From Clostridium beijerinckii (GTDB lineage: Bacteria > Bacillota > Clostridia > Clostridiales > Clostridiaceae): 64,000 nucleotides of DNA. The translations under genes and the position numbers were made by a program. Every line of letters starts with the position of its first letter. Position 1 is the stretch's first letter. The stretch covers positions 747,501 through 811,500 of the forward strand of contig NZ_CP144906.1 of NCBI RefSeq assembly GCF_036699995.1. The letters are read 5' to 3'. Below the pieces are notes generated by a model, which was not told the DNA's origin, searched no databases, and saw only the letters and a list, made by a program, of their open reading frames with translations. This document shows, piece by piece, positions 1 through 64,000 of this stretch.

Positions 1-1386
1 ATTGTTACAGAGAACGAGCAGGGAGAAAATGATGTTATATGCACATATAGAATTAGCGATAAAAATGAAATAAATAGATACCTCTCACTAAAAGTTGATT
101 CAGATGAAGATACATTCGCAATTTGCAGTAATGACCCTAGATTCTATCAGCTAGATGATAAAGTACTAAAAGATGGAATAAGATCTTGTATGTATATGAA
201 AATAATAAATAGAGAAAAACACATAAATAGTAGTGCAGGAATTAATGCAAGATTAATTTTTATTACTAATAACGCATTAAATTATATAAATAATGAATCA
301 AAGAAAACAATAGAGAAATTTAAACCTTTCTTAACCTTTTTATTAGAAAAGTATAATCTTACAATAAGCTCTACACTAGACAAGCTAACAGGTGTTTATA
401 ATAGAAAATATTTTGAAGAAGCGTTACTTTTTTTATTAGATTCTGCGAAGGCAAGGGGAAGTGAATTTGCTGTAATAATGTTTGATATCGACGATTTTAA
501 AGGAGTAAATGACAAGTATGGACATCAAACTGGAGATGAAGTCTTAGTTAAGGTTGCAAATGAAGTTAAAAAGTGCATGAGCAAAGGTGATATTATTGGA
601 AGATATGGAGGAGAGGAATTTATAATTCTCTTGCCTAATGTTAATTGTGAAGCGGCTATAAATTCAGGGGAGAGAATAAGAAAAAATATAGAGGAAGCAA
701 GGATTCTAGGAGATAAAAGAAAAGTTACCGTAAGCATAGGAATAGCAATGAGTTCTTATGAATCTCTTAACAATGAAGAAATTATAAGGAGAGCTGACCA
801 GGCTCTATATAAGGCTAAACGTGATGGTAAGAATAGATGCATCGTTTGGGAAAATGAGTGTGGAACAAGTGGAAATACAAATGACGAATTAACTGGAGTA
901 TTATCAGGAAATGCGGCTAAAGATTATAACTTTATGTTAATGCTCAAAGAGATAGCTGGTATTACCAAACGTAGATGTAGTAAGGAAGAAAAGCTTTATA
1001 ATCTTATTTTAAAGATTATGCAGACGATTGAGTGCGATGTAGCTACAATTTTTATTGTAAAAGAGAAAAAAGTAGTAAATACGTATAGTAAGAGAAGAAA
1101 TAAGGATAATTGGAATTTAGATGATAAGTTTAATTTTAAATTAGTAAATAAAGTCATTGAAGAAGAAAAAGGTTTATATTTAGTAGATTGGGAAAGCATG
1201 GACAGTCACAATAGTTATGGGCTTCCAGATTGGAAATCAGTCTGTATAGCTCCAATAATTTGTAACGGAGAATTATTGGCAGTCGTATACCTTTCAATTT
1301 CAGTAAATGAGAAAGAATTTATTTGCAATGACTATAATGTGCTGAATTTCTTAATAGAAATAGGAAGTTCCATTTTTCTTGGTTAA
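1..1386 (+). CDS. Diguanylate cyclase (GAF-GGDEF-GAF), 5' end outside the window
   Basis: The reading frame is open from base 1, so the gene starts upstream; 461 residues are visible. The first ~110 resemble a GAF-type sensor. A GGDEF domain follows: the DKLTGVYNR entry motif is near visible residue 127 and the active-site loop GGEEF near 203. The C-terminal ~160 residues look like a second GAF domain. The expected role is synthesis of cyclic-di-GMP from two GTP under control of the sensor domains. The inhibitory I-site (RxxD five residues before GGEEF) reads SKGD, so c-di-GMP feedback inhibition is probably absent. Family assignment is secure; the ligand is unknown. Confidence 0.9.
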   Translation: MVTENEQGENDVICTYRISDKNEINRYLSLKVDSDEDTFAICSNDPRFYQLDDKVLKDGIRSCMYMKIINREKHINSSAGINARLIFITNNALNYINNESKKTIEKFKPFLTFLLEKYNLTISSTLDKLTGVYNRKYFEEALLFLLDSAKARGSEFAVIMFDIDDFKGVNDKYGHQTGDEVLVKVANEVKKCMSKGDIIGRYGGEEFIILLPNVNCEAAINSGERIRKNIEEARILGDKRKVTVSIGIAMSSYESLNNEEIIRRADQALYKAKRDGKNRCIVWENECGTSGNTNDELTGVLSGNAAKDYNFMLMLKEIAGITKRRCSKEEKLYNLILKIMQTIECDVATIFIVKEKKVVNTYSKRRNKDNWNLDDKFNFKLVNKVIEEEKGLYLVDWESMDSHNSYGLPDWKSVCIAPIICNGELLAVVYLSISVNEKEFICNDYNVLNFLIEIGSSIFLG

Positions 1387-1483
1387 ATTAACAATACATT
1401 TTAGAATGTTTTCAATTCATAATCACATAAAAGCTTTTTTATCATATTATATAAAGAGAACCAATTTTTAAGAGGAGCTTTTT

Positions 1484-1990
1484 ATGAGTGATACTGTTCC
1501 TAGAAATTATGAAAAAGAAAATATTAATGATATAGTATCTGTAGAAAATAATACCAATTATACATTTGAAATATCCGATGATAATAAGGAGAAAAGAGAT
1601 AATAAAGAGTTCATATTAAATAAGAAAGCTGCAAGTCCCCAAAAAGTAGACGAAAAAGATTGCAATGGAGGGGAAATTATTGTTACATCAATTTTGGAAT
1701 GTGAAGAACACGAATATTTAAAAGGTGTAAAAATTAATTTATATAAAATAAATGGATTATCTCCTGTTCTTGTTAAATCGAAAGTTACCGATGAGGAAGG
1801 AAAAGTTATTTTTTCTGGAGTTGAGGAAGGCTGTTATAGGATAATTGAGATTATTGATAAAAGATACTTTGAAAAACCTAAGTATATAAATTGGAACGAA
1901 ATAATAATAGATAATACTAATAAGAAACAAAAAATAGTAGTAGTTAATAAATTTAAAAAACTTATGGCACAAAACAAATATAAGAATTAA
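1484..1990 (+). CDS. Cna-B / prealbumin-like fold protein, probably cytoplasmic
   Basis: 168 residues. The first ~60 are charged and low-complexity. From about residue 65 the sequence (GGEIIVTSILE, LKGVKINLYKINGL, VTDEEGKVIFSGVEEGCYRI) has the strand pattern of a Cna-B/SpaA-type beta-sandwich, a fold common in surface adhesins and pilins. There is no signal peptide or LPXTG motif, so surface display is not supported. AGGAG sits 9 bases before the ATG. A perfect terminator follows, so it is probably monocistronic. The exact role is unknown. Confidence 0.6.
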   Translation: MSDTVPRNYEKENINDIVSVENNTNYTFEISDDNKEKRDNKEFILNKKAASPQKVDEKDCNGGEIIVTSILECEEHEYLKGVKINLYKINGLSPVLVKSKVTDEEGKVIFSGVEEGCYRIIEIIDKRYFEKPKYINWNEIIIDNTNKKQKIVVVNKFKKLMAQNKYKN

Positions 1991-2000
1991 ATAAGGAATG

Positions 2001-2050
2001 AAGGTTATATTTAAGAAATAAATTAATTTATTCGTAAATATAACCTTTTG
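2001..2050 (+). terminator. Rho-independent terminator
   Basis: A perfect 13-bp stem (AAGGTTATATTTA at 2001-2013 with its complement at 2035-2047) is followed by TTTT. It closes the Cna-B-like gene. Confidence 0.85.
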
Positions 2051-2169
2051 CATATGTTTAATTAAGTAATAAAAATTATATGATACTCTAATTTGAAGAA
2101 AAGAAGTGGATTTTTGTATTCGAAAATTATATAATCATAATATTATATAATCTTTAAGTAGGTGTTAAA

Positions 2170-2610
2170 ATGGATAACTATATTTTAAAAATAAAAAAAA
2201 TTGATGACAAAGCTGTAATGCCTAATTACGCTCATGAAGGTGATGCTGGATTAGATCTATACGCAGTAAAAGAATTAACTTTAAAGCCAGGAGAAAGAGG
2301 ATTAGTACATACAGGAATACAAATTGAACTGCCTAAGAATACTGAAGCTCAAATAAGACCAAGAAGCGGTCTTGCATTAAAAAATGGTATAACTACGTTA
2401 AATTCGCCAGGTACTATAGATGAAGGATATAGGGGCGAAATAGGAGTGATTCTAATTAATCATGGAAGCGAAATTTTCAAAGTGGAAGCAGGAATGAAAA
2501 TAGCTCAAATGGTTATAAAACCTGTAGTTAAAGTTGACATAATAGAAATAGAAGAATTATCTGAAAGTGAAAGAAATCAGAATGGCTTTGGTTCATCGGG
2601 AACAAGGTAA
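2170..2610 (+). CDS. dut: dUTP diphosphatase (dUTPase)
   Basis: 146 residues, normal for the homotrimeric dUTPase family. All five motifs are visible: [39 protein letters not shown] and the C-terminal NQNGFGSSG. It hydrolyses dUTP to dUMP and pyrophosphate, keeping uracil out of DNA and feeding thymidylate synthesis. It starts at an ATG after AGGTG and stands alone, ended by a hairpin shared with the convergent methyltransferase gene. It sits in host sequence far from the prophage, so it is the chromosomal copy. Confidence 0.95.
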
Positions 2611-2613
2611 ATC

Positions 2614-2640
2614 GACAGGTATTGAGAGATACCTGTCTTT
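2614..2640 (+). terminator. Terminator between convergent genes
   Basis: GACAGGTAT and ATACCTGTC form a 9-bp stem with a 6-base loop followed by TTT, just after the dut stop. It lies between convergent genes and may act in both directions. Confidence 0.75.
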
Positions 2641-2649
2641 ACTTATCAA

Positions 2650-3210
2650 TTAAACTAATTTTAGAGATACATTAAACCTGCATGGATTATAATATCCATC
2701 AGTTATTTTCCAGTCTTTAAAGTCATTTTTATCATAAAGTAAGTGCTCTTTTCTGTGTGAAGTAATAGGAAGGTCTCCGATAAATATAGCCTCTTTAGCA
2801 ACTCTTTTTAATTCTGAAATTGCTTGTCTAGCATACTCTTGATTAGGAAAATAGTGAAATGCTCCAAAGCAAAATACTTTATCAAAAGTTTTGTCTTTAA
2901 AGATTAGATTATTTGCCTCTCCATGAAGAACTGAATTGTTAAGTAATTCTATGTGCCTTTTTACAAGAGAAGAAGAATAATCTACTCCTACATATTCACC
3001 ACATTTTATATATTGAGCTAGTCCACCTGCTCCGCAGGCAACCTCTAATATTCTATCTGTTTCCTTAATGTCTAGCTCTTTAACAATTTGTTTAGCTATT
3101 TCTTTTACATCAGCAGTAGTATCTTCGTATCCGTCTAATTCCTCTAAACATGTAGTATTTCCATTTCCTTTTCTTTCCCAAACTTCTTTCCAATAAGACA
3201 TATCTTCCAT
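2650..3210 (-). CDS. Class I SAM-dependent methyltransferase
   Basis: 186 residues. A Rossmann methyltransferase fold is seen from motif I (ILEVACGAGGLAQYI, about residues 54-68), the following acidic loop (YVGVDYSSSLV) and the FCFGAFHYFP segment. Strong ribosome site (reading AGGAGAGA) upstream of the ATG. The substrate cannot be inferred; the closest general type is the UbiE/COQ5-like small-molecule methyltransferases. The upstream region carries a palindrome that may control it. Confidence 0.75.
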   Translation of the reverse strand: MEDMSYWKEVWERKGNGNTTCLEELDGYEDTTADVKEIAKQIVKELDIKETDRILEVACGAGGLAQYIKCGEYVGVDYSSSLVKRHIELLNNSVLHGEANNLIFKDKTFDKVFCFGAFHYFPNQEYARQAISELKRVAKEAIFIGDLPITSHRKEHLLYDKNDFKDWKITDGYYNPCRFNVSLKLV

Positions 3211-3274
3211 AATTCTCTCCTCCTGAAATTTATTAAATTGAATAAAAATAAAAATGTTTTATTCATATAAGTGA

Positions 3275-3317
3275 GTTCAATTATTGAACGATATTATACT
3301 AACATTGTTCAATGTTC
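3275..3317 (-). promoter_or_regulatory. Operator-like dyads upstream of the methyltransferase gene
   Basis: GTTCAATTATTGAAC (3275-3289) is a perfect interrupted palindrome. GTTCAA recurs at 3307-3312, directly followed by TGTTCA. A minus-strand TATAAT-like box lies between them at 3293-3298. The arrangement looks like a repressor or activator site over the promoter of the leftward methyltransferase gene. The regulator is not in view. Confidence 0.45.
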
Positions 3318-3790
3318 AGTACAATAAGTTCATGCAGAATTTACCATGGTATTGCAAAATGAGAAGAGGTAATAGAAAAGTAGGTAGTAAGAATGCAGTG
3401 CTGAGACTGAAGTAAAAATACTCCTATGAATAAAAAATATATATACAATTCATTAAATTAGAATAGATATATAATTATAAATTAATTTGAATATATATTT
3501 AATCATATTTAAATTTTAAATGTAGAAAAATACCGATTTTCGCATTAGTATATAAAATTATACTTAAGAGTAAATTAATATTTATAATATAGTAAAGAAA
3601 AAATATACTATTAATAGTTACTTATTAAGGCATTTTTTTTATAATAATCATCTATTAATAATTGGAAAAATATTTTTACAAATTATGCTTATTAACGACT
3701 TGGATATAGATAAATATATGTTGAAAATTAGCAAATAAGGGACTATAATATATTTAACATATAGAAAAATATATAAAAAGAGAGATAAAT
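3318..3790. other. AT-rich intergenic region upstream of the agr-like locus
   Basis: No gene, RNA or strong hairpin is recognised. A TATAAT box near 3744 could be the -10 of the agrB promoter. The rest is AT-rich sequence without readable structure. Confidence 0.5.
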
Positions 3791-4348
3791 ATGGTAAAGA
3801 GTATTTCAAAAAAAATTATAAATAGTATATCAACAAATGATAACTATAGTAAAGACCAACTAGAACAAATGGAATATATTTTAGTTAGTATTTTATTTGA
3901 GACGATAAAGCTATTTTCTGTTATAGTTATATTTTCATTGCTTGGATATTTCGACAAAATTATTATAATTTTAACAGTCATGAGTATGACTAAGATTTTT
4001 ATAGGCGGATACCATGAAGATACTCAGGTTAAGTGTTTTATAGCCACAGTGCTATTAGCAATTGGAATATTGGTGTTAAATTCTCAGTGCACTCTCTCAT
4101 TTGTAGGTAACTGTATACTAATTATCTTAAGTATATTTTGCCTATGGCATCAAGTTCCAATAATAAATCCTAAAATGCCAATTACGCGCCAAGAATTAAT
4201 AAGTAAAAACAGAATAAGAGGTCTAAGTATTGCAATAATACTTGGTATAACATCTATATGTCTGTACAATTTTAGCAACTATTATTCGCTTATAACATGG
4301 ACAATCCTATTTAACACCATATTAATGTTTAATAAAAAAGATGCTTAA
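3791..4348 (+). CDS. agrB: AgrB-like autoinducer-processing membrane protease
   Basis: 185 residues, typical for AgrB, with several hydrophobic membrane segments. The catalytic pair of the family is present: His in GGYHEDTQVKCF and the Cys seven residues later. AgrB cleaves the C-terminal tail of AgrD and helps cyclise the signal peptide at the membrane. It is followed 55 bases later by a short AgrD-like gene and then by an AgrC-like kinase, the usual agr order. The ribosome site reads AGAGAGAT, somewhat weak. Confidence 0.9.
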   Translation: MVKSISKKIINSISTNDNYSKDQLEQMEYILVSILFETIKLFSVIVIFSLLGYFDKIIIILTVMSMTKIFIGGYHEDTQVKCFIATVLLAIGILVLNSQCTLSFVGNCILIILSIFCLWHQVPIINPKMPITRQELISKNRIRGLSIAIILGITSICLYNFSNYYSLITWTILFNTILMFNKKDA

Positions 4349-4403
4349 TGTTTTGAAATATTAACGATAAATTTTAAGCAAAATTGAAAGGGGAATGGAT
4401 TTT

Positions 4404-4532
4404 ATGAAAATTAAAAATTTATTAGGTAAGGTATTAATGATGTTATCACTTTCAATGATTATATTTGCTCCAGCATCAGCAGCTACAGCAGGAATTGAAG
4501 AAATGCCTGAATCTATGAAAAAATTGAGATAA
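4404..4532 (+). CDS. agrD: AgrD-like precursor peptide, lacking the usual cysteine
   Basis: 42 residues, behind GAAAGGGG. It has an amphipathic/hydrophobic N-terminal leader (MKIKNLLGKVLMMLSLSM), an APASAA stretch, and an acidic, proline-containing tail ending EEMPESMKKLR, like the recognition tail of AgrD (typically PEELKK-like). Length, leader, tail and position between agrB and an agrC-like gene all fit. No Cys is encoded anywhere, so the usual thiolactone cannot form. A Ser or Thr lactone, a linear signal, or a decayed gene are the alternatives. Confidence 0.7.
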   Translation: MKIKNLLGKVLMMLSLSMIIFAPASAATAGIEEMPESMKKLR

Positions 4533-4566
4533 GTCACTTTCACGTAAATTTAAGGAGGAATTTTTG

Positions 4567-5829
4567 GTGCGTTTATTGGCAGATATAATAGTCTCTATGA
4601 TTCAAGCTATAATTTTCGCGTATTCGACAGAATGCTGCTTGAAGAGTGAAAATAAATTAAACAAACTTAAAGTAGTTTTAATAACCATAGTTACTTTTAT
4701 TATAAACAGTAGCTTTACAAGTATATTTGGAAACATATCTATCTGTGTGTTTATAATACATATATCATGTTTAGTTGTAATGATTTTCTCATATAAAGAT
4801 AACAAACTAAAGTCAATGATTCCCTATACATTGACATATTCTTTTATGGGAGTGTATGGAATTATATCATATAATTTATTTTTTGGTTTTATAGAAGGTC
4901 TGATACCAGTAGAATATGCAGATATAGCTAATATTTTGATTATATATGTTCCTTATATTTTATTCTTATACTTATGTATAAAATACATGGGCAAGTTTAT
5001 AGAGATGTACAAGCTGGCGGTTAGTGAGAAGATTAATATGATCGTGATTATAACAATAAGCTTCTGTCTAGATTTCGTTTTGGCCTTTTATTTAATAATT
5101 TATAATGATGAATCTAAAATGTTAAAAAATATGATAATCACAATCTTATGCGTATTTTTAGCGTTTATCATAAAATATTTTGCAAATATAAAGAAGAAAT
5201 CAGATCAAATATTTAAATTAAATGAAGCTCTAGAAGAAAAAAATAGTGAACTTAGGAAAATTAAGCATGACTACGGAGCACAGATATCGTATTTATATGG
5301 ACTTTGTCTAATGGAAAGATTCGATGATTTAAAAAAATCTCTAAAAGATATTATAAATAAGAATGATTCTACGCCAACAGCTGTAGAGGTTAGCGAGAAT
5401 AGAAATTCTATATTATCCCTTGCATTAAAACCGGCTATTGATATGGGAATACATGTAATAATAGAAGAAAATTGTGATTTCTCTTTAGTGAGTATTACTG
5501 AAATGGAGTTTTATAGAATAGTATCTAATATAGTAAATAATGCAATAAAAGCAATGAACGGCAAAGGTATAATAATTGCAAAGGCTTATGAATATTTAGG
5601 AAATGTAATAGTGAGAATAGAGAATAATGGTCCTAGAATTCCAGAACAACATCTGAATGATATATTTAAAGTTGGGTTTACTACAAAGGAAAATAGTGAT
5701 CAAAGTCATGGATACGGGTTAAGTATTGTAAAGGATTTAGTAGAGAGTCATAATGGTAAGATATATGCGAAAAGTAGCGATGTAGTTACTGAATTTAAAA
5801 TAGTATTTCCTATAAAGAATTTTGTATAA
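4567..5829 (+). CDS. AgrC-like sensor histidine kinase (GHKL ATPase)
   Basis: About 420 residues. The N-terminal ~205 hold six or seven hydrophobic segments, a short coiled region follows, then the kinase core. The phospho-acceptor His is in KIKHDYGAQ (about residue 233), the N-box is NIVNNAIKAMN, and the G-boxes are ENNGPRIP and GYGLSIVKDLV. It is expected to sense the processed agr peptide at the membrane. GTG at 4567 is preferred because AGGAGG lies 8 bases upstream; TTG at 4564 is possible. No LytTR response regulator gene follows, which is unusual. Confidence 0.85.
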   Translation: MRLLADIIVSMIQAIIFAYSTECCLKSENKLNKLKVVLITIVTFIINSSFTSIFGNISICVFIIHISCLVVMIFSYKDNKLKSMIPYTLTYSFMGVYGIISYNLFFGFIEGLIPVEYADIANILIIYVPYILFLYLCIKYMGKFIEMYKLAVSEKINMIVIITISFCLDFVLAFYLIIYNDESKMLKNMIITILCVFLAFIIKYFANIKKKSDQIFKLNEALEEKNSELRKIKHDYGAQISYLYGLCLMERFDDLKKSLKDIINKNDSTPTAVEVSENRNSILSLALKPAIDMGIHVIIEENCDFSLVSITEMEFYRIVSNIVNNAIKAMNGKGIIIAKAYEYLGNVIVRIENNGPRIPEQHLNDIFKVGFTTKENSDQSHGYGLSIVKDLVESHNGKIYAKSSDVVTEFKIVFPIKNFV

Positions 5830-5916
5830 TATTTAGTATACATAGCGAATATTTCCCTAGAAATATATTTAGGATTGAATAGAAGTACATATTAAAATTA
5901 AATAAGATTACAATGA

Positions 5917-5959
5917 TGATAATAGATCTATATAAAATTAAGGTTTATTATCATTTTTT
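5917..5959 (+). terminator. Terminator after the agr-like locus
   Basis: TGATAATA (5917-5924) pairs with TATTATCA (5946-5953), followed by six Ts. It most likely ends the agrBD-kinase transcript. Confidence 0.6.
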
Positions 5960-5987
5960 ATTGAGTTTTGATAGTTAGAAATATTAA

Positions 5988-6116
5988 TATCAGGTTTTTT
6001 ATTATGAGAAACTTAATATAGATATCAGTGATAAATTTAGATGCACAGGGATATCATTAGAAAATGCTCGAGAATCATCAGTATTAAGTAGTAATATAGG
6101 TCTTATAGATAAGTAG
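5988..6116 (+). pseudogene. Possible gene remnant in the 390-base gap before nfnA
   Basis: An open stretch of about 42 codons, ending in TAG, reads with protein-like composition (for example KLNIDISDKFRCTGIS) but has no start codon with a ribosome site and is cut off by a stop upstream. It may be a decayed gene; no family is recognised. Apart from the terminator before it, the rest of 5830-6219 shows nothing readable except the nfnA ribosome site (AAAAGGGG). Confidence 0.25.
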
Positions 6117-6219
6117 AAATATATGAGAATTCATAAAAAGTATTTTAAAAATTCAGAATAATAGTGTAAACTATATATTAAGTGATAAAACTTAACATAA
6201 TTAAAAGGGGTGCGATGGC

Positions 6220-7110
6220 ATGTATAAAATAGTGAACAAAAAGGAGCTAACAAACAATATATTCTCAATGGATATAGAAGCTCCAAGAGTAGCAAAATCT
6301 GCAAAGCCTGGACAATTTATTATCATAAAAAATGATGAAAAAGGTGAAAGAATTCCGTTAACTATAGCAGATTATGATCAGGAAAAAGGAACAGTAACTA
6401 TAGTTTTTCAAACTGTAGGAAAGGGAACAAAACAGTTAGCTGCTTTTAATGAAGGGGATCATGTAGCTGACTTTGTTGGACCATTAGGTGTACCAAGTGA
6501 ATTTATACATGAGGATATAGAAGAATTAAAGAAAAAGAATTTCATCTTTGTGGCAGGTGGAGTTGGTGCAGCACCAGTTTACCCACAAGTAAAATGGATG
6601 CATGAACATGGAATAGCTGTAGATGTTATTTTAGGAAGCAGAAATAAAGATTTATTGATATATGAAGAAAAATTAAAGAATGCTGCTGGAAATCTTTATG
6701 TAACAACTGATGATGGTTCATATGAATTTAAGGGAACTGGATCAGATATGCTTAAAGAGCTAGTTAATAATCAAGGTAAGAAATATGATCATGCAATTAT
6801 TATTGGACCAATGATAATGATGAAATTTACTTCTATGCTAACTAAGGAATTAGGAATTCCAACAACAGTAAGCTTAAATCCAATAATGGTTGATGGTACA
6901 GGTATGTGTGGTGCTTGTAGAGTTACCGTTGGAGGAGAAGTTAAGTTTGCTTGTGTTGATGGACCAGAATTTGATGGACATTTAGTAAATTACGATGAAT
7001 CAATGAGAAGACAAGCTATGTATAAAACAGAAGAAGGAAAAGCACAGTTAGAAGTTGAAGAAGGAAATACTCATAGTCACGGTGGCTGTGGTTGCAGAGG
7101 TGATAAATAA
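6220..7110 (+). CDS. nfnA: NfnA: ferredoxin-NADP+ reductase subunit of the bifurcating transhydrogenase
   Basis: 296 residues. A FAD-binding domain (PGQFIIIKND, RIPLTIAD, about 1-95) precedes a NAD-binding domain (FVAGGVGAAPVYPQ) and a C-terminal [2Fe-2S] site with Cys at 230, 233 and 245 next to VDGTG. In characterised NfnA one ligand is Asp, and an Asp is present here. With NfnB it couples NADPH oxidation to NAD+ and ferredoxin reduction, reversibly. The stop overlaps the nfnB start by one base. The tail HSHGGCGCRG is His/Cys-rich. A sulfide dehydrogenase-type label is the older alternative. Confidence 0.92.
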   Translation: MYKIVNKKELTNNIFSMDIEAPRVAKSAKPGQFIIIKNDEKGERIPLTIADYDQEKGTVTIVFQTVGKGTKQLAAFNEGDHVADFVGPLGVPSEFIHEDIEELKKKNFIFVAGGVGAAPVYPQVKWMHEHGIAVDVILGSRNKDLLIYEEKLKNAAGNLYVTTDDGSYEFKGTGSDMLKELVNNQGKKYDHAIIIGPMIMMKFTSMLTKELGIPTTVSLNPIMVDGTGMCGACRVTVGGEVKFACVDGPEFDGHLVNYDESMRRQAMYKTEEGKAQLEVEEGNTHSHGGCGCRGDK

Positions 7111-8504
7111 TGGACATGAATGAGAGATTAGTTAGAATACCAGTAAGAGAACAAGATCCAAAGGTTAGAGCAGCAAACTTTGAAGAAGTTTGTATCGGAT
7201 ATAACGAAGAAGAAGCAACTAAAGAAGCTTCTAGATGCTTAAATTGTAAGAATCCTAAGTGTGTAGAAGGATGTCCAGTATCAATCAATATACCTGGATT
7301 CATTTCTTATGTTAAAGATGAAAAATTTGAAGAAGCTGCAAAAGAAATTTCAAAATACAGCTCACTTCCAGCAGTTTGTGGAAGAGTATGTCCACAAGAA
7401 AAGCAATGTGAAGGAAGATGTGTTTTAGGAATAAAAGGTGACTCAGTATCTATTGGTAAACTTGAAAGATTTACAGCAGACTGGGCAGCATCACATAATG
7501 TTGATTTAAGTGCAACAGAACCTAAAAATGGAATTAAAGTTGCAGTTATAGGAAGTGGACCTGCAGGACTTACTTGTGCTGGAGATTTGGCTAAAAAAGG
7601 ATATGAAGTAACTATATTTGAAGCACTTCATAAAGCAGGTGGAGTTTTGGAATATGGAATTCCAGAATTCAGACTTCCAAAAGAAAAAGTAGTTAAAAAT
7701 GAAGTTGAAAACATTAAGAAACTTGGTGTTAAAATAGAAACTAATGTTATAGTTGGCAGAACTATAACTATAGATCAACTATTTGAAGATGAAGGATTCA
7801 AAGCTGTATTTATAGGTTCAGGTGCAGGACTTCCAAGATTTATGGGAATACCAGGGGAAAATGCAAATGGAGTATGCTCAGCAAATGAATTTTTAACAAG
7901 AGTAAACTTAATGAAAGCAGCAGTAGAAGGATACGACACTCCAGTTAGATCTGGTAAAAAAGTTGCAGTAGTAGGTGGAGGAAATGTTGCTATGGACGCA
8001 GCAAGAACTGCCTTAAGACTTGGATCTGAAAGTCATATCGTTTATAGAAGAGGTGAATCAGAACTTCCAGCAAGAGTGGAAGAAGTACATCATGCTAAGG
8101 AAGAAGGAGTAATCTTTGATGTATTAACTAATCCAACAGAAATCTTAGTAGATGAAAATGGATGGGTTAAAGGAATGAAATGTGTAAGAATGGAACTTGG
8201 AGAACCAGATGCATCGGGAAGAAGAAGTCCGGTTGAAGTTCCTGGTTCAGAATTTGTTATGGATGTAGACACTGTAATAATGTCACTTGGAACATCACCA
8301 AATCCATTAATTTCATCAACAACTCAAGGATTAGAAATAAATAAGAGAAGATGTATTGTAGCTGAAGAAGAAACAGGTCTTACTACTAAAGAAGCAGTTT
8401 ATGCTGGTGGAGATGCAGTTACAGGAGCAGCAACAGTAATACTTGCTATGGGTGCAGGTAAAAAAGCAGCAAAAGCTATAGATGAGTATTTACAAGGAAA
8501 ATAA
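7110..8504 (+). CDS. nfnB: NfnB: glutamate-synthase-type NADPH-binding subunit
   Basis: 464 residues, the usual length of NfnB / GltA-type proteins. The N-terminal ferredoxin-like part has two cysteine clusters (CLNCKNPKCVEGCP near residue 43 and CGRVCPQEKQCEGRC near 89) for two [4Fe-4S] centres. A FAD site (AVIGSGPAGLTCAG) and a second nucleotide site (AVVGGGNVAMDAARTA) follow. It would hold the bifurcating FAD of the NfnAB complex in the cytoplasm. Databases often call it homotetrameric NADPH-dependent glutamate synthase, but no large glutamate-synthase subunit is nearby, and the coupling to nfnA settles the call. Confidence 0.92.
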   Translation: MDMNERLVRIPVREQDPKVRAANFEEVCIGYNEEEATKEASRCLNCKNPKCVEGCPVSINIPGFISYVKDEKFEEAAKEISKYSSLPAVCGRVCPQEKQCEGRCVLGIKGDSVSIGKLERFTADWAASHNVDLSATEPKNGIKVAVIGSGPAGLTCAGDLAKKGYEVTIFEALHKAGGVLEYGIPEFRLPKEKVVKNEVENIKKLGVKIETNVIVGRTITIDQLFEDEGFKAVFIGSGAGLPRFMGIPGENANGVCSANEFLTRVNLMKAAVEGYDTPVRSGKKVAVVGGGNVAMDAARTALRLGSESHIVYRRGESELPARVEEVHHAKEEGVIFDVLTNPTEILVDENGWVKGMKCVRMELGEPDASGRRSPVEVPGSEFVMDVDTVIMSLGTSPNPLISSTTQGLEINKRRCIVAEEETGLTTKEAVYAGGDAVTGAATVILAMGAGKKAAKAIDEYLQGK

Positions 8505-8569
8505 GATTTTAATTAGATTTCAGTAAATAATAAGATATATACTTAAGCTAATATTTTATATAAAATCAG

Positions 8570-8626
8570 AGGATATTTGTTACAAGGGCTAAAAATAAAA
8601 GCCATTAGAACAAATATCCTTTTTTA
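8570..8626 (+). terminator. Terminator after nfnAB
   Basis: AGGATATTTGTT (8570-8581) pairs perfectly with AACAAATATCCT (8609-8620), followed by six Ts; a smaller stem (GGGCT/AGCC) lies inside the loop. The remaining gap to 8873 holds a promoter and otherwise nothing recognised. Confidence 0.9.
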
Positions 8627-8702
8627 TACTCAAATGTAAATTAAATTGTTTTATATACAATGAATTAATATGATGGAAAATGAATGAAAATGAATTTTTC
8701 TT

Positions 8703-8731
8703 TTGACAAAATGAATGGTAGATAGTAAAAT
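8703..8731 (+). promoter_or_regulatory. SigA-type promoter for the YczE-like gene
   Basis: TTGACA (8703-8708), a 17-base spacer and TAAAAT (8726-8731) match the housekeeping consensus. It would give a leader of about 135 bases before the ATG at 8874. Confidence 0.65.
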
Positions 8732-8873
8732 GATTTTATGTTTGTACATGTGCATATTATTTAAGATTATATATAGAAAATTATATAATAAAAAGTGATA
8801 CATAATTATATCTATTTTATGTTTATTCAGTTTATATGTAGCAATAAATTATAATAAAAAAGGAAGAAATAAT

Positions 8874-9593
8874 ATGAATAAAGCAATGAACTTATTAAAA
8901 AGAATTATTTTATTTTTTGTTGGAATGAGTATAATTCAGTTTGGTGTAGCATTATTTTTGAAGACTAATATTGGATCTGATCCATTTACTGTATTTACGC
9001 AAGGTTTAGCGTTTGCATTAGATAAAACAGGATTAAAGAATTTTTCTGTAGTTAAGATGATAAGTGGAGCAGATCAAGTAACGCCAGGGGTAGCAAATAT
9101 GATTATATTGATCGTACTATTTGCCGTTATACTCTTAGTTGAGAGATCGCGTATAAAGATAGGAACTTTAATTTGTGTTGTAGGAGTAGGACCAATTATA
9201 GATCTTGGAGTGAAGGTTGTTTCATATTTTCCAGTTGAATCTTATAACTATTTTATAAAGGCATTATTGGTTGTATTTGGGTGTTTAATAATTGCAATAG
9301 GGTTTGCAGTTTTATCAGCAACAAACGTAGGAGTTGCCCCAAATGATATCGTTCCATTTATAATACAAGATAAAACTAAGGTACAATACCGTTGGATTAG
9401 AATAACACTAGATGCTGGATTTTTAATAATAGGATTTATATTAGGAGGAAAAGTTGGTCTTGGTACTGTGATAGCAATGATAACAACTGGACCATTTATA
9501 CAATTCTGCCTCCCTTATGGAGAAAAGTTTGTAAACTTATTAGTAAATGAAAAAGATGTGGATGTAGAAGAAAGTGTTACAGCCACTGTATAG
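8874..9593 (+). CDS. YczE/YitT-type integral membrane protein
   Basis: 239 residues, about six hydrophobic segments. The signature FGVALFLKTNIGSDPFTVF near the N-terminus, and its partial repeat GFAVLSATNVGVAPNDIVPF in the second half, match the YczE/YyaS-type membrane protein family (COG2364). It has no charged C-terminal domain of the larger YitT proteins. The cargo is unknown for the family. GGAAG precedes the ATG; the gene has its own promoter and terminator. Confidence 0.75.
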   Translation: MNKAMNLLKRIILFFVGMSIIQFGVALFLKTNIGSDPFTVFTQGLAFALDKTGLKNFSVVKMISGADQVTPGVANMIILIVLFAVILLVERSRIKIGTLICVVGVGPIIDLGVKVVSYFPVESYNYFIKALLVVFGCLIIAIGFAVLSATNVGVAPNDIVPFIIQDKTKVQYRWIRITLDAGFLIIGFILGGKVGLGTVIAMITTGPFIQFCLPYGEKFVNLLVNEKDVDVEESVTATV

Positions 9594-9675
9594 TTAATTT
9601 ATAAAAGTGAGAGTAAAGCTATAAGGGCGATTTATTAATTAGTTTAATTTAAAAGAATACAAATTTTATTTAGAA

Positions 9676-9704
9676 ACAGGGTTTGCTTAGCAAACCCTGT
9701 TTTT
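9676..9704 (+). terminator. Terminator after the YczE-like gene
   Basis: ACAGGGTTTGC (9676-9686) pairs perfectly with GCAAACCCTGT (9690-9700), loop TTA, then TTTT. The rest of the 312-base gap to the next gene shows no other clear element. Confidence 0.92.
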
Positions 9705-9905
9705 AATTGTAGTAATTATATAGCGAATATTGAAATATATTTTGAAATGGTGTAAAATTATTACAAATAATGAAATAAGTCGATAAAAAATGACCAGAGT
9801 TTATAATGGAGAATAACTATTAATCTATAATTGCATGATTATTTTATTTAAATTAATTTCTGTACGAAAAATTGGGGATATATTATTAAAAAAGGAAGTG
9901 TTATA

Positions 9906-11621
9906 ATGAAAAATCTTATTAATTTAAGTGTTAAGAAGAAACTTGTTTTAGTGTTCTTTGTGATTTGTATTCTTATAGCCGCAATAGGAACAGAAGGGAT
10001 TTTAAGTTCTGCAAAAATAAATGATAATGCAGAGGTCTTGTATACAAATAATTTAACATCAATTAAAGACTTAGGGGAAATAAAGGGAAATATCAATGAT
10101 ATGAGAGCTACATATAATAGATTAGTTTTCGAAAGAGATAAAACAAAACTAGATGATTATTTAAAGGTTATAAATGGTTTAGACATAAAAAATGATAAAA
10201 GTATGAAAGACTACGAAAGTGTAATTACACTTTCAGAAGAAAAACAAACTTATAATGATTTGAAAAATGACTTAGCCAAATATATAGAAGTAAGAAATAA
10301 AGCAATTGAATTCGCGAAAAACGGGGATTATGATGAAGCAATTAAAATTAGCAATTCCGATTTAACTACAATTAAAAATTCTTTACTTGAAAATATTCAA
10401 AAAAGTATTGATGCAAATGCAAAATCTGCAGAGCAAGCTAATTTAAATAGTATGGCTCAATTTAAGAGTGTTCGATATACGATATTAATTTTTACATCAA
10501 TAGCTTTTGTAATTATTCTTTTTATGGCATATATGTTAAGTAAGAATATATTGAATCAATTAAGAGAGATAAAGGACTTTGCAAAAAGATTATCAACCTA
10601 TGATTTTGCAACTGAAATTACGATTACAAGGGGAGATGAGTTTGGACAAACAGGTGTGGCTTTAAACACTGCACAAGAAAATGTAAAGAACTTAGTTAAA
10701 GTAATTATGGAAAATTCACAAGATTTAAGTGCAAGCTCAGAAGAACTTTCAGCAACAGTTGAAGAAATATCTTCAAAAGCCAACACCATAGATCAAGCAG
10801 TAGATAATATTACTTCTGCAATTCAAGAATCTAGTGCAACTACTGAGGAAATAAGTGCATCTATTGAAGAAGTAGATTCAAGTATTAATGTACTTTCTTC
10901 TAAAGCTATGGAAGGAAGTAATAATGCAAGTGAGTCTAAGAAAAAATCTATGGAAGTTAAAACTAATAGTCAAAAGGCTATTAGTGAAACTAGAGAATTA
11001 TATATTGAAAAGCAGGAAAAAATGCAAAAAGCCATCGAAGATGGAAAAGTAGTAGAGAGTATAAAAGTTATGGCAGAAACAATTGGAGGCATAGCGGAAC
11101 AAACAAATTTACTTGCATTAAATGCGGCAATTGAAGCTGCAAGAGCTGGAGAACAAGGAAAGGGATTTGCTGTAGTAGCCGAAGAGGTAAGAAAACTTGC
11201 GGAGCAATCATCTGATGCAGTAATAAATATTCAAGATACAATTAATAAAGTTCAGTTGGCATTTAATAGTAGCATCAGCACAGGCAGCGATATATTAGAA
11301 TTTATAAGTAAAAATGTTGAAGAACAATTTAATGATTATAGTGAAGTAGGAAACAAGTACTATAATGATTCAAACTTTGTAAGTAACATGTCAGAAGAAA
11401 TTGCTGCTATGTCAGAAGAAATAACAGCGACAGTTGGACAAGTGAGCGAAGCAATTCAAAATATGGCGCAAACATCACAAAAATCAAGCGAAGAAGCTGA
11501 AATGATAAAAGATAGTATGAATGAAACAACAAAAGCTATTGAACAAGTAGCATTAACCGCTCAAAGTCAAGCAGAGCTTGCTCAAAAACTTAATGAAATG
11601 GTGCAAAAATTTAAGATATAG
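9906..11621 (+). CDS. Methyl-accepting chemotaxis protein with four-helix sensor
   Basis: 571 residues. Transmembrane segment one (about 13-33), an extracellular all-helical 4HB-type sensor (34-190), transmembrane segment two (191-212), HAMP linker and a long coiled-coil signalling domain. The highly conserved hairpin tip [18 protein letters not shown] lies near 399-416. It transmits an external signal to CheA/CheW. GGAAG lies 9 bases before the ATG. It is separated from the next cluster by a terminator, so it is its own transcript. Confidence 0.93.
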
Positions 11622-11736
11622 TAATACTTATTAACTTTAAGAAGAGATAGAATTTAGGAGGTAAATGAAAAATACAAACTAATGATATGATTAATTATAA
11701 AATAAAACTAGGACAATAGAAGGTGAATCATATAAA

Positions 11737-11780
11737 ACATAGAGTGATATTGAAAATAAATTATCACTTTATGTTTTTTT
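11737..11780 (+). terminator. Terminator after the first MCP gene
   Basis: ACATAGAGTGATA (11737-11749) pairs with TATCACTTTATGT (11762-11774), one G-U, followed by six Ts. Confidence 0.85.
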
Positions 11781-11903
11781 GATTAAGAGAAGTTCATATA
11801 AAAATATATTATAAAAATTATTTTTGAACGATGTTATATTTGATACAATATAGTATATTAAAAAACTAATGGATATGATGCAATATGTTGAAAGCGGATG
11901 AAA

Positions 11904-11929
11904 TAAGTGTAATAATGTAATGGGGATAT
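11904..11929 (+). promoter_or_regulatory. Possible motility-sigma (SigD-like) promoter
   Basis: TAAG (11904-11907), 14 bases, then GGGGATAT (11922-11929) resembles the SigD consensus TAAA-N15-GCCGATAT. It lies about 120 bases before the RsbW-like / MCP cluster, where a motility sigma would make sense. One match only, with mismatches. The rest of 11781-12049 holds only the ribosome site of the next gene. Confidence 0.35.
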
Positions 11930-12049
11930 TTTATCTTTAATTGGTTAATTAGAAAAAGTAGTTAATATTAATGAAAAATGATAAGATAAGTAGGATTTTG
12001 AGTTAATTATGAAAAAATGTTTTAACTATGTCAAAGAGGGGGAATTAAT

Positions 12050-12445
12050 GTGTCAGTAACAAAAGGATCGGTGATATTTTATGGACTAGATAATCTTGAT
12101 AAGAAGGTGAATGATATCATTGATGTTTTGGATTTAAAAAAACAATCTTTTGAAGTGAAACTTATAATATTTGAAGCTGTTAATAATGCTTATATTCATG
12201 GAAACAATAGTGATAGCAGTAAACCAATTTATGTTGAGTGGGAATTGAAAGAAAATTTACTAAGTGTTATAGTAAAAGATTGTGGGCAAGGGTTTGAAAA
12301 TATAAATTTGCATAAGAAAATAGACGAAGAGAATATATTAGATGAATCAGGTAGAGGCTTGTATATTATAAGTTGTTATACTGATGAACTAATATTAGAC
12401 GGAAGCTCTATAATTATGCGTAAGAATCTTTTATGTGACATATAG
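12050..12445 (+). CDS. RsbW-like serine kinase / anti-sigma-type ATPase
   Basis: 131 residues, one HATPase_c domain: N-box EAVNNAYIHGNN (about residues 43-54), G1 DCGQGFEN and G2 GRGLYII. Proteins of this class phosphorylate a STAS partner or bind a target protein. A STAS gene and a SpoIIE-type phosphatase gene lie in the same cluster, so partner switching is the likely mechanism. It starts at GTG 12050 after AGAGGGGG; the overlapping ATG at 12048 reads into an immediate stop. The switched target is unknown. Confidence 0.82.
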   Translation: MSVTKGSVIFYGLDNLDKKVNDIIDVLDLKKQSFEVKLIIFEAVNNAYIHGNNSDSSKPIYVEWELKENLLSVIVKDCGQGFENINLHKKIDEENILDESGRGLYIISCYTDELILDGSSIIMRKNLLCDI

Positions 12446-12510
12446 ATTAATATATATATGGTTAGTAATTTATACCTAATGAATATTGTACATGCTAGGG
12501 AGGCAGCTCG

Positions 12511-14511
12511 ATGAAAATTTCTTTAAAGATAAAACTTATGATCACTTTTTTTGTACTCATTTCCTTACCAATGGGGTTACTTGGGTATATATCGTATAGA
12601 ATGTCCAGCGCATCTATACAAACGGCTGTTCAACAACAATTAAAGGAACAGACTTACAATACATCTAATTTAATAAATAAAACGATAGATTCAACAAAAC
12701 ATTCTTTGGAAGTTGCAAGTTTGAATGGCGATATTATAAAAGCAGTTGAAAATTCAAATACAAGCAATTTAGATACAGCATCTGAATATATAAGAGCGGT
12801 CCAAGAGAAAAATAAAGATTTCATGGAAGTATTAATTATTACAGATGCTTATGGTAAGGTAATTGTAAATACTCAGTCAAAAGAGAATGATATAGATTTA
12901 AGTGATAGAGATTATATGAAACAAGCACTTAGTAGTGGTAAGGAAGTTGTTAGTGAAGTATTAACGTCTAGATTTACTGGTAATCCAGCTATTTTTATAG
13001 CTTATCCATTGAAAGAAAATGGCAAATTGATTGGTACACTTGTGGGAAGTATAAAGTTTGATAGTATATCAAGTTATGCATCTCAAATAAAAGTTGGTAA
13101 AAGTGGATATGCATATATGATCGATAAAAATGGGTTAATTGTTTATCATCCAGATTCAAGTAAAATTCTAAAAGAAAATGCAAATGATAATGCAGGAGAA
13201 GATTTAAAAGTTTTAGTTCAGGAAATGAAAGAAGGAAAATCTTCAGAAGGATTCTATACATATGGGAATATATATAAATATGTTGTTTTCCAACCTGTTG
13301 GTAACTGGGTGATTGCAGTTACAGCGCAATATGAAGAATATATGTCAGCAGCTTTAAGTATAAGGAATTATACAATAATTATTTCTTTAATATCAATCAT
13401 TATAGCAATGATATGTGCTTATACATATTCGACAATAGGAATAATTAATCCAATTAAGAAACTAGAGAGATTAATGAGATCTGCAGGAGAAGGAGATTTA
13501 ACTGTTAAGATTGATATACAAAGCAAAGATGAAATTGAGGAACTTGGAAAATCATTCAATGAAATGATAAAACATCAAGATCGAATAGTAAGAAATGTAA
13601 CTAACGCAGCAGAACAGTTGAATGCAGCATCAGAAGAAATGGCAGCTTCTTCAGAAGAAATAAGTGCTGCAACTGAGGAAATAAGTGCTACAGTTAATCA
13701 AGTGGCGCAAGATGCAGAAAAGCAAAATGAATCTATAGTTGATGTTTCAAAAGTTTTAGTTCAGCTTTCAAGTCTTGTTCAATTAGCTCAAAGTAGAGCT
13801 AAAGCTACAAGTTCAAATGCAGCTAATACAATGTCAGCAGCTGATCTTGGAAGAGAAAAAGTTGAGGAAACTGTAAAGGCAATGGATATTATAAGTAAAG
13901 GCAGTGAGGAAACTTCGCAAGCATTAGAATCTTTAAGTGGATTATCGAGTAAAGTAGATGGTATTATAAACATAATAAATTCTATTGCAGAGCAGACTAA
14001 TCTTTTAGCATTGAATGCAGCTATAGAGGCTGCTAGAGCAGGAGAGCATGGAAAGGGATTTAGTGTAGTTGCAGATGAGGTTCGTAAATTATCCGAAGAA
14101 TCAAATGATAGGGCAAGAGAGATTGCTGTACTAGTTAGTGAAATGGTAAAGCAAACGCAGAATGCGGTAATAGCAATGGAAAGATCTAAGTCAGAAGTAA
14201 ATAATGGAGTAAAAATAGTATCAGAAACAGATAAAGCATTTGTTGATATAATTAATGCAATAGAAAATATAGTTAAACATGTTAATGAGATACTTGATAT
14301 TACTGGTGATGAAGTAGCATCGTCTGATAAGGTAATTGGGCTTATAAATGACATAGCAACAGTAACAGAAAGCAATGCGTCAAATAGTGAAAATGTATCT
14401 TCAGCAGCAGAAGAACAAGCTAGTGCAATTAATAATTTAACAGCTACAGCACAGGAAACAAGCGCTATGGCAGAGGAATTAACTAAACTTGTAGAAAGAT
14501 TTAAAATATGA
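12511..14511 (+). CDS. Methyl-accepting chemotaxis protein with dCache sensor
   Basis: 666 residues. Transmembrane segment one (about 10-31), a large extracellular dCache_1-type domain (about 35-280, with the typical [20 protein letters not shown] and [10 protein letters not shown] segments), transmembrane segment two (about 288-309), HAMP, and the signalling coiled coil with tip [18 protein letters not shown] near 491-508. AGGGAGG precedes the ATG. It lies between an RsbW-like kinase gene and a STAS gene, with only 11 bases to the latter, so its signal may feed the partner-switch module rather than, or as well as, CheA. Confidence 0.92.
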
Positions 14512-14522
14512 GGTGATAATTG

Positions 14523-14795
14523 ATGGAAATAAGTATACCAAAAGACTTTGTTGTTGATGAAGTCGCAAATTTTAGAGTAAAAGTAAATAAATTAATAGAT
14601 GAAGGACAAAAGAATTTTATATTCAATTTTAATGATTGTAATTTTATAGATAGTACAGGACTCGGTGCATTAGTAGCTGTTTATAAAAAATGCGCTGAAA
14701 AGAATGGAAGTATAAAATTAAAAGGACTAAAGCCAGAAGTCGAGAAGTTATTCAAATTAACAAGGTTAGATAAGGTATTTGAAATTTGTCCATAA
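14523..14795 (+). CDS. STAS-domain anti-sigma factor antagonist
   Basis: 90 residues, a SpoIIAA/RsbV-like STAS domain. The phosphorylatable Ser is in DSTGLGALV (about residue 41). It would be phosphorylated by the RsbW-like kinase at 12050 and dephosphorylated by the SpoIIE-domain protein at 14850. ATG 14523 is chosen over TTG 14520 because AGGTGAT sits 5 bases upstream. It begins 11 bases after the MCP stop, so the two are co-transcribed. Confidence 0.88.
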   Translation: MEISIPKDFVVDEVANFRVKVNKLIDEGQKNFIFNFNDCNFIDSTGLGALVAVYKKCAEKNGSIKLKGLKPEVEKLFKLTRLDKVFEICP

Positions 14796-14849
14796 AAATA
14801 TCTGAATTTTTTATGAAGTAAAATTCAGATAGAAAGGACTTTCGATTAT

Positions 14850-16673
14850 ATGCGTGAGGGTAAAGAAAGTATAAAAACATTAGATGAAAGCGTAGAAATA
14901 AGTCAAAGTAATTACAAAAAAATTTGGGACAAGGTAAATGAGTTAGTGTTTGTAATTGAGATTAGTAAAGGATTTGTTCCAAAGAATTTTATAGATTTTA
15001 ATAATAAAGTTTGTAGTAAATTGGGTTATTCTAGAGAGGAACTTATTAAAATTTTACCTTCAAATGTTTTAAATTTGACTAATATAGAAGATAAGATTAG
15101 TATATTTGAAAATTTAAGTAATAAGAGAGTATGCGATAAAATAGAGCTTACATTAAAATCAAAGGATGAAAAACGTATTTACGCTAAATCTAATATATCT
15201 ATATTTAGTCATGAAGAAAAAGATTTTGCTTTAGTAATTGCAACTGATATTACTGAATACAAAATATTAGAAGAAGAGCTTAAAGGAATATTAAATGGAA
15301 TACCTGATGTAATAAAAGTATACAATACAGATTATACTATAGCTTTTTTTAATGAAGCAGGATATGAGTTTTATAATAAAACCTCAGAAGAAATAAAGGG
15401 AAAAATGTGTTATGAGATGCTATCTAGAAACGAAAAATGCTTAGATTGTTCTTTTGAAGAAGTAGTGGCGACTAAGAAAATGCTATCGCGTGAAAGATAT
15501 ATTCCAGAATTAAATAAATTTATGGATGTATGCTATAATCCGGTGTTAGATAAAAATGGAGAATTATTATTTATTGTTGAGAGGCTTAGAGACATAACAG
15601 AGAAAAAAATGCTTGATAAAATAACTAAAGATAGCAGGGAACGATATAAACAAATAATTGATAATTCACCCGATGCTGTAATTATTATAGTAGATAATAA
15701 AATTGCTTTAGCTAATAATGAAGCCTGTAATTTGTTTGCAACGCTTTATGATGATTTGATTGGGAGTAATGTATATAGACATTTTCAGGACAAATATAAA
15801 AAGGCTTTGCATAAAGTATTTAGAAATATAATATCTGAACGAAAAATGAAAGAAATTTATGATTATGACTTCTACGTTCCCAATAATAAATTAATAAATG
15901 TTCAAGTTTCATATAGCTACATATTATACGAAGGTAACCAAGCCATATTGGCAGCAATAAGAGATATTACTGAAATGAAGCGAGATATAAAGAAAGCTGC
16001 TGAGTTACAAAGGAGTACGCTTCAAAAAGAATTTCCTGCTCAAAATTTTATTGATACTATGAGTGTTTATATGCCGGCGCATACCATTAGTGGGGATTTC
16101 TATAGAATTTATGAAATAAACAAAGACTTTATTATTGGAATGATAATTGATGTTAGAGGTAAGGGGATATCGGCAGCTCTAAATATTTCTGCATTTGATA
16201 TTTTGTGTTTTCAAGAAGTTAATAAGGGTCACCATGATCCAATGGAGATAGTAAAAAATTTAAATAAGAAGTTAGTAAAATATTACGAAGAAAATTATGT
16301 TGCTGTATGTTGTTTTTGCATGGATTTTAATAGCAATGAGCTTAAAGTAGTTGGAGCCGGAATTAATCAATTTCTTTTTCAAAAAAAAGGAGAAAATTTA
16401 GAAGAGAAGATTGTAGAAGGATCTTTCCTAGGTATGTTTGATAATAGTGAATTCTGTGAGCAAACGATCTTTTTTGAATCAGGAGATAAAATTTTCTTTT
16501 TTACTGATGGATTAGATTTTATTCTAGAAGAGGATAAAGTTATACAAGAATATATGAGAGATGCAAGCATATTTGAATTTAAGAATTACTTAGATGATTT
16601 CCTAAGTGATAGTATTTTAGAAAGTGGAAAATTAAAAGATGATTGTACAATGGTTGCAATAGAAATAAAATAA
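14850..16673 (+). CDS. PAS-domain SpoIIE-type serine phosphatase
   Basis: 607 residues. Three PAS-like modules (about 20-140, 145-250 and 265-375) precede a PPM/SpoIIE phosphatase domain (about 395-605). Metal-binding aspartates are seen in ISGDFYRIY, IDVRGKGISAAL, FTDGLDF and KDDCTMVAIEI. No membrane segment. It should dephosphorylate the STAS protein encoded just upstream, in response to a PAS ligand or redox cue. The cysteines in the second PAS (NEKCLDCSFEE) resemble those of redox- or heme-type PAS domains, an inference only. It closes the cluster. Confidence 0.87.
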   Translation: MREGKESIKTLDESVEISQSNYKKIWDKVNELVFVIEISKGFVPKNFIDFNNKVCSKLGYSREELIKILPSNVLNLTNIEDKISIFENLSNKRVCDKIELTLKSKDEKRIYAKSNISIFSHEEKDFALVIATDITEYKILEEELKGILNGIPDVIKVYNTDYTIAFFNEAGYEFYNKTSEEIKGKMCYEMLSRNEKCLDCSFEEVVATKKMLSRERYIPELNKFMDVCYNPVLDKNGELLFIVERLRDITEKKMLDKITKDSRERYKQIIDNSPDAVIIIVDNKIALANNEACNLFATLYDDLIGSNVYRHFQDKYKKALHKVFRNIISERKMKEIYDYDFYVPNNKLINVQVSYSYILYEGNQAILAAIRDITEMKRDIKKAAELQRSTLQKEFPAQNFIDTMSVYMPAHTISGDFYRIYEINKDFIIGMIIDVRGKGISAALNISAFDILCFQEVNKGHHDPMEIVKNLNKKLVKYYEENYVAVCCFCMDFNSNELKVVGAGINQFLFQKKGENLEEKIVEGSFLGMFDNSEFCEQTIFFESGDKIFFFTDGLDFILEEDKVIQEYMRDASIFEFKNYLDDFLSDSILESGKLKDDCTMVAIEIK

Positions 16674-16694
16674 ATTAAGATTTATTGATTTATA

Positions 16695-16741
16695 TCAAAG
16701 GATAAAATTTATAATAAATGTTATCCTTTGATTAATAATTT
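16695..16741 (+). terminator. Terminator after the phosphatase gene
   Basis: TCAAAGGATA (16695-16704) pairs perfectly with TATCCTTTGA (16722-16731), followed by a T-rich but interrupted tract. Confidence 0.6.
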
Positions 16742-16845
16742 AAAACTTAGAATTTGTAAAATTTTTTAATAAAAGTATTTAATGATTTTAAGCTATAATA
16801 CAGGATTTATTGATTGTTGATTCTAACTAAGTAACAATGTACCAG

Positions 16846-16874
16846 TTGACACTTAGCATCTATTAAGTTAGAAT
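16846..16874 (+). promoter_or_regulatory. ssrA promoter
   Basis: TTGACA (16846-16851), 17-base spacer, TAGAAT (16869-16874): a near-consensus housekeeping promoter. Transcription would start near 16881, giving a short 5' leader to be cut off at the mature tmRNA end by RNase P. An inverted pair TTCTAAC/GTTAGAA (16821-16827, 16867-16873) brackets it. Confidence 0.8.
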
Positions 16875-16935
16875 AGGTTATACAAGATGAACATTTCTTT
16901 GAAAACAAAATATGTTATTAAACCATCTTTAACTT

Positions 16936-17293
16936 GGGGGCGTTTTGGCTTCGACGGGGGTAAGAAGGGTTTGTTAAGCGAGTCGAGGGACGCATGGAGC
17001 CTCGTTAATAAAGTATGCACTAAATGTAAACGCAGAAGATAATTTTGCATTAGCAGCTTAGTTTAATAGCTGTTCATCAGCCCAGGTTGCCTACGGCTTG
17101 GATCACTGGTGTCATTAAAGTGGGAAACGAAGCCTAGCAAAGCTTTGAGCTAGAGGGGTATTCATGAAGCTACTGAGAAGTATAGCCTGTCTAAGGGCGA
17201 TACTTTGAGGGAATTTTAAAACTTAGACTGCACTCGGAGAAAGATAAATCAATCTACTTTCGGACACGGGTTCGACACCCGTCGCCTCCACCA
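16936..17293 (+). ncRNA. ssrA: tmRNA (ssrA)
   Basis: 358 nucleotides. The 5' end GGGGGCG pairs with CGCCTCC before the encoded 3' ACCA, forming the alanyl acceptor stem, and GGTTCGACACCC is the T-arm. The tag frame at 17032-17061 reads AEDNFALAA then TAG. tmRNA rescues stalled ribosomes and tags their products for degradation. The prophage is inserted exactly at the 3' end; the core repeat leaves the gene sequence whole, but its own terminator now lies 38 kb away. Confidence 0.98.
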
Positions 17294-18768
17294 ATAAGGC
17301 TCACAATTGTGTCAGTTGTGATTCTGTCTTCATAGACAGTGATTTTTTGAACATGAGTTTGGATTACTTTCTTTTTGTTTTCCAAACTTTTTTCTTTTAT
17401 ATCAGAATCTTTCTTTAAATATTTTTTTATCATATCTTCCGTTGGTGAATTTAATTTTGCCTCTCTTTCAGCTTCATTTATTCTTATAAGTAATGTTGTT
17501 TTTCTAGTTTCTAACTGATCTGATTTTTCTTTCATTGATGAATTATAAAAACCATTTGCAATAGCGTCTAGCATATTATCAATTTTAGTTTGAATATTAG
17601 CTAATTCTTTTTTATAAATTTTAATATCTTCATTAATTATTTTATTTTGTTCGCTTATAAATGAAAATATATCAGGTACTATATTTTCTATAGCCGAATC
17701 TGAAAATATATTATTATATAGGTCATCAATAACCACTTGTTCAACATAATCTTTATTTATAGCTTTCATATCACATTGTTTTGTTCTTTTTCTATTAGAA
17801 CATTCATAAGTTTCATATAGGCTCTTATTTCTTCCAGCATATCTTCTATTACCAGTCATGGCTGAACCACATTTTCCACAATAGATAAGGCCACTTAAAA
17901 GATAAATAGCTTTTGCAGTATTAGCACCTTTATTAATTTTATTACTGTCCATTTTAATCTTCACTCTTTTCCATAGATCTTCTGATATGATTGCAGGCAT
18001 ACCACCTTCGATTTTTATTATTTCATCTTCTGATTTAATTTTATGTGAATTTCTCTTACCATTAATTTTTTTTGATGATTTATTAAAAATATAAACTCCT
18101 CTATATTTTTCATTAGTCAATATTCCATATAAGCTATTTTTGCCAAAGCCTTTACCTGTTTTAGACTTATATCCTAAATCATTTAATTTATCAATAATAG
18201 GAGTATATCCAGTGCCAGATGCATACATTTGAAATATTAATCGTATAGCATTAGCTTCTTTCTCATTTATACAATAAGTTTTATCTGGATTAACATCATA
18301 ACCTAAGGGTGGAATTCCACCAGTATGTTTGCATTGCAGAGCAGTCTCTTTCATCCCTTTCATGACTTCACGACTAAGATTAATTGAATAGTATTCAGCC
18401 ATACCTTCAAGAACTGATTCAAGTATTATACTTTCAGGAGAATCATCTAAATGTTCTAATACAGATATCAATTTTACATGATTATCTTTCAATTTCTTTT
18501 TATAAAAAGCACTATCATATCTGTTACGAGAAAATCTATCTAATTTATGAACTATAACAGTATTAAAAATATTAAATTCTGAATCTTTTATCATTTGTAA
18601 AAATTGAGGCCTATCGTCTGTTGTAGCAGAACGCGCTTCATCAGTATATATTTTTACTATTTGAATATTATTATGGTTTGCAAAGTCTTTTATGGCTCTA
18701 ATTTGAGCATCTATACTTTCTTCTCTTTGGTTATCTGATGAATAACGTGCATATATGGCTGCTTTCAT
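17254..18768 (-). CDS. Large serine recombinase (prophage integrase)
   Basis: 504 residues. Resolvase domain with the catalytic Ser in YARYSSDNQ (about residue 10) and KLDRFSRN; recombinase domain; four-Cys zinc ribbon (CGKCGSAM, CSNRKRTKQC) near 285-325; coiled coil at about 370-450. It would drive integration between phage attP and ssrA. The gene runs through attL: its last nine residues (DGCRTRVRK) and stop are encoded by the antisense strand of ssrA. In the excised phage the frame would end differently (see findings). GGAAGGAAG precedes the ATG. Serine integrases at tmRNA genes are less usual than tyrosine ones. Confidence 0.93.
   Translation of the reverse strand: MKAAIYARYSSDNQREESIDAQIRAIKDFANHNNIQIVKIYTDEARSATTDDRPQFLQMIKDSEFNIFNTVIVHKLDRFSRNRYDSAFYKKKLKDNHVKLISVLEHLDDSPESIILESVLEGMAEYYSINLSREVMKGMKETALQCKHTGGIPPLGYDVNPDKTYCINEKEANAIRLIFQMYASGTGYTPIIDKLNDLGYKSKTGKGFGKNSLYGILTNEKYRGVYIFNKSSKKINGKRNSHKIKSEDEIIKIEGGMPAIISEDLWKRVKIKMDSNKINKGANTAKAIYLLSGLIYCGKCGSAMTGNRRYAGRNKSLYETYECSNRKRTKQCDMKAINKDYVEQVVIDDLYNNIFSDSAIENIVPDIFSFISEQNKIINEDIKIYKKELANIQTKIDNMLDAIANGFYNSSMKEKSDQLETRKTTLLIRINEAEREAKLNSPTEDMIKKYLKKDSDIKEKSLENKKKVIQTHVQKITVYEDRITTDTIVSLIGGGDGCRTRVRK
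17282..17293 (+). repeat. attL core (12 bp)
   Basis: TCGCCTCCACCA, the last 12 bases of ssrA, repeated at 55244-55255. The flanks differ on both sides, so the identity is exactly 12 bp. The crossover lies within it. Confidence 0.92.
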
Positions 18769-18830
18769 TTTTTTCTTCCTTCCTAGTACTTATTTAATAA
18801 GAATGTATGTTCTTTTTGAGTTTTAAAATT

Positions 18831-18857
18831 AACCAGTTACTTACCGATAACTGGGTT
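18831..18857. other. Hairpin between integrase and protease genes
   Basis: AACCAGTTA (18831-18839) and TAACTGGGTT (18848-18857) form a stem with one bulged base. It lies upstream of the integrase gene and downstream of the repressor-protease pair, so it may limit read-through or be a regulator site. There is no clear T tract. Confidence 0.35.
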
Positions 18858-18913
18858 ACAATTATATTATTATCAAATTTACTTATTTTATAAGGCGTTC
18901 GTTGAGAACACTT

Positions 18914-19348
18914 TTATATATAATTAAATTTTAATTTAACTATTTCAACTGGAACATTAAATTTACTAGCAATCTGGTTGATTGAATAACCATTTAATTC
19001 ACTTTCATCTATATGATAAATTGAGAATTCGGCTAAAAACACATTGGCTTCATATTCTATTTTCACCTTATTTAAATAGTTTGTTGCATTACTAAAAAAA
19101 CAATTACTTTTAGGGTGGAGAATAGCGTGTCCTAGTTCATGAATCAGAACAAAGTGTTGTTCTGATTCTGTAAGACAAGAATTAACAAAAATAACTTTGT
19201 TTCTTTTTATATACTTATACATCCCCCATATATCTAAAGGACAATAAATCACTTCAATATCTTCACTATATGCTATTGTTTTAGGATTATCGGTTTTATA
19301 TTTCTTCTTTAGTTTATTGACCGTTTCTTTTATATACTCTCTATTCAA
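18914..19348 (-). CDS. ImmA/IrrE-family metallopeptidase
   Basis: 144 residues. The zinc protease motif HELGHA (in LIHELGHAILHPK) is near residue 80. In ICEBs1 and many phages such proteins cut the adjacent repressor after DNA damage and so trigger induction. The gene lies 14 bases after the repressor gene on the same strand, as expected for that pair. A ribosome site (AAGGTGG) precedes the ATG. Confidence 0.88.
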   Translation of the reverse strand: MNREYIKETVNKLKKKYKTDNPKTIAYSEDIEVIYCPLDIWGMYKYIKRNKVIFVNSCLTESEQHFVLIHELGHAILHPKSNCFFSNATNYLNKVKIEYEANVFLAEFSIYHIDESELNGYSINQIASKFNVPVEIVKLKFNYI

Positions 19349-19362
19349 AATATACCGCCACC

Positions 19363-19791
19363 TTATTTTTTATATTTATTAGGTGTATATTTTTTCTTGT
19401 TTTTAATTTTTATTTGTTCAAGAGCTATATTCATAGCAGCTTCCATTAGATCTAAACCATCATCATCAAGTTCTACACCATTATAATATTTACCTTCATC
19501 TTTTTTATTTCTGAAATCATCAATTATATTTTTTAAATCGTTTTGAATATCTTTTTTATCTTTTTCTGTTAATTTTTCAGGATTAAATTTTCTATAAGCA
19601 CTTTTTCCTAATAAAAAATCAATAGTAACATCAAAAAAATCTGCTAATTTTTTTAATGAATCATTATCTGGCGAACGTCTATTTTGTTCCCACATACCAA
19701 TTGTACTAGGACTTATATTTAGTATTTTTGCTATAGCAGCTTGTGTCAAATTTTTTTCCTCTCTTAAAATTTTCAAATTATCGCCTAACAT
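19363..19791 (-). CDS. CI-like repressor, XRE helix-turn-helix
   Basis: 142 residues. An N-terminal XRE helix-turn-helix (LTQAAIAKILNISPSTIGMW, about 15-34) is followed by a charged linker and a short C-terminal region, without the LexA-type self-cleavage domain. Induction is therefore likely to depend on the ImmA-like protease encoded next to it. It faces a divergent Cro-like gene across a 150-base control region with four related dyads. AGGATT precedes the ATG. Confidence 0.88.
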   Translation of the reverse strand: MLGDNLKILREEKNLTQAAIAKILNISPSTIGMWEQNRRSPDNDSLKKLADFFDVTIDFLLGKSAYRKFNPEKLTEKDKKDIQNDLKNIIDDFRNKKDEGKYYNGVELDDDGLDLMEAAMNIALEQIKIKNKKKYTPNKYKK

Positions 19792-19821
19792 ATTAATCCT
19801 CCAATCTTTAAAATTATAGTA

Positions 19822-19924
19822 TCACAATATGTGTAGGTAATAAATAAATCACACAAAAAGTGTAAAAAAATATTGACAACACAAAACGTGTGATTTATAA
19901 TAAAAACATAAACACAAAGCGTGT
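19822..19924. promoter_or_regulatory. Lysogeny switch region with four operator dyads
   Basis: Four related sites: TCACAATATGTGT (19822-19834), ACACAAAAAGTGT (19851-19863), ACACAAAACGTGT (19879-19891) and ACACAAAGCGTGT (19912-19924). The consensus is ACAC-N5-GTGT. Centres are 29, 28 and 33 bases apart. The third sits between the -35 and -10 of the rightward promoter and the fourth just after its start. The first sits just upstream of the repressor gene, over a possible leftward TATAAT. The CI-like and Cro-like proteins are the likely ligands. Confidence 0.8.
19873..19901 (+). promoter_or_regulatory. Rightward early promoter (PR-like)
   Basis: TTGACA (19873-19878), exactly 17 bases, TATAAT (19896-19901): a perfect consensus promoter. 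The operator at 19879-19891 fills its spacer, so repressor binding should block it. It starts the Cro-like and replication genes. Confidence 0.9.
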
Positions 19925-19943
19925 GAAACGAGGTGATAAATTA

Positions 19944-20159
19944 ATGAATGAGTTTTTATTAAAATTCAGAAAAGAAAAAAAATTAACTCAGGAAGAATTT
20001 TCTGATTTACTAGGAATTACCTTAACATATTATTCCAAAATAGAATTAGGTCTTAGAAATCCTAGTTATAATTTTCTTAATAAATTCAAAAGTGCATTCC
20101 CAAATGCGTCAATAGATGATATTTTTTTTAGACAGTATGTACACGAAATGTGTAGCTGA
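19944..20159 (+). CDS. Cro-like XRE regulator
   Basis: 71 residues, a single XRE helix-turn-helix (LTQEEFSDLLGITLTYYSKI). First gene of the rightward operon, divergent from the CI-like gene, so Cro is the natural role. ATG 19944 is chosen because GAGGTGAT precedes it; the frame is open further upstream but that part overlaps the operators. Confidence 0.85.
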   Translation: MNEFLLKFRKEKKLTQEEFSDLLGITLTYYSKIELGLRNPSYNFLNKFKSAFPNASIDDIFFRQYVHEMCS

Positions 20160-20199
20160 ATTTATATTTACATTATATCTTTGAAAGAGGGGGAAATAC

Positions 20200-20691
20200 A
20201 TGTCCAAAAAAGCCACAAAAGCCATTGATAACATATTCTATAAAGCACGAATGGAAGCAGCAAAGTTCAATGATTCGCTAAATAGTAGAGAAGGTGCATC
20301 TGAGAAAATTGGCATAGATAGAACTAGATTAGCTCGTATAGAACTTGGAAGTCTAAATCCTTATCCAGAGGAAGTACTTCTAATTTCGGACACATACAAT
20401 GCTCCAGAGCTTTTAAATCATTATTGTTGCCATGAATGTCCAATAGGACAGCATATTGCAATACCAATTAATCAAGAAAATGTTGAAAATATTTATAAAC
20501 TTTCAATAAGTATTTTTAATTTGCTTGGTGCAGGCAATGAAATGAGTACAACCTTACTTGATGTTGTTGAGGATGGGAAAATAACAGAAGACGAAAAGCC
20601 ACAGGTGGATTATATAGTAGGAAATTTAAAAAAACTTTCTGGATTAACAAACGAATTAGTAATAGCTCTAGAAAAATTAGAAATTGAATAG
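20200..20691 (+). CDS. Phage XRE-family regulator with C-terminal extension
   Basis: 163 residues. The N-terminal helix-turn-helix (GASEKIGIDRTRLARIELG, about 31-49) is followed by a Cys/His segment (HYCCHECPIGQH) and a helical C-terminus. Second rightward gene, behind AAGAGGGGG. This two-domain type is common in clostridial prophages right after cro; its target is not known. The CCHEC segment may bind metal. Confidence 0.72.
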   Translation: MSKKATKAIDNIFYKARMEAAKFNDSLNSREGASEKIGIDRTRLARIELGSLNPYPEEVLLISDTYNAPELLNHYCCHECPIGQHIAIPINQENVENIYKLSISIFNLLGAGNEMSTTLLDVVEDGKITEDEKPQVDYIVGNLKKLSGLTNELVIALEKLEIE

Positions 20692-20707
20692 ATGTGGGGG
20701 ATGAAAT

Positions 20708-20881
20708 ATGGTAGGAGTTTTAAGAAGTACTTATGATAGAAAAACAGGCAAATGCTTAAGTCGAGAAATAATTGAAGTTTTAGACATGACTGATAAAGAA
20801 TTTTACGCACCAATAGTTGAAATTGAAGCAAAATGCATTATGGAAAAATTAGCAAAAGAAAGGAAAGAGAAAAATGTGTAA
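20708..20881 (+). CDS. Small phage protein, unknown
   Basis: 57 residues, starting MVGVLRSTYDRKTGKC, no recognised family. ATG preceded by GTGGGGGAT. Its last eight bases overlap the start of the next small gene, which supports real, coupled translation. Confidence 0.6.
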   Translation: MVGVLRSTYDRKTGKCLSREIIEVLDMTDKEFYAPIVEIEAKCIMEKLAKERKEKNV

Positions 20882-21017
20882 GATTAAATGTCCTCACTTT
20901 ATCCACAATAGCCATAAATTGCGTAGCAAAATTCTGGATAAAAAGAGTAGAAAAGTTCATTTAATTAAATTTTGTTGTGGAAATTATTCTAAATGCAAAA
21001 TATGTAAGGAGTGTTAG
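20874..21017 (+). CDS. Small cysteine-rich protein
   Basis: 47 residues with eight Cys: CKIKCPHF at the N-terminus and CCGNYSKCKICKEC at the C-terminus, plus His in HFIHNSHK. The pattern suggests a small zinc-binding fold. AGGAAAGAG lies just before the ATG. It overlaps the preceding gene, and its stop is directly followed by the next start. Function unknown. Confidence 0.6.
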   Translation: MCKIKCPHFIHNSHKLRSKILDKKSRKVHLIKFCCGNYSKCKICKEC

Positions 21018-21019
21018 AA

Positions 21020-21514
21020 ATGAAAAGAAATGAAGTTGAAAAAGTTTTTCAAGAACATGGATTGAATGATTATAGATTAACTTGTATTGAAGATCTAAAG
21101 AATTGTTTAGGTATAGATGCATTAGCAGTTAATGGATATGAGGATTTAACAGAAGAAAATAAAGAAATTTACACTAATTTTATTATTAATTTCTTTAATT
21201 CCATGGGAATGGATAAAAAGATGATTACAGTGCCAAAAGCTATAAATTATGTTGAGGAAATAGATTATGTAGCACCACATCCTGATGCAGAAGTTGATGA
21301 AGACTATAAGGATTGTTATGTAAGCATAGATACAAAAATAATTGTATTAAAAGCTGATGGAAGTAAAAAACAATTACACAAATATTCAGATAGTGAGTAT
21401 AAGAATTTAAAGCCTACAGAGCAGTATAGAAAGGAATATTTAAGATTCGCGTTCTTAGAGGGTAAGAGTAAAGTTTGGTTACATGTAACTCATGAAGGCA
21501 AACAATGGTACTAA
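21020..21514 (+). CDS. Phage protein, unknown
   Basis: 164 residues, acidic, no membrane segment, no domain recognised. ATG 21020 follows AAGGAG; the frame is open nine bases further but that would bury the ribosome site. It ends just before a hairpin (GAACCTT/AAGGTTC, 21523-21541). Confidence 0.6.
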   Translation: MKRNEVEKVFQEHGLNDYRLTCIEDLKNCLGIDALAVNGYEDLTEENKEIYTNFIINFFNSMGMDKKMITVPKAINYVEEIDYVAPHPDAEVDEDYKDCYVSIDTKIIVLKADGSKKQLHKYSDSEYKNLKPTEQYRKEYLRFAFLEGKSKVWLHVTHEGKQWY

Positions 21515-21522
21515 TAAAAAAA

Positions 21523-21592
21523 GAACCTTACATAAAGGTTCAATAAGTTTTGATTTACGTTCTTTGAGATGCGGATCACTACTCCGTATCTC
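21523..21592 (+). other. Two hairpins before the parM-like gene
   Basis: GAACCTT/AAGGTTC (21523-21541) and GAGATGCGGA/TCCGTATCTC (21566-21575 with 21583-21592, one G-U). They could attenuate transcription into the actin-like gene or form a partner-binding site. No direct iterons of a classic parC are seen. Confidence 0.4.
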
Positions 21593-21623
21593 CATTATAA
21601 ATTATTTGATTGGAGATGTAAAG

Positions 21624-22505
21624 ATGATAACAGTATTAGATTTAGGAAATAACAATATTAAGGGATTAACAGATATATGTGGTCCGATTAATTTTAGAAG
21701 TAATTTAAGTAGGGATTATGAAGCATATCCAGATGGATTTAATTATGTGCTTTTAGATGGACAATATACTTACTTTGAAAAGGGTACTTTTAGTAAGGAG
21801 TACATAAAAACTAATAAAGATTATAAGGCCCAATTATTATATGGAATAGCAAAATTAAATCCTGATGCAGATAGTATAGATACTAATTTAACTTTATTGC
21901 TGCCAATAAGTGAAATGGAGCATAAAGCAAAGTATGAGGATGAGTTAAAAAATAAGCAATTTAAATTTGCTGTTAAAGCTAACAAGAAAAAGGATATGAT
22001 CGTTAAGATAAAAGATGTTTTTGTAGTTCCAGAAGGATATGCAAGTTACTTTACATTGGATGATAAATTGAAGGCAAGTAATGTCTTAATTATAGATATT
22101 GGTGGGAGAACAACAAATGTAGTTGCAATGGATTATGGAAAGCCACAAACATTAAACACTTATAAGATTGGTATTTTAGATTTTTATTCAAAGCTTAAGC
22201 TCCTAAATGAGGACAAACAGTATAAGCTAGAGGATATTGAAAAAGCGATTCAAAGAGGTGATATTAAGGTGTCTCAAAAGGATTTAGCAGTATTCGCAAA
22301 TGATGTGATAAATGAGATTAGCTTAGCAGTTAATATAAATCATTACAATGTAGCTTTTACTGGTGGAGGTTCTTTAGTTATAGCTGACATAGTAAAAAAT
22401 AATTTGCCTAAACAATGTAGCGTTCTAGATAATGCTTTGTATTCAAATATAAATGGAGCATTAGCAGTTAGTAAGCAAATTTGGAGCGATAAGAGCAATG
22501 GCTAA
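21624..22505 (+). CDS. ParM-like actin ATPase
   Basis: 293 residues. Actin-fold signatures: phosphate loop VLDLGNNNIKG (4-14), second phosphate loop LIIDIGGRTTNVV (about 156-168) and adenosine motif AFTGGGSLV (about 247-255). ParM-type proteins form filaments that separate plasmids, or move phage DNA in some prophages. ATG 21624 follows TTGGAG; the longer open frame has no ribosome site. A small basic gene overlaps its end by eight bases, in the position of a ParR adaptor. A segregation gene pair in an integrated prophage is notable. Confidence 0.85.
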   Translation: MITVLDLGNNNIKGLTDICGPINFRSNLSRDYEAYPDGFNYVLLDGQYTYFEKGTFSKEYIKTNKDYKAQLLYGIAKLNPDADSIDTNLTLLLPISEMEHKAKYEDELKNKQFKFAVKANKKKDMIVKIKDVFVVPEGYASYFTLDDKLKASNVLIIDIGGRTTNVVAMDYGKPQTLNTYKIGILDFYSKLKLLNEDKQYKLEDIEKAIQRGDIKVSQKDLAVFANDVINEISLAVNINHYNVAFTGGGSLVIADIVKNNLPKQCSVLDNALYSNINGALAVSKQIWSDKSNG

Positions 22506-22869
22506 AGGGGTTAGAAAAACTATAATACTTAATGAAAATAATCCAAAAGAGAAATTAATTTTAGATGAATTAGGCAAGCAATACAATTATTCGGAGTTTA
22601 TAAAGGATGCACTTTTTTCTTATATAAAAAATAACAATATTTTACATGATGATAATTTAATGATAAATGAATTATCACACAATGATAATAAGATGGTAAT
22701 TCAATTACCACATGATGATAATGAAGTGATAACACAATTATCAAATAATGATAATAACAATTTTTTTATAGATATAAGCAATGTGTCTGATACAGAACTA
22801 AAAATTGATACAGATGAATCAGAAAATCCAAGTCAAAATGCTCTAGATTTTCTTAAAAATAATTTTTGA
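22498..22869 (+). CDS. ParR-like DNA-binding partner with C-terminal repeats
   Basis: 123 residues. The basic N-terminal half (KGVRKTIILNENNPKEKLIL, YNYSEFIKDALFSYIKN) has the pattern of ribbon-helix-helix proteins. The C-terminal half holds about four copies of an 11-residue Asp/Asn-rich unit (for example NDNKMVIQLPH, DDNEVITQLSN). ParR proteins bind a centromere and cap ParM filaments through the C-terminus, which fits position and layout. The family assignment is by context, not by strong sequence match. Confidence 0.6.
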   Translation: MAKGVRKTIILNENNPKEKLILDELGKQYNYSEFIKDALFSYIKNNNILHDDNLMINELSHNDNKMVIQLPHDDNEVITQLSNNDNNNFFIDISNVSDTELKIDTDESENPSQNALDFLKNNF

Positions 22870-22883
22870 AAGGAGATAGCAAT

Positions 22884-23600
22884 ATGAATTATATGTTTGA
22901 TTCTAATGTGGCTGAAATAGTTGGTGTGGACGGAGCAGTTATGTTGCAGAATATTAGTTTTTGGATAGAAAAAAATAAGGCTAATAATAAGCATTTTTAT
23001 GATGATAGCTATTGGACGTATAATACCGTAAATGCTTTTGAAAAATTATTTCCTTTTTGGTCTAAAAAGCAGATATCAAGAATCCTAAAAAATTTAATAG
23101 AAGGTGGATATTTGATTGATGGGAATTATAACAAGTTAAACTACGATAGAACTAAGTGGTATGCAATTACCCAAAAGGGATATTCCATTTTACCAAATGG
23201 GAAAATGGAAGTTACCAAAGAGGAAATTCCAAATGACCAAACAGGGGAACCTATACCAGATATAAACACATATATAAACACAGATATATATATACCAGGT
23301 GATGAAGAAGAGATTTGGAATATGTATCCTAACAAAAGGGGAAAGGCTCAAGCTATTAAAAAAATACCTAGTATATTAAAAAAGTATGGTAAAGACCAAT
23401 TATCTAGATGTGTTGAAAGATATTCTAATGAGGTTAAGGGAAAAGAAAGTCAATTCATTCTTAATGGATCAACATTTTTTAATGGCAGGTTTGAGGATTA
23501 CTTAGATAATAATTACAAATCTGATACAGCTATCGATATCAAAGGTAATATTGAACCAAAGACAGTAGAAATAGATAAGTCGAAGTTAGGAGATTTGTAG
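22884..23600 (+). CDS. Phage replication initiator (winged-helix, DnaD-like module)
   Basis: 238 residues. The N-terminal half (WTYNTVNAFEKLFPFWSKKQ, ISRILKNLIEGGYL) is a winged-helix type seen in phage replisome organisers. The C-terminal part, EEIWNMYPNKRGKAQAIKK to NGSTFFNGRFEDYL, is a module common in phage helicase-loader/initiator proteins. It directly precedes dnaB with one base between. ATG 22884 follows AAAGGAG. It likely opens the phage origin and recruits DnaB. Confidence 0.8.
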   Translation: MNYMFDSNVAEIVGVDGAVMLQNISFWIEKNKANNKHFYDDSYWTYNTVNAFEKLFPFWSKKQISRILKNLIEGGYLIDGNYNKLNYDRTKWYAITQKGYSILPNGKMEVTKEEIPNDQTGEPIPDINTYINTDIYIPGDEEEIWNMYPNKRGKAQAIKKIPSILKKYGKDQLSRCVERYSNEVKGKESQFILNGSTFFNGRFEDYLDNNYKSDTAIDIKGNIEPKTVEIDKSKLGDL

Positions 23601-23601
23601 T

Positions 23602-24921
23602 ATGGAAATTCTAGATAGGATGTTACCTAATAACATCGATGCAGAACAAGCAATCATTGGATGCATAATGAGCAATGCAGATAAATTACTAGAAGTAGAA
23701 TTAATATTACTACCAGAAGACTTTTATGTTGATAAGCACAAGAAAATCTATGAAGTAGTAATATCACTTTTCAACCGAAGTATTGGAACAGATCTAGTTA
23801 CAGTATTAGAGGAAATGAGGAAAAAGAACTTACTTGATAAGTGCGGTGGTGTGACTTATGTAACAGAGTTAGCAACTTCATATTTTGAAAGCATTAATAT
23901 TAAAACATATGCAAATATAGTTAAGGAAAAAGCAAATAGACGAAGATTAATTAAAGCAAGTAAAAGCCTTTTAGAAGGAGCTTATGAAGCAGAAGACATT
24001 AAGAGTGTTATTGATAATACTGAAAATGATTTATATCAAATATCTAGTAATCAAAATAAAAATGATTTTGTTCCAATTGATAAAGCTGTAGAGAAAGCAT
24101 TTATCAATTTAGAGAAAAGATTCAATAATGGTGGAGATTTAATTGGACTATCAAGTGGATTTCAGGATTTAGATAAAATTACATGCGGATTGATAAAAAA
24201 GGATTTTGTAATAATAGCAGCAAGACCATCAATGGGTAAAACAGCTCTTGCACTAAACATAGGACAAGCAGCCTCCAAAGATGCAAGTGTAGCTATATTC
24301 TCATTGGAAATGTCTAATGATCAGTTAACAGATAGATTACTATCAGCTAAATGCTTAATTGAATATTTAAAAGTTAAAACTGGTCAATTGAATGACAAGG
24401 AGTTTGAGGATATTTCTATTGGAGCTAATGATTTAATGACAAGAAAACTGGTTTTGGATGATACAACAACTCTTTTAAGTGATATAAAAGCTAAATGTAG
24501 AAAGCTAAAAATACAAAAGGGCCTAGATGTTGTAATAATAGATTATTTACAGCTAATAAGAACTACACTGAAAACATCAAGTAGAGAGCAGGAAGTATCA
24601 AATATTTCAAGAGAGCTTAAGGCACTAGCTAAGGAATTAGATATTACTATGATTGCTTTATCTCAGTTATCAAGAGCTCCAGAACAAAGAGCGGATCATA
24701 GACCGATTTTATCTGATTTAAGAGAATCAGGATCTATAGAACAGGATGCAGATGTAATTCATTTTCTCTATAGAGATGAGTATTACAACAAAGAAACGGA
24801 AGATAAAAACATTGCGGAAGTTATTACAGCTAAGAATCGTAATGGACAAACAACCACTACTAAACTTGCATGGTTAGGGCAATTTCAGAGATTTGGTTCT
24901 CTAGATGTTATAAGGAGGTAG
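23602..24921 (+). CDS. dnaB: Phage replicative DNA helicase (DnaB)
   Basis: 439 residues, close to bacterial DnaB. N-terminal domain (NNIDAEQAIIGCIM), then the RecA-type ATPase: Walker A ARPSMGKT (about residue 210), Walker B VVIIDYLQLI, and DLRESGSIEQDAD. It unwinds DNA at the fork as a hexamer. It directly follows the initiator gene. It differs from the host copy by context only; the host gene is not in view. Confidence 0.94.
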   Translation: MEILDRMLPNNIDAEQAIIGCIMSNADKLLEVELILLPEDFYVDKHKKIYEVVISLFNRSIGTDLVTVLEEMRKKNLLDKCGGVTYVTELATSYFESINIKTYANIVKEKANRRRLIKASKSLLEGAYEAEDIKSVIDNTENDLYQISSNQNKNDFVPIDKAVEKAFINLEKRFNNGGDLIGLSSGFQDLDKITCGLIKKDFVIIAARPSMGKTALALNIGQAASKDASVAIFSLEMSNDQLTDRLLSAKCLIEYLKVKTGQLNDKEFEDISIGANDLMTRKLVLDDTTTLLSDIKAKCRKLKIQKGLDVVIIDYLQLIRTTLKTSSREQEVSNISRELKALAKELDITMIALSQLSRAPEQRADHRPILSDLRESGSIEQDADVIHFLYRDEYYNKETEDKNIAEVITAKNRNGQTTTTKLAWLGQFQRFGSLDVIRR

Positions 24922-24926
24922 AGCAA

Positions 24927-25082
24927 ATGGAGAATAAGAATGAAATTATAGATAAGGTTGTTAAAGCATATTTCGAAAAGCCGGATAAAACTTTGGAAGA
25001 AATTTTTAAGGAATATACAAAAGGCTTTTCGGATGATAAGACAAGAGCTTTTTATAAAAAAATAAAAGAAATAGTAAATTGA
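24927..25082 (+). CDS. Small phage protein, unknown
   Basis: 51 residues, charged and helical (PDKTLEEIFKEYTKGF). TAAGGAGG lies just before the ATG, overlapping the dnaB stop. No family recognised. Confidence 0.55.
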   Translation: MENKNEIIDKVVKAYFEKPDKTLEEIFKEYTKGFSDDKTRAFYKKIKEIVN

Positions 25083-25196
25083 AGTACTTGCAGGACTAGG
25101 AGCGTTGGCAGGGGTTACGAATTGTTAATGTTAAGGTTACTGCAATAAAAAAATATACAAGGGGAGCAATCCTCTTGTAGTAAATAAGGTGTAAGC

Positions 25197-25433
25197 ATGG
25201 ATATTAAGATAGATAAAACAATTGAATATAAATTCCTAGAAGCATGGGAAAAAGGAATAGATGATAAAAATGTGATAATTACTAGCAAAAAAAGTGGCGA
25301 AAGCTACAGAATTGATATATCAGAAAAGCAGAATAAATTAAAGTTTTATAATCCAGTAATAGCTAATTGGCAGTCATGCACCTATGTGTTACCAGAAGAG
25401 ATATTTGATGTGTGGTATGTGACCGCAGTATAG
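25197..25433 (+). CDS. Phage protein, unknown
   Basis: 78 residues, single domain, no signal or membrane segment; ends in WYVTAV. Preceded by TAAGGTG and, 20 bases further up, by a hairpin (ACAAGGGGA/TCCTCTTGT). No family recognised. Confidence 0.6.
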   Translation: MDIKIDKTIEYKFLEAWEKGIDDKNVIITSKKSGESYRIDISEKQNKLKFYNPVIANWQSCTYVLPEEIFDVWYVTAV

Positions 25434-25451
25434 GGGGAAGGAGTAACAATT

Positions 25452-25964
25452 ATGAGTAATAATATAAAAGATTTACTAGTAGCAAACGGATATGGATTTT
25501 ATACAGCAGCATCATGTAGAGAAACTGGCCTGCCTATGTTAGATGGTGGAAGTTATAAAAAATATGCTGATAAATGGTTATCAGCGTCAAGGTGTAAAAG
25601 AATAAGGCAACCAGTTAAGGAAGATGAAGAGCCAGTTGCATTTTATAGATGCCAAAAGGGATATTGCTCTTTATATAACAGAGAAAATACGGAAGTCAAA
25701 AATTTATTAGAATATGTAACTCAATATCAATTAGATATAATGAGACATTGTGTTGGTATAGGAAGAAAAAATAAACCATATAGAAATTATTTTTTTACTC
25801 AGGAAACAGATAAAGATTGGAATGAATTAGTTCAAAAAGGCTTAGCTGAAAAAGGCACTAATCATCCAAATAATGATGAATGTATTTACTTTTGGTTAAG
25901 CAAGCAAGGACTAGAATTAATTCTTGGAAGATCAGTAAGTGATAAATTTTATAAAGAGCTATAA
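25452..25964 (+). CDS. Phage protein, unknown, Cys-containing
   Basis: 170 residues, with five Cys spread over the first 120 residues (for example RCKRIRQ, FYRCQKGYC, MRHCVGIG). It ends in an apparent helical tail. GGGGGAAGGAG precedes the ATG. This type recurs in clostridial prophage early regions but I know no function. Confidence 0.6.
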   Translation: MSNNIKDLLVANGYGFYTAASCRETGLPMLDGGSYKKYADKWLSASRCKRIRQPVKEDEEPVAFYRCQKGYCSLYNRENTEVKNLLEYVTQYQLDIMRHCVGIGRKNKPYRNYFFTQETDKDWNELVQKGLAEKGTNHPNNDECIYFWLSKQGLELILGRSVSDKFYKEL

Positions 25965-25990
25965 GCAAAAAATATATATGGAGGGAGATC

Positions 25991-26365
25991 ATGATAAAAC
26001 AATTAATTGCTAAAGTTAAAGAAAATGCTACAGATGATTGGAACTTAGTAGCTGGATTAGAGATAGCAGTTATTGAGCTACAAGAAAATTCAAATGAATT
26101 TTTGGTATTAAGACCTATTCAATTAGATCAAATGGAGAAATTCTTTAAAGTAATGCATGAAACTTTTGGTAAAAACGAATTCTATGAAGATTATGATTAT
26201 TTCGTATGTTATGCAGTCAGTGAAGATTGTGACGATATTCTATTAACAATCACTAAGGAAAATATAGAGGAATTAAGACAAGCCACTAAAAAAGACGTAT
26301 CAATTCATAATAAAAATTTAGAGATGTTAAAGAAAAATCATAATTGGTATAAATATAAAAATTGA
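25991..26365 (+). CDS. Phage protein, unknown
   Basis: 124 residues, acidic, soluble; GGAGGGAG precedes the ATG. No family recognised. It is followed by an AATGCGTAAAGTGTAGA stretch that recurs in altered form after the next gene (26713), suggesting a duplicated intergenic segment. Confidence 0.6.
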   Translation: MIKQLIAKVKENATDDWNLVAGLEIAVIELQENSNEFLVLRPIQLDQMEKFFKVMHETFGKNEFYEDYDYFVCYAVSEDCDDILLTITKENIEELRQATKKDVSIHNKNLEMLKKNHNWYKYKN

Positions 26366-26406
26366 TTGTAATAATGCGTAAAGTGTAGAGTTAAGGAGTA
26401 AAAGGA

Positions 26407-26715
26407 ATGAGTGCTAAAAACATTGAGGTTAGAAAACTACTAAATGAAATGACCAAAGAGGAATTAGTTGACTGTATTATCAGCAATAATGCTTATTTTT
26501 GTATTAGTAAAGATGGTGGAATTTCAACAGCTAGACATTATTTAATTACAGCATTATTAAATAGATTAGAGAAAATAAATAAAATTGATACTGGAGATAT
26601 AACAAAAGCCAAAAACAGAAAAGAAATTATAGATATTATTGAAGCTGATAGAAAGAACCGTAAGAAATGGGAGGATATTAATAAAAGAATTGAACAATTA
26701 ATGAAGAGTAAATAA
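26407..26715 (+). CDS. Phage protein, unknown
   Basis: 102 residues, rich in Lys/Glu, predicted helical (MTKEELVDCIIS; the tail KKWEDINKRIEQLMKSK). AAGGAG precedes the ATG. Last rightward gene before a short leftward insertion. No family recognised. Confidence 0.6.
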   Translation: MSAKNIEVRKLLNEMTKEELVDCIISNNAYFCISKDGGISTARHYLITALLNRLEKINKIDTGDITKAKNRKEIIDIIEADRKNRKKWEDINKRIEQLMKSK

Positions 26716-26771
26716 TGCACAAAGTGTAGAAAGTGTGTATTACATTAAATACAAACAAAAAATATTGTGTT

Positions 26772-26796
26772 AATAAAAATAGCACTAAAAAGTGCC
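26772..26796 (-). terminator. Terminator of the leftward secreted-protein gene
   Basis: On the minus strand GGCACT and AGTGCT form a short stem followed by ATTTTTATT. It lies 50 bases beyond the stop of the leftward gene. Confidence 0.5.
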
Positions 26797-26845
26797 ATTG
26801 AAGTAAAAGGATATTAATTTTAAATACTGTAATTAGTATTAATAT

Positions 26846-27169
26846 TTATTGAGTACTTGCACGTGTAATCGCTATTTCCCCACTACCAACTATAGCAATT
26901 AGATCTCCATTTTTAATAGTTCCTAGATTGATAATTTCATCTAGTGTATCAAATCTTTTATAAAATTTCTGGTTTCCATTAGAATCAATTATAAATAAAC
27001 TTGTAACATTATTTGGAGTTACAAGCTTAGCTGTAGCATCAAAAGATTGAATTCCGGAAATGTTGTATACACCTTGCTTATAAGAATCAAATGTAAAAAT
27101 TGCTTGTGCAACTTCTGTAAAAAGAATTGTGGATAGTAAAAAAGATATTAAGAACTTTTTAATATTCAA
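26846..27169 (-). CDS. Small secreted protein, leftward in the early region
   Basis: About 107 residues. A clear signal peptide (NIKKFLISFLLSTILFTEVAQA) has a likely cut after AQA; the mature part has no Cys and no known fold. TTG 27169 is chosen because AGGAGG sits 8 bases upstream on the minus strand; an upstream ATG would bury that site. It runs against all its neighbours and has its own terminator: the pattern of a moron, a gene expressed from the lysogen. Function unknown. Confidence 0.65.
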   Translation of the reverse strand: MNIKKFLISFLLSTILFTEVAQAIFTFDSYKQGVYNISGIQSFDATAKLVTPNNVTSLFIIDSNGNQKFYKRFDTLDEIINLGTIKNGDLIAIVGSGEIAITRASTQ

Positions 27170-27297
27170 AAAACACACCTCCTTGTATAACATTATTCTT
27201 TCTAAACTATAGGGAGAATATGCAAAAATAGATTAGAAATATAGTGAGGAGTTATTACGTCATACTAAAATTTGGGGCAGAAAGGAGTGAATAAAAT

Positions 27298-27516
27298 ATG
27301 GATAAATGTGAGTTCGTAGCAATTAAAGGATTAGTAGTTAGGAAAGATAACATTGTTTATGCCAGAAAGCTTGAAAATGGAACAGGCATAGAATTTGCAA
27401 TAGCACAAAATAGTAGTTTTCCTCCTAATTCATTCATAGTCAATTTTCAAGAATCAGAGGAACGTGATAGAACATTTGATAAAATCATGGTTGCATTAAC
27501 AGGAGATTTAACTTAA
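27298..27516 (+). CDS. Small phage protein, unknown
   Basis: 72 residues, preceded by AAAGGAGTG. Sequence such as NSFIVNFQESEERDRTFDKI suggests a compact beta/alpha fold, no family recognised. It resumes the rightward operon after the leftward gene. Confidence 0.6.
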   Translation: MDKCEFVAIKGLVVRKDNIVYARKLENGTGIEFAIAQNSSFPPNSFIVNFQESEERDRTFDKIMVALTGDLT

Positions 27517-27540
27517 CAATTCTAAAAAGGGGTGAATTAG

Positions 27541-27735
27541 ATGGAAGTTGAAATGAACATAGTTGGAATTACAGAAGATAATAAGCTTGTGCTTGAAAGT
27601 AATGGAATGATATTTAAATTAGATGGTTGTGAAATAGATATTGATAAACTTTGCCAAACTTATGAAGAAAAAACTGGGGAAGAATTAGAACTTCAAGTTT
27701 TTAAAGATGATAATTTTATTGATGAAGAAATGTAG
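27541..27735 (+). CDS. Small acidic phage protein, unknown
   Basis: 64 residues, strongly acidic (about one quarter Asp/Glu), ending NFIDEEM. AAGGGGTG precedes the ATG. Small acidic early proteins of phages are often inhibitors or DNA mimics; here that is only a possibility. Confidence 0.55.
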   Translation: MEVEMNIVGITEDNKLVLESNGMIFKLDGCEIDIDKLCQTYEEKTGEELELQVFKDDNFIDEEM

Positions 27736-27773
27736 ATTTGAAGTAGCAATTAAAAATATAGGGAGGAATATCA

Positions 27774-28031
27774 ATGGCAGTAGCTGATTATACAACTATA
27801 CAAAAATCAAGTGTTGATGCTGTTATCAAAGATGCGTTAGAAGTAGAGCATATTACATCAGCACCAATTGAACATTATACTCAAGATGAACTTAAAGAAA
27901 TGGCGGAAAAAGCAAAGAAAAATGATTTAGTTATTTCTATAAGAGCAGAACACAGTAATTTTTATCAAGGAGTGTTGTTGAGTTTCATAAAGCGTAAAAG
28001 TATTGATGATACGTTTGTGAAGTACATTTAA
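27774..28031 (+). CDS. Small phage protein, unknown
   Basis: 85 residues, soluble, helical middle (YTQDELKEMAEKAKKND). GGGAGGAAT precedes the ATG. No family recognised. Confidence 0.6.
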   Translation: MAVADYTTIQKSSVDAVIKDALEVEHITSAPIEHYTQDELKEMAEKAKKNDLVISIRAEHSNFYQGVLLSFIKRKSIDDTFVKYI

Positions 28032-28049
28032 TTATAAGGAGAATTAGTC

Positions 28050-28223
28050 ATGCTAAAAATAAGAGTAACTTTTGTAGATGATATAGATGGACAAGAAGAG
28101 TTTGATGAAGCAAAACAAATATTTAAAGATAATTATAGAATTTTAAATGAAAGTAGAATTTATAAAGGCAGAAATAAAAGTAAATATTCTAATGTTTATT
28201 TAGAGATTGAAAAAAGAAAATAA
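28050..28223 (+). CDS. DUF3970-like small phage protein
   Basis: 57 residues. The pattern KIRVTFVDDIDGQEEFDEA to KSKYSNVYLEIE fits the DUF3970 type, small proteins frequent in Firmicutes phages and without known function. ATAAGGAG precedes the ATG. Confidence 0.6.
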   Translation: MLKIRVTFVDDIDGQEEFDEAKQIFKDNYRILNESRIYKGRNKSKYSNVYLEIEKRK

Positions 28224-28227
28224 GAAA

Positions 28228-28293
28228 AAGGTGTTCATCACGAACACCTTCACCAGATTAGAGAATACAACTTGGAACGTAGGTTCTCTAATC
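28228..28293 (+). other. Two hairpins before the late-regulator gene
   Basis: AAGGTGTTC/GAACACCTT (28228-28250) and GATTAGAGAA/TTCTCTAATC (28256-28293) are perfect stems. Neither has a T tract, so anti-termination or mRNA processing at the early/late boundary is as likely as termination. Confidence 0.5.
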
Positions 28294-28337
28294 AACCTAT
28301 CTAAATTATACCATATTTTAAAGGATAGGTGATAAAA

Positions 28338-28667
28338 ATGGCAGAAATAAAAAGTATATTTAATATCTATAGAGAAAGAAAATGTAAGATTGATAATTTA
28401 GAAATTGAAATTGAAAATTTGAGACTAAGTGGATTAGATGAAAGTGACATAAGAATAGAAATTTTAACTAAGGAAATTAATAGATTAAAAAATGAAAATA
28501 AAAGAATTGATAATATGTTAAATTTATTACCTGAAAAAGAATATAAGGTTATAAAATTAGTTTTAATAGATTGTAAAGATAAGAAAAAAGCCGCTAATGA
28601 AATTGATAGAACAGAAAGGCAGTTAAATAGAATTTTAAATAGAGCTGTTAAAAAGATAGTATTATAG
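28338..28667 (+). CDS. Sigma-70 region-4-like / ArpU-type phage regulator
   Basis: 109 residues. The N-terminal ~70 form a likely coiled coil; the C-terminal part (LPEKEYKVIKLVLIDCKDKKKAANEIDRTERQLNRIL) has the layout of a sigma region-4 helix-turn-helix, as in ArpU/RinA-like late activators. It precedes the 11-bp repeat array and packaging genes, where such an activator belongs. ATG 28338 follows AGGTGAT. Confidence 0.68.
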   Translation: MAEIKSIFNIYRERKCKIDNLEIEIENLRLSGLDESDIRIEILTKEINRLKNENKRIDNMLNLLPEKEYKVIKLVLIDCKDKKKAANEIDRTERQLNRILNRAVKKIVL

Positions 28668-28698
28668 GGTGCAAATGCATCCTTATTTTTTTATAGAA

Positions 28699-28764
28699 TG
28701 TCTCAAAAATGTCCTAAAAGTGTCCCGAAAATGTCTTGAAAATGTCCCACAAATGTCCCAGAAT
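28699..28764 (+). repeat. Six 11-bp phased direct repeats (TGTCCC array)
   Basis: TGTC starts at 28699, 28710, 28721, 28732, 28743 and 28754: six copies at exactly 11 bases, with consensus about AATGTCCCGAA. A seventh ATGTCCC lies out of register at 28848. One copy per helical turn suggests a cooperative protein-binding site on one face of the DNA, in a gap between the putative late activator gene and the next regulator. Confidence 0.9.
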
Positions 28765-28900
28765 TTATGATAATATATGTACATAAATAAGTAATAAACA
28801 CAAAATACAAGTTCATATTTCTTATTTAACTTTTATAAAAATAAGAAATGTCCCTCTTTTTGGTTTGGGTGAACTATATACTTTTTTAGGAGTTGATAAT

Positions 28901-29311
28901 TTGAAATCTAAATTAGAGAAAGAAAAAGTTAAAAAATTATATTTAGATGGGCTAAAATCTCCAGAGATTGCAAGGAAATTAGAAGTTGAAAAAGATACTG
29001 TAAAAAAGTGTATTCAAAGAAACTTTAGTCATTTGAAACATAAACATGATATAGCAGTTGTTCAAAGACGTGAAAATATAAAAGCTACAAATTATGAAGC
29101 TAATAAATATATGGGTGATAGTACTTTCATAAAAAAGAATAGATCAATATATGAGACTAAATTAAATGGAGATATAGTTATCAATAAAAGAGTTGCACCA
29201 GTTGTAACGTGGGATACACCAAAAAAATTAATAAATGAAGATAGCAAAGAACTATATGAAAAACGAGTAGTAAAAAAATATAGAGATACAAGTAATGAGT
29301 TGTTAAATTAA
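28901..29311 (+). CDS. Helix-turn-helix phage regulator
   Basis: 136 residues. The N-terminal helix-turn-helix reads KSPEIARKLEVEKDTVKKCI (about 16-35); the rest is basic and unassigned. TTG 28901 is chosen because AGGAG lies 8 bases upstream. It follows the 11-bp repeats directly and may bind them or control the packaging genes downstream. Confidence 0.62.
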   Translation: MKSKLEKEKVKKLYLDGLKSPEIARKLEVEKDTVKKCIQRNFSHLKHKHDIAVVQRRENIKATNYEANKYMGDSTFIKKNRSIYETKLNGDIVINKRVAPVVTWDTPKKLINEDSKELYEKRVVKKYRDTSNELLN

Positions 29312-29350
29312 TTAGCAGCTCTTTTTTATTGAGAATTTTAGGAGGGAGTT

Positions 29351-29509
29351 ATGATAATTGAAAAAATATTAAAAGAAAGAGATCCAAAAACATATAAGAA
29401 ATTGGATGCCATTAAGAAAAAAGAAAAGTTGAGTGAACGTGATATAAAAGAATTAATGTCTCATTCAAGTTATAAAAGACACAAAGGAGCGATAAAGCAG
29501 GTGAAATAA
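29351..29509 (+). CDS. Small basic phage protein, unknown
   Basis: 52 residues, very basic, ending HKGAIKQVK. GGAGGGAG precedes the ATG, and its stop overlaps the next start (TAATG). This coupling suggests it works with the recombinase-like protein that follows. No family recognised. Confidence 0.6.
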   Translation: MIIEKILKERDPKTYKKLDAIKKKEKLSERDIKELMSHSSYKRHKGAIKQVK

Positions 29510-30162
29510 TGGAAGAAAGAAAACATAAGTGGGAAAAAGGTACAGCATCGCCAATACCACAAAATAAATATGAAAGATTCAAAGAGCAATTGATTGAACA
29601 TAGTAAAAAATATGCTGATAGGAATTTAAACTTATTTATTTTGGCTAGAGCGACTGGATATAGAATGCAAGATTTAGTTGAACTTACAATTGGACAAATA
29701 AAAGATGCGCTAGATGATGGATATTTTTTAATACAGGAATCTAAACAATATAAACAGTGGTTAGCGAACTTACATAGGTATCCTAACAAAAAGAAACCTG
29801 ATAAAAGAAAAGTATATATAAAAAGTAATTTAGAAAATTATTTAAGGGAATATGTTAAAGGTAAAAAAAGAGCTGAATATGCATTTCCATCAAATAAATC
29901 CAAAAATGGTTTAGAACCAATAGAACAAAAATCATTTAGTGCAATTCTTACTGAGGTTGGCAAGAGCATGGGATTAAAAAATATAAGTGGTCATAGTCCT
30001 AGAAAAACTTATGCTACTAGAATATATGAAAAGTCAGGTAAGGATTTAGAAAAAGTTAGAATTGCATTAAATCATCAATCAGTTGAAGAAACAAAAAGAT
30101 ATCTAGGCATAAAAGAAAAGATGAAAGAGGATGCAGCAGAAATTGCTGACGAAGATATATAA
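29509..30162 (+). CDS. Tyrosine recombinase-like protein (late-regulator position)
   Basis: 217 residues, shorter than a full integrase (usually above 300): it lacks most of the core-binding arm domain. Catalytic-type residues are visible: Arg in TGYRMQDLVELT (about 47), HSPR (about 163), His in LNHQSVEETKRYLG and a Tyr in KRYLGI. Truncated recombinase-like proteins at this place before terminase are known in Firmicutes phages, where the role is unclear. Not the main integrase, given its position far from att. Confidence 0.7.
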   Translation: MEERKHKWEKGTASPIPQNKYERFKEQLIEHSKKYADRNLNLFILARATGYRMQDLVELTIGQIKDALDDGYFLIQESKQYKQWLANLHRYPNKKKPDKRKVYIKSNLENYLREYVKGKKRAEYAFPSNKSKNGLEPIEQKSFSAILTEVGKSMGLKNISGHSPRKTYATRIYEKSGKDLEKVRIALNHQSVEETKRYLGIKEKMKEDAAEIADEDI

Positions 30163-30438
30163 TGCGTAAAAAATAAACTGGTACTTATTTTATATAGTTT
30201 TAAAAAATTATTACTAATATATGTGCCTTAAAAAAGATATCAGTAATCCTCCATGTTATTACCTATTATTTAACAAATACTAAAATAGGGATAAAGCTAG
30301 TAATTTCAATATCTTAGGGACATTTGCATAAAGCCATAAAAAATATAAAAAAATGTGAGGTTTTAAAAGTTGGGAAATACACCGAAAATCAAGGCATTTA
30401 AAATCATGATTGTCTAAATGGAAAGGAGGTGTTTTCAC

Positions 30439-30933
30439 ATGGCAAAAAGCAAATGGAATGAAGTTAAAGAAAAACTGGCAGACGTTGAATTATGGGCGTC
30501 TATGGGATTATCTGAAACGCAAATCGCTTATAATTTAGGCATAAGTAGAGCGACCTTAGAGAACTATAAAAGAGATCATTTAGACATTTTAGAAAGTTTA
30601 AAAAGGGGCAAAAATCAGGCTGATTTCAAAGTTGAAAATGCATTATATAAAAAGGCTACTGGATATGAAGTCAAAGAGACTGTAGCAGTTAAATTAAAAG
30701 ACATTTATTATGACGATAGAGGCAACAAATGTCAGAAAGAAAACTTAGGTACAGTTGAAGTAACAAAAGAGATACCAGCAGATGTTCAGGCAATTAAGTT
30801 CTGGCTAATCAATAGAAAGCAAGGACGATGGAAGGATAACCCTACAAGAGCCGAAATAGATAAAGCATTATTGGAGCTTAAGAAAGAGGAAGCAGATGAG
30901 AGAAAAAAACTTATGAAAGAATGGAATGAGTGA
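30439..30933 (+). CDS. Helix-turn-helix protein, terminase-small-like
   Basis: 164 residues. The N-terminal helix-turn-helix (WASMGLSETQIAYNLGISRA) is followed by a middle region typical of small-terminase-like phage proteins (AIKFWLINRKQGRWKDNPT). ATG 30439 follows AAGGAGGTG; the open frame upstream contains that site. Its stop overlaps the HNH gene start. Since a P27-type small terminase lies at 31479, this one may be an accessory packaging or DNA-binding protein. Confidence 0.65.
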   Translation: MAKSKWNEVKEKLADVELWASMGLSETQIAYNLGISRATLENYKRDHLDILESLKRGKNQADFKVENALYKKATGYEVKETVAVKLKDIYYDDRGNKCQKENLGTVEVTKEIPADVQAIKFWLINRKQGRWKDNPTRAEIDKALLELKKEEADERKKLMKEWNE

Positions 30934-31352
30934 TGATATGTAAAAGATGCAGTAGGTGTGGTAAGAGAATACAAACAGGATCTAAATGTAACTGCTCTCA
31001 AAAGAGATATAAAGAATATGATAAAGACAAAATTAATAGCAAAGAGAAGAAATTCTACTCAAGTGATCAGTGGAATAAGATCAAAGATAAAGCAAAAGAG
31101 TTATATGAATATATTGATATTTATAGTTATTATGTCTCAAATAAATTAGAGTATGGTCAAACAGTCCATCATATTGTGCCTATTAAAAGAGAATGGGAAA
31201 AGAGATTTGCTCTAGATAATCTTATATATCTGACGGAAAGTAATCATAGAGTTATCCATAATAGGATGGAGAGTGGTGAATATAATGAGGTTATTAATGA
31301 ATTAAATGAGTTAGTAGCTAGATTTAAAAAAGAATTTGATATAGAGGAATAA
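30933..31352 (+). CDS. HNH endonuclease (packaging-associated)
   Basis: 139 residues. Two Cys pairs at the N-terminus (CKRCSRCG) and the HNH core VHHIVPIKREWEKRFALDNL, then NHRVIHNR. In HK97-like phages an HNH enzyme beside terminase aids cos cleavage. The ATG overlaps the previous stop (TGATG). It is directly followed by a cos-like sequence. Confidence 0.9.
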   Translation: MICKRCSRCGKRIQTGSKCNCSQKRYKEYDKDKINSKEKKFYSSDQWNKIKDKAKELYEYIDIYSYYVSNKLEYGQTVHHIVPIKREWEKRFALDNLIYLTESNHRVIHNRMESGEYNEVINELNELVARFKKEFDIEE

Positions 31353-31359
31353 TAGCATA

Positions 31360-31411
31360 GGGGGATGCCCGAAATGTTTTTAAGATAAATTTCTAGACCG
31401 CACCCCCAGCT
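31360..31411 (+). other. Candidate cos site
   Basis: The gap between the HNH and small-terminase genes is the only G/C-rich patch in this arm: GGGGGATGCCC at 31360-31370 and CCGCACCCCCAGC at 31398-31410. GGGGGATGC and GCACCCCC form an imperfect dyad. Sequences of this kind between HNH and terminase genes are cohesive-end sites in HK97-like phages. The exact nicks cannot be placed. Confidence 0.55.
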
Positions 31412-31478
31412 TTCATTTCTCAAAAATCCCAATAAAAAATTTAAAAAGTAAAATTTGAAATGAAAGAAGGTGTAAAAA

Positions 31479-31961
31479 ATGCCAAGGGGAAGGAAGTCAT
31501 TAGAAATGCAAAAGAAGCATTTAACTAATGAGGAAAAAGTCCAGAAGGAACAGCAAGAAGAAATGCTGGTATTAGGGAAAGAGCAATTGAAAAAAGCACC
31601 TTCTTGGCTTATCGATGATATTGCAAAAAAAGAATTTAGAAGAGTTGTTAAGGAGATTGATAAAATTGATATACTTGGAAATCTAGATTTGAATAATTTA
31701 GGTGGATATTGTAATTCATATTCGTTGTATCTAAAAGCAACATCTGAATTGCAGGATAAGCCCCTAATATCAAAGAAAATGACAAAGTCAGGTATCATAA
31801 CAGTTGAAAATCCATTAATTAAAATTCAAAAAAACTATGCAGAAGAGATGAGAAAGTTTGCTTCACTTTGTGGAATGACTATTGATAGTAGATTAAAAGT
31901 TGCTACAGTTAAAACTAGTAAGCAGCAAGAAGATATTACAGATGAGTTCGGTGATATTTAG
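31479..31961 (+). CDS. Terminase small subunit (P27 family)
   Basis: 160 residues. It has the basic N-terminus and the WLIDDIAKKEFRRVVKEI to NPLIKIQKNYAEEMRKFASLCGM pattern of P27-type small terminases, which recognise the packaging site. AAGGTG precedes the ATG. The stop overlaps the start of the large subunit. Confidence 0.88.
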   Translation: MPRGRKSLEMQKKHLTNEEKVQKEQQEEMLVLGKEQLKKAPSWLIDDIAKKEFRRVVKEIDKIDILGNLDLNNLGGYCNSYSLYLKATSELQDKPLISKKMTKSGIITVENPLIKIQKNYAEEMRKFASLCGMTIDSRLKVATVKTSKQQEDITDEFGDI

Positions 31962-33703
31962 TGACTATTAAAGAAGAACTAATTAAATATTCTAATGATT
32001 GTTTAAATGATATAATCCCAAGTGGTAAAAAGCATAAATGGGCATGTTTAAGATTTTTAAATGATATAAAAAATTCTGAATTAAATATATTAAGTACACC
32101 ATTTGAGTATTACTGGAATGAAGAAGAAGCTAATAAGATTGTTAAATGGTTTGGATATTTAAAGCATAGCAAGGGTGTATTAGCAGGACAATTTATAACT
32201 TTAAATACGTGGCAAAAGTTTTGCTTATGTCAGATTTATGGATGGGAGCATAAAGAAACATATTTAAGGAGATTTACAAAATCTTTTATAGAAGTGGCTA
32301 GAAAAAATGCTAAGTCACAAATGGAAGCTGGAGTAACACTCTATGAAATGTCTACGAGGGCTACTAAGAATAAGGAAATTTATGAGTGTTATTGTGCTGG
32401 AGTAAAAAGAGAACAATCAGAAGTTATATTCAATGAGTGCAAGAATATGTTAAAGGGGTCTCCACTAAGAGGCAAATTTAAAATAACAAAGAACAGTATA
32501 CAGCATGTAAAAACTACTAGCAGCTTAAAACCGCTTAACAAACAAGACGGTAAAGAAGGGGATGGAAGCAATCCAGCTTTACTGGTATTAGATGAATATC
32601 ATCAGCACAAGACAACTGAGTTTTATGACCTAGGGTTAGGCGGTAATACTAAAGAAAGTTTATTAATGATTATTACTACTGCTGGAGTTGATTTAACTTA
32701 CCCATGTTTTACTCAAGAGTATACTTATTGCTCGAAGATACTAGATCCGAATGTCGATATTGATAATGAAGAATATTTTATTGATATATGTGAAATAGAT
32801 GAAGATGATGACATTGAGGATGAGGAAAGTTGGAAAAAAGCGAATCCAATTAGAATGACATATGATGCAGGTATTAAAAAAATACGTGGAGAGTATAAAA
32901 TCGCCAAAGAAATTCCTGAAAAGATGATTGCATTTCTAACAAAATGCCTTAATAAATGGGTGCAAGCCAAGGAAAATGGCTATATGAATATGGCTAAATG
33001 GAAGAAATGCGAAGTAAAAGAGATACCTTATGATCTAAGAAATAGGGTAGTATATGTTGGATTTGATATGTCAGCGAAGATAGATTTAACTTCGGTGGCT
33101 TTTATTATACCTATTTTAAGTGATGAGTTAGATTCTAGTGGTAAGAAAATAGTAAAATACGTTTGTTTTAGTCATTCTTTTATACCTAATCGAACAAAAC
33201 TAAGGGAAAGGATGGCAGTAGATAAAGTTCCTTATGATTCATGGGAAAGGTCTGGTTATTTAACTATAACTAATACTGAAATAGTAGATCAGCAACAAGT
33301 TATGGATTATGTATTAGAAACTTGTAAGAAAAATAACTGGAGAATAGAAACATTATGTTTTGATCCAGCAAATGCAAGCAAAATGATGATTGATTTAAGC
33401 AATGAGGGGTATGTAGTTGAAGAAGTATTCCAAAGTCATAAATCTTTGAATGAATCTACACAAGGATTTAGAGAGCAGATTTATTGTGGAAATGTTATTT
33501 ATACTAATAATCCATTATTAAATTACGCAATGAGTAATGCAGTAATAAAAACTAATAATGGTCTTATAAAAATTGATAAAGATGCTACAACAAAAAGAAT
33601 TGACCCAGTTGATGCTCTATTATGTGCCTTTAAATTAGCACTATATCATGAATTTATAGACATAACTGATACAGATGAGTGGCTAGAGAAAGATGAATGG
33701 TAA
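31961..33703 (+). CDS. Terminase large subunit
   Basis: 580 residues. The ATPase domain has the Walker A-like VARKNAKSQ (about residue 113) and Walker B LLVLDEYHQ (about 207-215). The nuclease domain has YVGFDMSAKIDLTS, LCFDPANA and RIDPVDALLCAF with metal-binding aspartates. It pumps DNA into the prohead and cuts it. GTG start overlapping the previous TAG by one base. This is the HK97-like (TerL) type that cuts at cos. Confidence 0.95.
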   Translation: MTIKEELIKYSNDCLNDIIPSGKKHKWACLRFLNDIKNSELNILSTPFEYYWNEEEANKIVKWFGYLKHSKGVLAGQFITLNTWQKFCLCQIYGWEHKETYLRRFTKSFIEVARKNAKSQMEAGVTLYEMSTRATKNKEIYECYCAGVKREQSEVIFNECKNMLKGSPLRGKFKITKNSIQHVKTTSSLKPLNKQDGKEGDGSNPALLVLDEYHQHKTTEFYDLGLGGNTKESLLMIITTAGVDLTYPCFTQEYTYCSKILDPNVDIDNEEYFIDICEIDEDDDIEDEESWKKANPIRMTYDAGIKKIRGEYKIAKEIPEKMIAFLTKCLNKWVQAKENGYMNMAKWKKCEVKEIPYDLRNRVVYVGFDMSAKIDLTSVAFIIPILSDELDSSGKKIVKYVCFSHSFIPNRTKLRERMAVDKVPYDSWERSGYLTITNTEIVDQQQVMDYVLETCKKNNWRIETLCFDPANASKMMIDLSNEGYVVEEVFQSHKSLNESTQGFREQIYCGNVIYTNNPLLNYAMSNAVIKTNNGLIKIDKDATTKRIDPVDALLCAFKLALYHEFIDITDTDEWLEKDEW

Positions 33704-33719
33704 GGAGGTGATAAAGCAA

Positions 33720-34982
33720 ATGGGAGTTATAAGTAAAATAAAGAATACTTTTAAAAATCAATCAATATCCGAAGTTGAAACAATAGGAACTAATCCAACG
33801 CTAGAACAGTTAGAAAGCTTTTTTCATACAAGCATAGAAGAAATTTCTAACTCTAAATTAACAAGTGCATCGTATTATGCATGTATGCAAATAAGATGCA
33901 ATGCAATTGCAAAATTACCAATTAAGTTAATGCAAGAAACTGAAAAAGGTGCAAATAAGGCAGTTGACCATAACTTATATAAGATTTTAAAGAAAAGACC
34001 AAATCCATTTACTAACGCGCACGATTTTTTGTGGGCAACAGAATTCCAAAGATTAGAGCATGGTAATTCATTTTGGGTAATGGGGAATGATATTAAGGGG
34101 AATATAACAGCTTTATATTTGTTAGATAGTACAAGAGTTCAAATTATAGTAGATAATACAGGAATATTAGATAAGAAAAATGCAGTTTATTATTTATATT
34201 CAGATAGTAAAAAAGGAGAATTACTATATACAAGTGATAATATAGTGCATTTTAAAAACTTTAGCATGGATGGGTTGAAAGGCACGAGCATTAAAAAATA
34301 TATTTCTGATGTAATAGCAAATGAGCAATATTCTAATAAAATCTTAAAAGACAGGTATAAAAATGGATTAATGGACCCGATAATTGTTCAATATATTGGT
34401 GATTTGAATGATGCAAAACAACAGAAGATTAAAAAGAAATTCGCTGATATGGGTGGAGCTAAAAATGCTGGTAAGGTTGTACCTATTCCAACCGATTTTA
34501 AGGTTGAGCAATTAGAAACTAAATTAGTCAATAGTCAGTTCTTTCAATTGCAAGGGCTAACAACAAGACATATTGCTAATGCATTTGGAGTCAAGGGATT
34601 TCAGCTTAATGATATGGAGAAAAGCACTTACAACAACATAGAGCAACAGAATAAAGCATTCTATAGTGATACGTTGCAAAATACTTTGACTACTTATGAG
34701 CAGGAAATGGATTATAAATTACTTACTGAGGATGAGCAAGATAAGGAAGGTTATTACTGGCAGTTTAATGTTGATAGCATTTTAAGAAGCGATTTAGCTA
34801 GTAGGACAGCATCTTATGTTGCAGGCATAAATAATTCTTATATGACTATAGCTGAAGTAAGAAAAAAAGAAAATTTATCTTATATAGAGGGAACAGATCA
34901 GTTAATTGTAGGTAATGGCGCAAGTATTTTCTTAAAAGATTTAGGAAAACAATACGACAAAGGTGGCGGTAATAGTGAGTAG
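33720..34982 (+). CDS. Phage portal protein (HK97 family)
   Basis: 420 residues. Family landmarks: ASYYACMQIRCNAIAKLP near the N-terminus, KKRPNPFTNAHDFLWATEFQRLEHGNS split over about 90-117, and FGVKGFQL with ERLS-type C-terminal helices. Twelve copies form the DNA entry ring of the head. ATG 33720 follows AGGAGGTGAT; the frame upstream overlaps the terminase gene. Confidence 0.93.
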   Translation: MGVISKIKNTFKNQSISEVETIGTNPTLEQLESFFHTSIEEISNSKLTSASYYACMQIRCNAIAKLPIKLMQETEKGANKAVDHNLYKILKKRPNPFTNAHDFLWATEFQRLEHGNSFWVMGNDIKGNITALYLLDSTRVQIIVDNTGILDKKNAVYYLYSDSKKGELLYTSDNIVHFKNFSMDGLKGTSIKKYISDVIANEQYSNKILKDRYKNGLMDPIIVQYIGDLNDAKQQKIKKKFADMGGAKNAGKVVPIPTDFKVEQLETKLVNSQFFQLQGLTTRHIANAFGVKGFQLNDMEKSTYNNIEQQNKAFYSDTLQNTLTTYEQEMDYKLLTEDEQDKEGYYWQFNVDSILRSDLASRTASYVAGINNSYMTIAEVRKKENLSYIEGTDQLIVGNGASIFLKDLGKQYDKGGGNSE

Positions 34983-35697
34983 GTTAAGTTATCTAAAAGT
35001 TAAAAATTCAACAGATACTAGTGCAGATATATATTTTTATGGAGATATAGTTGGCGATGAGTGGGAAAAGTGGTGTGATACAGATACTTGCCCACAAGAT
35101 GTGGTTGAAGCACTTAATGAAGCACAAGGAAAAGATTTAAATATTTATATAAATAGTGGTGGAGGTTCTGTATTTGCTGGACTTGCTATATATAATATGT
35201 TAAATAGAGCAACTGGAAAGAAAAAATGTCATATAGATGGAATGGCAGCATCAATAGCTAGTGTTATTTGCATGGCAGCTGATGAAATAATAATGCCAAA
35301 CAATTCATATCTGATGATTCATAAACCAAGTAACATGGTATGGGGAAATGCAACAGATATGAGAAAAATGGCTGATGATTTGGATACTATTCAAATAGGA
35401 ATTGAAAATGTATATAAAACTAAGCTAAAAGATGGCATTGATATAGAAACTATAAAAGATTTAATGGATAAAGAGACTTGGTTACCAGCAAATGAAGCTG
35501 AGAAATATTTTAATGTCAAGGTAATTGAAGAGAACAAAGCAGTTGCAAAAGTGGATTTTAATAATTTTAAAAATTATAGAAATATACCAGAGGAATTTAA
35601 AGATAAAATTCAAAAAGGTGATCGTGACGAACACCTAAAACTAGATAGTGAGTTAAAAAATAAACTACAAATTGAGCTTGAGTTGCTTGATATGTAG
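34975..35697 (+). CDS. Head maturation protease (ClpP-like)
   Basis: 240 residues. ClpP fold with GGGSVFAG, the catalytic Ser in MAASIASVIC (about residue 94) and the His in MIHKPSN (about 119). It trims the capsid protein during head maturation. It overlaps the portal gene by 8 bases. GTG 34975 is chosen; the frame extends four codons further but without a better site. Confidence 0.92.
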   Translation: MSRLSYLKVKNSTDTSADIYFYGDIVGDEWEKWCDTDTCPQDVVEALNEAQGKDLNIYINSGGGSVFAGLAIYNMLNRATGKKKCHIDGMAASIASVICMAADEIIMPNNSYLMIHKPSNMVWGNATDMRKMADDLDTIQIGIENVYKTKLKDGIDIETIKDLMDKETWLPANEAEKYFNVKVIEENKAVAKVDFNNFKNYRNIPEEFKDKIQKGDRDEHLKLDSELKNKLQIELELLDM

Positions 35698-35737
35698 TTT
35701 TTTTGTACTAAAAATTTCAGATAAGGAAGTGTATTAA

Positions 35738-36913
35738 ATGAAAAAAAGTATAGCAATGAAAAATAATTTAGAAAAATTAAAGAATGAGGCTCAAGTGTTA
35801 TTAGATAATAACAAAGTTGAAGATGCTAAGAACAAGATGGAAGAGGTTAGAACGTTAAAAGCAGCTATCGAAGTTCAAGAAGAACTTGAACAAGAAGAAG
35901 AAGCAATATTAGCTGCACAAGCAGAAGCAGAAAAAGAGTCAGAAGAAGGCTCAGCAAAAGATTCTAAAAATAAAACAAAAGAAAATGCAAATATGATAAG
36001 AGCAATGATAAAGAAGGTTACAGGTAAAAAGCTAACAGAAGCTGAAAATGCATTGATATTACCAACTACAACCACTCCAGAAGGTACAAATGGAGAAGGT
36101 TATATATTACCTCAGGATATAAGAACTTTAATTCAAAAGAAGATAAGACAATATAAATCTTTAAGAGATGTATTGGGGTACATGCCTGTTGGAGCATTGA
36201 CAGGATCTTTCCCGGTTGAAAACTTTGAGACTGTATCAGGATTAGTAGATTTTGCTGATGGTACAGATGGAGAAGATGAGGATGAAATCAAATTTAAAAA
36301 TGTGAAATTCTCATTACAAGAAAAGGCGGCATTCATAAAATTATCAAATACACTATTATCTCTAACAGACAACGCTCTAATTAATTATGTAGTAGATGTA
36401 TTTGCAAGAAAAGCTGTTGTGACAGAAAATACTATGGGTTTAGCAGCATTAAAATCTAATAAGACAGTAAAAACTATTGCTGACTGGAAGGCGTTAAAAT
36501 CATCAATAAATAAAGATTTAGATCCAGGAGTATTATTTGGAACTGTTATAGTTACTAATCAAGATGGATTTGACGTTCTTGATGCTGCTTTAGATTCTTT
36601 TGGAAGACCAATATTACAGCCAAATCCAGCAAATCCAACTCAAAATTTGTTTAAAGGTTACCCAGTAGTAGTTTATTCTAATACAATGTTGTCAACAACG
36701 AATGGTAAAGCTCCTATTATTTATGGAAATTTAAGTTGTGCAGTATGTTTTGTAGATTTAAATGGTCAAATAGCATTTGCAACGTCAAGTGAAGCAGGAT
36801 TTATGAGTAATACTACTATTGCGAGACTTATTGAATTTATCGATGTAGTACAATGTGATAGCTCTGATAAGTGTTATATATATGGAGAATTAGCAGTTGG
36901 AGCATCAGCTTAA
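35738..36913 (+). CDS. Major capsid protein (HK97 fold)
   Basis: 391 residues. The first ~100 are a charged coiled-coil scaffold (delta) domain, probably removed by the protease encoded just before. The mature part begins near LPTTTTPEGTNGEGYILPQD and has the P- and A-domain pattern of HK97-like capsids (SLRDVLGYMPVGALTGSFPV). AAGGAAG precedes the ATG. A single copy, no duplicated capsid gene. Confidence 0.94.
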   Translation: MKKSIAMKNNLEKLKNEAQVLLDNNKVEDAKNKMEEVRTLKAAIEVQEELEQEEEAILAAQAEAEKESEEGSAKDSKNKTKENANMIRAMIKKVTGKKLTEAENALILPTTTTPEGTNGEGYILPQDIRTLIQKKIRQYKSLRDVLGYMPVGALTGSFPVENFETVSGLVDFADGTDGEDEDEIKFKNVKFSLQEKAAFIKLSNTLLSLTDNALINYVVDVFARKAVVTENTMGLAALKSNKTVKTIADWKALKSSINKDLDPGVLFGTVIVTNQDGFDVLDAALDSFGRPILQPNPANPTQNLFKGYPVVVYSNTMLSTTNGKAPIIYGNLSCAVCFVDLNGQIAFATSSEAGFMSNTTIARLIEFIDVVQCDSSDKCYIYGELAVGASA

Positions 36914-36951
36914 TTTTAGGGCTTAATGCCCTTCCTTCAGTGGGAGGTAAT

Positions 36952-37203
36952 ATGGATTTATCAACAATAAAGAGTTTTTTAAGAGTAGATTTTGATGATG
37001 ATGATGAATTAATTAAACTATTCATTGAAGTTGGAAAGAAGTATATTACAGATGGATTTGCAGAATATAGTGATGAAAACCCATCACATAAGTTATTATT
37101 ATTAAAGGCTATTAAAACTTTATATGATAGTAGAGATGATAATAATGATAGTGTTTATTTGAGTATAAAACTTCAAGAAAACTTAGGGGGATTAGATGGA
37201 TAA
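36952..37203 (+). CDS. Head-tail connector (gp6-like)
   Basis: 83 residues, all-helical pattern (LSTIKSFLRVDFDDDDELIKL) typical of the gp6-like / DUF3199-type connector ring below the portal. GGGAGGTAAT precedes the ATG. The end overlaps the next gene by 8 bases. Confidence 0.82.
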   Translation: MDLSTIKSFLRVDFDDDDELIKLFIEVGKKYITDGFAEYSDENPSHKLLLLKAIKTLYDSRDDNNDSVYLSIKLQENLGGLDG

Positions 37204-37564
37204 GCTAGCTGATAGATTAAATAATAGAATAGATGTTTATGGAAAAGTTAAATTCGAAAATGAATTTCATGAAGAAGATTATCATTTTGATAAGATAAAA
37301 TCTGTTTGGAGTGAAATAATTCCTACAGGTGGAAGTTTGGCAACTGGCCAAGGCGATACTATTTATGCAAAAATAACTCATAAAATTACTGTTAGAGATA
37401 AATCTATACCTAATTTATCTAATGATATGTATTTTATGTATAAAGGATTAAGGTATGATATTAATTTCTTTCAACCAAATTACAAATATAAAGATGCTAT
37501 AGAGATTATGTGTACGTTAGTTATACAAGACCCAAAGGACTTGGGGGTACAAGAAGATGGATGA
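37196..37564 (+). CDS. Head closure / head-tail joining protein
   Basis: 122 residues, beta-rich. ADRLNNRIDVYGK, VWSEIIPTGG and KITVRDK fit phage head-tail joining proteins of the SPP1 gp16-like type. Both ends overlap neighbours, so translation is coupled. It would seal the filled head. Confidence 0.82.
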   Translation: MDKLADRLNNRIDVYGKVKFENEFHEEDYHFDKIKSVWSEIIPTGGSLATGQGDTIYAKITHKITVRDKSIPNLSNDMYFMYKGLRYDINFFQPNYKYKDAIEIMCTLVIQDPKDLGVQEDG

Positions 37565-37994
37565 TAGCTTTAATTTTAAAGAGTTAGATTCATTTCAAAA
37601 GCAAATGTTAGAGGTTGCTAATGATACAATGCCTAAAGAATCTAAGAAATTTATTAGAAAAGAAGGTACTAAGTTAAGAAAAAACACATCTAAAAAGGCA
37701 AGACAAAAGGTAAAGAAGGAAACAGGTAAATACTTTAAATCTATTAAACGAGGAAAGGTTTATTATTATAATGGTAACCTATCTATAAGAACTTATTCTA
37801 CAGCTCCACATGCACATTTAATAGAGAAAGGTCATAGGCAAGTAACTAAAGATGGGAAAGAAGTTGGTTGGGTAGATGGAAAACATATTTTCGAAGATAC
37901 TCAGAAAGAATTTGAAGAACAATATTTTAAAGATAATGAAGAATTTGTAGAAGAAATAGTAAAGACTTTATTAGTAAATAAGTTGAAAGGTTAA
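37557..37994 (+). CDS. HK97 gp10-like tail completion protein
   Basis: 145 residues, strongly basic middle (RKNTSKKARQKVKKETGKY) and YSTAPHAHLIEKGHRQVTKDG near 79-99. That is the signature of the gp10 / minor tail family. It overlaps the previous gene by 8 bases. Confidence 0.85.
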   Translation: MDDSFNFKELDSFQKQMLEVANDTMPKESKKFIRKEGTKLRKNTSKKARQKVKKETGKYFKSIKRGKVYYYNGNLSIRTYSTAPHAHLIEKGHRQVTKDGKEVGWVDGKHIFEDTQKEFEEQYFKDNEEFVEEIVKTLLVNKLKG

Positions 37995-38000
37995 GTTTAT

Positions 38001-38465
38001 ATGGTAACGTTGAATGAAATAAGAACAGCAATTAATAATACTATTATTAATGCACTAAAAGGTACTAAATTTGAAGGAGTTAAACCTACAGCAATAGATT
38101 TTACAGATGGAATACCAAGGCCATCTATAAGACTAATCTTTGACAATTCTAGAACTGGAAAGTCTAATAGTAATTTGAAAGAAAGGACCCTAACAGTTAG
38201 GGTTTATTTTTATGCTGAAAATAAGGATAGATATAGAAATGACAACATAGAAATGCAAGATATATTGGAAAATACATTTTTAGAAGATGTAAAAGTTACT
38301 GATACTTTTTATATGCCACTTGTTGAAGATGGAGAAGTTGAATGTGAGGTAGTTGATACAGTACTTCAATGCAGTTTTGATTTATATTCTCTTGAGGAAA
38401 TATATGATGATTCTAACTTAGAACCAATAGAAGAATTAAACTTTAACTTAAATTTAGAAGAATAG
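38001..38465 (+). CDS. Tail terminator-like protein (DUF6838 type)
   Basis: 154 residues, acidic. Position between gp10-like and sheath genes, and the RPSIRLIFDN to TLTVRVYFYAENKD strands, fit the tail terminator role in PBSX-like phages, where it caps the tube. Family name moderately sure. Confidence 0.7.
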   Translation: MVTLNEIRTAINNTIINALKGTKFEGVKPTAIDFTDGIPRPSIRLIFDNSRTGKSNSNLKERTLTVRVYFYAENKDRYRNDNIEMQDILENTFLEDVKVTDTFYMPLVEDGEVECEVVDTVLQCSFDLYSLEEIYDDSNLEPIEELNFNLNLEE

Positions 38466-38475
38466 GAGTGATGAT

Positions 38476-39573
38476 ATGACAGTTACAATGCCAAATATTG
38501 ATGTATCATTCAGTCAAAAAGCGGCTTCGCTTCCTGAGAGAAGTGAAAGAGGTTATGCAATATTAATAGTTAAAGATGATACAAACGCAATGTTTAATTA
38601 TAAAGAATATTCCGATATAACTGAGATAGATACTGATAAGGAATTATACACAGAAGGTAACTTACAATATTTAAAAGACATATTTACATTTGCCCCATAT
38701 AAGGCTTGTGTAGTGAAAATTGGGAATACAGCAACTATTTCTGATGCACTAAAAATTGTTATCGAGAATGTAAAAACAGGATGGATAACAATGGCAGATG
38801 GTGAAACAGAAGATTTTACAACTTTATCAAGTTGGATAAAATCGCAAGTAGCTAATAAAAAAACTTATAAAGCGGTAGTATACAATGTAACTTCACCAGA
38901 TGAAAAGCATATAGTTAATTTTGTTAATACAAAGATAACTTTTAGTGATAGCAGGGGTGAACAAACAGGAGAAAAATATTGTCCAAGTCTTATTGGAATT
39001 TTAGCAAAATGTAATATTACTCAAGGCTGTAATTACTTTAAATGTACAAATCTTAGTAAGGTTTCAGAGGTTGATGATAGAAATGAGGCTCTAGGTGCAG
39101 GGAAGTTTATTTTAATTAATGATGGTGCAGATGTTAGAATTGCACGTGGAATTAACAGTTTAACTACTACAAATGGGAAATCAGCTACAGAAGATATGAA
39201 AGAAATAGAAGTGGTTGAAGCAATGGATCTTATGCAAGATGATATTTCAACTACATTTAAAGAGGATTATCTTGGTGGTGGATATAAGAATAAATATGAT
39301 AATCAAATTTTATTTATTTCAGCAGTTAATGGATATTTTAAAAAATTATCAGCTAATGGAACAGACGTATTAGATGAAGAATACGAAAATAAAAGTGATA
39401 TAAATGTTGAAGAACAAAGAGCAGCATGGATAGCAGCAGGCACAAATGAGGCTAAAGATTGGACCGATATCCAAGTTAGAAAAAATACATTTAAGAGAAG
39501 TTTATTTATTAATGCTAATGTGAAAATATTACAAAGCATGGTCGATTTAGACTTTGCAATTAATTTAGCTTAG
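38476..39573 (+). CDS. Contractile tail sheath protein (XkdK-like)
   Basis: 365 residues. Sheath features: an N-terminal strand region (MPNIDVSFSQKAASLPERSE), a central insertion domain and the conserved C-terminal domain ending IDVR-like WTDIQVRKNTFKRSLFINAN. Its presence makes this a myovirus-like phage. GGAGTGATG overlaps the ATG region. It contracts to drive the tube through the envelope. Confidence 0.92.
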   Translation: MTVTMPNIDVSFSQKAASLPERSERGYAILIVKDDTNAMFNYKEYSDITEIDTDKELYTEGNLQYLKDIFTFAPYKACVVKIGNTATISDALKIVIENVKTGWITMADGETEDFTTLSSWIKSQVANKKTYKAVVYNVTSPDEKHIVNFVNTKITFSDSRGEQTGEKYCPSLIGILAKCNITQGCNYFKCTNLSKVSEVDDRNEALGAGKFILINDGADVRIARGINSLTTTNGKSATEDMKEIEVVEAMDLMQDDISTTFKEDYLGGGYKNKYDNQILFISAVNGYFKKLSANGTDVLDEEYENKSDINVEEQRAAWIAAGTNEAKDWTDIQVRKNTFKRSLFINANVKILQSMVDLDFAINLA

Positions 39574-39589
39574 AGAGGAGGAAATAAAC

Positions 39590-40021
39590 ATGGGAAATCA
39601 AGCATTAGCGAATAAGGTTTTGACAGGCAGCAGTGGTAATCTGTGGTTTAATGGACAGCTTTTAGCCAATTTAAGTAAGATTGAAGCTAAAGTAAAAGGT
39701 AATTTTGAAACGGTTGAGTTTTGTGGAGATAATGCAACATATAGCAGATATAATGGGTGGTCAGGAGAAGGTACGCTTACAGTAAAAAAAGTTGATAGTA
39801 CAATATGGAAGATTTGTGCTGATGCATATAAAAGTGGAGTTATGCCAGATATAAAATTAATATCAAGTTTAACTGATAAAGCAACAGGAAAAAGTGAAAA
39901 AGCAAGTATAGAGGGAGTAGTAATAACTGAATTCCTACTTGCTGGGTTTGAATCTAAAAAAATAATTGAAGAAGAGTTTCCGTTTAACTTTGGAGACTTC
40001 GATGCTATTGAAACTATTTAA
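39590..40021 (+). CDS. Tail tube protein (XkdM-like)
   Basis: 143 residues. LTGSSGNLWFNGQLLANLSKIEAKV at the N-terminus and FPFNFGDFDAIE at the C-terminus match PBSX XkdM-type tube proteins. It forms the inner tube inside the sheath. GAGAGGAGG precedes the ATG. Confidence 0.92.
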   Translation: MGNQALANKVLTGSSGNLWFNGQLLANLSKIEAKVKGNFETVEFCGDNATYSRYNGWSGEGTLTVKKVDSTIWKICADAYKSGVMPDIKLISSLTDKATGKSEKASIEGVVITEFLLAGFESKKIIEEEFPFNFGDFDAIETI

Positions 40022-40025
40022 TATT

Positions 40026-40052
40026 AAGATGCTTATAATTAAGCATCTTTTC
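40026..40052 (+). terminator. Hairpin after the tube gene
   Basis: AAGATGCTT and AAGCATCTT form a perfect 9-bp stem followed by TT. It may set the high tube/sheath level relative to later tail genes. Confidence 0.6.
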
Positions 40053-40082
40053 AATTTTAAAATAAAATTTTGGAGGAATATT

Positions 40083-40493
40083 ATGAACAAAATGTCATTA
40101 GAGGATTTTATTAAAAAGGGATTAGAGAAAAGTGAAGGAATAAGGAAAGAAGCGGATATAGAGATAGAAGGATATGGACCTATAAGCTTTATAAGACCTA
40201 CAGAAGATAATCTTTTAGAGTATTTAGATGCTCAGGCAAATGCAATTAAGATGAATAAAAATGAAGAGATAATCGGTACAGATTATAAATTATTGATCAA
40301 TGCGTCTAAAGAATTCATTTATTTTTCTTGTCCATTTTTACAAAATCCAGAATTGCATAAAGCTTGGGGAATAAAAGATCCTTTAGATGCACCAGTAAAG
40401 GCTTTTGGAGTTGAAAATTTAGCTGGAATAGCTAAAAAGATAAAGGAAACTTTTGGAGATGGTAAAAAGACTAAAGAAAAATTAAAAAACTAA
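40083..40493 (+). CDS. Tail assembly chaperone (XkdN-like), zero-frame product
   Basis: 136 residues: KMSLEDFIKKGLEKSEGI near the start and IYFSCPFLQNPELHKAWG near 85 fit XkdN-type chaperones, which coat the tape measure during tail assembly. TGGAGGAAT precedes ATG 40083. The last codons contain the slippery heptamer A-AAA-AAC (40484-40490) directly before TAA, allowing a -1 shift into the next frame. Confidence 0.88.
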   Translation: MNKMSLEDFIKKGLEKSEGIRKEADIEIEGYGPISFIRPTEDNLLEYLDAQANAIKMNKNEEIIGTDYKLLINASKEFIYFSCPFLQNPELHKAWGIKDPLDAPVKAFGVENLAGIAKKIKETFGDGKKTKEKLKN

Positions 40494-40666
40494 TAAGGGG
40501 GAATGGCAAAGGAGAGATAGGACCATTATTTTGGTTAGGTTATTTCTTTGAATGTGGTCATTCCCTCGAATATTTATGGAGTTTACCTAAAACTCAAAAA
40601 GAGCTTTTAATGGAATATGTTATTTATAAAAATGAATTAACGAATGCTAAACCACCCAAAAATTAA
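40487..40666 (+). CDS. Frameshift extension of the tail chaperone
   Basis: The -1 frame is open from 40475 to the TAA at 40664-40666 and has no good start of its own. It reads protein-like sequence (GPLFWLGYFFECGHSLEYLW). Slippage at A-AAA-AAC would fuse 58 further residues to the chaperone, giving a 194-residue form, as in lambda gpG/gpGT and many long-tailed phages. The longer form would bridge chaperone and tube protein. Seen directly: heptamer, position, open frame; use of the shift is inferred. Confidence 0.8.
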   Translation, partial: KLIRGNGKGEIGPLFWLGYFFECGHSLEYLWSLPKTQKELLMEYVIYKNELTNAKPPKN

Positions 40667-40681
40667 TGTGGAGGTGATAAT

Positions 40682-42790
40682 TTGGCATCTAAAGTAATTA
40701 ATACCATATTAAATTTGAAAGATAATTTTAGTGACACTATTCAGAATGTTGCTAAAAATACTCAAGGATTTAAGTCTGGTATGAAGGATACAGAAGATCA
40801 GGCTGTTAAAATGAAAAAAACAGTTAGTGAAGCTTTTAGTATTGTTAAAGACTCTATGCTTAGGGGAATCGGCTTTGGTGCTGGTATGGATATATGGGAG
40901 AGCATGAAAGATGGTATAGTTGAAACTGTTACTTTCGGAAATGAGCTTCAAAAATCTCTAAATGGAGTTATGACATCTAGTGGACTTGCTGAAACTGGCA
41001 TGGATAGAATGAAAAATGTCATGCTAGATATATACAATGATAATTTTGGAGAGAATTTCGAAGAGATAGGCGAAGCATTAAAAGCAGTAGGAGAGCAAAC
41101 TGGATATACTGGTGATGATTTAAAAGGACTAACTGAAAATGCAATAGCATTAAAAGATACTTTTGGATATGAGGTAAATGAATCTGTTAGATCAGCATCG
41201 ACTTTAATGAAACAATTTGGAGTAGATGGTGATGAAGCATTTAATTTAATTGCACAAGGGAAACAAGGTGGATTAGATTTTAGTGGAGAAATGTTAGATT
41301 CTATCAATGAATATAGTGTGCAATTCAAAAAACTTGGATTAAATGCTGAAGATATGTTTAATGTATTCTCAGCAGGATCACAAGAAGGTGCTTTTAATTT
41401 AGACAAAGTTGGAGATGCAATTAAAGAATTTTCTATAAGAGCTGTTGATGGAAGTAAAACAACAGAAGATGGATTCACTCAGCTTGGATTTAATGCTGAT
41501 GATTTAGCAGCTAAATTTGCTCAAGGCGGAGATAGCGCAAAAGATACTTTTGAGGATGTTATTGCAGCTTTATCAAATATGAAAGACCCTTTAAAACAAA
41601 GCCAAATAGGCGTCGAACTGTTTGGAACGCAATTTGAAGATTTAGGTATAAACGTAATTGAAAGTTTAGGAAATGTTGATGGAGAAATAAGCAACACATA
41701 TGATGCTTTGGCGCAAATAAACAAAATAAAATATAGCGATGTAGGTAGTGCATTTGAGGGAATTAAACGAAATATTCAAACAAGCGTATTAATTCCAATC
41801 TCGGATGCTGTACTACCTCGTTTAAATGATTTTGCAAATTGGTTTAGAAGTAATATTCCTGAAATAAAAGAAGATATAGGTGGAGTAACTAATACTTTTT
41901 TAAGCGTTGGAGGTTCAATTATAGACAAGATCGTGCCTTCGCTTGGTGATTTAATAGGTTCTGCATCTAATTTGGTAAGCACCATTTATAATAGTGTTGT
42001 ACCATCATTTTCAGCTATAACACCTGATAATTGGGATTCTGTAAGTGATGCTATTTCTGGAATAATTGATGGAGCTACAGGAGTAGTTAATTTTGTAAAT
42101 GACAATTGGCCAACAATTGAACCAGTTGTATATAGTATAGTTGGAGCAATCGCTGCATGGCAGTTGGCTATCGTTGGAGTTAATACTTGGATTGGAATTA
42201 CAACATTTGCAACTAGTGCATGGGGAACAATAGAACTTATGATTTGGGGGATACAAAATGCTACAAGTGCCTGGGAAGCAGCACAATGGCTGTTAAATGT
42301 GGCAATGGATGCAAATCCAATTGGAGTTGTAACCCTTGCAATAGCTGGTTTAGGATTTGCAATATATGAAGTTGTAAAACACTTTAAAGATATTTGTGAA
42401 TGGGCAGAAAATGCATGGGGAAAACTTAAGAAGTTTCTTGGATTAGATGGCTCTAAAGTTAATGTAACAGCAACAGAAACAGTTACATCCATAACAAATG
42501 GAAGCGGAGATCCAGTGTATACAAGAACGCCTATGAATGCAACAGGAACACATTATTGGCCTGGTGGCCCTACTAGAATGAATGAGTTTGGAAATGGAGA
42601 AATGGCAATACTGCCAAGTGGATCGAAAGTTATTCCGGCAGGTCAAACAGATAAGATATTGAATAATAGTAGTCAACCATTTATTGTACAATTGATTGTT
42701 CAAGGTAATTTAATAGGAAATGAGGAATATGCAGATATATTAGGTCAGCATATTTACAATAAACTTTATTATCAAATGGTTAATTCATAG
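40682..42790 (+). CDS. Tail tape measure protein
   Basis: 702 residues, fairly short. The N-terminal two-thirds is helical with TP901-type tape-measure features (GMDIWESMKDGIVETVTFG, FGVDGDEAFNLIAQGKQGG, GTQFEDLGINVIESLG). Hydrophobic segments are at about 475-570. Length sets tail length; at the usual 1.5 angstrom per residue this gives roughly 100 nm. TTG start behind GGAGGTGATAAT. No lysozyme domain is evident. Confidence 0.9.
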   Translation: MASKVINTILNLKDNFSDTIQNVAKNTQGFKSGMKDTEDQAVKMKKTVSEAFSIVKDSMLRGIGFGAGMDIWESMKDGIVETVTFGNELQKSLNGVMTSSGLAETGMDRMKNVMLDIYNDNFGENFEEIGEALKAVGEQTGYTGDDLKGLTENAIALKDTFGYEVNESVRSASTLMKQFGVDGDEAFNLIAQGKQGGLDFSGEMLDSINEYSVQFKKLGLNAEDMFNVFSAGSQEGAFNLDKVGDAIKEFSIRAVDGSKTTEDGFTQLGFNADDLAAKFAQGGDSAKDTFEDVIAALSNMKDPLKQSQIGVELFGTQFEDLGINVIESLGNVDGEISNTYDALAQINKIKYSDVGSAFEGIKRNIQTSVLIPISDAVLPRLNDFANWFRSNIPEIKEDIGGVTNTFLSVGGSIIDKIVPSLGDLIGSASNLVSTIYNSVVPSFSAITPDNWDSVSDAISGIIDGATGVVNFVNDNWPTIEPVVYSIVGAIAAWQLAIVGVNTWIGITTFATSAWGTIELMIWGIQNATSAWEAAQWLLNVAMDANPIGVVTLAIAGLGFAIYEVVKHFKDICEWAENAWGKLKKFLGLDGSKVNVTATETVTSITNGSGDPVYTRTPMNATGTHYWPGGPTRMNEFGNGEMAILPSGSKVIPAGQTDKILNNSSQPFIVQLIVQGNLIGNEEYADILGQHIYNKLYYQMVNS

Positions 42791-42805
42791 AAAGGAAGGT
42801 AATAA

Positions 42806-43573
42806 ATGAGTAATTATAATATTTATGTTAGTGATTATAATAGAACAAAAGTATTACAATTTCCAACGATTCCACCTAAGTTACCTTCCTTTTCTAGTGA
42901 TAGCAAGAATGAGGAGTTTGAAACTTATTGGGATATACCATATAACTTTATTGAGAAAAAAGGATTACTTAAAAGTTCCTGGAGTGATTGGCTTCCAAGA
43001 GATGCAAGTAAGTATTATTTCTCTAAAAGTAAAGTTAATGCAAAGGAAATAATCGATTTAATTGAAAATGCTAAAACTAATGCTGAACCTATTCGAGTAG
43101 TAATAAGTACTCCTGATGGATATTATGTAAATGATTCTTTTAGCGTTGAAAAATTTGAGCATTCAATAATGAAAAATGGTGATTATGAATATAGCTTAGA
43201 TCTTAAGCAATGGCGAGATTATAATACTATTATTACGCAAACTAGCACAGTAGGATGGCAACAAGATAATACTGGATGGTGGTACGTATATGATGCAAAT
43301 GGAAGTTATTATATGGGGAATTGGCAGCTTATAAACAATGAATGGTATAATTTTAGAACAGATGGCTATGCACAACAAAATAGTTGGATTCAAGATGGTC
43401 TTTATTGGTATTATTTTAAAGATAGTTGCGCTATGGCTAGAAATGAATGGATTCAATATAAAAATAAATGGTATTATTTTGGTTCTGATGGAGCAATGTA
43501 TTTTAGTGGATCTGCGACAATAGATGGAGTTAAATATACATTTGATGATGATGGAGCTTTAATTGAAAGTTAG
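42806..43573 (+). CDS. XkdP-like baseplate protein with cell-wall-binding repeats
   Basis: 255 residues. The N-terminal ~140 (FPTIPPKLPSFSS to NGDYEYSLDLKQWRDYNT) match PBSX XkdP-type proteins, which normally end in LysM. Here the C-terminal ~110 are five or so choline/glucan-binding-type repeats (GWQQDNTGWWYVYDANG, NNEWYNFRTDGYAQ, GLYWYYFKDS, KNKWYYFGSDGAM). The swap suggests the baseplate hub grips a wall polymer other than bare peptidoglycan. AAAGGAAGG precedes the ATG. Confidence 0.85.
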   Translation: MSNYNIYVSDYNRTKVLQFPTIPPKLPSFSSDSKNEEFETYWDIPYNFIEKKGLLKSSWSDWLPRDASKYYFSKSKVNAKEIIDLIENAKTNAEPIRVVISTPDGYYVNDSFSVEKFEHSIMKNGDYEYSLDLKQWRDYNTIITQTSTVGWQQDNTGWWYVYDANGSYYMGNWQLINNEWYNFRTDGYAQQNSWIQDGLYWYYFKDSCAMARNEWIQYKNKWYYFGSDGAMYFSGSATIDGVKYTFDDDGALIES

Positions 43574-43581
43574 GTGATAAT

Positions 43582-44493
43582 GTGTATAAGCTTATTGTTA
43601 ATAATCAAGATATTTTTAATGATGGCAATACTGTTTCGTGGGGTGGAGATACAGATAACTTGGGGAGTCAATTAACTTTTGATAGTATAAAAGAAATTCC
43701 TACTGGAACAGTTGTGCAGCTATTTAATGACTCCTTAGAAATTTTTAGAGGAATTGCATTTCATCCAATTAAAAAAAGATGGATATGGAGTTATACATGT
43801 CAGGACTATAGTTATTATCTTAAGAATAATAAAATCTCGGTCAAACAATTTTATAATATGAGGGCAGATGATGCTATAAGATCCTTAGCTAATGAAGCGT
43901 ATTTAATCTGTATAATAGTAGACATGCCAACTCCTATAAGCAAAACTTATTCGAATACTACTATGGATAAAATAATAGACGACATTTTAGAACAAGCTAA
44001 AAATGACCAGGGAGCAACATATTTTAAAGAAATAGAAGGTAATATTTTATATATTAGAAAGCTTTCAGAAATGAAAATTAATCCTAAAATAATTTTACCT
44101 AAGCAAATAGATATAGATATGTCAATGGAGAAAATGAAAAATAGGATAACTGTAACAAGCGGAAATGATGATAATGCAAAAGTAGAAGCTACAGCAGAAG
44201 ATACAAGTCAACAAGGATTCTATGGAGTTTTAAGTGATAATTTCAATGTAGAGGATAAAAATATTGCACAAGCTCAAAATATTGCCAATAATGCTTTAGT
44301 AAATAGCAATAAAATAGAATATTCAGCTACTTTAAATGATATGATAGCACTTAAAGATGGAGATTTAATAAAGCCTAATAGAATGATTTATTTGCAAGCA
44401 GGAAGTAGATTGAATGGGTACTATAAAATAAAAAATGCAAATCATAAATTACAAAATGGATTGCATAAGGCAAGTATTACAATTGTTTGGTAG
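43582..44493 (+). CDS. XkdQ-like baseplate hub protein
   Basis: 303 residues. VNNQDIFNDGNTVSWGGD, IWSYTCQDYSYYLKNN and MIYLQAGSRLNGYYKIKNANHKL at the C-terminus (in two pieces) fit XkdQ, a gp27/gpD-like hub component. GTG start behind AGGTGATAAT; the overlapping ATG belongs to another frame. Confidence 0.85.
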   Translation: MYKLIVNNQDIFNDGNTVSWGGDTDNLGSQLTFDSIKEIPTGTVVQLFNDSLEIFRGIAFHPIKKRWIWSYTCQDYSYYLKNNKISVKQFYNMRADDAIRSLANEAYLICIIVDMPTPISKTYSNTTMDKIIDDILEQAKNDQGATYFKEIEGNILYIRKLSEMKINPKIILPKQIDIDMSMEKMKNRITVTSGNDDNAKVEATAEDTSQQGFYGVLSDNFNVEDKNIAQAQNIANNALVNSNKIEYSATLNDMIALKDGDLIKPNRMIYLQAGSRLNGYYKIKNANHKLQNGLHKASITIVW

Positions 44494-44500
44494 GTGAAAA

Positions 44501-44821
44501 ATGGATAGATATGATGTTGGAATTATGAAATTGTTTAGGGAAAGAGATAATAAAGATCCAGATGAAGCTAAAATAGGCAAAATAATTTCATTAAATCCTA
44601 TGAAGGTATCCTTATTTGGAGGAGCAGCTATATTTATAGAAAATGATGATCATACTCCTCTCTATGTATGTGAGGATCTAAGAAAAATAACTGGAACTAT
44701 AGAAATTGAAGGCAATGAATCTAAAAATTTTATTATAACAAGAGAACTAAATAATGGGGATAGTGTTTTATGTATTCCTATTTTAAATGGTCATGCTTAT
44801 GTTGCAGTAAAGAAAGTGTAA
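44501..44821 (+). CDS. XkdR-like baseplate protein (DUF2577)
   Basis: 106 residues, beta-rich (GKIISLNPMKVSLFGG, LNNGDSVLCIPI), typical of DUF2577 proteins between XkdQ and XkdS. GTAGGTG precedes the ATG 7 bases after the previous stop. Confidence 0.85.
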   Translation: MDRYDVGIMKLFRERDNKDPDEAKIGKIISLNPMKVSLFGGAAIFIENDDHTPLYVCEDLRKITGTIEIEGNESKNFIITRELNNGDSVLCIPILNGHAYVAVKKV

Positions 44822-44837
44822 AAGAGGTGATATAGTT

Positions 44838-45284
44838 TTGTTTCCGAATCAAGAAGTAGTTAACACAATAGACAAATTAGATGATACAAATTCAATAAGT
44901 AGTAAAGGTAAATCTCCATGTTTCAATTTTGAAACAGGAGATTTTTATGTTAAAGATGGAAGAGTAGAAACAATAAGTAAGCACGAGGCTTTAAAGCAAT
45001 GGATTCAAAAAACTATTAGAACAGATAAAAACAAATACAAAATATATAATACAAACAATACTGAAAAATATGGTGTTGATTCGCTCTTGGATTTAATAAC
45101 AAGCGATTATCCTTTAGCTTATAAGGAAGCGCAAATTCAAATTATAATTACAGAAGCATTATTAAGAAATTCTGATATAAAAGCTGTAAATAATTTTGTG
45201 TTTAAAAAGTATAAAAGGTTACTTAATTGCACTTTTGATGTTATTAGTATTTATGGCACAAGCACAGAAAGTGTGGTGAGATAG
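44838..45284 (+). CDS. XkdS-like baseplate wedge protein (DUF2634)
   Basis: 148 residues. ALKQWIQKTIRTDKNKYKIY and a Y-G-V-D-S-L-L segment are the signature of DUF2634, the gp25-like wedge of PBSX phages. TTG start behind AGAGGTGAT. Confidence 0.87.
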   Translation: MFPNQEVVNTIDKLDDTNSISSKGKSPCFNFETGDFYVKDGRVETISKHEALKQWIQKTIRTDKNKYKIYNTNNTEKYGVDSLLDLITSDYPLAYKEAQIQIIITEALLRNSDIKAVNNFVFKKYKRLLNCTFDVISIYGTSTESVVR

Positions 45285-45287
45285 AAA

Positions 45288-46355
45288 ATGAGCGATAGCA
45301 GAGATGTTATACAAGCTAGACTATTAACCAATATAAATGATTCGTACAATAAGTCTGAGGGTGAATTTATGTATGATGCGGAGATGCCAGTTGCAATTGA
45401 ACTTGAGGGCGCATATACGGAAATTGAAGGCGTATTAGATAGGAGATTTGCAGAAACATCTACTGGAAAGGATCTTGATAAAGTAGTAAAAGATGTTGGA
45501 TTAACACGTAAATTAACAACTCAATCTATTGGGAAAGTTACAATTACTGGAGTGGTCGGTTCTCCTATAAATAAAGGTGAACTCGTAGCTAGTGATAATG
45601 TTAACTTTGAATTTACAGAAACATTGGTTATACCTGAAAGTGGGAGTATAGATGTTTCAGTAAAATGTGTGAAATACGGTGAGGTCGGTAATATACCAGT
45701 TGGGGCTATTAAATATTTTCCAAAGACACTTTCAGGACTTCAAAAAGTAATTAATAAAGAATCTATTTCTAATGGATATAATGAGGAGACAGATGAAGAG
45801 TTAAGAAAAAGGTATTATGCTAAAATCCAGACTCCTGCAACGTCTGGGAATAAATATCACTATAGAAATTGGGCATTAGAGGTAACAGGTGTTGGAGATG
45901 CAAGAGTATTACCTTTATGGAATGGGAACGGAACTGTAAAAGTTGTTATTATAAATTCTAATAAGACTGGAGCTGATAGAACATTAGTAGATAGTGTTAA
46001 AAATTATATCGATCCAATTGATGGAATGGGCGAAGGACAAGCACCAATTGGAGCAACAGTAACAGTTGTTTCGGCGATTGAAAGGGCAATAAATATAACT
46101 GCAAATGTGAGTATAACTAATGGATTTAATCTTGGAGTAATACAAACAACTTTTAAAACATTGTTAATAGAATATTTGCAAAGTATTTCATTCAATGCTT
46201 CATATATAAGTATAGCAAAGATAGGGAAAATATTATTAAGTACTGAAGGAGTTATGGATTATTCTGATTTAAAAATTAATGGTGCAACATCAAATATTAA
46301 TTTAGATGATGAAGAAATTGCGGTAATTGGAAATGTGAGTTTGGGGGTGATGTGA
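45288..46355 (+). CDS. Baseplate J-like protein (XkdT)
   Basis: 355 residues. TGKDLDKVVKDVGLTRK, GEVGNIPVGAIKYFP and EETDEELRKRYYAKIQTPATSGN (in parts) are typical of baseplate J / gp47. It links wedges to the hub. GTGGTGAGAT precedes the ATG. One base separates it from the fibre gene. Confidence 0.92.
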   Translation: MSDSRDVIQARLLTNINDSYNKSEGEFMYDAEMPVAIELEGAYTEIEGVLDRRFAETSTGKDLDKVVKDVGLTRKLTTQSIGKVTITGVVGSPINKGELVASDNVNFEFTETLVIPESGSIDVSVKCVKYGEVGNIPVGAIKYFPKTLSGLQKVINKESISNGYNEETDEELRKRYYAKIQTPATSGNKYHYRNWALEVTGVGDARVLPLWNGNGTVKVVIINSNKTGADRTLVDSVKNYIDPIDGMGEGQAPIGATVTVVSAIERAINITANVSITNGFNLGVIQTTFKTLLIEYLQSISFNASYISIAKIGKILLSTEGVMDYSDLKINGATSNINLDDEEIAVIGNVSLGVM

Positions 46356-46356
46356 T

Positions 46357-48858
46357 TTGAATGTAACTAAATTCTATGAGAAACTCAATAAAATTGAAAA
46401 TAACATATATGTAATTGAGGAAGTTGTTGAAGTATTAAATGGAGTTTATGAATCAGAGCTACAACATGATAATGTAAATCTAAAGACATTGAATGTTTAT
46501 ACAGGAAGTAGACTTACAGGAAATAAGATTGAAGCATATTTTACATCAACTCCATCATTAGCTCCATGGAAAACAATAATTAAAATTTATTCTAATGTAA
46601 GTCCGATCTATATAAGCTATGAAACATTAGGGGATCAAGTTGAAGCAGGAGATATTAATAATCTTCAAGATTCTGTTGTTGAAACTCAAAAAAATCTTAA
46701 TAATGAAATTAATAGAGCTATAGGTGCTGAAAAAGTTCTAACTGATAATCTAAGTTCAGAAATATCAAGAGCAAAAGGTTCAGAAAATATATTAACTAAT
46801 AATTTAACTAATGAAGTTAATAGAGCAACAGCAGCGGAAAACTCTTTAAATAACAACATTAATTCAGAAGTAAATAGAGCTAAATCATCTGAAGGTACTT
46901 TGACAGCTAATCTTAACTCCGAAGTAACAAGAGCTACTAACGCAGAGAACACCATAACCAATAATCTTAATTCTGAAATTACTCGTGCTAAAGCCGCAGA
47001 AAATACACTAACAAATACAATTAATACTAACAAGCCTAATTGGGATGATAAATATACAAGGAATGAAGTTGATAATAAAATAAGCCAGGTTGTTAGTAAT
47101 ATGGATTGGAAGGAATCTGTAGCGACTTATGCTGATATAGCAACAACTTATCCAACACCTGATGATGGATGGACAGTTAATGTTAAAGATACAGATATTA
47201 CTTATAGGTATAGTGGAACTGCATGGATTCCTATTAGTGCTAACTCCATTCCTTTAGCTTCATCAAGCGTTGATGGAAAAATGTCTAAGCAAGACAAGAT
47301 AGATCATGATGATATGAATAGTAAAAAGCATACTCATTCTAACAAAAGTATTCTTGATATAATTACACAATCATTAATTGATAGTTGGAATAGTTCATAT
47401 GCACATATTAGTGATACCATCAAACACATTACCAGTAATGAAAGAACCTTATGGAATACTGTAAGTAATAAGGTTGATAAAATTACTGGGAAAAGTTTAT
47501 CTACAAATGATTTTGATAATAGCTATAAATCTAAAATTGATGGTATTAGTAACAATGCTAATAAAGTTGAAGCAAGCTCAATCAATGGAAATATAAAAGT
47601 AGATGGTGCTGAAAAAACAGTTTATATACATCCTAGTGGTACTAATCCACATGGTACAACTAAAGCTGATGTTGGATTATCTAATGTTGATAATACAAGT
47701 GATTTAAGTAAACCTATTTCAACAGCAGTTCAAGGTGCTTTGAATGGTAAAGCAAATAGCTCTCATACTCACACAAAAGCAAATATAATAGACTTCCCTA
47801 CTAGCTTGCCAGCTGATGGCGGAATAGCGAGCATGTTAGGTAATGCTGTTTTAGTATCAGATTATAATACATTAATCCCGTCAGTAATTGCGCAGGGGGC
47901 AATAACACCAATAAAGGCTAATAATACGGCTAATTCACCTTGGAATAACACTACATCAGGATTTTTAATTCAAAGTAATGATAGTGATAGTTTTCATATC
48001 TTAATATTTAGAAGTGGTGGAGATGGTTGGGCTTATAGATCTTGTTATCAAAACGTATGGGCTGGATGGAAAATATTTAGTGCTGACGGACATAGCCATG
48101 ACGATAGATATTATACTGAAACCGAAGCTGATACTAAATTTGCCACTAAGAGTGAGATATCACGGGCAGGCTATGGTGATATGCTTAAATCTGTTTATGA
48201 TACTAATAATAATGGAGTTGTAGATAGGACAGAAAAATTATATACTGCAAGAAAAATAAATGGTGTTAATTTTGACGGTAGTGGTGATATAACAATTTAT
48301 GATAACACTAAATTGCCAGTATCAGGTGGAACTGTAACAGGAAGAACATTGTTTAACCAAGGTATTTCAATTATTAATATAAATGGAGGAGCTGGAACTG
48401 AGGGCTTTATGTATTTAGCTCAAATAAAAGTAAATTCAAGTTATCAGAATCAACCAATAATTTTTGATATTCATCAAAGAGAAAGATTTGGGACTATAAT
48501 CATAAAATTTAATAGCCAAAACACATCAGATCCAACTTTAGCATATATAAATAAAATTGGAAACATTAATGCATATATATATAAATCTGCAACTAGCACA
48601 TGGGATTTATATATTCAAAAATCAGAAGGGTATGATTCTATAGATATAGTTGGCTTTGGTAAAGGCGATTACATGAATTCTACATCTGTAACATGGCAAT
48701 CTTTAACTGTAACGTCGCTTCCAGCAGGATATATAGAAGCTACAATAGCAACAATAGATATTATTTCTACTAGAGCAAACCAAGATTCCGATGGAAAATC
48801 AATTAACACTACTTATGTTAAGAAAAAATGTACATGGAATGATTTAAAGGGGGTATAG
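46357..48858 (+). CDS. Large tail fibre with 15-residue repeats
   Basis: 833 residues. The N-terminal ~110 would attach to the baseplate. Residues ~115-225 hold about seven units of about 15 residues of the form INRAIGAEKVLTDNL, a regular coiled-coil stalk. Then a carbohydrate-type middle (YNTLIPSVIAQGAITPIK) with the HSHDDRYYTETEADTKF fibre motif, and a C-terminal receptor-binding domain. TTG start behind GGGGGTGATG. It lies between the J and XkdU-like genes, which normally adjoin. Confidence 0.85.
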   Translation: MNVTKFYEKLNKIENNIYVIEEVVEVLNGVYESELQHDNVNLKTLNVYTGSRLTGNKIEAYFTSTPSLAPWKTIIKIYSNVSPIYISYETLGDQVEAGDINNLQDSVVETQKNLNNEINRAIGAEKVLTDNLSSEISRAKGSENILTNNLTNEVNRATAAENSLNNNINSEVNRAKSSEGTLTANLNSEVTRATNAENTITNNLNSEITRAKAAENTLTNTINTNKPNWDDKYTRNEVDNKISQVVSNMDWKESVATYADIATTYPTPDDGWTVNVKDTDITYRYSGTAWIPISANSIPLASSSVDGKMSKQDKIDHDDMNSKKHTHSNKSILDIITQSLIDSWNSSYAHISDTIKHITSNERTLWNTVSNKVDKITGKSLSTNDFDNSYKSKIDGISNNANKVEASSINGNIKVDGAEKTVYIHPSGTNPHGTTKADVGLSNVDNTSDLSKPISTAVQGALNGKANSSHTHTKANIIDFPTSLPADGGIASMLGNAVLVSDYNTLIPSVIAQGAITPIKANNTANSPWNNTTSGFLIQSNDSDSFHILIFRSGGDGWAYRSCYQNVWAGWKIFSADGHSHDDRYYTETEADTKFATKSEISRAGYGDMLKSVYDTNNNGVVDRTEKLYTARKINGVNFDGSGDITIYDNTKLPVSGGTVTGRTLFNQGISIININGGAGTEGFMYLAQIKVNSSYQNQPIIFDIHQRERFGTIIIKFNSQNTSDPTLAYINKIGNINAYIYKSATSTWDLYIQKSEGYDSIDIVGFGKGDYMNSTSVTWQSLTVTSLPAGYIEATIATIDIISTRANQDSDGKSINTTYVKKKCTWNDLKGV

Positions 48859-48859
48859 C

Positions 48860-49465
48860 ATGAACTATGGTACAACCCAATATGGAATTAATGAAGAAGA
48901 TAACATAGATGAGATAAAACTAATATCACCTGATCTCATGAAATATATGCCCGACTACTATATTACATCTAAAGTTATGAAGGAATTAGAAAATTCTAAT
49001 TCGCTGGAGCTTGGAAGATTAAATTATAAAATTAGAGATATAAAGAATCAGCTTTGGATAGATACTGCAACATGGGGTCTTAGCTACTGGGAAAAGGAAT
49101 ATGGAATTGAAACTAATTTATTATTAGGGTATGAACAAAGGCGAGAAGTACTTAAGGCTAAGAAAAGAGGGCAAGGCACAACAACTAAACAGATGATTAA
49201 AAATGTAGCTGAAACTTTTTCTGGGGGAGAAGTAAACATAATACAAGATAATCCCAACTATGCTTTTGTAGTTCAATTTGTTGGAGTTAAGGGGATACCA
49301 AAAAACATGCAGTTATTTAAAGATATGCTGGAAAATATTAAACCTGCACATCTAGGATACACGATTAAATACACTTATACTGTTTGGAATGTATTAAAAG
49401 AAAATAAATTAACATGTAACAATGCAAAATTGAAGACATGGGATGAGTTAAAAGTTTATGAATAG
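48860..49465 (+). CDS. XkdU-like tail protein (DUF2313)
   Basis: 201 residues. LMKYMPDYYITSKVMKELE at the N-terminus, DTATWGLSYWEKEYGIETN and RREVLKAKKRGQGTTTKQM in the middle fit YmfQ/XkdU (gpI-like) proteins that join fibres to the baseplate. One base after the fibre stop. AAAGGGGG precedes the ATG. Confidence 0.9.
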   Translation: MNYGTTQYGINEEDNIDEIKLISPDLMKYMPDYYITSKVMKELENSNSLELGRLNYKIRDIKNQLWIDTATWGLSYWEKEYGIETNLLLGYEQRREVLKAKKRGQGTTTKQMIKNVAETFSGGEVNIIQDNPNYAFVVQFVGVKGIPKNMQLFKDMLENIKPAHLGYTIKYTYTVWNVLKENKLTCNNAKLKTWDELKVYE

Positions 49466-49479
49466 AAAGGGTTGATTAA

Positions 49480-50856
49480 ATGTTAACAACAACAAATTAT
49501 GGATTGAAAAAGCCAGAAGGAACCGATGTTGTAAATATAGATGATTTTAATGGTAATGCTGATATTATAGATACAAAGCTAAAAGAAATTAACTCAGCAT
49601 TACCTCTTAAAGCTCCACTAGATTCTCCAGGGTTAACAGGAGCACCAACAGCACCAACTCAAACTCCAGGAGATAATAGTACCAAAATTGCTAATACTGC
49701 TTTTGTAACTACAGCGATAGCGAACAAAACAAGTGTAAGTGGAAATGCAGGAACAGCAACTAAGCTACAGACACCGAGAAATATAGCATTAGCTGGAGAT
49801 GTTACTGGTTCAGCCAACTTCGATGGATCAGGAAATATATCGATAACAACTACTGTAGCAGATGATAGTCATAATCACATTATAGCTAATGTAGATGGAT
49901 TACAAAGCGCTTTAGATGTAATAGATACGCACTTGTCAGATATGGTGTATCAGACAGCGAGTGGATCTGCCACAGCCATAACACTTACAATTAAAGGAAA
50001 GTTATTAACTGGATATCCAATAACTTTCATAGCAAGTGCAAACAATGGCGGAGCAGCAACCACTATAAATGGTAAAAAATTATATAAACCAGGAACGACA
50101 GTATCACCAAACTTAATAGCAGGAAAGGCGTATACTGTATGGTATAACTCAACTGGCGATTGTTTTTTTATCAAAGCTAGTGCAGAAGGTACTGCACTAG
50201 CGTCTGATGTACGTAAAAATAAAACATTTAGTAATGATAATGATACTGGTATAGTTGGAGGGCTTGATTTATCTTTATTAGTTAGTGGAAATATAAGAGC
50301 TGGTATTACTATAGATGGCGTTGCAGGTAAATCTTCCGTTGTAGATACACAAGATGCGAATGCATCAGCAGGACAAATATTAAATGGACAAACAGCTTAT
50401 ATAAACGGAAATAAAGTTGCAGGTAATATGCCAAATCATAGCGGAGCAGACAGCTCTGCAAATAGTATAGCAGGTACTAGCACAGGTAGAATATATGTAA
50501 GACCACAAGCAGGGTATTATGATGGTTCAGTTGCTTCATATGTAGATGATGGGAATTTTAATCCTGCTAATATAATTGCAGGTAAAAGTATATTTGGATT
50601 ATCTGGGACTGCAATACGAAGTACGTATACTACTGGTGTCTGTACAAAAAATGTCGCTGTTGAACTTGGATTTAGACCTAAATTTGTCGTGATAGATGGA
50701 AATTTTTTGCAAGTATATTCTGAATATAATCCTTCGTTAAACATGGGATTTTATAAATATACAGGTAATGGGTCTGGATCTAGTAATAATTTTATATCTA
50801 TTAGTGATACTGGTTTTACCTCCACTGGTGGTAGTGGCAAATTTATTTGTTGTTAA
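49480..50856 (+). CDS. Second tail fibre / receptor-binding protein
   Basis: 458 residues. N-terminal LTTTNYGLKKPEGTDVVNID is the usual attachment motif of clostridial XkdV-like fibres. The middle is Gly/Ala/Thr-rich repeats (SGNAGTATKLQTPRNIALAG), and the C-terminus (VELGFRPKFVVIDG to SISDTGFTSTGGSGKFIC) resembles the H-type tip fold. Expected to bind the cell surface and set host range. Confidence 0.85.
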   Translation: MLTTTNYGLKKPEGTDVVNIDDFNGNADIIDTKLKEINSALPLKAPLDSPGLTGAPTAPTQTPGDNSTKIANTAFVTTAIANKTSVSGNAGTATKLQTPRNIALAGDVTGSANFDGSGNISITTTVADDSHNHIIANVDGLQSALDVIDTHLSDMVYQTASGSATAITLTIKGKLLTGYPITFIASANNGGAATTINGKKLYKPGTTVSPNLIAGKAYTVWYNSTGDCFFIKASAEGTALASDVRKNKTFSNDNDTGIVGGLDLSLLVSGNIRAGITIDGVAGKSSVVDTQDANASAGQILNGQTAYINGNKVAGNMPNHSGADSSANSIAGTSTGRIYVRPQAGYYDGSVASYVDDGNFNPANIIAGKSIFGLSGTAIRSTYTTGVCTKNVAVELGFRPKFVVIDGNFLQVYSEYNPSLNMGFYKYTGNGSGSSNNFISISDTGFTSTGGSGKFICC

Positions 50857-50888
50857 AGTTATTAAATATATAAAGAAGGTGTGAAAAT

Positions 50889-51161
50889 ATGAATACATTA
50901 ATAATTTATGATATTACAGGAACTATTTTAAGTTCTCCAATAACAGGGGGATATATAAAGCCAACAGGAGAATTGCATTACCTAGAATTAGAAATTCCAG
51001 AAGGTAAAATAATAAAATCTATAAATACAGAAACAAAAGAACCTGTTTTGGAAGATATACCAAAATCAGATATAGAAAAATTACAAGAACAGGTAAATAA
51101 TTTAGCACAAGCAAATGCAGAATTAACAAGTATAGTAGCAATGGGAAATAGCAATGCTTAG
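50889..51161 (+). CDS. Small tail-associated protein, unknown
   Basis: 90 residues: N-terminal beta-rich (MNTLIIYDITGTILSSPITGG), C-terminal coiled coil (KLQEQVNNLAQANAEL). Its place right after a fibre gene suggests an XkdW-like fibre accessory or chaperone. AAGAAGGTG precedes the ATG. Confidence 0.65.
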   Translation: MNTLIIYDITGTILSSPITGGYIKPTGELHYLELEIPEGKIIKSINTETKEPVLEDIPKSDIEKLQEQVNNLAQANAELTSIVAMGNSNA

Positions 51162-51195
51162 TATAATAAATTTAATTTTAAGGAGAGTGTTTAAA

Positions 51196-51369
51196 ATGCA
51201 ATTTAATAAAAACAGTGGATGTGTAAAAGTATGGGTAACATTAATGGTAGGAGGTACTTACGAATATAAAGATGTTCCCAATCTTTTGAATTTACAAGAG
51301 CAAGTAAAATTAGTTCTTGTAGATATGGGAGTTATGGAAGACGTAGCTAAAGAAAGTACTGCATCATAG
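51196..51369 (+). CDS. Small phage protein in the tail-lysis junction
   Basis: 57 residues. ATG 51196 is chosen because AAGGAGAG lies 8 bases upstream; an ATG at 51154 would add 14 residues but overlaps the previous gene. No family recognised; position resembles XkdX. A terminator follows. Confidence 0.55.
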   Translation: MQFNKNSGCVKVWVTLMVGGTYEYKDVPNLLNLQEQVKLVLVDMGVMEDVAKESTAS

Positions 51370-51411
51370 GAAAAAGGGGCGTAGAAAATTAAATAAAAAT
51401 AAAGCAATATT

Positions 51412-51436
51412 AAGGGCTCTTAGGAGTTCTTTTTTG
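51412..51436 (+). terminator. Terminator between tail and lysis genes
   Basis: AAGGGCTC (51412-51419) and GAGTTCTT (51424-51431) form an 8-bp stem with two G-U pairs, followed by a T run. Confidence 0.7.
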
Positions 51437-51466
51437 TTGCTTAAATTTACAGAAAGAAGGTTAATA

Positions 51467-51751
51467 ATGGAAACAATAAGCATTGCATTAATATGCACGC
51501 TATTAGGAGTTACTATAAGCTATGCGACTTTTCAATTAAATAAAGGTAACTCAATACGAGCAGAAACTAAAGAAGGTGCCATAATGGCAGCCAAACTTGA
51601 TTTTATATCTCAGGGCGTAAATAATATTCAAGTTAAAATGGAAGCTCAAGAAGGAAAATTAAGTCAAATAAATGAAAGAGTTGCTAGGGTTGAGGAATCA
51701 ACAAAATCAGCTCATCACAGATTAGATAATATAGAAAAAGGAGAAATGTAA
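51467..51751 (+). CDS. XhlA-like membrane-anchored protein, holin partner
   Basis: 94 residues. One N-terminal membrane segment (ISIALICTLLGVTISYATF) and a C-terminal coiled coil (KLSQINERVARVEESTKSAHHRL). This layout and the place before a holin match XhlA/holin-accessory proteins. AGAAGG precedes the ATG. Confidence 0.7.
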   Translation: METISIALICTLLGVTISYATFQLNKGNSIRAETKEGAIMAAKLDFISQGVNNIQVKMEAQEGKLSQINERVARVEESTKSAHHRLDNIEKGEM

Positions 51752-51752
51752 A

Positions 51753-52247
51753 ATGAAAGAAGTATTGATTAGTCAAGTTGCACCAGTGGCGGCTACTGCG
51801 GTAGTAGCAATTTTAGTAGCACTTATTAAAGCTGTTGGAGGTGCAACAATAGAAGTATTAGCCAAAAAGAAAGAAGAAATTGAGCAAAAAATCAAAGCAA
51901 CAGGACATGAAGAAGAATTAAAAACAGCAAAAGAAGTATGGGGTATTATAGAAGAAAAATATAGAATTACAGAAAATGCAAATCAAGTTTTAGGATCTAA
52001 ATCAAATGAGTTCGATAAATTATTACTTAAAAGAATACCAGGACTATCTCAAGAAAATCTCAATGATTTAAGACAAGCTATAGCAGGACAAGTTAACGTT
52101 GGAAAGCAAGCTATATTAACTAAAGAAGATGCAATAAAGCAATTGCAACATACTAATACCTTATTACAATCAGAGAATAAATCTCTTAAAGAGCAATTAA
52201 ATAAAGTTCAAACTTTAGTAGGCACAACAAAAACAGAAAGTAATTAA
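51753..52247 (+). CDS. Phage holin, LLH-type
   Basis: 164 residues. One N-terminal membrane segment (VAPVAATAVVAILVALIKAVGG, about 9-30), then KKKEEIEQKIKATGHEEEL and a coiled coil, typical of the LLH family of holins (fused linker type). It would form membrane lesions that let the amidase out. AAAGGAG precedes the ATG, one base after the previous stop. Confidence 0.82.
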   Translation: MKEVLISQVAPVAATAVVAILVALIKAVGGATIEVLAKKKEEIEQKIKATGHEEELKTAKEVWGIIEEKYRITENANQVLGSKSNEFDKLLLKRIPGLSQENLNDLRQAIAGQVNVGKQAILTKEDAIKQLQHTNTLLQSENKSLKEQLNKVQTLVGTTKTESN

Positions 52248-52250
52248 TTA

Positions 52251-52280
52251 AAGGTGCTCGCCAAGAACACCTTATTATAT
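52251..52280 (+). terminator. Weak hairpin after the holin gene
   Basis: AAGGTG (52251-52256) pairs with CACCTT (52268-52273), followed by an AT-rich run. It resembles the hairpin at 28228-28250. It may uncouple holin from amidase transcription only partly. Confidence 0.45.
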
Positions 52281-52306
52281 TTTATTGAAGAAGGGAATTG
52301 ATTTTA

Positions 52307-53071
52307 ATGAAAATTGGACTAAGAGCAGGACATAGTGAAAATTGTACAGGAGCAATAGGAATTGTTGATGAACATGAGCAAATGAAAAAGTATTATGCAG
52401 TAGTTAAGTCGGTATTTGAAAAGTACGGCCATACTGTTATAGATTGCAATTCAAATGCTAATACAGAGGATGGAGAGTTAAGTGAGGGAGCCAATAAAGC
52501 TAATAACAGTAATGTAGACTTTTTTGCTAGTCTGCATATGAATTCTTTTAATGGTCAGGCAAAAGGGACAGAAGTATTAGTTTCTAGTGAATCTAGTAAA
52601 GCATATCCAGTAGCGCAAAGACTTGTAGATAATTTTACTGAGTTAGGTTTTTATAATAGAGGTGTTAAATTTCAAAAGCTTTTTGAAATGAATCATATAT
52701 TAGCACCAAATATTATTTCAGAAATCTGTTTTTGCGATTCTCAGGAAGACATTGATATATATAATAAATACTCATGGGAGCAATTAGCATATGTGTTTTG
52801 CAACGCAATAGATTCTAATATACCTAAGGAAGTTTCTAGTAGTGAAAATAATAGAAAATATTATGTCGTAACCAATTATTTGCCTGTAGCTTATACAGGA
52901 TATGATGGAGTAGATATTAATTATGTATTGAGTTATTTTAATGATATTAAATGTTATGTAAGAGGCAATGAAAAAGGTATTTGGATAGAAACAGAATATC
53001 TAAGATTAGATAAATGTAATGAGCTTAAAAAAATTCTTGGAAGTTGGTTCTATGAAATAAAAGGGGAATAG
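52307..53071 (+). CDS. N-acetylmuramoyl-L-alanine amidase (endolysin)
   Basis: 254 residues. Amidase_3 domain (1-170): zinc ligands His in RAGHSEN (about 8), Glu in DEHEQM, His in ASLHMNS (about 76), and catalytic Glu in IISEICFCD. The C-terminal ~80 residues are an unassigned, probably wall-binding domain. It cuts the bond between muramic acid and the stem peptide for host lysis. No signal peptide, so holin-dependent. AAGAAGGGA lies before ATG 52307; TTG 52298 is a possible alternative. Confidence 0.9.
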   Translation: MKIGLRAGHSENCTGAIGIVDEHEQMKKYYAVVKSVFEKYGHTVIDCNSNANTEDGELSEGANKANNSNVDFFASLHMNSFNGQAKGTEVLVSSESSKAYPVAQRLVDNFTELGFYNRGVKFQKLFEMNHILAPNIISEICFCDSQEDIDIYNKYSWEQLAYVFCNAIDSNIPKEVSSSENNRKYYVVTNYLPVAYTGYDGVDINYVLSYFNDIKCYVRGNEKGIWIETEYLRLDKCNELKKILGSWFYEIKGE

Positions 53072-53084
53072 TGCATAAAAAAAT

Positions 53085-53172
53085 AAAACCAGGGAAATCT
53101 ATTATTGTCGAGATAATATAAATGCCTGGTTTTACTATATGTAAAAGGGGATAATCCCTTCTTACATATAGT
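53085..53172 (+). terminator. Two strong hairpins closing the late operon
   Basis: AAAACCAGG/CCTGGTTTT (53085-53133) encloses a long loop. Directly after it, ACTATATGTAA/TTACATATAGT (53134-53172) has an inner AAGGG/CCCTT stem. The first ends in TTTT and fits a terminator; the second is nearly a full palindrome and may work from either side. Confidence 0.75.
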
Positions 53173-53299
53173 ATTATATCCATGTATTTTATTAACTATA
53201 CACTTTTTTATAAAAAAATAAGGCAGCAACAAAAGTTACCACCAATATCTGCAAGTATTAGTATAGCTTATTGCTTCCTTAAATACAAGGAGTGATTAA

Positions 53300-54295
53300 G
53301 TGTTAAATGAAGAGTTAGCAATAAAAATTCTCGGGAGAATAACATTGCTTTTCACAGAGTTAGAAATAAATCTATCAAAGCAGCTAGAATTGAAGAAGGA
53401 ATTGGATGAAATACTATATGATTATGAAATAACAAGTAAATGTACAGAATTAACCACAAGTGATATAAAAGGAAAAGCAAAGCTATATATTGCTTGCAAA
53501 AAATTAGAAGGATTAAGTAATAAGACATTATATAATTATGTATTGTTTTTAGAAAAATTAGATATGTTTTTTAATAAACCATGCTCTACTATAGGAACTA
53601 TGGATTTAAGAATGTTTTTAGCTGCATATAGTAAAGATAAAGCAGCTGGTACCACAAATGGATATATAACAATGCTTAAAGGTTTCTTTGGATGGCTACA
53701 GGCAGAAGAATATATTCTTAAAAATCCAGCCTTTCAATTAAAGCAAACAAAAGTGCCTAAAATAATTTTACAAGGGTATAAAGCAGATAACTTAGAAAAA
53801 CTAAGAGAAGCTTGTGTAACGGAAAAAGAAAAATGTTTATTCGAGTTGCTGGATAGTACAGCTTGCAGAATAGGAGAAATAGACGAGGTGAAAATAGAAG
53901 ACATTAATTGGCAAGAACAAAGTATAATTGTTACTGGTAAAGGAAGCAAGGAAAGAATTGTTTATTTTTCTACTAAAGCAAAATTACATATACAAGCCTA
54001 TATTCAAAACAGATCAAATGGATATTTATTTATTTCAGATAAAGCTCCATATCAACATATTAAGGTTAGAGCATTGCAACTTATTTTATTAAGGATTAAA
54101 AAAAGAACAGGTATAGCAGAGCGTGTACATTGTCATAAATTTAGAAGAACTCAAGCAACTTATCTTTTAAATTCAGGAATGACAATTCAAGGGGTACAAA
54201 AAATATTAGGTCATACAAGTCCAGAGACTACTCAAAGGTATGCTCAACTTTCTCAAGAAAACCTTAAAAATGAGTATAAGAGATTGGTTCACTAA
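53300..54295 (+). CDS. Full-length tyrosine recombinase (XerC/D type)
   Basis: 331 residues. An N-terminal SAM-like core-binding domain (about 60-165) and a catalytic domain with Arg in CRIGEIDE (about 193), HKFRRTQA (about 277), His in LGHTSPETTQRYA and the Tyr nucleophile in RYAQL (about 313). It is catalytically complete, near the right end of a prophage that already encodes a serine integrase. GTG start behind AAGGAGTGATTAA. It could resolve dimers or have been gained with the Ltp gene. Confidence 0.9.
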   Translation: MLNEELAIKILGRITLLFTELEINLSKQLELKKELDEILYDYEITSKCTELTTSDIKGKAKLYIACKKLEGLSNKTLYNYVLFLEKLDMFFNKPCSTIGTMDLRMFLAAYSKDKAAGTTNGYITMLKGFFGWLQAEEYILKNPAFQLKQTKVPKIILQGYKADNLEKLREACVTEKEKCLFELLDSTACRIGEIDEVKIEDINWQEQSIIVTGKGSKERIVYFSTKAKLHIQAYIQNRSNGYLFISDKAPYQHIKVRALQLILLRIKKRTGIAERVHCHKFRRTQATYLLNSGMTIQGVQKILGHTSPETTQRYAQLSQENLKNEYKRLVH

Positions 54296-54394
54296 TATGT
54301 ATATAGAAATTACTATTTTTAACTATATTAAATTTGTTTGACAAAATCTCCATGTTATATACAATTAATATATAAAAATATTTAGGGGGGAATA

Positions 54395-55132
54395 ATGATG
54401 GCGAAAATTATAAACTGTAAAACATGTGGCAAGGAAATAGCAAAAAATGCAAAGATATGTCCAAGTTGCGGAGCAAAAAATAAAAAGCCTATTTTTAAAA
54501 GATGGTGGTTTATATTAATTGTTCTGGTAGTTATAATAGGTGCTTTGGCATCAGGAGGAAACAAAGATAAGAATACAACAGATGAATCTCAAAAAACTAC
54601 TAACACATCAACTACTAATGCAAACAAAGATGGACTTAAACAAGAAAATGGGAAAGATACTACAGATGAGAATATACCTAAGGAATATCAAGCAGCATTA
54701 AAAAAAGCAGATAGTTACGCTAACACAATGAATTTTTCTAAAAAAGCCTTGTATCACCAATTAACATCAGATGCTGGGGAAAAATTTACTGAAGAAGCTG
54801 CACAATATGCTATAGACAATGTAAAAGCAGATTGGAAAAAGAATGCATTAAAAAAAGCGGATAATTACGCTAATACAATGAATTTTTCTAAAAAAGGCTT
54901 ATATCATCAATTAACATCAGATGCTGGGGAAAAATTTACTGAAGAAGAGGCACAATATGCTATAGACAATGTAAAAGCAGATTGGAAAAAGAATGCATTA
55001 GCAAAAGCTAAAATATATCAAAGTGAAATGAATATGTCTAAGAGTTCTATAAATCACCAATTGGTGTCAGATGCAGGAGAAAAATTTACTGAAGAAGAAG
55101 CACAATATGCTATAAATAATTTAGAAAATTAA
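54395..55132 (+). CDS. Ltp-like superinfection-exclusion candidate, zinc-ribbon anchored
   Basis: 245 residues. An N-terminal zinc ribbon (CKTCGK, CPSCGA), one membrane segment (WWFILIVLVVIIGALASGG, about 36-54), a Ser/Thr/Asn linker, then three ~50-residue repeats of the Ltp / host-cell-surface-exposed type (YANTMNFSKK, YHQLTSDAGEKFTEEEAQY). Ltp of S. thermophilus phage TP-J34 blocks injection by other phages. The lipobox of Ltp is replaced here by zinc ribbon plus membrane segment. It sits at the prophage edge, where conversion genes usually are. GGGGGG precedes the ATGs (54395 or 54398). Confidence 0.85.
   Translation: MMAKIINCKTCGKEIAKNAKICPSCGAKNKKPIFKRWWFILIVLVVIIGALASGGNKDKNTTDESQKTTNTSTTNANKDGLKQENGKDTTDENIPKEYQAALKKADSYANTMNFSKKALYHQLTSDAGEKFTEEAAQYAIDNVKADWKKNALKKADNYANTMNFSKKGLYHQLTSDAGEKFTEEEAQYAIDNVKADWKKNALAKAKIYQSEMNMSKSSINHQLVSDAGEKFTEEEAQYAINNLEN
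54701..55132 (+). repeat. 150-bp tandem repeats in the Ltp-like gene
   Basis: Units start at 54701, 54851 and 55001, period exactly 150 bases (50 codons). The first two are nearly identical in DNA; the third has diverged. This points to a recent internal duplication of one Ltp repeat. Confidence 0.9.
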
Positions 55133-55143
55133 AAATAAAAGAC

Positions 55144-55180
55144 GTGGCAATTTTTAATATAACTGTTTGCCACATTTTTT
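55144..55180 (+). terminator. Terminator at the right prophage end
   Basis: GTGGCAA (55144-55150) pairs with TTGCCAC (55167-55173), followed by ATTTTTT. It closes the Ltp-like gene 64 bases before attR. Confidence 0.82.
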
Positions 55181-55243
55181 ATATATTAATGAATATTATG
55201 CCTATGGCTTGATATATTTGTTGTGAGCGATATTGTGTACGGT

Positions 55244-55255
55244 TCGCCTCCACCA
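55244..55255 (+). repeat. attR core (12 bp)
   Basis: Second copy of TCGCCTCCACCA, followed at once by the hairpin that must have been the original ssrA terminator. It carries none of the rest of ssrA. Confidence 0.92.
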
Positions 55256-55257
55256 TG

Positions 55258-55301
55258 AAACCCACGAAAATCTAAATATTGGATTTTCGTGGGTTTATTT
55301 T
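55258..55301 (+). terminator. Original ssrA terminator, stranded by the prophage
   Basis: AAACCCACGAAAATC (55258-55272) pairs perfectly with GATTTTCGTGGGTTT (55282-55296), then TATTTTA. Two bases after attR, it would lie just after the ssrA 3' end in the phage-free chromosome. It now serves no adjacent gene. Confidence 0.85.
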
Positions 55302-55752
55302 AGTTTGTATGAATTTAGAGAAAGGGTTTATATCTATGATCCTATAAGAGAGTATCATTATTGTAAGCAAACATTTTAAGAGATTTAGCATATGCAAAGT
55401 TAAAGGATACTCTAAGTAATTAGAATAAGCTACTTGAAATTGTTGCACCACAAGATAAAAAAGCTTTACTGAAATTAAACAATAAAAAATCTATGTTATA
55501 CTCGTTACGTCGATCATATCATCAATAAAAGATAATTTATATTATTGATATAATATAAACTTTAAATGATTGTTGTAAAAAGTGTATCCATATTCAACAT
55601 TACACTAAAATTTGATAGTGCAGCATATATAAATAAAGTTGCTCATAAAGGGACACTTTTTAGCAAAAATCATTTAATTTTTAGCAATATTCAAACAATT
55701 TAGCGTTAATCTTATCTACTAGATTGTATCAATATTTAAGTTATGAGATATG
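55302..55752. other. Decayed sequence between attR and the three-gene operon
   Basis: No intact gene. A broken frame around 55390-55528 reads protein-like (for example KLLEIVAPQDKKALLKL) with an internal TAG, so an old coding remnant is likely; no family recognised. The rest is AT-rich and unreadable. Confidence 0.4.
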
Positions 55753-55797
55753 AAACTCACAAGAATCCAAAGTTTGGATTTTTGCGAGTTTATTTTT
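55753..55797 (+). terminator. Second hairpin resembling the ssrA terminator
   Basis: AAACTCACAAGAATCCAAA (55753-55771) pairs, with two mismatches, with its complement at 55773-55791, then ATTTTTT. It is about three-quarters identical to the stem at 55258, and both follow an ATG triplet. The remaining bases to 55934 contain a TATAAT near 55874, a possible promoter for the next operon. Confidence 0.65.
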
Positions 55798-55934
55798 TGT
55801 GTTTCTGAATATCACCTGATTTTTAATGGGGTCATGATTAGTAAAATATATAATGTATTAAATAAAAATAAATGGTATAATTATAAATAATATACAATTG
55901 AGGGTGATAATAAACACACAATGAGGGTTAATAT

Positions 55935-58691
55935 ATGGAATGTTATATAGACAATAAACCAATTAATATACTTTCAATGTCAAATCGTACTTTTAATACA
56001 TTACAAAGAATAGGAATTCATACAGTAAAGGAACTTTATGAACTTGATCCAACAACTATTGTTACTTTACCTAACATAGGCAAAGTAACAATAAATGAAA
56101 TAGAGAAAGTTAAACAGAAATTGAATGAAGGAAGGATTATTCCTGGAGATTCATACGAAGCAAATTTACTAGAAAAGTCTAAGAAGACAGAAAAATTGCA
56201 AAATGAAATATTTTACAATTCCCAAGGTATTCTTTGTTTTGATATATCAATAGAAAGATTAAAACCATTTGTACGTGGTTACAATTGCTTAAAAAAGGCT
56301 GGTTTTAATTATATATCTCAAATTATTGGAATGGATACTGAAGAGTTATGCAAAATAAAAAATATGGGAAAAAAAACTGCACAAGATATAATTTCTGAAG
56401 TAAATAATATTGAATTTAAAATAGTTGATGAGGATGAATTTGAAAAAGGTGACATATACTCAAAGATCCATGAAAAGATGAGTAATCAAGACAAAACAAT
56501 ATTAAATTTATGTATGAAAAAAGCTAATGCTATTTTTGATGTTAGATTTAATGAACAAAATTCATTAGCAAAGGAATTTCAGTTGATTATTTCTAAAACA
56601 TTAGAATTAGATAATAAAGGAAATATGAATGATATGTTAAATAAAATGGTTTTTGATGATAATTTCAAGTTGTTTAACAACATTCTTATACGTTCAATAA
56701 TGGAAAAGGTAAAATCTTTTGAATATGGTTGCTCACGAAAAATATTAAATTCGATATATGGTGAAGTTTTTGATGAAAAAAATATCAATAAGATAATCAG
56801 TAAGCTTTTAGAAGAAAATGAATTAATATCTACAGAAAATGGTATAGAGTTTTTTTATCCTAGTATTAAAGAATATATTGAAAATATGCCTGAAGGAAGA
56901 GATAGGTATGTTTTAGAATCCAGGAGTAAAGGGGATACCTTTGAAGAAATAGGTAAAATATTAGAAATAAGTCGCGAAAGAGTTCGGCAAATTCAAAACA
57001 AAGTTTTTCAAGGAATTGACCATATTTATGAAGATCGTTATAAGCAGGTATTTCTTGATTATAAATTTGATAAAGAACTATTTTGTTATGGTTTTAATCA
57101 AAATGAATTATGTTATATTTATTTAGAAACTAAGTATAAAAGAGAAAAATCAAAATATAAGCAAATAGAAAAACTTGAAAATGATGAATCATATCCTTTT
57201 GAATTTCATCGTGCAGGAGAAAAAATTGTACATAGAAATGAATTAAATATAGATGGAAATTATATATTAAAAGAACGTACAGAAATTGCAAATTTTGTTG
57301 CGAAGACATATTGTAGAGACAAAACTAAATTTACAGATTTTGTTGAATTGTATAACATTTTTTTAGAAATCAATGGATTGAAGTTGGAAGATAAATTACA
57401 AATTGTAGCAGGAACTTATGAAAATAAATTTGCAAAATGGAAAAATATTTTATGGAATAATCATTCATCTTTTAGATATTATGAATTTGAAAAATATGAT
57501 TTTAATGAGCTACTAAAAGCTATAGATTTTTATCAATATAAAGATGTAGAAATTTCAACTTTAAAATTTTTTAAAGAACATTTAGATGTTATGAAAGACT
57601 ATGATATAAGAGATGAATATGAACTGCATAATTTGCTAAAAAAGGTTGTAGATATAGGTAATATCGATGTTTCATTTTCAAGGATGCCACATATAGTATT
57701 TGGTAAGGCTGATACAAGTAAACAGGTATATGATTTATTATTACAATGTGCATCAGATAGAAAAATATCAATAGATGATTTTGCTGAAAAATATGAAGAG
57801 GAGTATGGAGTTAAAGTACCATCTGTTAAAGCAAATTATTTAGAACCTATTGATAAATATTTGCATGATGGATTGTATGAAATAAGAGTTAAACCACTTG
57901 AAGACGAAGCGTATAAAAAACTTAAATTAATTTTAAATGAAGATTATTATACTATAAATAAACTTAAAGCAATTTTTAAAAATGTACATTCAAATAATAA
58001 TGATATAAATGCTTATACAATAAAGCAACTTGGATTTAATATATACAAAGATTATGTAATTAGTACTAGATATAAAAGTGCAGTGGAATATTTTAGAAGG
58101 TTGCTATCTGTTGATATATTTAAACTTGATAATTTAGAAACTTCGATTATATATAATGGAACTTTCAATGCTGAACTTTATAGAAAAAGAGAAAACTATG
58201 ACATTATAGAGTATGCTCCTGGAAGTTATATATCATTTAATAGGCTTAAAACAGCCAATATTGAAAAGAAAGATATAGTTGAGTTTATAGATGCTGTATA
58301 TAATTTTGTACCTACTAATGAATATTTTTCGATTAAATCAATTTTGAATGACGGATTTGATAATAAACTTTTTGATTTAGGGTTTGATAATTGGTTTTAT
58401 GCTTCATTAATTACTGAAGATAAAAAAAGATTTAGTTATGGTAAATTTGGATTAACAAAAGTATTTATTCTTGGAAATAAAGAGATAACATTTTCAAAGT
58501 TTATAGAAGATTTAGTTATAGAAAGTAGTAGTATGGAATTGGAGGATATTATCAATCTATTAATGGATAAGTATGGCTGTTATATAAAGCGTGATAAATT
58601 AATAGAACTAATTAAAAGTACAAGCCTTTATTATAATAAAATAATAGAGAAGGTATATATAGATTATGAAATTTATTTGGAGGAAATATAA
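55935..58691 (+). CDS. Large protein with tandem alpha-CTD-like domains and sigma region-4 HTH
   Basis: 918 residues. Two helix-hairpin-helix domains like the RNA polymerase alpha C-terminal domain lie at about 10-62 (SNRTFNTLQRIGIHTVKELY, LPNIGKVTINEIEKV) and 102-160 (VRGYNCLKKAGFNYISQI, KNMGKKTAQDI). A sigma region-4-type helix-turn-helix is near 333-355 (TFEEIGKILEISRERVRQIQ). The remaining ~550 residues match nothing I know. No catalytic motif is seen. First gene of a three-gene operon with a ParB-like and an SNF2-like gene. Likely a DNA-binding recognition subunit; function unknown. GAGGG precedes the ATG. Confidence 0.75.
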   Translation: MECYIDNKPINILSMSNRTFNTLQRIGIHTVKELYELDPTTIVTLPNIGKVTINEIEKVKQKLNEGRIIPGDSYEANLLEKSKKTEKLQNEIFYNSQGILCFDISIERLKPFVRGYNCLKKAGFNYISQIIGMDTEELCKIKNMGKKTAQDIISEVNNIEFKIVDEDEFEKGDIYSKIHEKMSNQDKTILNLCMKKANAIFDVRFNEQNSLAKEFQLIISKTLELDNKGNMNDMLNKMVFDDNFKLFNNILIRSIMEKVKSFEYGCSRKILNSIYGEVFDEKNINKIISKLLEENELISTENGIEFFYPSIKEYIENMPEGRDRYVLESRSKGDTFEEIGKILEISRERVRQIQNKVFQGIDHIYEDRYKQVFLDYKFDKELFCYGFNQNELCYIYLETKYKREKSKYKQIEKLENDESYPFEFHRAGEKIVHRNELNIDGNYILKERTEIANFVAKTYCRDKTKFTDFVELYNIFLEINGLKLEDKLQIVAGTYENKFAKWKNILWNNHSSFRYYEFEKYDFNELLKAIDFYQYKDVEISTLKFFKEHLDVMKDYDIRDEYELHNLLKKVVDIGNIDVSFSRMPHIVFGKADTSKQVYDLLLQCASDRKISIDDFAEKYEEEYGVKVPSVKANYLEPIDKYLHDGLYEIRVKPLEDEAYKKLKLILNEDYYTINKLKAIFKNVHSNNNDINAYTIKQLGFNIYKDYVISTRYKSAVEYFRRLLSVDIFKLDNLETSIIYNGTFNAELYRKRENYDIIEYAPGSYISFNRLKTANIEKKDIVEFIDAVYNFVPTNEYFSIKSILNDGFDNKLFDLGFDNWFYASLITEDKKRFSYGKFGLTKVFILGNKEITFSKFIEDLVIESSSMELEDIINLLMDKYGCYIKRDKLIELIKSTSLYYNKIIEKVYIDYEIYLEEI

Positions 58692-58693
58692 AA

Positions 58694-59908
58694 ATGAATT
58701 TATTAAGTGATGAATCGGTTAATAGTAGAATTGAAAAAATATCAGAGACTAAAAGGGTACATTTGAGTGGAAAAACAGAAGTTATGGCTGTATATCGAAT
58801 TCCATTAGATTTATTATATTATAATGATCAAAATGATCGTATAGCAGCACGGATGAGTCAATATAGAGAAGAAAATGGATTTATGCCAACAGATAAGTTG
58901 GAACGAGGAGAGTTTAACGATATTATAGAAGAATTTATTGTTGAAACTAATGAAAAGGCAATTACAAGAACTCAAAATAATATTAAATTGCGTAGTCAGG
59001 AAAACCCTGGGGTTGTTTTGTCAGATGGTAGAATTATTGATGGAAATAGGCGTTTTACTTGTTTGCGGAGGCTTGCAAAGGAAAATCCGGATTTTTCATA
59101 TTTTAATGCTACTATTTTAGATAGAAGTATTCGACATAATGCTAAAGAAATTAAAATGCTTGAGCTTCAATTGCAATTTGGAGAGGAAAGCAAAGAAGAT
59201 TATAGTTCGATTGATAAAATAACAGGAATATATTACGATGTAATAAAAAATAAGCTTTTATCAGCTGAAGAATACGCACATAGTGTTAACGAAACTACTA
59301 AAAGTATTAATTGTAAAATTGAAATAGCAAATTTAGTGGAGGAATTTCTTGAGTTTATTAATGCAAAAGAACAATTTCATTTAGCAAGACAGTTGGAAGT
59401 ATATGCTGCTATTGAGGAACTTCAAAAAATGTTGAAAAAATGCATGAATGATGATGATAGGGAACAATTAAAATATATTGTATTTGCTACTATTGCAGTA
59501 GGAACAGAAGAAGATAAAAGAAATAAAGTTAGGCAGATGAGTAGAATTGTTTCATCACAATATTGTGATGAATTTATTGCAGAACAAGCTGTATTAGTAG
59601 AAAAGGTTGCAGACGCATTACCTCATCAAAAAATATCATCTATGTCAACTATAATTGATATAAGAAAGAAATCTAAAGATATAGCTGAAGAATTAGATAG
59701 ATCTTTGAAAAAAGCTGATTTAAAAACAAAAAAAAGTAATGCAAAATTAGAATTAATTAGACTTGCTGAAAATGCTACAGATAATTTAGAAAGCATTGAT
59801 ACTAATCTTCTGAAAAAAATGAATGATAGTGAATTACAACGTTTTGAACGTCAAATAAAATTGCTTGAGGATGCTTTAAATATAATTAAGGATGATTTGA
59901 AAATATGA
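58694..59908 (+). CDS. ParB-like protein
   Basis: 404 residues. The N-terminal ParB/sulfiredoxin-type fold is suggested by VYRIPLDLLYYNDQNDRIA (about 29-47) and the signature SDGRIIDGNRRFTCLRRL (about 109-126). ParB-fold domains bind or hydrolyse nucleotides (CTP in true ParB); DndB-like proteins are distant relatives. The C-terminal ~200 residues are helical and charged. Two bases after gene one; its TGA overlaps the start of gene three (ATGA). No ParA partner is present, so plasmid partitioning is unlikely. Confidence 0.75.
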   Translation: MNLLSDESVNSRIEKISETKRVHLSGKTEVMAVYRIPLDLLYYNDQNDRIAARMSQYREENGFMPTDKLERGEFNDIIEEFIVETNEKAITRTQNNIKLRSQENPGVVLSDGRIIDGNRRFTCLRRLAKENPDFSYFNATILDRSIRHNAKEIKMLELQLQFGEESKEDYSSIDKITGIYYDVIKNKLLSAEEYAHSVNETTKSINCKIEIANLVEEFLEFINAKEQFHLARQLEVYAAIEELQKMLKKCMNDDDREQLKYIVFATIAVGTEEDKRNKVRQMSRIVSSQYCDEFIAEQAVLVEKVADALPHQKISSMSTIIDIRKKSKDIAEELDRSLKKADLKTKKSNAKLELIRLAENATDNLESIDTNLLKKMNDSELQRFERQIKLLEDALNIIKDDLKI

Positions 59909-61776
59909 AGGTTTGGAAATTAAATACAGAAGGGGCGGGTTTAATTCTTACTGCAAAATCAGAAATTGAAAGTATATTATTTTCTTCATGGTATAAGATG
60001 AAATTAAAGCGTTATGCAAGGAGTTACGATGAAGATAACATATACTTTAAAGAAGATTTAGTTTATATAGAACAAAAACAGATAATAAGTATATTACAAT
60101 TAAATTGTGGAAAATTAGAGGCAAAAATTGAAATTGCTAATGAGATATTATCAAATATAAAAAATCTTGAATTACACATCGAAGAACGCTCTCGTGCAGG
60201 TATTGAAATAAAACATCAAAATGTTAAATACTTTGATAAATTTAAACAATATAGCAAAATTGTTAATGATAATATGGTGAGAACACTAAGAGAAAAACAA
60301 ATGTGGGATTCTTTTTATATGTGTATGATGAAAAAATCAGCAAATTTTTCAGTTCCTGGTTCTGGTAAAACATCATCAGTTCTTGGTGTATATGCATTTT
60401 TAAAAGAATGCCAAAATGTTAAGAGAATAGTAGTTATATGTCCTAAAAACGCTTTTGGATCTTGGATTGATGAATTTAAAATTTGTTTTGGAGAAAAAGA
60501 AAAACTTAAAGTGTTTCATATTCATGATAAAAAATTCAAAAATGTTAAACAGTGTAAAGAAAGTTTGAACTATAAAAGTGATAAATATAATTTATTTCTA
60601 TTTAATTATGAGGCGGTTCAAAGCTATTTAAATGAAGTAAAAATTATTGTTAATGAAGAGACTTTACTTGTATATGATGAGGTACATAAGGTTAAGCGCC
60701 ATGATGGGAAATGGGCCAAAAGTTCACTTCAGATAGCAAAGAATGCTAGTTATTGTATTGCCATGACTGGAACACCAATTCCTAATACGTATCTTGATAT
60801 ATATAATTTGTTGAATATACTTTATCCGCATGAATATAAAAACTTTTTTAACTTTGATACAAGGATGTTGCGTAATCCTCGCAATGAGGATATTGATAAA
60901 ATAAATAAAACAATAGCGCCCTTTTTTTGTCGCACTACGAAGGAGCAATTATCCGTACCGCCAGTTAATGAAGATAAAATGATTTTGATTGAGGCTTCAG
61001 AAATAGAAAATAAGCTGTTTAATATTTTATGTATGCATTATCGTTCCAATAAGCTTGCACTAATGATAAGAATTTTGCAACTTGAAAGTGATAGTTCATT
61101 ATTATTGAGTAAACTTGATTTGAAAGATTTTAAATATTTGCTTAATGACAATTGCGAAGATATTGAAGATATTGATTTTGTAGATTATTCCAATGAAGTT
61201 AGAAATTTAATTGAAAATATGCCATGTTCTGAAAAAATATCTGCATGTATAAATCTTGTAAAGAAATTAATAGCAGAAGATAAAACTGTAATTATCTGGT
61301 GCATTTTTAAAAATTCTATGCACTCTATATCAAAAATATTAAATAAAAATAATATATCTACTAAAATAGTAGATGGAGAAGTTGATCTTGAAGATAGACA
61401 ACAAATCCTTGAAGATTTCAAGAATGGATTTACAAAAGTTTTGATAACTAATCCTCATACTCTTGCCGAATCTGTTTCTTTACATTCAGTTTGTCATGAT
61501 GCAGTATATTTTGAATATAGTTATAATCTTGTACATTTGTTACAGTCAAAAGATAGAATTCATCGATTAGGTTTATTGCCAAATCAATATACGCAGTATT
61601 ATTATTTAAAAACAACATTTAGAAATATTGATGGTGAATTTTCGATGGATGAAGAAATATACTTGAGACTTAAAGAAAAAGAAAAAATAATGCTTAATGC
61701 TATTGATAAAGATGTTGTTGAAATTATGCCAACAGATGATGAAGATCTTGAAATGATATTTTCTGAATTGTTTTAA
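59905..61776 (+). CDS. SNF2-type superfamily 2 helicase/translocase
   Basis: 623 residues. Walker A SVPGSGKTSSVLG (about 149-161), motif II YDEVHKVK (about 257), motif III AMTGTPIPNTYLD, and in the second RecA lobe VIIWCIFKN, ITNPHTLAESVSLHSV and motif VI QSKDRIHRLG: the full set of an SNF2/Rad54-like translocase. No nuclease domain is visible. Such enzymes move along double-stranded DNA and remodel bound proteins; they are core parts of several restriction-type defence systems (for example DISARM). Third gene of the operon, overlapping gene two by 4 bases. Confidence 0.88.
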   Translation: MKVWKLNTEGAGLILTAKSEIESILFSSWYKMKLKRYARSYDEDNIYFKEDLVYIEQKQIISILQLNCGKLEAKIEIANEILSNIKNLELHIEERSRAGIEIKHQNVKYFDKFKQYSKIVNDNMVRTLREKQMWDSFYMCMMKKSANFSVPGSGKTSSVLGVYAFLKECQNVKRIVVICPKNAFGSWIDEFKICFGEKEKLKVFHIHDKKFKNVKQCKESLNYKSDKYNLFLFNYEAVQSYLNEVKIIVNEETLLVYDEVHKVKRHDGKWAKSSLQIAKNASYCIAMTGTPIPNTYLDIYNLLNILYPHEYKNFFNFDTRMLRNPRNEDIDKINKTIAPFFCRTTKEQLSVPPVNEDKMILIEASEIENKLFNILCMHYRSNKLALMIRILQLESDSSLLLSKLDLKDFKYLLNDNCEDIEDIDFVDYSNEVRNLIENMPCSEKISACINLVKKLIAEDKTVIIWCIFKNSMHSISKILNKNNISTKIVDGEVDLEDRQQILEDFKNGFTKVLITNPHTLAESVSLHSVCHDAVYFEYSYNLVHLLQSKDRIHRLGLLPNQYTQYYYLKTTFRNIDGEFSMDEEIYLRLKEKEKIMLNAIDKDVVEIMPTDDEDLEMIFSELF

Positions 61777-61866
61777 AAAGGCTAATCAATTAGCAAAACA
61801 TATAGAATTCCTAAAGTGAATCAAAATATAAAATTAAATATATATTATAACTATGTAATAAATAAA

Positions 61867-61906
61867 AGGAATACTAAAGCAATATACTTTGAGCATTCCT
61901 TTTTCT
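61867..61906 (+). terminator. Terminator after the three-gene operon
   Basis: AGGAAT and ATTCCT, with inner AAAG/CTTT, form a stem from 61868 to 61900, followed by TTTTTCTATTTT. About 90 bases after the helicase stop. Confidence 0.8.
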
Positions 61907-61926
61907 ATTTTAAGGAGGAATTATAA

Positions 61927-62277
61927 ATGAAAAAACTATGGAAATTAGAACAGTTACAAGTGATAAAATCACAAATATCTGAGCAAGTGGTAGAAAGCAT
62001 GAAAGAAGCAATTATTACTATTGATGAGGAATATGGAACTGGTAGAGAGGTGGAGGCTGATCTTGGGGGATTTGTTTTATTATTAGAATCAGAGACTGAC
62101 GTAAAAGAATTAAAAGTTGATAAGTTGAATGGATTACTTGCCGAATATACTGATGAAATCAAGAGTGATGATGGTACTAAATACTATTCATCACTTTTTC
62201 TATTATCCTCAGATTATGCAATAATGGTTTATTCAAACAAAGAGTTACATGAATTATTATTAAGAAAGGTGTTGTAG
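61927..62277 (+). CDS. Unknown accessory protein
   Basis: 116 residues, acidic, soluble; EVEADLGGFVLLLESETD in the middle. AAGGAGGAAT precedes the ATG. No family recognised; such small genes accompany RadC and DUF960 genes on clostridial mobile elements. It starts right after the terminator of the three-gene operon, so it is a separate unit. Confidence 0.6.
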   Translation: MKKLWKLEQLQVIKSQISEQVVESMKEAIITIDEEYGTGREVEADLGGFVLLLESETDVKELKVDKLNGLLAEYTDEIKSDDGTKYYSSLFLLSSDYAIMVYSNKELHELLLRKVL

Positions 62278-62282
62278 TTAAT

Positions 62283-62603
62283 ATGGCAAAGCAGAGTAAA
62301 GAAATAATTGAAGAAAGGAAAATAGTGAAAGAAACTAAATATTGTGAAATATACAAAGCTGTGTCTATTATTGATGATGAATATTATAGCAGTATTGAGA
62401 AAATTAGAGTAAAGCAAAAGGAGAGAGAGGAAATTCGTTTTGCCTTATATAAGAATACTTTTAAGATGGAGCGCCAATTTATTCCAAGAAGTTTGGATTT
62501 AACGGAGAAGCAATTATTGGAGTTGATTGGAAAAGCTATTGAAGGAAAAGTGCTTTCAGAGGAATTTGTAAATTTGCTTAGAGAGAAATTAAATAAAAAG
62601 TAA
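62283..62603 (+). CDS. Unknown accessory protein
   Basis: 106 residues, highly charged, mostly helical, ending LLREKLNKK. It begins five bases after the previous stop with AAAGGTG upstream, so the two are coupled. No family recognised. Confidence 0.6.
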   Translation: MAKQSKEIIEERKIVKETKYCEIYKAVSIIDDEYYSSIEKIRVKQKEREEIRFALYKNTFKMERQFIPRSLDLTEKQLLELIGKAIEGKVLSEEFVNLLREKLNKK

Positions 62604-62659
62604 AAGCTTAATTGCCATATGAAGGTGATTAAGTTTTTATTATTTTTAGGAGGAATAGC

Positions 62660-62755
62660 ATGATGAAATATTTGAAATACTTATTAATTATTAATAAAGG
62701 CAAAATAACTTTTAAAGAATATGAAGATGTGGTTGGTAATGAATGTGAAAGATAA
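62660..62755 (+). CDS. Very small ORF before radC
   Basis: 31 residues (MMKYLKYLLIINKGKITFKE start), with an excellent AGGAGGAAT six bases before the ATG. It overlaps the radC-like start in another frame, which suggests translational coupling. May be a leader peptide or a real small protein. Confidence 0.5.
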   Translation: MMKYLKYLLIINKGKITFKEYEDVVGNECER

Positions 62756-63200
62756 AACTCCATCGAAAAGAATAAGGATTGTTTCAATAAAAATGGTGAG
62801 AGCAGCAAGTGTTTTATATGATATAAGAAAAATAGGCTCACCTAAGGATGGCGTAGAACTAGGGAAAAAGTTTCTAGATGATGCAGATAGGGAGCAACTT
62901 TTAGTATGTTGCCTTGATACAAAGAATCAGCCAACTGCAATAAATGTAGTTTCAGTAGGTAGCCTAAATAGTTCCATAGTTCATCCAAGAGAAGTGTTCA
63001 AACCTGCAACTCTAGGAAATTCAGCTTCAATAATATTATTTCATAATCATCCATCAGGTGATCCAGCGCCATCAAGAGAGGACATAAGTATAACAGAAAG
63101 AATAAGAGAGAGTGGAAGGATGCTTGGTATTGAATTGATAGACCATATAATCATAGGAAATGATTCATATTGTAGTCTAAAGGAAAAAGGTATAATTTAA
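62739..63200 (+). CDS. radC: RadC-family JAB domain protein
   Basis: 153 residues. The JAB/MPN metal site HNHPSGDPAPSRED (about 107-120) and FVCC-like LLVCCLDTKNQPTAINVVS are standard for RadC. The N-terminal helix-hairpin-helix of chromosomal RadC is absent: the short form is the one on plasmids, ICEs and phages. Biochemical role unresolved in the family. ATG 62739 chosen by family length; ATG 62721 in frame is possible. Confidence 0.88.
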   Translation: MNVKDKTPSKRIRIVSIKMVRAASVLYDIRKIGSPKDGVELGKKFLDDADREQLLVCCLDTKNQPTAINVVSVGSLNSSIVHPREVFKPATLGNSASIILFHNHPSGDPAPSREDISITERIRESGRMLGIELIDHIIIGNDSYCSLKEKGII

Positions 63201-63241
63201 AAAACATAATGAGTTTAAATAAGAAATGGAGTGACATAAAA

Positions 63242-63850
63242 ATGATTATAGCTAATAGTAATTTTTCAGAAATAATACAAATGTTTATTACCAATGAAAT
63301 AAATAATATAATCAATAAATATGGAAATATAGAAGAAAAGAATATTAAAAAGGTTGAGGTACTTATATCTAGAATTGATGATGAAGAATTCAAGCAAGAA
63401 TTATTGCAGAATTTTGATATGGCATTGAACTTAGCAACAGATATAGGTGATAATTATGTGGATAATAATGTAATTAAAATGTTATTGTGGATAAAAAATC
63501 ATACTAGATTAGATATAATGGTAAGCAAACTAATTAAAGTACTTGATGAAGTAAATGAATATGGATGTGCTTTAGTAAATGATAACACTATTATATATAA
63601 GAAAGGTGCTGACTTAAGAGATTTTGCCAAAGAAAAATTAGAATATATGTTAGAAGATGAATTTTATATTGATAAGTTATTTACAAAAGAAATGCTTATT
63701 GAAATGTGGAGGGATGGAACAAGTAAAAGCGATGCCATTAATGAATTGGTAGAAGGCGTTGAGGTTGAAGAACTTCTTGATATGGATGCACAACCAATGT
63801 TTGAGGATGACGATAATCAAGAGTATATATATGCAGTAATAGATTGTTAA
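63242..63850 (+). CDS. Unknown accessory protein
   Basis: 202 residues, acidic, soluble, no domain recognised; the tail DMDAQPMFEDDDNQEY is very acidic. GGAGTGAC precedes ATG 63242. It follows radC by 41 bases. Context again suggests a mobile-element accessory gene. Confidence 0.55.
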   Translation: MIIANSNFSEIIQMFITNEINNIINKYGNIEEKNIKKVEVLISRIDDEEFKQELLQNFDMALNLATDIGDNYVDNNVIKMLLWIKNHTRLDIMVSKLIKVLDEVNEYGCALVNDNTIIYKKGADLRDFAKEKLEYMLEDEFYIDKLFTKEMLIEMWRDGTSKSDAINELVEGVEVEELLDMDAQPMFEDDDNQEYIYAVIDC

Positions 63851-63851
63851 T

Positions 63852-63888
63852 AAGGTTACTTTTCTAAAAGGAGAGGTAGCCTTTTTAT
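63852..63888 (+). terminator. Terminator
   Basis: AAGGTTAC (63852-63859) pairs with GTAGCCTT (63876-63883), one G-U pair, followed by TTTTATT. Confidence 0.8.
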
Positions 63889-63924
63889 TATGTAAAAAAC
63901 AATAAAAGAGAGGAATGAAATTTT

Positions 63925-64000
63925 ATGTTTAATAAAGAAAATCGTTATGTTACAAAAGGAGTAAATGAAAACGTAGATATTAGATTACAGATTATAATTT
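63925..64000 (+). CDS. DUF960-like protein, 3' part outside the window
   Basis: 25 residues visible. The start MFNKENRYVTKGVNENVD is the typical opening of DUF960 proteins, which are frequent on Firmicutes plasmids and ICEs and have no known function. GAGAGGAAT precedes the ATG. Cut by the window edge. Confidence 0.7.
   Translation, partial: MFNKENRYVTKGVNENVDIRLQIII

Follow-up and report, generated by a model that had tools for sequence, protein, structure and literature searches.

A ParB-like and SNF2 gene pair of restriction operons, found with a possible promoter-element reader on a clostridial mobile element

According to the abstracts of the two reports, the R protein and a translocating ATPase of the CglI restriction system form one complex, for which translocation along DNA was proposed (PMC4267653, PMC5737866). 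CglI and NgoAVII are described there as having a separate R protein and a helicase-like ATPase in a complex, with a methylase gene beside them; the ATPase belongs to the DEAD family, the R protein is an endonuclease, and the abstracts mention neither a ParB protein nor a reader composed of alpha-CTD and sigma-4 domains (PMC4267653, PMC5737866). The three-gene operon analyzed here recalls this arrangement, but differs in the family of its ATPase and in the absence of a recognised methylase or nuclease. SNF2-type ATPases occur in other defence systems as DISARM DrmD, Zorya ZorD, Dpd DpdE and BREX BrxHII, with partner genes different from those of our operon, and MZA, with its sigma-70-like MzaA, provides an example of a suspected defence operon that contains a sigma-4 type domain.

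The window, i.e., the whole stretch of 64,000 nucleotides that was analyzed, corresponds to G000:C1:747501-811500 of a 5.55-Mb chromosome. ORF calling revealed three intact reading frames forming an operon at 55935..61776 on the + strand, with the following features.

55935..58691, + strand: gene 1, 918 aa, with two alpha-CTD-like domains, a sigma-4-like HTH and a conserved C-terminal part
55947..56120, + strand: alpha-CTD copy 1 of gene 1, residues about 5-62
56232..56408, + strand: alpha-CTD copy 2 of gene 1, residues about 100-158
56877..57050, + strand: sigma region-4-like HTH of gene 1, residues about 315-372
57882..58688, + strand: C-terminal domain of gene 1, residues about 650-918, elsewhere also fused to a Sau3AI-type domain
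58694..59908, + strand: gene 2, 404 aa, ParB_N plus HTH protein
59039..59053, + strand: DGNRR motif of gene 2, residues 116-120
59905..61776, + strand: gene 3, 623 aa, SNF2-family ATPase
60346..60372, + strand: Walker A motif FSVPGSGKT of gene 3, located by motif inspection
61864..61903, + strand: terminator-like hairpin with a T-run, 3' of the operon (MFE -9.9, z -2.66)

Genes 1 and 2 are separated by a 2-base gap and genes 2 and 3 overlap by 4 bases, so the ORF coordinates agree with the tight coupling described in the first-pass annotation. The terminator it had placed after the operon is matched by the hairpin with its T-run, but this hairpin is absent from the output of the consensus terminator scan. 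Promoter-like matches around the operon do not exceed chance (66 observed versus 74.6 expected).

Pfam identified two RNA_pol_A_CTD stretches (6.3e-26) and one Sigma70_r4 domain at residues 322-359 (1.2e-7) in gene 1, the domain set proposed at first pass, and the matches listed from a profile search of solved structures (the best 60 of 138) are alpha-subunit or sigma-factor chains. Both Pfam families were matched by 55/55 rows of a gene 1 alignment, which consists of the window protein and 54 of at least 120 matches to residues 375-918 searched alone, and which is biased toward complete N-termini and N-terminal domains, as the 54 relatives were picked by hand and are mostly of similar length. 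We read this alignment with the residue numbering and roles that we take to hold for alpha (258, 259, 261, 265, 268, 296 and 298) and for sigma-70 (584-589). Equivalents of R265, N268 and G296 are found in 51, 51 and 52 of the 55 rows in alpha-CTD copy 1 and in 54, 47 and 53 rows in copy 2; the K298 equivalent is kept in 50/55 rows of copy 1, where the window protein has V, and in 37/55 of copy 2. In the sigma-4-like domain, the equivalents of E585, R586, R588 and Q589 are present in 55/55 rows and that of R584 in 53/55. In each alpha-CTD copy, positions 259 and 261 are variable, as is position 258 in copy 1; in copy 2, position 258 is acidic in 38/55 rows. Judged by this alignment, the DNA-contact surface is the best-kept part of the N-terminal domains, with the sigma-contact position 258 partly retained in copy 2; the kept residues could instead serve the fold or contact with RNA polymerase. 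A DNA-recognition unit, as first suggested, is the best reading of gene 1.

The same domains invite a different explanation. Phage proteins target sigma-4 and alpha-CTD surfaces, and gene 1 may be a decoy or guard that mimics the RNA polymerase surfaces seized by phage transcription factors, binding of such a factor triggering the products of genes 2 and 3. The choice of domains would suit this role, as would the acidic position 258 of copy 2 and the varying number of alpha-CTDs among gene 1 relatives, which ranges from none in L091 to four stretches in L029. Against it, the top-conserved positions are the DNA-contact ones while 259 and 261 vary, and endonucleases fill the gene 1 slot in sister operons (see below), which suggests a DNA-reading role for gene 1. 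We therefore consider a decoy rather improbable and prefer to see gene 1 as a putative DNA reader.

To the last 550 residues of gene 1 Pfam assigns no domain, in agreement with the roughly 550 unassigned residues noted at first pass. Internal winged-helix repeats had seemed plausible by eye within residues 376-918; the best segment pair scored 17.9 versus a maximum of 20.7 among 60 shuffled controls, and this candidate was rejected. In five proteins, the C-terminal domain is joined to a MutH/Sau3AI-type domain (whole-protein E 1e-34 to 2e-29). A sixth such fusion, in L085, occupies the gene 1 position, and its C-terminus does not match the gene 1 profile at E 1e-3. The four of the six fusions that were aligned (L008, L075, L085 and L088) correspond to the second Sau3AI domain only and lack the first domain with its D..ELK motif, which we take to be catalytic. 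Because the same domain recurs fused to a Sau3AI-type domain, residues of about 650-918 may be read as a docking domain served by interchangeable DNA readers. This shared domain, together with Sau3AI-like genes labelled in 13/77 loci, links the operon to Sau3AI restriction-modification, from which it differs in that the window triplet has neither a Sau3AI domain nor Dcm.

Gene 2 was scored by no Pfam model at cut-off, including the ParB domain. Its DGNRR motif aligns with GERR of ParB proteins; among aligned gene 2 relatives G, N, R and R are invariant, and D is kept in at least 90%. In an hhalign comparison of the gene 2 alignment (89 rows, 69 used) with 25 clostridial ParB_N-type proteins from 30 loci, the core of gene 2 (residues 76-235) scored 40.6 (E 2.1e-5, probability 76.8), versus at most 21.6 for 60 column shuffles; these residues were picked after the full-length alignment had been seen, and the gene 2 alignment was altered in the same step. 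The full-length comparison is weak (E 0.028). The match spans the DGNRR motif and continues into the HTH, and by this profile evidence gene 2 belongs to the ParB/Spo0J superfamily, with ParB_N and a GxRR-type motif followed by an HTH, as the first reading of the motif had it. ParB_N proteins are a CTP-switch family. This alignment through the HTH, and the separate endonuclease already present in sister operons, make it unlikely that the operon conceals a nuclease of its own, with the gene 2 ParB domain nicking DNA, gene 1 acting as the specificity subunit and the methylase encoded elsewhere in the genome. Such a reading would draw on weak ddrB-ParB matches in 13/29 gene 2 members and on the nuclease, nicking or NTPase activities ascribed to several ParB-type domains, including GmrS, Bce_0392 and Osa, in an earlier report (PMC5512222).

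In gene 3, Pfam detected SNF2-rel_dom (1.2e-23) and Helicase_C (2.8e-11), and the motifs FSVPGSGKT, DEVH, TGTPIP and QSKDRIHRLG are all present; on this sequence evidence the protein is an SNF2-family ATPase with a complete set of ATPase motifs, as initially claimed. No nuclease domain was recognised in it, and the N-terminal PLD part found in L008 and L087 is absent. Comparison with the named systems produced low scores throughout. Gene 3 reached 27.7 against a DrmD cut-off of 610, 25.9 against 1500 bits for ZorD and 25.8 against 500 for DpdE; its PADLOC match to BrxHII is weak (30.4 bits), and the Dnd and Dpd families gave weak gene 3 matches only. DrmB and DrmC are not among the matches listed for 18 proteins (for one of them, the best 25 of 39), and ZorA and ZorB are absent from the matches of eight proteins. 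The PglW model of BREX type 2 scored 20.8 versus a cut-off of 990 bits, on the alpha-CTD stretch only, and the MzaA model 19.4 versus 800 bits, on the sigma-4 stretch only, the other MZA components being absent from the scans. DISARM, Zorya, Dpd, BREX type 2 and MZA were accordingly rejected. No named system for the triplet was matched in PADLOC-DB 2.0.0 (the 2023 version) or NCBIfam, and in the full-text literature we recognised no account of the triplet or of restriction operons with the ParB-SNF2 pair, a scope that leaves outside REBASE and most subscription papers, where an earlier description is possible. Within these sources, the first-pass annotation, which knew of no named system with this composition, is borne out.

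To follow the genomic context of the operon, a scan of genomes with the gene 2 alignment was employed, which yielded 157 relatives; the best 80 of the 157 were taken as loci and 77 were scorable, L017, L025 and L071 being dropped as their gene 2 ORF was not picked. A gene-1-type protein upstream, gene 2, and gene 3 downstream were found in 42/77 loci from several phyla, a number that includes five Actinomycetota loci with the C-terminal part of gene 1 only and L085 with its Sau3AI fusion instead. The intergenic gaps of these units range from -98 to +54 and from -23 to +42 bases, as given by the ORF starts used here. The neighbourhood search thus supports the triplet as a recurring unit, and since its gene order recurs in other phyla we regard it as more than a chance arrangement. 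Among the remaining loci, gene 1 lies downstream and an adjacent SNF2 gene is missing in 22; in four, gene 1 is upstream but gene 3 is lacking; in another four, gene 3 is present but gene 1 is not adjacent; four have neither, and one encodes a gene 3-gene 2 fusion. Of the 22 loci with gene 1 downstream, all but L086 (398 aa) have a gene 2 of 570-611 aa. In L046, the only one of the 22 scanned by Pfam, a Swt1-type HEPN domain makes up the gene 2 extension, and a HIRAN protein is encoded by the small gene that follows gene 1, with homologues of the small gene in 18 loci; HEPN_Swt1 was also found in L082, where gene 2 has no adjacent gene 1.

By context, the closest relatives are restriction-modification operons, in which the gene 2-gene 3 pair is found repeatedly. 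The slot before the pair is held by type III Res, by BanI/DpnII-like or BglII-like endonucleases, or by gene 1. Type III order, Mod-Res-gene 2-gene 3, is seen on plasmids and viral contigs (L010, L011 and L094-L097, with an interrupted SNF2 gene in L096); of two loci that are cut, L099 retains Mod-Res-gene 2 and L013 Res and the pair. Mod-Res thus leads directly into the gene 2 homologue in L010, L011, L094-L097 and L099, whereas the window has no Mod or Res and gene 1 sits in the Res position. Ten viral loci combine a BanI/DpnII-like endonuclease, the pair, a NOV_C protein and Dcm, with L159 lacking the endonuclease and L155 the Dcm through contig ends; Pfam checks cover the endonuclease of L007 and L157 and the NOV_C protein of L007. 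In a genome of the same genus (G050), the pair has a BanI/DpnII-like endonuclease on one side and a NOV_C-domain protein on the other, with a cytosine methylase beside it. In L117 and L166, a BglII-like endonuclease and an N6/N4 MTase precede the pair. In Actinomycetota, the order is an Eco57I-type MTase, a T5orf172-ResIII protein, a 437-aa protein with matches to parts of the C-terminal half of gene 1, and then the pair; T5orf172 is GIY-YIG-like. In sister operons, the pair stands beside a genuine endonuclease. The window operon itself, with no methyltransferase and no recognisable endonuclease domain, does not qualify as a type II or type III restriction-modification system.

In viral loci with gene 3, the gene 2 ORF lies directly 5' of the SNF2 ORF or fragment in 18/19 cases, the exception being L168, and a DNA methylase is present in at least 15/19 (14 by labelling and L166 by Pfam); this labelling covered L150-L169 of 81 loci (L150-L230), and some of the labelled loci share contigs with L094-L097. 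In the genome set, a DNA methylase was labelled in 21/77 loci. We had expected methylases to accompany the PLD-bearing forms, but among loci of at least 10 kb they were near 12/19 PLD-fused and 8/21 other SNF2 genes (Fisher p 0.20, not significant), with L022, whose SNF2 gene is cut by a contig end, scored as PLD-free despite an HKD-type motif, and with near-identical loci retained, among them L048/L049, the L058 group and the related L075/L087/L088/L090.

An SNF2 tree was built with a quick method from 75 rows, with long branches flagged and groups labelled by hand from neighbour genes; it omits 26 ORFs, namely identical copies, those trimmed to fewer than 380 residues and those in which the Walker A pattern is missing. 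The type III, BanI, BglII, Rhizobium-type and Eco57I groups are each separated by one branch. Support for the BanI group, which contains one very long row (L165), is only 39, and the BglII label was set by hand for L117, L166, L167 and L168, with Pfam checks in L117 and L166 only and L117 omitted from the tree. In the gene 1 clade, PLD-fused and PLD-free forms are interleaved. The window SNF2 protein groups with rows from Paenibacillus, Treponema and Oscillospiraceae with support of 94 versus a program mark of 95, and the smallest marked set beyond the window's own copy comprises 37 rows. Transfer between phyla is likely.

The triplet belongs to a mobile element that is integrated in tandem after a prophage, at the tmRNA gene. 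The attachment core TCGCCTCCACCA was found at three sites, two of them in the window and the third at extended coordinate 83898 (G000:C1:831398).

17282..17293, + strand: core TCGCCTCCACCA in the tmRNA gene (3' end), bounding the tandem array on the left
55244..55255, + strand: attachment core TCGCCTCCACCA, shared boundary of the prophage (its right end) and the triplet-carrying element (its left end)

We read these sites as a tandem array in which a putative prophage at 17.3-55.25 kb is followed by a 28.65-kb element that opens with the triplet; given its position beyond the prophage's attachment core, a prophage-encoded origin of the triplet was rejected. The element also encodes RadC, Prim-Pol, large serine recombinase, GIY-YIG and LRAT proteins and a Ppl-like defence gene (PADLOC Ppl match, E 1.9e-88). 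No DNA methylase was found in the operon, among the proteins of 53.3-63.9 kb or among the other element proteins scanned, and the only nuclease-type matches elsewhere in the element are the GIY-YIG protein about 19.5 kb downstream and the Ppl-like protein; the scan covered the ORFs of at least 100 aa (L106) other than those of 187, 138 and 131 aa, with the Ppl-like ORF compared with PADLOC only. Relatives of gene 2, whatever their architecture, occur sporadically, in 4/98 related genomes and 9/398 of the phylum (the window's own included in both counts).

The terminal position of the triplet on its mobile element, the ParB_N plus HTH homology of gene 2 and the plasmid relatives (gene 3 matches in 75/72,556 plasmid records, 52 of these from Enterococcus) would also be consistent with an operon in which the ParB-like protein and a promoter-binding partner control element genes or segregation. 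No ParA was found among the proteins scanned near the operon or in the mobile element, including the nine neighbouring proteins scanned by Pfam that bear on the first-pass statement that a ParA partner is missing; a ParABS partition system was rejected on this ground. The pair is moreover found within several kinds of restriction operon, and to our knowledge SNF2 proteins are not a partition component. A regulatory or partition role is therefore very unlikely.

We favour a restriction-type defence module on a mobile element, equipped with a reader of promoter-like DNA, and consider the chances of this being correct to be about even. By analogy with the CglI complex of R protein and ATPase, gene 1 would find the target, gene 2 would switch and gene 3 would move. 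Independently of RNA polymerase, the alpha-CTD and sigma-4 domains of gene 1 may bind promoter-like DNA, composed of an AT-rich UP element and a -35-type hexamer; the C-terminal part of gene 1 would dock this reader onto the gene 2 and gene 3 proteins in a complex. Gene 2 would be loaded at the gene 1 site as a nucleotide-controlled clamp or switch, and gene 3 would then translocate along the marked duplex, displacing or scanning proteins. As nuclease and methylase are unrecognised in the window copy, its outcome could be blocking and stripping of the target, silencing, or cleavage via gene 2 or a nuclease from elsewhere. A more specific version, in which a restriction-like immune module spots foreign DNA by its promoters, with alpha-CTD and sigma-4 domains borrowed from RNA polymerase loading the ParB clamp and SNF2 motor, and these silence or clear the invader uncut, is put forward only tentatively and is rather doubtful. 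Host promoters share the same motifs, which leaves the sparing of self DNA unexplained and counts against a promoter-reading module. The early proposal that the three proteins act together, possibly against phages, thus holds in part: the recurring unit, the DNA-reader character of gene 1 and the ParB-type gene 2 speak for it, and anti-phage defence is the outcome that we infer.

The ParB-SNF2 pair is apparently a plug-in common to different restriction systems, for which we recognised no earlier description. If this is true, type II, type III and Eco57I-type systems share a step in which a nucleotide-controlled clamp is combined with a duplex motor. The version in the window would add to this step the recognition of DNA by promoter elements rather than by a short methylatable site, and such promoter-based recognition raises the problem of how the cell would spare its own promoters.

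The prophage and the 28.65-kb element that opens with the triplet have inserted one behind the other at the tmRNA gene and have a 12-base core in common. The core copies and further features of the array and its flanks are as follows:

Window 17282-17293: 12-base core copy
Window 54395-55132: protein at the prophage right end, containing a zinc ribbon and three Ltp-type lipoprotein repeats (PF07553)
Window 55244-55255: 12-base core copy
G000:C1:831398: 12-base core copy
L106 (element ORFs downstream of the triplet) 1055-1816: LRAT-domain protein, within the triplet's element
L106 13798-16518: PHP-ATPase-like protein, ~15.5 kb downstream of the triplet; match to the PADLOC defence model Ppl (E 1.9e-88)
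L107 (just right of the array) 6975-8408 and 8787-10220: two 477-aa transposase-like ORFs in direct tandem

A nearly identical terminator-like hairpin follows each of the last two core copies. The Ppl-matching gene is a second defence-type gene in the triplet's element, and the two transposase-like ORFs appear identical when compared by eye.

Among the loci with relatives of the triplet genes, a second architecture combines an extended gene 2 with gene 1 and a small HIRAN-type protein, without an adjacent SNF2 gene; it comprises L046, where the extended gene 2 is a HEPN_Swt1-ParB protein, L055, L073 and the remaining loci with a 570-611-aa gene 2. The second Sau3AI-type domain occurs alone, with the first domain absent, joined to another C-terminal domain in L008, L075, L085, L087, L088 and L090. 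In L051 (Staphylococcus pasteuri), the gene 2 and gene 3 matches lie in a single 1024-aa ORF, an arrangement that would be consistent with the pair being physically coupled.
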